Source: Anaerolineales bacterium
GTDB lineage: Bacteria; Chloroflexota; Anaerolineae; Anaerolineales; Villigracilaceae
Direction: 5' to 3'
Length of the DNA: 7,737 bases
Assembly (NCBI GenBank): GCA_016928525.1
Contig: JAFGKO010000400.1
Location: forward strand, 1 to 7,737
In this document: piece after piece, positions 1-7,737 of the stretch
How the letters are laid out: each line of letters opens with the position of its first letter
Numbering within the stretch: position 1 is the stretch's first letter
The notes under the pieces: generated by a model
Database searches by the model: none
What the model was told of the DNA's origin: nothing
Seen by the model: the letters and a program-made list of their open reading frames with translations, nothing else
Program-made: the position numbers and the translations under genes

Positions 1-79
1 CCCCTACGCAACGGTTTTATTATTGACGCTCTTGTACTATCTTGTCCAAAGATACAAATCGCCATTCATGCAAGGTTGA
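1..79 (+). CDS. 3' end of an unidentified membrane protein gene (partial)
   Basis: A reading frame enters from the left edge (first full codon at 2-4) and stops at TGA 77-79. The roughly 25 visible residues begin PYATVLLLTLLYYLVQ and end in a basic tail, RYKSPFMQG. A hydrophobic stretch followed by Arg/Lys is what the last transmembrane helix of an integral membrane protein and its short cytoplasmic tail look like. The stop codon abuts an intrinsic terminator (79-109), which is the best support that this frame is a real gene end. Another open frame crosses the same bases and stops at 109-111 inside the terminator stem-tail, but it has no membrane-like or family-like features. The family cannot be identified from so few residues. 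Confidence 0.5.
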   Translation, partial: PYATVLLLTLLYYLVQRYKSPFMQG

Positions 80-109
80 AAACGGCCTACCTGAAAGGTG
101 GGGGTTTTT
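79..109 (+). terminator. Intrinsic terminator of the upstream gene
   Basis: CCTACCT (86-92) pairs with AGGTGGG (96-102) around a GAA loop, with one G-T wobble. AAAAC before the stem and the GTTTTT after it can extend the helix, and a run of five T (105-109) follows. The hairpin starts on the last base of the TGA that ends the left-edge gene, so it reads as that gene's terminator. The opposite strand has only a weak T run, so rightward termination is the better reading. Confidence 0.75.
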
Positions 110-214
110 GACCCTATTTACAGACAATAAACAGGTAGATAGGAAAGAGAAAACACTTTACATTAACGTGGGATTATTGTGTCAACGGCTACGAAATGGA
201 CTCCGTTTCTCTCT

Positions 215-373
215 TCACGAATCACTGTTTTCCCTTCTCGGTTCACAATGCAGGTAAAGCCCCCCGATACTGAGTGCCTGGTTACTCATTACACCCGTTA
301 ATAAAGGTCTTATCCAAAAACATTGACTCTTAACATCGAGCGTGCTATTATCAATAATATCTTTATTTTTCAT
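215..373 (-). CDS. Doubtful small ORF, 53 residues
   Basis: An ATG at 373-371 is preceded by GGAGA (385-381) at about 8 nt, and the frame runs 53 codons to TGA at 217-215. The product has no recognisable motif. It has a moderately hydrophobic middle (FWIRPLLTGV) and a polar, charged end. A longer version starting at 427 lacks a ribosome-binding site. The ribosome site is the only positive sign. The ORF runs antisense through the strong + strand promoter at 323-351, and the local sequence is AT-rich and looks intergenic. It is more likely spurious than real. Confidence 0.18.
   Translation of the reverse strand: MKNKDIIDNSTLDVKSQCFWIRPLLTGVMSNQALSIGGLYLHCEPRRENSDS
323..351 (+). promoter_or_regulatory. 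Strong sigma-70-type promoter
   Basis: TTGACT (323-328, 5 of 6 to the -35 consensus) is followed by exactly 17 nt and then TATTAT (346-351, 5 of 6 to the -10 consensus). TGC directly before the -10 gives an extended -10 element. A start point near 358 is expected. No ribosome-binding site and ORF pair follows before the terminator at 510-535, so the product is either a short untranslated RNA or the leader of the PIN/TRAM gene at 577. TATTAT-CA-ATAATA (346-359) is also a perfect inverted repeat over the -10 and start region, and could be an operator. Confidence 0.6.
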
Positions 374-535
374 TTTTTTGTCTCCATGCCTCGCCTGGAC
401 ACTATCGTAGAACTCTGAAGCAATCATCTGAATTATTCTTCATCAATAGTTCTGACTCTTCGCATAGTAGAGATTACTACATCGTCTACCCATTAATACA
501 CTAAGGCGAGCGCAGATAATCTGCGCTTTTGTTTT
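358..535 (+). ncRNA. Candidate structured small RNA or attenuator leader
   Basis: This stretch lies between a near-consensus promoter (323-351) and an intrinsic terminator (510-535) and contains no credible ORF. The only ATG frame near its start gives a 10-residue peptide without a ribosome-binding site. Several helices can be seen by eye. CTCGCCT (390-396) pairs perfectly with AGGCGAG (504-510), closing a domain of about 120 nt. Inside it AGAACT (409-414) pairs with AGTTCT (448-453), and TGAAG (416-420) with CTTCA (438-442). TAGTA (465-469) pairs with TACTA (475-479) around GAGAT. The terminator stem follows at once. It does not match the conserved cores of SRP RNA, tmRNA or a T-box. It may be a free RNA of about 175 nt or a regulatory leader for the gene at 577. 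No folding energy was computed. Confidence 0.4.
510..535 (+). terminator. Intrinsic terminator upstream of the PIN/TRAM gene
   Basis: GCGCAGA (510-516) and TCTGCGC (520-526) form a perfect 7-bp stem with a TAA loop, followed by TTTTGTTTT (527-535). The opposite strand has no T run after the stem, so it acts on rightward transcripts. The left-edge gene already has its own terminator at 79-109, so this one must serve a transcript that starts in between, most simply from the promoter at 323-351. It could end a free RNA or act as an attenuator 42 nt ahead of the PIN/TRAM start codon. Confidence 0.75.
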
Positions 536-576
536 ATCAAGAGCGAGGCCTGGGGCGAAACAGGAGCCTTTATCCT

Positions 577-1632
577 ATGAGTATTGAATTCATTTCCCGA
601 ATCATCGGCATGATCGTTTTGGGGATTGGCGGCGTGTACCTGGGCGCCAGCCTCAGCGACCTCGCTGGGGCATCAGCGGAATTATGGGCCTCGGTGTTCG
701 GCCTGGTTGGTGTGCTTGCCGGTCTGATCCTCAGTCCCTACCTCTCCGTGCGCCCGATCAAAGCGATTCGTGCTTCGCTGGGCCAGGCCTCGGCGCGCTC
801 GCTCGTGGCCGGGATCACCGGCCTGGTGGTAGCACTGATCATTTCTGTGCTGCTCTCCTTCCCACTCTCGTTACTGCCCCAGCCTTTCAGCCAGATCTTA
901 CCGATCCTGGTTGCCCTGATTTTGTGTTATCTGGGCGTGGTTGTATTTGTATCCCGGCAGAATGACCTGTTTGCCGTCATTAACATGTTTCCCGGTCGTA
1001 GCAGTACAGCAGAAGACAGCAAGAACAGTAACGAAGGCCGCACCATCCTGATGGATACCAGCGTGATCATCGACGGGCGCATCGCCGACATCGCCCGCAC
1101 TGGCTTCCTTTCCGGGACGCTGCTGATCCCGCGTTTTGTGCTCAACGAACTGCAATACATCGCCGACTCTGGCGACAACCTGCGCCGCCAGCGCGGCCGC
1201 CGCGGCCTGGAAGTTTTAGCCCAACTGCAAAAAGACCCCGTTATCCCGGTACGGATCAGCGACATTGACGTTGAAGGTTCCAATGCTGTCGACGATAAGC
1301 TGATCATCCTCGCCCGCCAGCTCCGCGCCCCCGTGCTGACCAACGATTTCAACATGAACCGCGTGGCCGAATTGCAAGGCGTGGCGATCCTGAACATCAA
1401 CGAACTGGCAAACGCGGTCAAGACCGTGTACCTGCCGGGAGAGAACATGAACGTACGCATCATCCAGGAAGGTCGTGAGGCCGGGCAGGGTGTCGGCTAT
1501 CTGGACGACGGCACAATGGTGGTTGTGCAGGACGGCAGCGATTACCTCGGCATAGAGGTGACCACCACAGTCACCAAGGTGCTGCAAACCGCGGCCGGGC
1601 GCATGATCTTCGCCCGTCCGGAGGAAGAGTAA
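577..1632 (+). CDS. Membrane-anchored PIN/TRAM domain protein (YacL family)
   Basis: This is a 351-residue protein of the YacL type: an integral membrane N-terminus followed by a PIN nuclease-like domain and a C-terminal TRAM RNA-binding domain. Four hydrophobic helices are visible at about residues 5-25, 35-55, 74-100 and 104-126. The PIN domain spans about 156-280 and keeps the acidic metal-binding set: D160 and D166 in LMDTSVIIDGR, E191 in LNELQ, D239/D240 in AVDDKLI and D257 in LTNDFNMN. The TRAM domain covers about 285-345. Family members are presumed metal-dependent RNases or RNA-binding proteins, but the substrate is unknown. The ATG at 577 is chosen because AGGAG (562-566) lies 10 nt upstream; a TTG at 529 is in frame but falls inside the terminator tail. 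The gene precedes cysS and rlmB, as yacL does in the Bacillus cluster. The SD may be partly masked by a small hairpin (CCTG 549-552 with CAGG 561-564). Confidence 0.9.
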   Translation: MSIEFISRIIGMIVLGIGGVYLGASLSDLAGASAELWASVFGLVGVLAGLILSPYLSVRPIKAIRASLGQASARSLVAGITGLVVALIISVLLSFPLSLLPQPFSQILPILVALILCYLGVVVFVSRQNDLFAVINMFPGRSSTAEDSKNSNEGRTILMDTSVIIDGRIADIARTGFLSGTLLIPRFVLNELQYIADSGDNLRRQRGRRGLEVLAQLQKDPVIPVRISDIDVEGSNAVDDKLIILARQLRAPVLTNDFNMNRVAELQGVAILNINELANAVKTVYLPGENMNVRIIQEGREAGQGVGYLDDGTMVVVQDGSDYLGIEVTTTVTKVLQTAAGRMIFARPEEE

Positions 1633-1683
1633 GCAATAACATCTCTGTGCCCTGCGGCACAAATTCAATTACAATATAAGGAA

Positions 1684-1778
1684 AGATGCCCTGTGCTTTG
1701 AGGCATCTCTGCGGTTTGCGAAGCGAACCGCATAAGAAAAAGCTTTGCTTTTTCCACTCACCGCATAAAAGCTTTTAT
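1684..1778 (+). promoter_or_regulatory. Three tandem hairpins and a palindrome in the cysS leader
   Basis: The gap before cysS is almost fully palindromic. Hairpin 1 is AGATGCC (1684-1690) with GGCATCT (1702-1708). Hairpin 2 is GCGGTTTGC (1711-1719) with GCGAACCGC (1723-1731), nine pairs with one G-T and a GAA loop. Hairpin 3 is GAAAAAGC (1736-1743) with GCTTTTTC (1747-1754). ATAAAAGCTTTTAT (1765-1778) is a perfect 14-bp palindrome. ACCGCATAA occurs twice (1727-1735 and 1760-1768), so GCGGT at 1711 could pair with either ACCGC copy, and AAAAGC of hairpin 3 could pair with GCTTTT at 1771-1776. Such exclusive pairings could make a switch, or the block could be a copy of a dispersed palindromic repeat. 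T-box consensus elements are absent. A smaller hairpin, TGTGCC/GGCACA, lies just upstream at 1646-1661. Confidence 0.5.
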
Positions 1779-1792
1779 TTGGAGAGAACCAG

Positions 1793-3193
1793 ATGAGTTT
1801 ACGGGTTTACAACACACTCACGCGTCAAAAAGAACCATTCGAGACACTTGAACCAGGTAAAGTGCGTATGTATGTCTGCGGCCCTACCGTCTATGACAAA
1901 GCCCACGTTGGACACGCCATGTCCAGCCTGGTGTTCGATATTATTCGCCGCTACCTGGAATTCAAAGGCTATAAGGTCCATCACGTAATGAACTACACCG
2001 ACGTGGACGATAAGATCATCGACCGGGCCAACTTCGAAGAACGCGACCCGGTCGAACTGGCCGAGTTCTACATCGACGAATATGACCGCCACATCGGCGA
2101 ACTCAACATCCGCCCGGCCACCGATTTCCCGCGCGCCACCCAGGAGATCGACTACATCATTGAAATGGTGAAAGGTCTGATCGAGAAGGGCTACGCTTAT
2201 CCTGCTGATGGCGACGTGTACTTCCGCGTGACCAAAGACGACGATTACGGCAAGCTCTCCCGCCGCAAGTTGGAAGACATGCAAATCGGGGCGCGCGTCG
2301 GCGTAGACGAGCGCAAAGAAAACCCGCTCGACTTCGCGGTGTGGAAAGGCGTCAAACCCGGCGAACCTTGCTGGGACAGCCCGTGGGGGCCGGGACGCCC
2401 CGGCTGGCACATCGAGTGCTCGGCGATGAGCCTGCACCACCTTGGCGAGCAGATCGACATTCACGGCGGCGGCACCGACCTGGTCTTCCCACATCATGAG
2501 AACGAGATCGCCCAGAGTGAAAGCCTGACCGGCAAGCAATTCGCCCGCTACTGGATGCACAACGGCATGCTGCAATTCGACGGTGAGAAGATGTCCAAGT
2601 CCTTGGGCAACCTGATCACGATCGACGATTTCCTGGAAGATTACGAAGCCGATGTACTGCGCATGGCTGTGTTGAACGGCAACTACCGCCAGCCACTGAC
2701 CTTCAACGACGCCGTACTGGAACAATCCAAGAAGGCTGTTGAGCGCCTGCGCTCTGCTCTGCGGCCCGCTTTCCCCGAATCGGAGGGTGCCGATAAAGAC
2801 GCGCTGACACAGTTGAACACACAAGTCGAAACCACCCACCAGGGTTTCATTGAAGCCATGGATGATGATTTCAACTCGGCCGGCGCGTTGGGCCAAATCT
2901 TCGACCTGGTGCGCGTGGTCAACCATGCCCGCGACGCCGGAGCAAACGACGAGCAATTGCAACCCGCTCAAAAAACGATCACCGACCTGACCGGTATCCT
3001 GGGCCTGCAACTGGAAAAAGCCGAAACTACCGGGGCCGAAGCCGCGCCATTCATCGACCTGCTGGTCGAGGTGCGTTTGGAACTGCGCAAGGAAAAGCTG
3101 TGGGCACTTTCGGATAAAATCCGCGACCAGTTGGCGGAGCTGGGTGTGCTCCTGGAAGACAGCAAAGAAGGCACCCTCTGGCGCTGGGAATAA
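1793..3193 (+). CDS. cysS: Cysteine--tRNA ligase
   Basis: A complete class Ia cysteinyl-tRNA synthetase of 466 residues, the usual length. It activates cysteine with ATP and charges tRNA-Cys in the cytoplasm. The HIGH-type signature is HVGH at 38-41 within [13 protein letters not shown], and the second signature is KMSKS at 266-270. The catalytic zinc site is intact: C29 in YVCGPTVY, C209 in HIECSAM, and H234 and E238 in FPHHENE. These sit at or within one residue of the E. coli ligand positions. The DALR/anticodon-binding helical region follows from about 290. The C-terminus ends with the typical [27 protein letters not shown] segment. The start is ATG 1793 with GGAG (1781-1784) 8 nt upstream. 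The 160-bp gap from the PIN/TRAM gene is packed with hairpins, so expression may be controlled at the RNA level. rlmB follows after 69 bp. Confidence 0.97.
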
Positions 3194-3210
3194 ACAAAAC
3201 AAAGGAGATG

Positions 3211-3254
3211 GGCTGTCCCAAAAGTAAAATCTAACTTTTAGGACAGCCTTTTTT
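3211..3254 (+). terminator. Terminator-like hairpin between cysS and rlmB
   Basis: GGCTGTCC (3211-3218) pairs with GGACAGCC (3241-3248). After one C/A mismatch the helix continues as AAAAGT (3220-3225) with ACTTTT (3234-3239) around an 8-nt loop. TTTTTT (3249-3254) follows, making a textbook intrinsic terminator for cysS. The 3' end of the U tract is only 8 nt before the rlmB ATG (3263), leaving no room for a normal ribosome-binding site. The arm GGCTGTCCCAAAAGT also resembles the terminal inverted repeats of some insertion sequences, so it could be a remnant or a minimal palindromic element (inference). Confidence 0.75.
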
Positions 3255-3262
3255 AATTGCTT

Positions 3263-4015
3263 ATGGCTGAATGGATCTATGGCCGCAATCCGGTCTATGA
3301 AGTATTGACCGCCGCAAGGCGCGATGTGTTCGAACTGCGCCTGGCGCAGGGCACCGAAAAGAAAGGTCGCATTGCCGATATTCAAAAGCTGTGCCAGGAA
3401 AAGAAAATCCCGGTCAAGTTCGTGCCGCGCCAGGACCTGGACAATATGCTCAGTGATGCACCGGGCAGCAGCCACCAGGGGTTGGCTTTGCGGGCCAGTG
3501 AATACCCCTACAGCGACCTGGACGAGATGCTCTACCGGGCCGAAGAACGGGAGGAACCACCCTTCTTGCTGCTCTTGGATACGCTGCAAGACCCGCACAA
3601 CCTGGGCACGCTGCTGCGCACCGCCGAGGCGGTGGGTGTACACGGCGTGGTGATGCCTCTGCGGCGCACGGCCACGGTTACTCCGGCGGTGGTCAACGCC
3701 TCGTCGGGGGCCAGCGAACATTTGCTGGTCACGCAGGCCAACCTGGCCCAGGCCATCAAGAATTTGAAGGATAACGACGTGTGGGTGATCGGCCTGGACG
3801 GCGGCCGCGATTCCCAGCCGCCCGACCGTGTGCGCCTGGACGGGGCGATTGCGCTGGTGGTCGGCAACGAGGGCGAGGGCATGCGCCGCCTGGTGCGCGA
3901 GTCCTGCGACCTGCTGCTGCGCCTGCCGATGCGCGGCCGGATCGAATCGCTCAACGCTGCCGCGGCCGGGACGGTGGCGCTGTATCTGGCCTGGGGGGCA
4001 AGGGGATACGATTAG
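3263..4015 (+). CDS. rlmB: 23S rRNA 2'-O-methyltransferase RlmB (TrmH/SpoU family)
   Basis: A 250-residue SPOUT-class RNA methyltransferase of normal length. RlmB uses S-adenosylmethionine to methylate the 2'-OH of a guanosine in the peptidyl-transferase region of 23S rRNA (G2251 in E. coli). Residues 3-78 form the small N-terminal substrate-binding domain, starting IYGRNPVYEVL. The knotted SPOUT domain starts near 98 and shows the three TrmH motifs: LDTLQDPHNLGTLLRTAEAVG (106-126, N113 and R119), VVGNEGEGM (199-207) and LPMRGRIESLNAAAAGTVALY (221-241). Related tRNA or rRNA methyltransferases share these motifs, but the N-terminal domain and the cysS neighbour favour RlmB. ATG 3263 is used; TTG 3257 is in frame but has no better support. 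No ribosome-binding site adjoins the start, and AAGGAG (3202-3207) lies before the hairpin. The last four codons and the stop lie inside a 48-nt repeat that recurs at 6442. Confidence 0.93.
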   Translation: MAEWIYGRNPVYEVLTAARRDVFELRLAQGTEKKGRIADIQKLCQEKKIPVKFVPRQDLDNMLSDAPGSSHQGLALRASEYPYSDLDEMLYRAEEREEPPFLLLLDTLQDPHNLGTLLRTAEAVGVHGVVMPLRRTATVTPAVVNASSGASEHLLVTQANLAQAIKNLKDNDVWVIGLDGGRDSQPPDRVRLDGAIALVVGNEGEGMRRLVRESCDLLLRLPMRGRIESLNAAAAGTVALYLAWGARGYD

Positions 4016-4049
4016 TTTCGGCAGTTTAGTGGTTGGGTAGTTGGATAGT
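4002..4049 (+). repeat. 48-nt direct repeat, copy 1 (spans the rlmB stop)
   Basis: Bases 4002-4049 match 6442-6489 at 46 of 48 positions; the differences are at 4019 (C/A) and 4022 (C/T). The copy starts GGGGATACGATTAG, which encodes the last residues and stop codon of rlmB, and continues into a run of TAGT/GG-rich units downstream. The TAGT-type units carry on in degenerate form to about 4065. Confidence 0.9.
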
Positions 4050-4103
4050 TTGGTAGTCGGTTAGTCGCAGATTCTTTTTTGGCCGGGATTTGTTGCAGGC
4101 AGA

Positions 4104-4124
4104 GAGAAATCTTGTGGATTTCTC
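4104..4124. repeat. Perfect 8-bp hairpin upstream of the lipoprotein promoter
   Basis: GAGAAATC (4104-4111) and GATTTCTC (4117-4124) form a perfect inverted repeat around TTGTG. No T run follows, so it is not an intrinsic terminator. It lies about 35 nt upstream of the candidate -10 at 4159 and could be a protein-binding site or an RNA hairpin at the end of the rlmB transcript. A T6 run at 4075-4080 precedes it without a stem of its own. Confidence 0.35.
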
Positions 4125-4135
4125 CAGCCACCGGA

Positions 4136-4164
4136 TAGTAAAAATAGACTTGAGCAGATATAAT
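4136..4164 (+). promoter_or_regulatory. Possible promoter of the PD40 lipoprotein gene
   Basis: TATAAT (4159-4164) is a perfect -10 hexamer 34 nt before the lipoprotein ATG, a natural leader length. The hexamer at the -35 position with 17-nt spacing (4136-4141, TAGTAA) does not match consensus, and there is no TG extension. An activator or an alternative sigma factor may be needed. The site lies inside the low-GC insert, so the lipoprotein gene would bring its own promoter. Confidence 0.4.
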
Positions 4165-4323
4165 ACAATCCAGGACAACATCTTCCAGGGAGCCTGAGAT
4201 GAAGAAATCACCTATAAAATTTATTCTGATTCTATTTGTGCTGGTGCTATCGGGCTGTGCTGCCCAGCAAAAAGTGCGGTAACGGCGCCAACCAACACAC
4301 AACCCCCAACCTTCACAGCAACC

Positions 4324-5991
4324 ATGCCGTCTGCAACGCTTTCATCCAAAAAAGCTTACCTGCCGACTTATCAGGCCAAGATGACCCAAAGATATCTCGA
4401 GCAAGCTACGCCCACTGCCGTAAACTGGACACCAACGCCAACGTCTCCTTCAGCGGATCTGTTCCACAACGTTGAGGTCGCTCCCGAAATGGCCTGGGGG
4501 CAGGCGGATGGTTCGCTCTTGTTGTTGGATTATTCAACCAGTGAGGATATTTTGCTGGATTTGACCACTGGGGCGAAAACACCCATTGACCCAATTGAAC
4601 CATTGGACTACTGCGCGTATGTTTCCCCAAACCGTTCGCGAATTGCCTGCTCTGCAGGGACAGGCGCATCCGCTAAGTTAGTGATTCTAGACCATCAGGG
4701 AAAGATCATCAAAACGTATCCCTGGAAAGACAATTGGTATTTCCTGGATGGCTGGTTGAACGATGGTCAAGTCATACTGACAGCTAATCCACCCGCTGAT
4801 TATGAGCCCTACCAAAACTTGCCCACCACGCTCTTCAACATTGGGGGTGGAAACGAAACCGTTCTACTACCCGATTATCCCGAGATCAATAATTTAGAAC
4901 CCTTCAATCAGCAGGGGCCACTTGCTGCGACGGCAACCAGCTACAGCCCGAACTTGAAGCTCGCTGTCTATGAAGCGTTCGGCGAGGGAGGAAAAGATTT
5001 AGTTTTGTGGGATCGGCAGAACAACACAGAAGCTGCCCGAGTTCAACAAGCAGATACAGCACCCTACCCGCAATGGAATCCAGCCGGAGACCAGGTTGTT
5101 GTAGCTGGGAGATCAGAAACCAGATATACGGATTTATTTATCCTTTCAAAATCCGGTGGAGCACAGCAGGTTACAGATCTCCGAGAAATAATTTTCCACC
5201 CAACGAGCATCTACACCCTGGGTTGGTCGCCTGATGGGAAGCGCATCGCCTTTGAACTTACATCGGATGGTCGGAAATGTGATCAACACTGTATCGGGAT
5301 TTTTGATGTGGATTCGGGAGAAGTTGAAATCTTTAATTTCTCCGAATATCGCATTGGTTTTTCCCTCGCACCGAATTATGCTTTGACCTGGTCTCCAGAC
5401 AGCCGCTATTTGTTGCTGCCCCTGATTTCGATTGAGACTGACGAAGAACCGACCGTTGTCTTCGATGTCGAGCAAGGGCTGGCCTACCAGGTAGCCACAA
5501 ACGCGCGGATTGAGGGCTGGCTGGCTCGCCGCCACGATCTTGGTCATTCGGCGACACCCACTCAAACGCCAGTTTCAACTGGTGAAGTCATGCCGCTAAG
5601 TGGTGATGGGATCGTTAAAGTAACCGATGGGGCCTATAGTTATTTCCTGGGGAGCCTGAACCCGGAACAAACCGAGATGATCGCATTTGCACATGACGGT
5701 TCTCATTGGCGGCTTGTGCGCATCGATCCTGATCAAGGAAGCTTTATTGAATTCATTCCCCATTTCGATGCAGACTCTCAAAATCCACAGGTATCACCGG
5801 ATGGGAAATATATTCTGGTTGCTTCAAACGGCACTGGTGATTTTGATATTTATATAATGGATTACCATAGAGAAGAATTCATCAAGTATGTAACTTCAAA
5901 TAGTTCGAGTGATATTTCTCCGGATTGGTTTCCAGATGGTAATCGGCTTGTATATATTCACAATGACGGTGATTGGGAAATATATATATAA
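4324..5991 (+). CDS. Main open fragment of the PD40 lipoprotein
   Basis: The longest uninterrupted part of the broken lipoprotein gene, 555 codons from ATG 4324, which is probably not a true start. No ribosome-binding site precedes it, and the frame stays open upstream to the A5 slippage point with a Thr/Pro-rich spacer typical of the region just after a lipoprotein cysteine. It contains the whole N-terminal propeller of about seven blades, the Thr/Pro linker, and the first three blades of the C-terminal propeller. It ends prematurely at TAA 5989-5991 within DWEIYI, in the middle of a blade. Confidence 0.65.
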   Translation: MPSATLSSKKAYLPTYQAKMTQRYLEQATPTAVNWTPTPTSPSADLFHNVEVAPEMAWGQADGSLLLLDYSTSEDILLDLTTGAKTPIDPIEPLDYCAYVSPNRSRIACSAGTGASAKLVILDHQGKIIKTYPWKDNWYFLDGWLNDGQVILTANPPADYEPYQNLPTTLFNIGGGNETVLLPDYPEINNLEPFNQQGPLAATATSYSPNLKLAVYEAFGEGGKDLVLWDRQNNTEAARVQQADTAPYPQWNPAGDQVVVAGRSETRYTDLFILSKSGGAQQVTDLREIIFHPTSIYTLGWSPDGKRIAFELTSDGRKCDQHCIGIFDVDSGEVEIFNFSEYRIGFSLAPNYALTWSPDSRYLLLPLISIETDEEPTVVFDVEQGLAYQVATNARIEGWLARRHDLGHSATPTQTPVSTGEVMPLSGDGIVKVTDGAYSYFLGSLNPEQTEMIAFAHDGSHWRLVRIDPDQGSFIEFIPHFDADSQNPQVSPDGKYILVASNGTGDFDIYIMDYHREEFIKYVTSNSSSDISPDWFPDGNRLVYIHNDGDWEIYI

Positions 5992-6407
5992 GCTCTTTGG
6001 AAGAACGAGATATTATGCGGTTAACCTCTAATACTTCTGAGGAATATAGTCCGCATGTATCACCCGATGGAGACTATGTCGTCTATTATTCATCCAGAGA
6101 GAATAATGTGGATATCTACGTTTACGCTATGGAAGATGGCACGGAAGCACGCATCACGACAGATGCAGCCCGCGATGCAGAGGGAACTTTTTCGCGAGAC
6201 GGTGAGTGGATCGTATTTGAAAGCAACCGGAATGGGAATTATGATCTCTGGGCCGTGCGGACAGACGGGAGTGACTTGCAGCAAATCACATCGGATAGCG
6301 CCGATGAGCAAGTCCCCTACTTTTCCCGTGACGGAGAGTGGCTGTTTTATCAGTGCGCTGAGGATGGTGGCAATTATGATATCTATCGAATGCCTTGGAA
6401 AAAGTAA
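5973..6407 (+). CDS. C-terminal fragment of the PD40 lipoprotein
   Basis: This frame carries the last blades of the C-terminal propeller. The repeated motifs are SPDGDYVVYYS...DIYVYAM, SRDGEWIVFES...YDLWAVRTDG and SRDGEWLFYQC...YDIYRM, ending in PWKK. It overlaps the end of the preceding fragment by 19 nt across the (TA)5 run. A TTG at 5973 and an ATG at 6015 are the only nearby starts and neither has a convincing ribosome-binding site, so it is best read as the tail of the gene above, not as a separate gene. Confidence 0.6.
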   Translation: MGNIYISSLEERDIMRLTSNTSEEYSPHVSPDGDYVVYYSSRENNVDIYVYAMEDGTEARITTDAARDAEGTFSRDGEWIVFESNRNGNYDLWAVRTDGSDLQQITSDSADEQVPYFSRDGEWLFYQCAEDGGNYDIYRMPWKK

Positions 6408-6441
6408 TGTGAACAAAGTGAACTGCACAGGATGGTGGTGC

Positions 6442-6489
6442 GGGGATACGATTAGTTTAGGTAGTTTAGTGGTTGGGTAGTTGGATAGT
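6442..6489 (+). repeat. 48-nt direct repeat, copy 2
   Basis: The second copy of the 4002-4049 repeat, in the same orientation and 2440 bp away, with 46 of 48 bases identical. It repeats the rlmB tail sequence GGGGATACGATTAG although no rlmB-like coding sequence precedes it here. Degenerate TAGT-containing units (GAGTAGTC, CTAGTCG, TTAGTCAG, GGTTAGC) continue to about 6528. The sequence just before it (GGATGGTGGTGC) has only a loose resemblance to the rlmB side. Confidence 0.9.
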
Positions 6490-6656
6490 CGAGTAGTCTT
6501 CTAGTCGTTAGTCAGATGGTCGGTTAGCATGTACACTCAATAATCCTTATTTCCCTCTGCGACTCCATGCCTCTGCGGTAAAAAGGGAAAACTGAAGTTG
6601 CCGCGGTTTTAACTACCCCCTACTGATTATCGGATTATGAAAAGCGTGTTGGTGAC
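6490..6656. other. Convergent intergenic region with low-complexity repeats
   Basis: This is the space between the + strand lipoprotein gene and the minus-strand zinc-ribbon gene. It starts with the decaying tail of the TAGT repeat. TTTCCCT (6550-6556) and AGGGAAA (6584-6590) are an inverted repeat around a 27-nt loop that holds two copies of CTCTGCG (6555-6561 and 6571-6577). No T run follows the stem on either strand at the right distance, so a terminator is not proven for either gene. Confidence 0.4.
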
Positions 6657-6878
6657 TCAGGCTTCGCCGAACACCTTGGCGTTGTAGGTTGCAATGCGCC
6701 CGCAGAAATTACAGATCACCTGCACCGGCGTAACCGTGTGTCCATTGGCCTCATACGACTCGCCCATCATGCCCACGTACCAATCTTCGCTGCCGCAGAT
6801 GATACAGCTGGTGGGGATCTTGCGGTGCGTGAAGTAATGCATAATCAGTTCTCTTTGTTTTTCCTGTTTCTCAGACAT
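6657..6878 (-). CDS. Small two-CxxC zinc-ribbon protein
   Basis: A 73-residue protein starting at ATG 6878-6876, with AAGGAG 8 nt upstream. A longer reading from 6932 adds 18 residues but lacks such a site. After a charged helix-like N-terminus (SEKQEKQRELIMHYF) come C25-x2-C28 (CIICGSEDW) and C56-x2-C59 (CNFCGRIATYNA), the four ligands of a zinc ribbon with a 27-residue spacer. The PVQVICNFCG strand is typical of small stand-alone zinc ribbons of unknown function. There is no signal peptide or membrane segment, so it should be cytoplasmic. It lies 191 bp downstream of hypE on the same strand and converges with the lipoprotein gene. Partner and role are unknown; nucleic-acid or protein binding is a guess from the fold. 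Confidence 0.8.
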   Translation of the reverse strand: MSEKQEKQRELIMHYFTHRKIPTSCIICGSEDWYVGMMGESYEANGHTVTPVQVICNFCGRIATYNAKVFGEA

Positions 6879-7069
6879 TGAGCTTTCTCCTTCTGCTATA
6901 AACCGATAAAACTCCAGACACGGATAAGGCATATGCCCAGGACATGCTGCCCTGGCTGCTGTGGAAACTCAAATGAATCGTTGGCTGGGAGGTGGGATGA
7001 AGAGATAACGATGCTAACCCCATAATAACATTAATTCAATTTTGGATCGCCCCCTCATTAAATCTTTTG

Positions 7070-7737
7070 CTAGCAAATGCGCGGCAGCATCTCGCCCATC
7101 AACACGTCGACGACGCGGTGGCTGCCGATCAGCGTCTTCATCAAAACGCGGCCTTGCGGCTCTTCGGTGACCTCGCCGACGATGACGGCGGCGCGCCCGT
7201 AGCGGTTGGCATGCATCACATCTAACACTTTGTCAGCGTCCTCTTTGGCAACGATCAAGATCAGCTTACCCTCGTTGGCAATGTAGAGCGGGTCGAAACC
7301 AAGCATCTCACAGGCCGACTGCACCGCCGGGGTGACGGGGATGGTGGTCTCGTCCAGCACGATGCCGACCTGGGACTGTACGGCAATCTCGTTCAGCGTG
7401 GTCGCCACCCCGCCGCGCGTCGGATCGCGCAGCACGTGCACATTCTCGCTGACCGCCAGCACTTCGGCGATCAGATGATTGAGCGGGGCCACGTCACTCT
7501 GGATATCACTTTCGAAACCCAGTTCACCGCGCGCCCCTAAGACCGCAATGCCGTGGTCACCGACCGTCCCGGACAGGATCACCACGTCGCCGGGTTGGGC
7601 CTGAGCGCCGTCGATCTGCCGCCCCTCTGGGATCGTGCCCACACCCGCGGTGCTGATGTACAACCCATCGGCATTACCCCTTTGCACGACCTTGGTATCT
7701 CCGGCCACGATCTGCACGCCGGCTTCTTCGGCCGCGG
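7070..7737 (-). CDS. hypE: Carbamoyl dehydratase HypE (hydrogenase maturation), C-terminal part
   Basis: The frame is open to the right edge, and 221 residues are visible before TAG at 7072-7070, about two thirds of a normal HypE. HypE takes a carbamoyl group from HypF onto its C-terminal cysteine and dehydrates it with ATP to a thiocyanate. This provides the cyanide ligands for the Fe of NiFe hydrogenases through HypC-HypD. The hallmark C-terminus LPRIC is present with the catalytic Cys as the last residue. Other visible landmarks are AGDTKVV near the edge, VILSGTVGDHGIAV, RDPTRGGVATTLNEIA and PLYIANEGKLI, all typical of the PurM/AIR-synthase-like ATPase fold. The GTG at 7717 is an internal valine, not the start; the true start lies beyond 7737. 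The gene predicts a NiFe hydrogenase elsewhere in the genome, and other hyp genes probably lie to the right. Confidence 0.95.
   Translation of the reverse strand, partial: AAEEAGVQIVAGDTKVVQRGNADGLYISTAGVGTIPEGRQIDGAQAQPGDVVILSGTVGDHGIAVLGARGELGFESDIQSDVAPLNHLIAEVLAVSENVHVLRDPTRGGVATTLNEIAVQSQVGIVLDETTIPVTPAVQSACEMLGFDPLYIANEGKLILIVAKEDADKVLDVMHANRYGRAAVIVGEVTEEPQGRVLMKTLIGSHRVVDVLMGEMLPRIC

Follow-up and report, generated by a model that had tools for sequence, protein, structure and literature searches.

Positions 323–535 of the window (the whole analysed stretch of 7,737 nt from an Anaerolineales bacterium, contig JAFGKO010000400.1) hold a promoter and a terminator directly upstream of a gene encoding a protein with PIN and TRAM domains. 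An earlier note, made from the sequence alone, left two explanations for this unit side by side: a free small RNA, or an attenuator of the PIN/TRAM gene. Whose promoter is it, and what might the RNA between promoter and terminator do?

The transcription unit and the operon that follows it

The promoter (323–351, plus strand), identified by a sequence scan, comprises the -35 hexamer TTGACT, a 17-nt spacer and the extended -10 element TGCTATTAT, in which TG precedes TATTAT; with 10 of 12 matches it agrees with the earlier description. The same holds for the intrinsic terminator (508–535, plus strand), composed of a stem (508–516/520–528) with a 3-nt loop (517–519) and a U-tract (527–535), the stem being followed by TTTTGTTTT, which ends at 535. 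Within positions 1–2500 of the window, 5 promoter-like sites were found vs 2.0 expected, and 4 terminator-like sites vs 1.9 expected. The putative leader RNA (358–535, plus strand) would start at a position predicted from the -10 element and end at the U-tract; its predicted fold exceeds chance only slightly (z -2.0, with 8 of 200 shuffles equally good). As in an attenuator, the terminator is located between the promoter and the PIN/TRAM start codon at 577, with 225 nt from the end of the promoter to the gene and 41 nt from the end of the U-tract to the start codon.

The previous observation that the unit lacks a credible ORF held for the plus strand of the window leader, where a 10-codon ATG frame (386–418) is not preceded by a Shine-Dalgarno sequence. 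Among the 26 leaders examined, no Shine-Dalgarno-preceded short frame is common to them and none is present in the window, and leader-peptide attenuation was rejected for want of such a conserved frame. The ORF list of the window also contains a minus-strand frame of 70 codons (215–427). As to the terminator that the earlier note had assigned to an upstream gene at 79–109, a hairpin is present at 86–102, but no upstream gene is recognisable in the window.

The PIN/TRAM gene (577–1632, plus strand; Pfam PIN and TRAM) is preceded by the Shine-Dalgarno sequence AGGAG (562–566) and is the first gene of an operon with cysS (1793–3193; TIGR00435) and rlmB (3263–4015; TIGR00186), both on the plus strand. 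Its product, which we take to be YacL-like, has its closest relatives (70–76% identity) in Chloroflexi/Anaerolineales. Between cysS and rlmB, at 3211–3256, an inverted repeat GGCTGTCCC...GGACAGCC with a T run resembles a terminator; presumably it could also be the end of an insertion sequence. In ten relatives (L011, L014, L016, L017, L021, L024, L029, L066, L068 and L074) rlmB directly follows the PIN/TRAM gene and cysS was not found between them.

Rfam searches with the window (E≤5), 13 relatives (gathering score), 7 relatives (E≤3) and 20 upstream pieces (E≤1) left the sense strand of the leader unmatched, returning tRNAs and weak matches that lie elsewhere or fall below the gathering scores, so that the statement that no known RNA is recognisable here was confirmed as far as Rfam is concerned. 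Two candidates were rejected individually: a T-box, for which there was no Rfam match and which is at odds with terminator leaders at loci where rlmB follows without cysS, and 6S RNA, whose Rfam models gave no match. A Cys-tRNA signal is unlikely, because terminator leaders occur where rlmB, not cysS, is the next gene (L011, L021, L024, L048, L074). Literature searches, in which subscription papers were little covered, yielded nothing on this leader, also in the accessible text of a survey that describes 104 candidate RNAs (PMC2864571), and a functional study of a bacterial PIN/TRAM protein was not found by these searches. The leader is a candidate member of a cis-regulatory RNA family that Rfam does not list, situated before an operon of PIN/TRAM and rlmB.

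The promoter in relatives

Upstream regions of PIN/TRAM genes were collected (172, of which 137 distinct ones were kept) from 80 loci retained out of 299 relatives, from the family- and order-level loci, and from further genomes, for which 60 pieces out of a longer list were used. A strong promoter (score 12 or more) is present in 103 of the 137 regions. A terminator-like hairpin precedes the start codon in 42 of them, the window included, and 31 of the 137 have the strong promoter as well; the scan for promoter and hairpin had no shuffle control and misses some hairpins, e.g. that of L120. In 72 regions the promoter occurs without a hairpin, and 56 of these have leaders of only 36–136 nt. Since these 56 short leaders show no terminator by the scan, the promoter belongs to the PIN/TRAM gene, which in the short-leader relatives is driven directly by the same kind of promoter.

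Comparison of the L108 leader with 24 genomes gave 5 strong matches, each immediately before a PIN/TRAM gene, and further short, weak matches elsewhere (best E 0.002, about 25 nt), which we take to be due to chance. The window leader, compared as DNA with the same number of genomes, gave one weak match (E 0.004), at the P1/terminator region of G006 (the helix P1 is described below). The short-leader promoters, together with the finding of strong L108 matches only before PIN/TRAM genes, favour a cis-acting leader. Of the two earlier options, the attenuator or leader is therefore the one supported, while no positive evidence was obtained for a separate trans-acting RNA.

That the unit instead encodes an independent small RNA, about 175 nt long and acting in trans, either 6S-like or antisense, with the PIN/TRAM gene served by another promoter, is improbable in our view. 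The RNA would have its own promoter and terminator, paired ends and about the length of 6S RNA, and a weak promoter-like match (9/12) at 493–520, which counts against the cis-acting reading, could in principle initiate RNA behind the terminator. However, the arrangement was found before PIN/TRAM genes only, the short-leader species have the gene directly behind the promoter, and, unlike 6S RNA, the leader is tied to one gene, its terminal helix runs into a terminator and no Rfam family, 6S included, matches it. Even as an attenuator the unit would yield a terminated transcript of about 175 nt.

Helix P1 and the terminator

The ends of the leader were previously noted to pair, and this is correct: CUCGCCU at 390–396 is the exact complement of AGGCGAG at 504–510 (both on the plus strand). 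The last three bases of the 3' strand of this long-range helix, P1, double as the base of the terminator stem, and hence P1 and the terminator overlap by three bases (508–510).

Three tests were applied to P1 in relatives. In the first, the best duplex was computed between the 5' part of a leader and either its own or a swapped terminator shoulder, for 24 author-chosen leaders of the 42 terminator loci. The leaders' own partners gave -20.4 kcal/mol vs -16.4 ± 0.62 for swapped ones, a difference reached in none of 20,000 permutations. In the second, with the shoulder cut ahead of the shared triplet, the values for the same 24 leaders were -11.2 vs -9.8 ± 0.43 (P 0.001). By the rank of their cut-shoulder duplex, the window stands at 11/24, L053 at 19/24 and L006 at 24/24.

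In the third test the register was fixed by sequence and not by pairing, using as anchors the first NCTC of the 5' region and the GAG-like triplet of the terminator. This was applicable to 23 distinct rows from the 42 loci; of the 19 others, which were excluded, 13 had no terminator arm of this kind, 3 lacked NCTC and 3 were duplicates. Three rows whose anchor is clearly misplaced (L001, L053 and L107) were kept in. Columns 0–2 (CUC/GAG) belong to the anchors, are invariant for that reason and carry no evidence. In columns 3–8, standard pairs occupy 90 of 138 cells vs 63.8 ± 4.6 after permutation, a value never attained in 20,000 permutations, which do not remove kinship among the leaders. Sliding the register by 1–3 columns reduced the paired fraction from 65% to 32–42%. 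The identity of the pairs varies: column 5 has C-G in 8 rows, U-G in 5, G-C in 4 and A-U in 1, and column 6 has C-G in 5, U-A in 4, G-C in 3, and G-U and U-G in 1 each. RNAalifold, run on MAFFT alignments A1 (17 sequences) and A2 (10 sequences), did not return P1 but 3 and 4 pairs, respectively, all in the terminator region; the diverged P1 strands are out of register in these alignments. Taken as a comparison of sequences, these data support P1 by covariation across relatives.

Of the compensatory changes that the earlier note had demanded of its helices, those in P1 were thus seen across relatives, but none were seen for the two inner hairpins, which are not supported. The arms of the latter exist in the window (409–414/448–453 and 465–469/475–479), but the minimum-energy fold pairs them otherwise, and no counterparts were seen in A1, which is poorly alignable in that region. 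In six other leaders (L101, L108–L110, L113 and L114), GCUGUUUC, close to the start of the RNA, could pair with its complement GAAACAGC located after the inner box; alongside P1, such pairing would create a pseudoknot or else add a third alternative structure.

How do P1 and the terminator relate energetically? In the window the free fold has -35.5 kcal/mol, the fold with the full terminator -34.3, and that with P1 and a 6-bp remnant of the terminator -32.9. With positions 508–510 common to both, P1 takes away three base pairs at the foot of the terminator stem, of which six remain, and in the folding model the exclusion would be partial, a 6-bp terminator persisting with P1 formed. For the window alone the model assigns P1 a probability of about 0.06, and the fold with P1 lies 2.6 kcal/mol above the free fold, and the default of the window leader in the folding model would be termination. 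The free folds of L021, L024, L051 and L074, by contrast, hold P1 at the expense of the terminator, and the balance between the two therefore varies between species. A P1-like helix also closes the leader in folds of four long-leader relatives, L005, L007, L012 and L033, where the scan found no terminator; L007 and L012 adopt different folds when more upstream sequence, part of it untranscribed, is included. Support for P1 as a conserved helix alternative to the terminator, which it overlaps, thus comes from the relatives, and in the window taken by itself it is weak.

A constitutive, partial terminator that only fixes how strongly the operon is expressed, with no regulation, finds some support, as the window terminator is favoured without P1 and the distance and form of the hairpin differ among relatives, but it would leave unexpected both the covarying P1 over the terminator and the enriched box described below, and we consider it unlikely. 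Attenuators and 'on' riboswitches have a long-range helix whose 3' strand enters the 5' arm of a terminator, with the gene just downstream. The window leader resembles them in its promoter, in P1 running into the terminator arm and in the adjoining gene; it differs in that neither a known aptamer nor a T-box nor a leader peptide was recognised, in the lack of any Rfam match and in the overlap of only about three bases. A metabolite riboswitch, with P1 closing an aptamer and a ligand stabilising P1 so that termination is prevented, would suit this layout and the covariation of P1. Yet a conserved junction or a long core was not found inside P1, which holds a short AU-rich box only, the leaders at this one gene have several sizes and two terminator architectures, and no Rfam riboswitch matched, which leaves this idea with a small probability.

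Judged on sequence evidence, positions 323–535 probably comprise a promoter and a cis-acting attenuator leader of the PIN/TRAM-cysS-rlmB operon, in which P1 and the terminator compete. Transcription would start near 358, and the leader RNA would form either P1 (390–396 with 504–510), with the box at 420–427 in its enclosed loop, or the full terminator (508–528). Formation of the latter would release an RNA of about 175 nt, while stabilisation of P1 would weaken termination and let more polymerases into the genes; the assignment of P1 to the 'on' state is inferred from its overlap with the terminator.

The GCAMUYAU box, its possible reader and other control devices

The box GCAMUYAU (GCAAUCAU, 420–427, plus strand) lies inside P1 in the window and could be the site at which a regulator acts. 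It was chosen after inspection of the same leaders, and the counts, which ignore kinship, are 28/41 in terminator-type leaders (shuffled mean 1.16), 14/37 in other long leaders (1.14), 12/27 in leaders with boxA (0.42) and 3/32 in other short leaders (0.16). A second AU-rich element (AAUUAUUC, 431–438, plus strand) may also have a role; UUAUU exceeds expectation more than threefold in every leader class. The combination of the promoter with the box at a distance of 10–40 nt gave 9 matches in 24 genomes, all just upstream of PIN/TRAM genes, and so did the combination at 55–85 nt (again 9, in the same 24 genomes); the reversed pattern, used as a control, gave 0. Among 151 genomes of the order, the pattern at 10–40 nt had 7 matches, again just before PIN/TRAM genes and all in genomes already represented among the 9 matches at that spacing; the remaining genomes had none, their PIN/TRAM loci included. 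So strict a pattern fits only a minority of PIN/TRAM leaders and would overlook targets that have a different promoter or spacing; the search of 151 genomes shows specificity and not spread.

Could the regulator be the PIN/TRAM protein itself? We offer this as a tentative possibility, held with less than even confidence. In its favour, the promoter-box arrangement turned up at no gene other than PIN/TRAM, and the PIN and TRAM domains of the protein are of RNA type. RNase E provides a parallel, as it autoregulates via its own 5' UTR; the likeness lies in a structured, AU-rich leader that precedes a gene of nuclease type and was found nowhere else, and the difference is that the window leader has an intrinsic terminator. 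TRAM proteins have been described as RNA chaperones and antiterminators, and according to the accessible part of that report (PMC5572242) the archaeal ones antiterminate in an E. coli reporter, which adds to the attraction. These proteins share the TRAM domain with the PIN/TRAM protein but, as far as described there, are small, lack a PIN domain and bind RNA without sequence specificity (PMC5572242); the last property speaks against autoregulation. In any case, the leader offers, through the box, a direct route to PIN/TRAM function.

Some relatives have other devices at the same gene. In a second type of terminator leader (L120, L127, L141, L143, L154, L162, L165, L166 and L173), GCCCGGUUUC is found upstream of the terminator, the loop and 3' arm of which read GAAACCGGG(C/U). 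Of 18 leaders, one was too short and 17 were compared. Runs of 8 or more consecutive paired positions occur in 12 of these, among them L158 and L168 with changes on both sides, and a run of 7 in L080; L129, L133, L148 and L180 do not fit; the permutation test for this architecture gave P 0.34.

In short leaders of L014, L017, L023, L025, L039, L041, L044 and others, a boxA-like TGCACCTTAACA occurs 25–78 nt before the PIN/TRAM start; with a consensus built from the PIN/TRAM leaders themselves, 11 or 12 of 12 matches were found in 18 of 81 upstream regions. In rRNA leaders of six genomes, (C/T)TTAACA precedes the 16S gene in 7/7 cases by eye, of which the pattern flagged 2, and as the same type of box stands before 16S, the element is read as boxA. 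Other Anaerolineae thus have an rRNA-type boxA at the position held by the terminator in the window, an alternation at one gene that would be a useful case of exchange of control devices in evolution. From the presence of boxA in these relatives and in the group's rRNA leaders one might suppose that a Nus/boxA antitermination complex also controls the window leader, but the best boxA match there is 8/12, equalled or exceeded in 98 of 100 shuffles, and among the 42 terminator loci only L107 reaches at least 10/12, making such control highly improbable. Outside rRNA genes, suhB is a known case in which boxA mediates translational repression (PMC5725501, accessible text); the relatives' boxA near the Shine-Dalgarno sequence of the PIN/TRAM gene is reminiscent of it, whereas the window leader carries a terminator and no boxA.

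A more far-reaching and rather doubtful extension of autoregulation is that the box is the target of the downstream PIN/TRAM nuclease, controlling its own operon with the ribosome-modifying gene rlmB across Anaerolineae, with output devices specific to each lineage: P1/terminator in the clade of the window, the second terminator CCCGGUUUC/GAAACCGGG, boxA, or a site near the Shine-Dalgarno sequence. If true, the PIN/TRAM family would acquire an RNA target and a link to ribosome production.

The part of the window downstream of the operon has features of its own. A PD40-repeat gene, following a lipoprotein-like start, extends over 4201–6407 in three frames (4201–4280, 4324–5991 and 5973–6407), which indicates either a broken gene or a sequencing error. 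A repeat GGGGATACGATTAGTTT...TTTAGTGGTTGGGTAGTTGGATAGT is present in two copies, at about 4002–4070 and 6436–6520, and the C-terminal part of HypE (TIGR02124) is encoded on the minus strand at 7070–7735, where it is cut by the end of the window.
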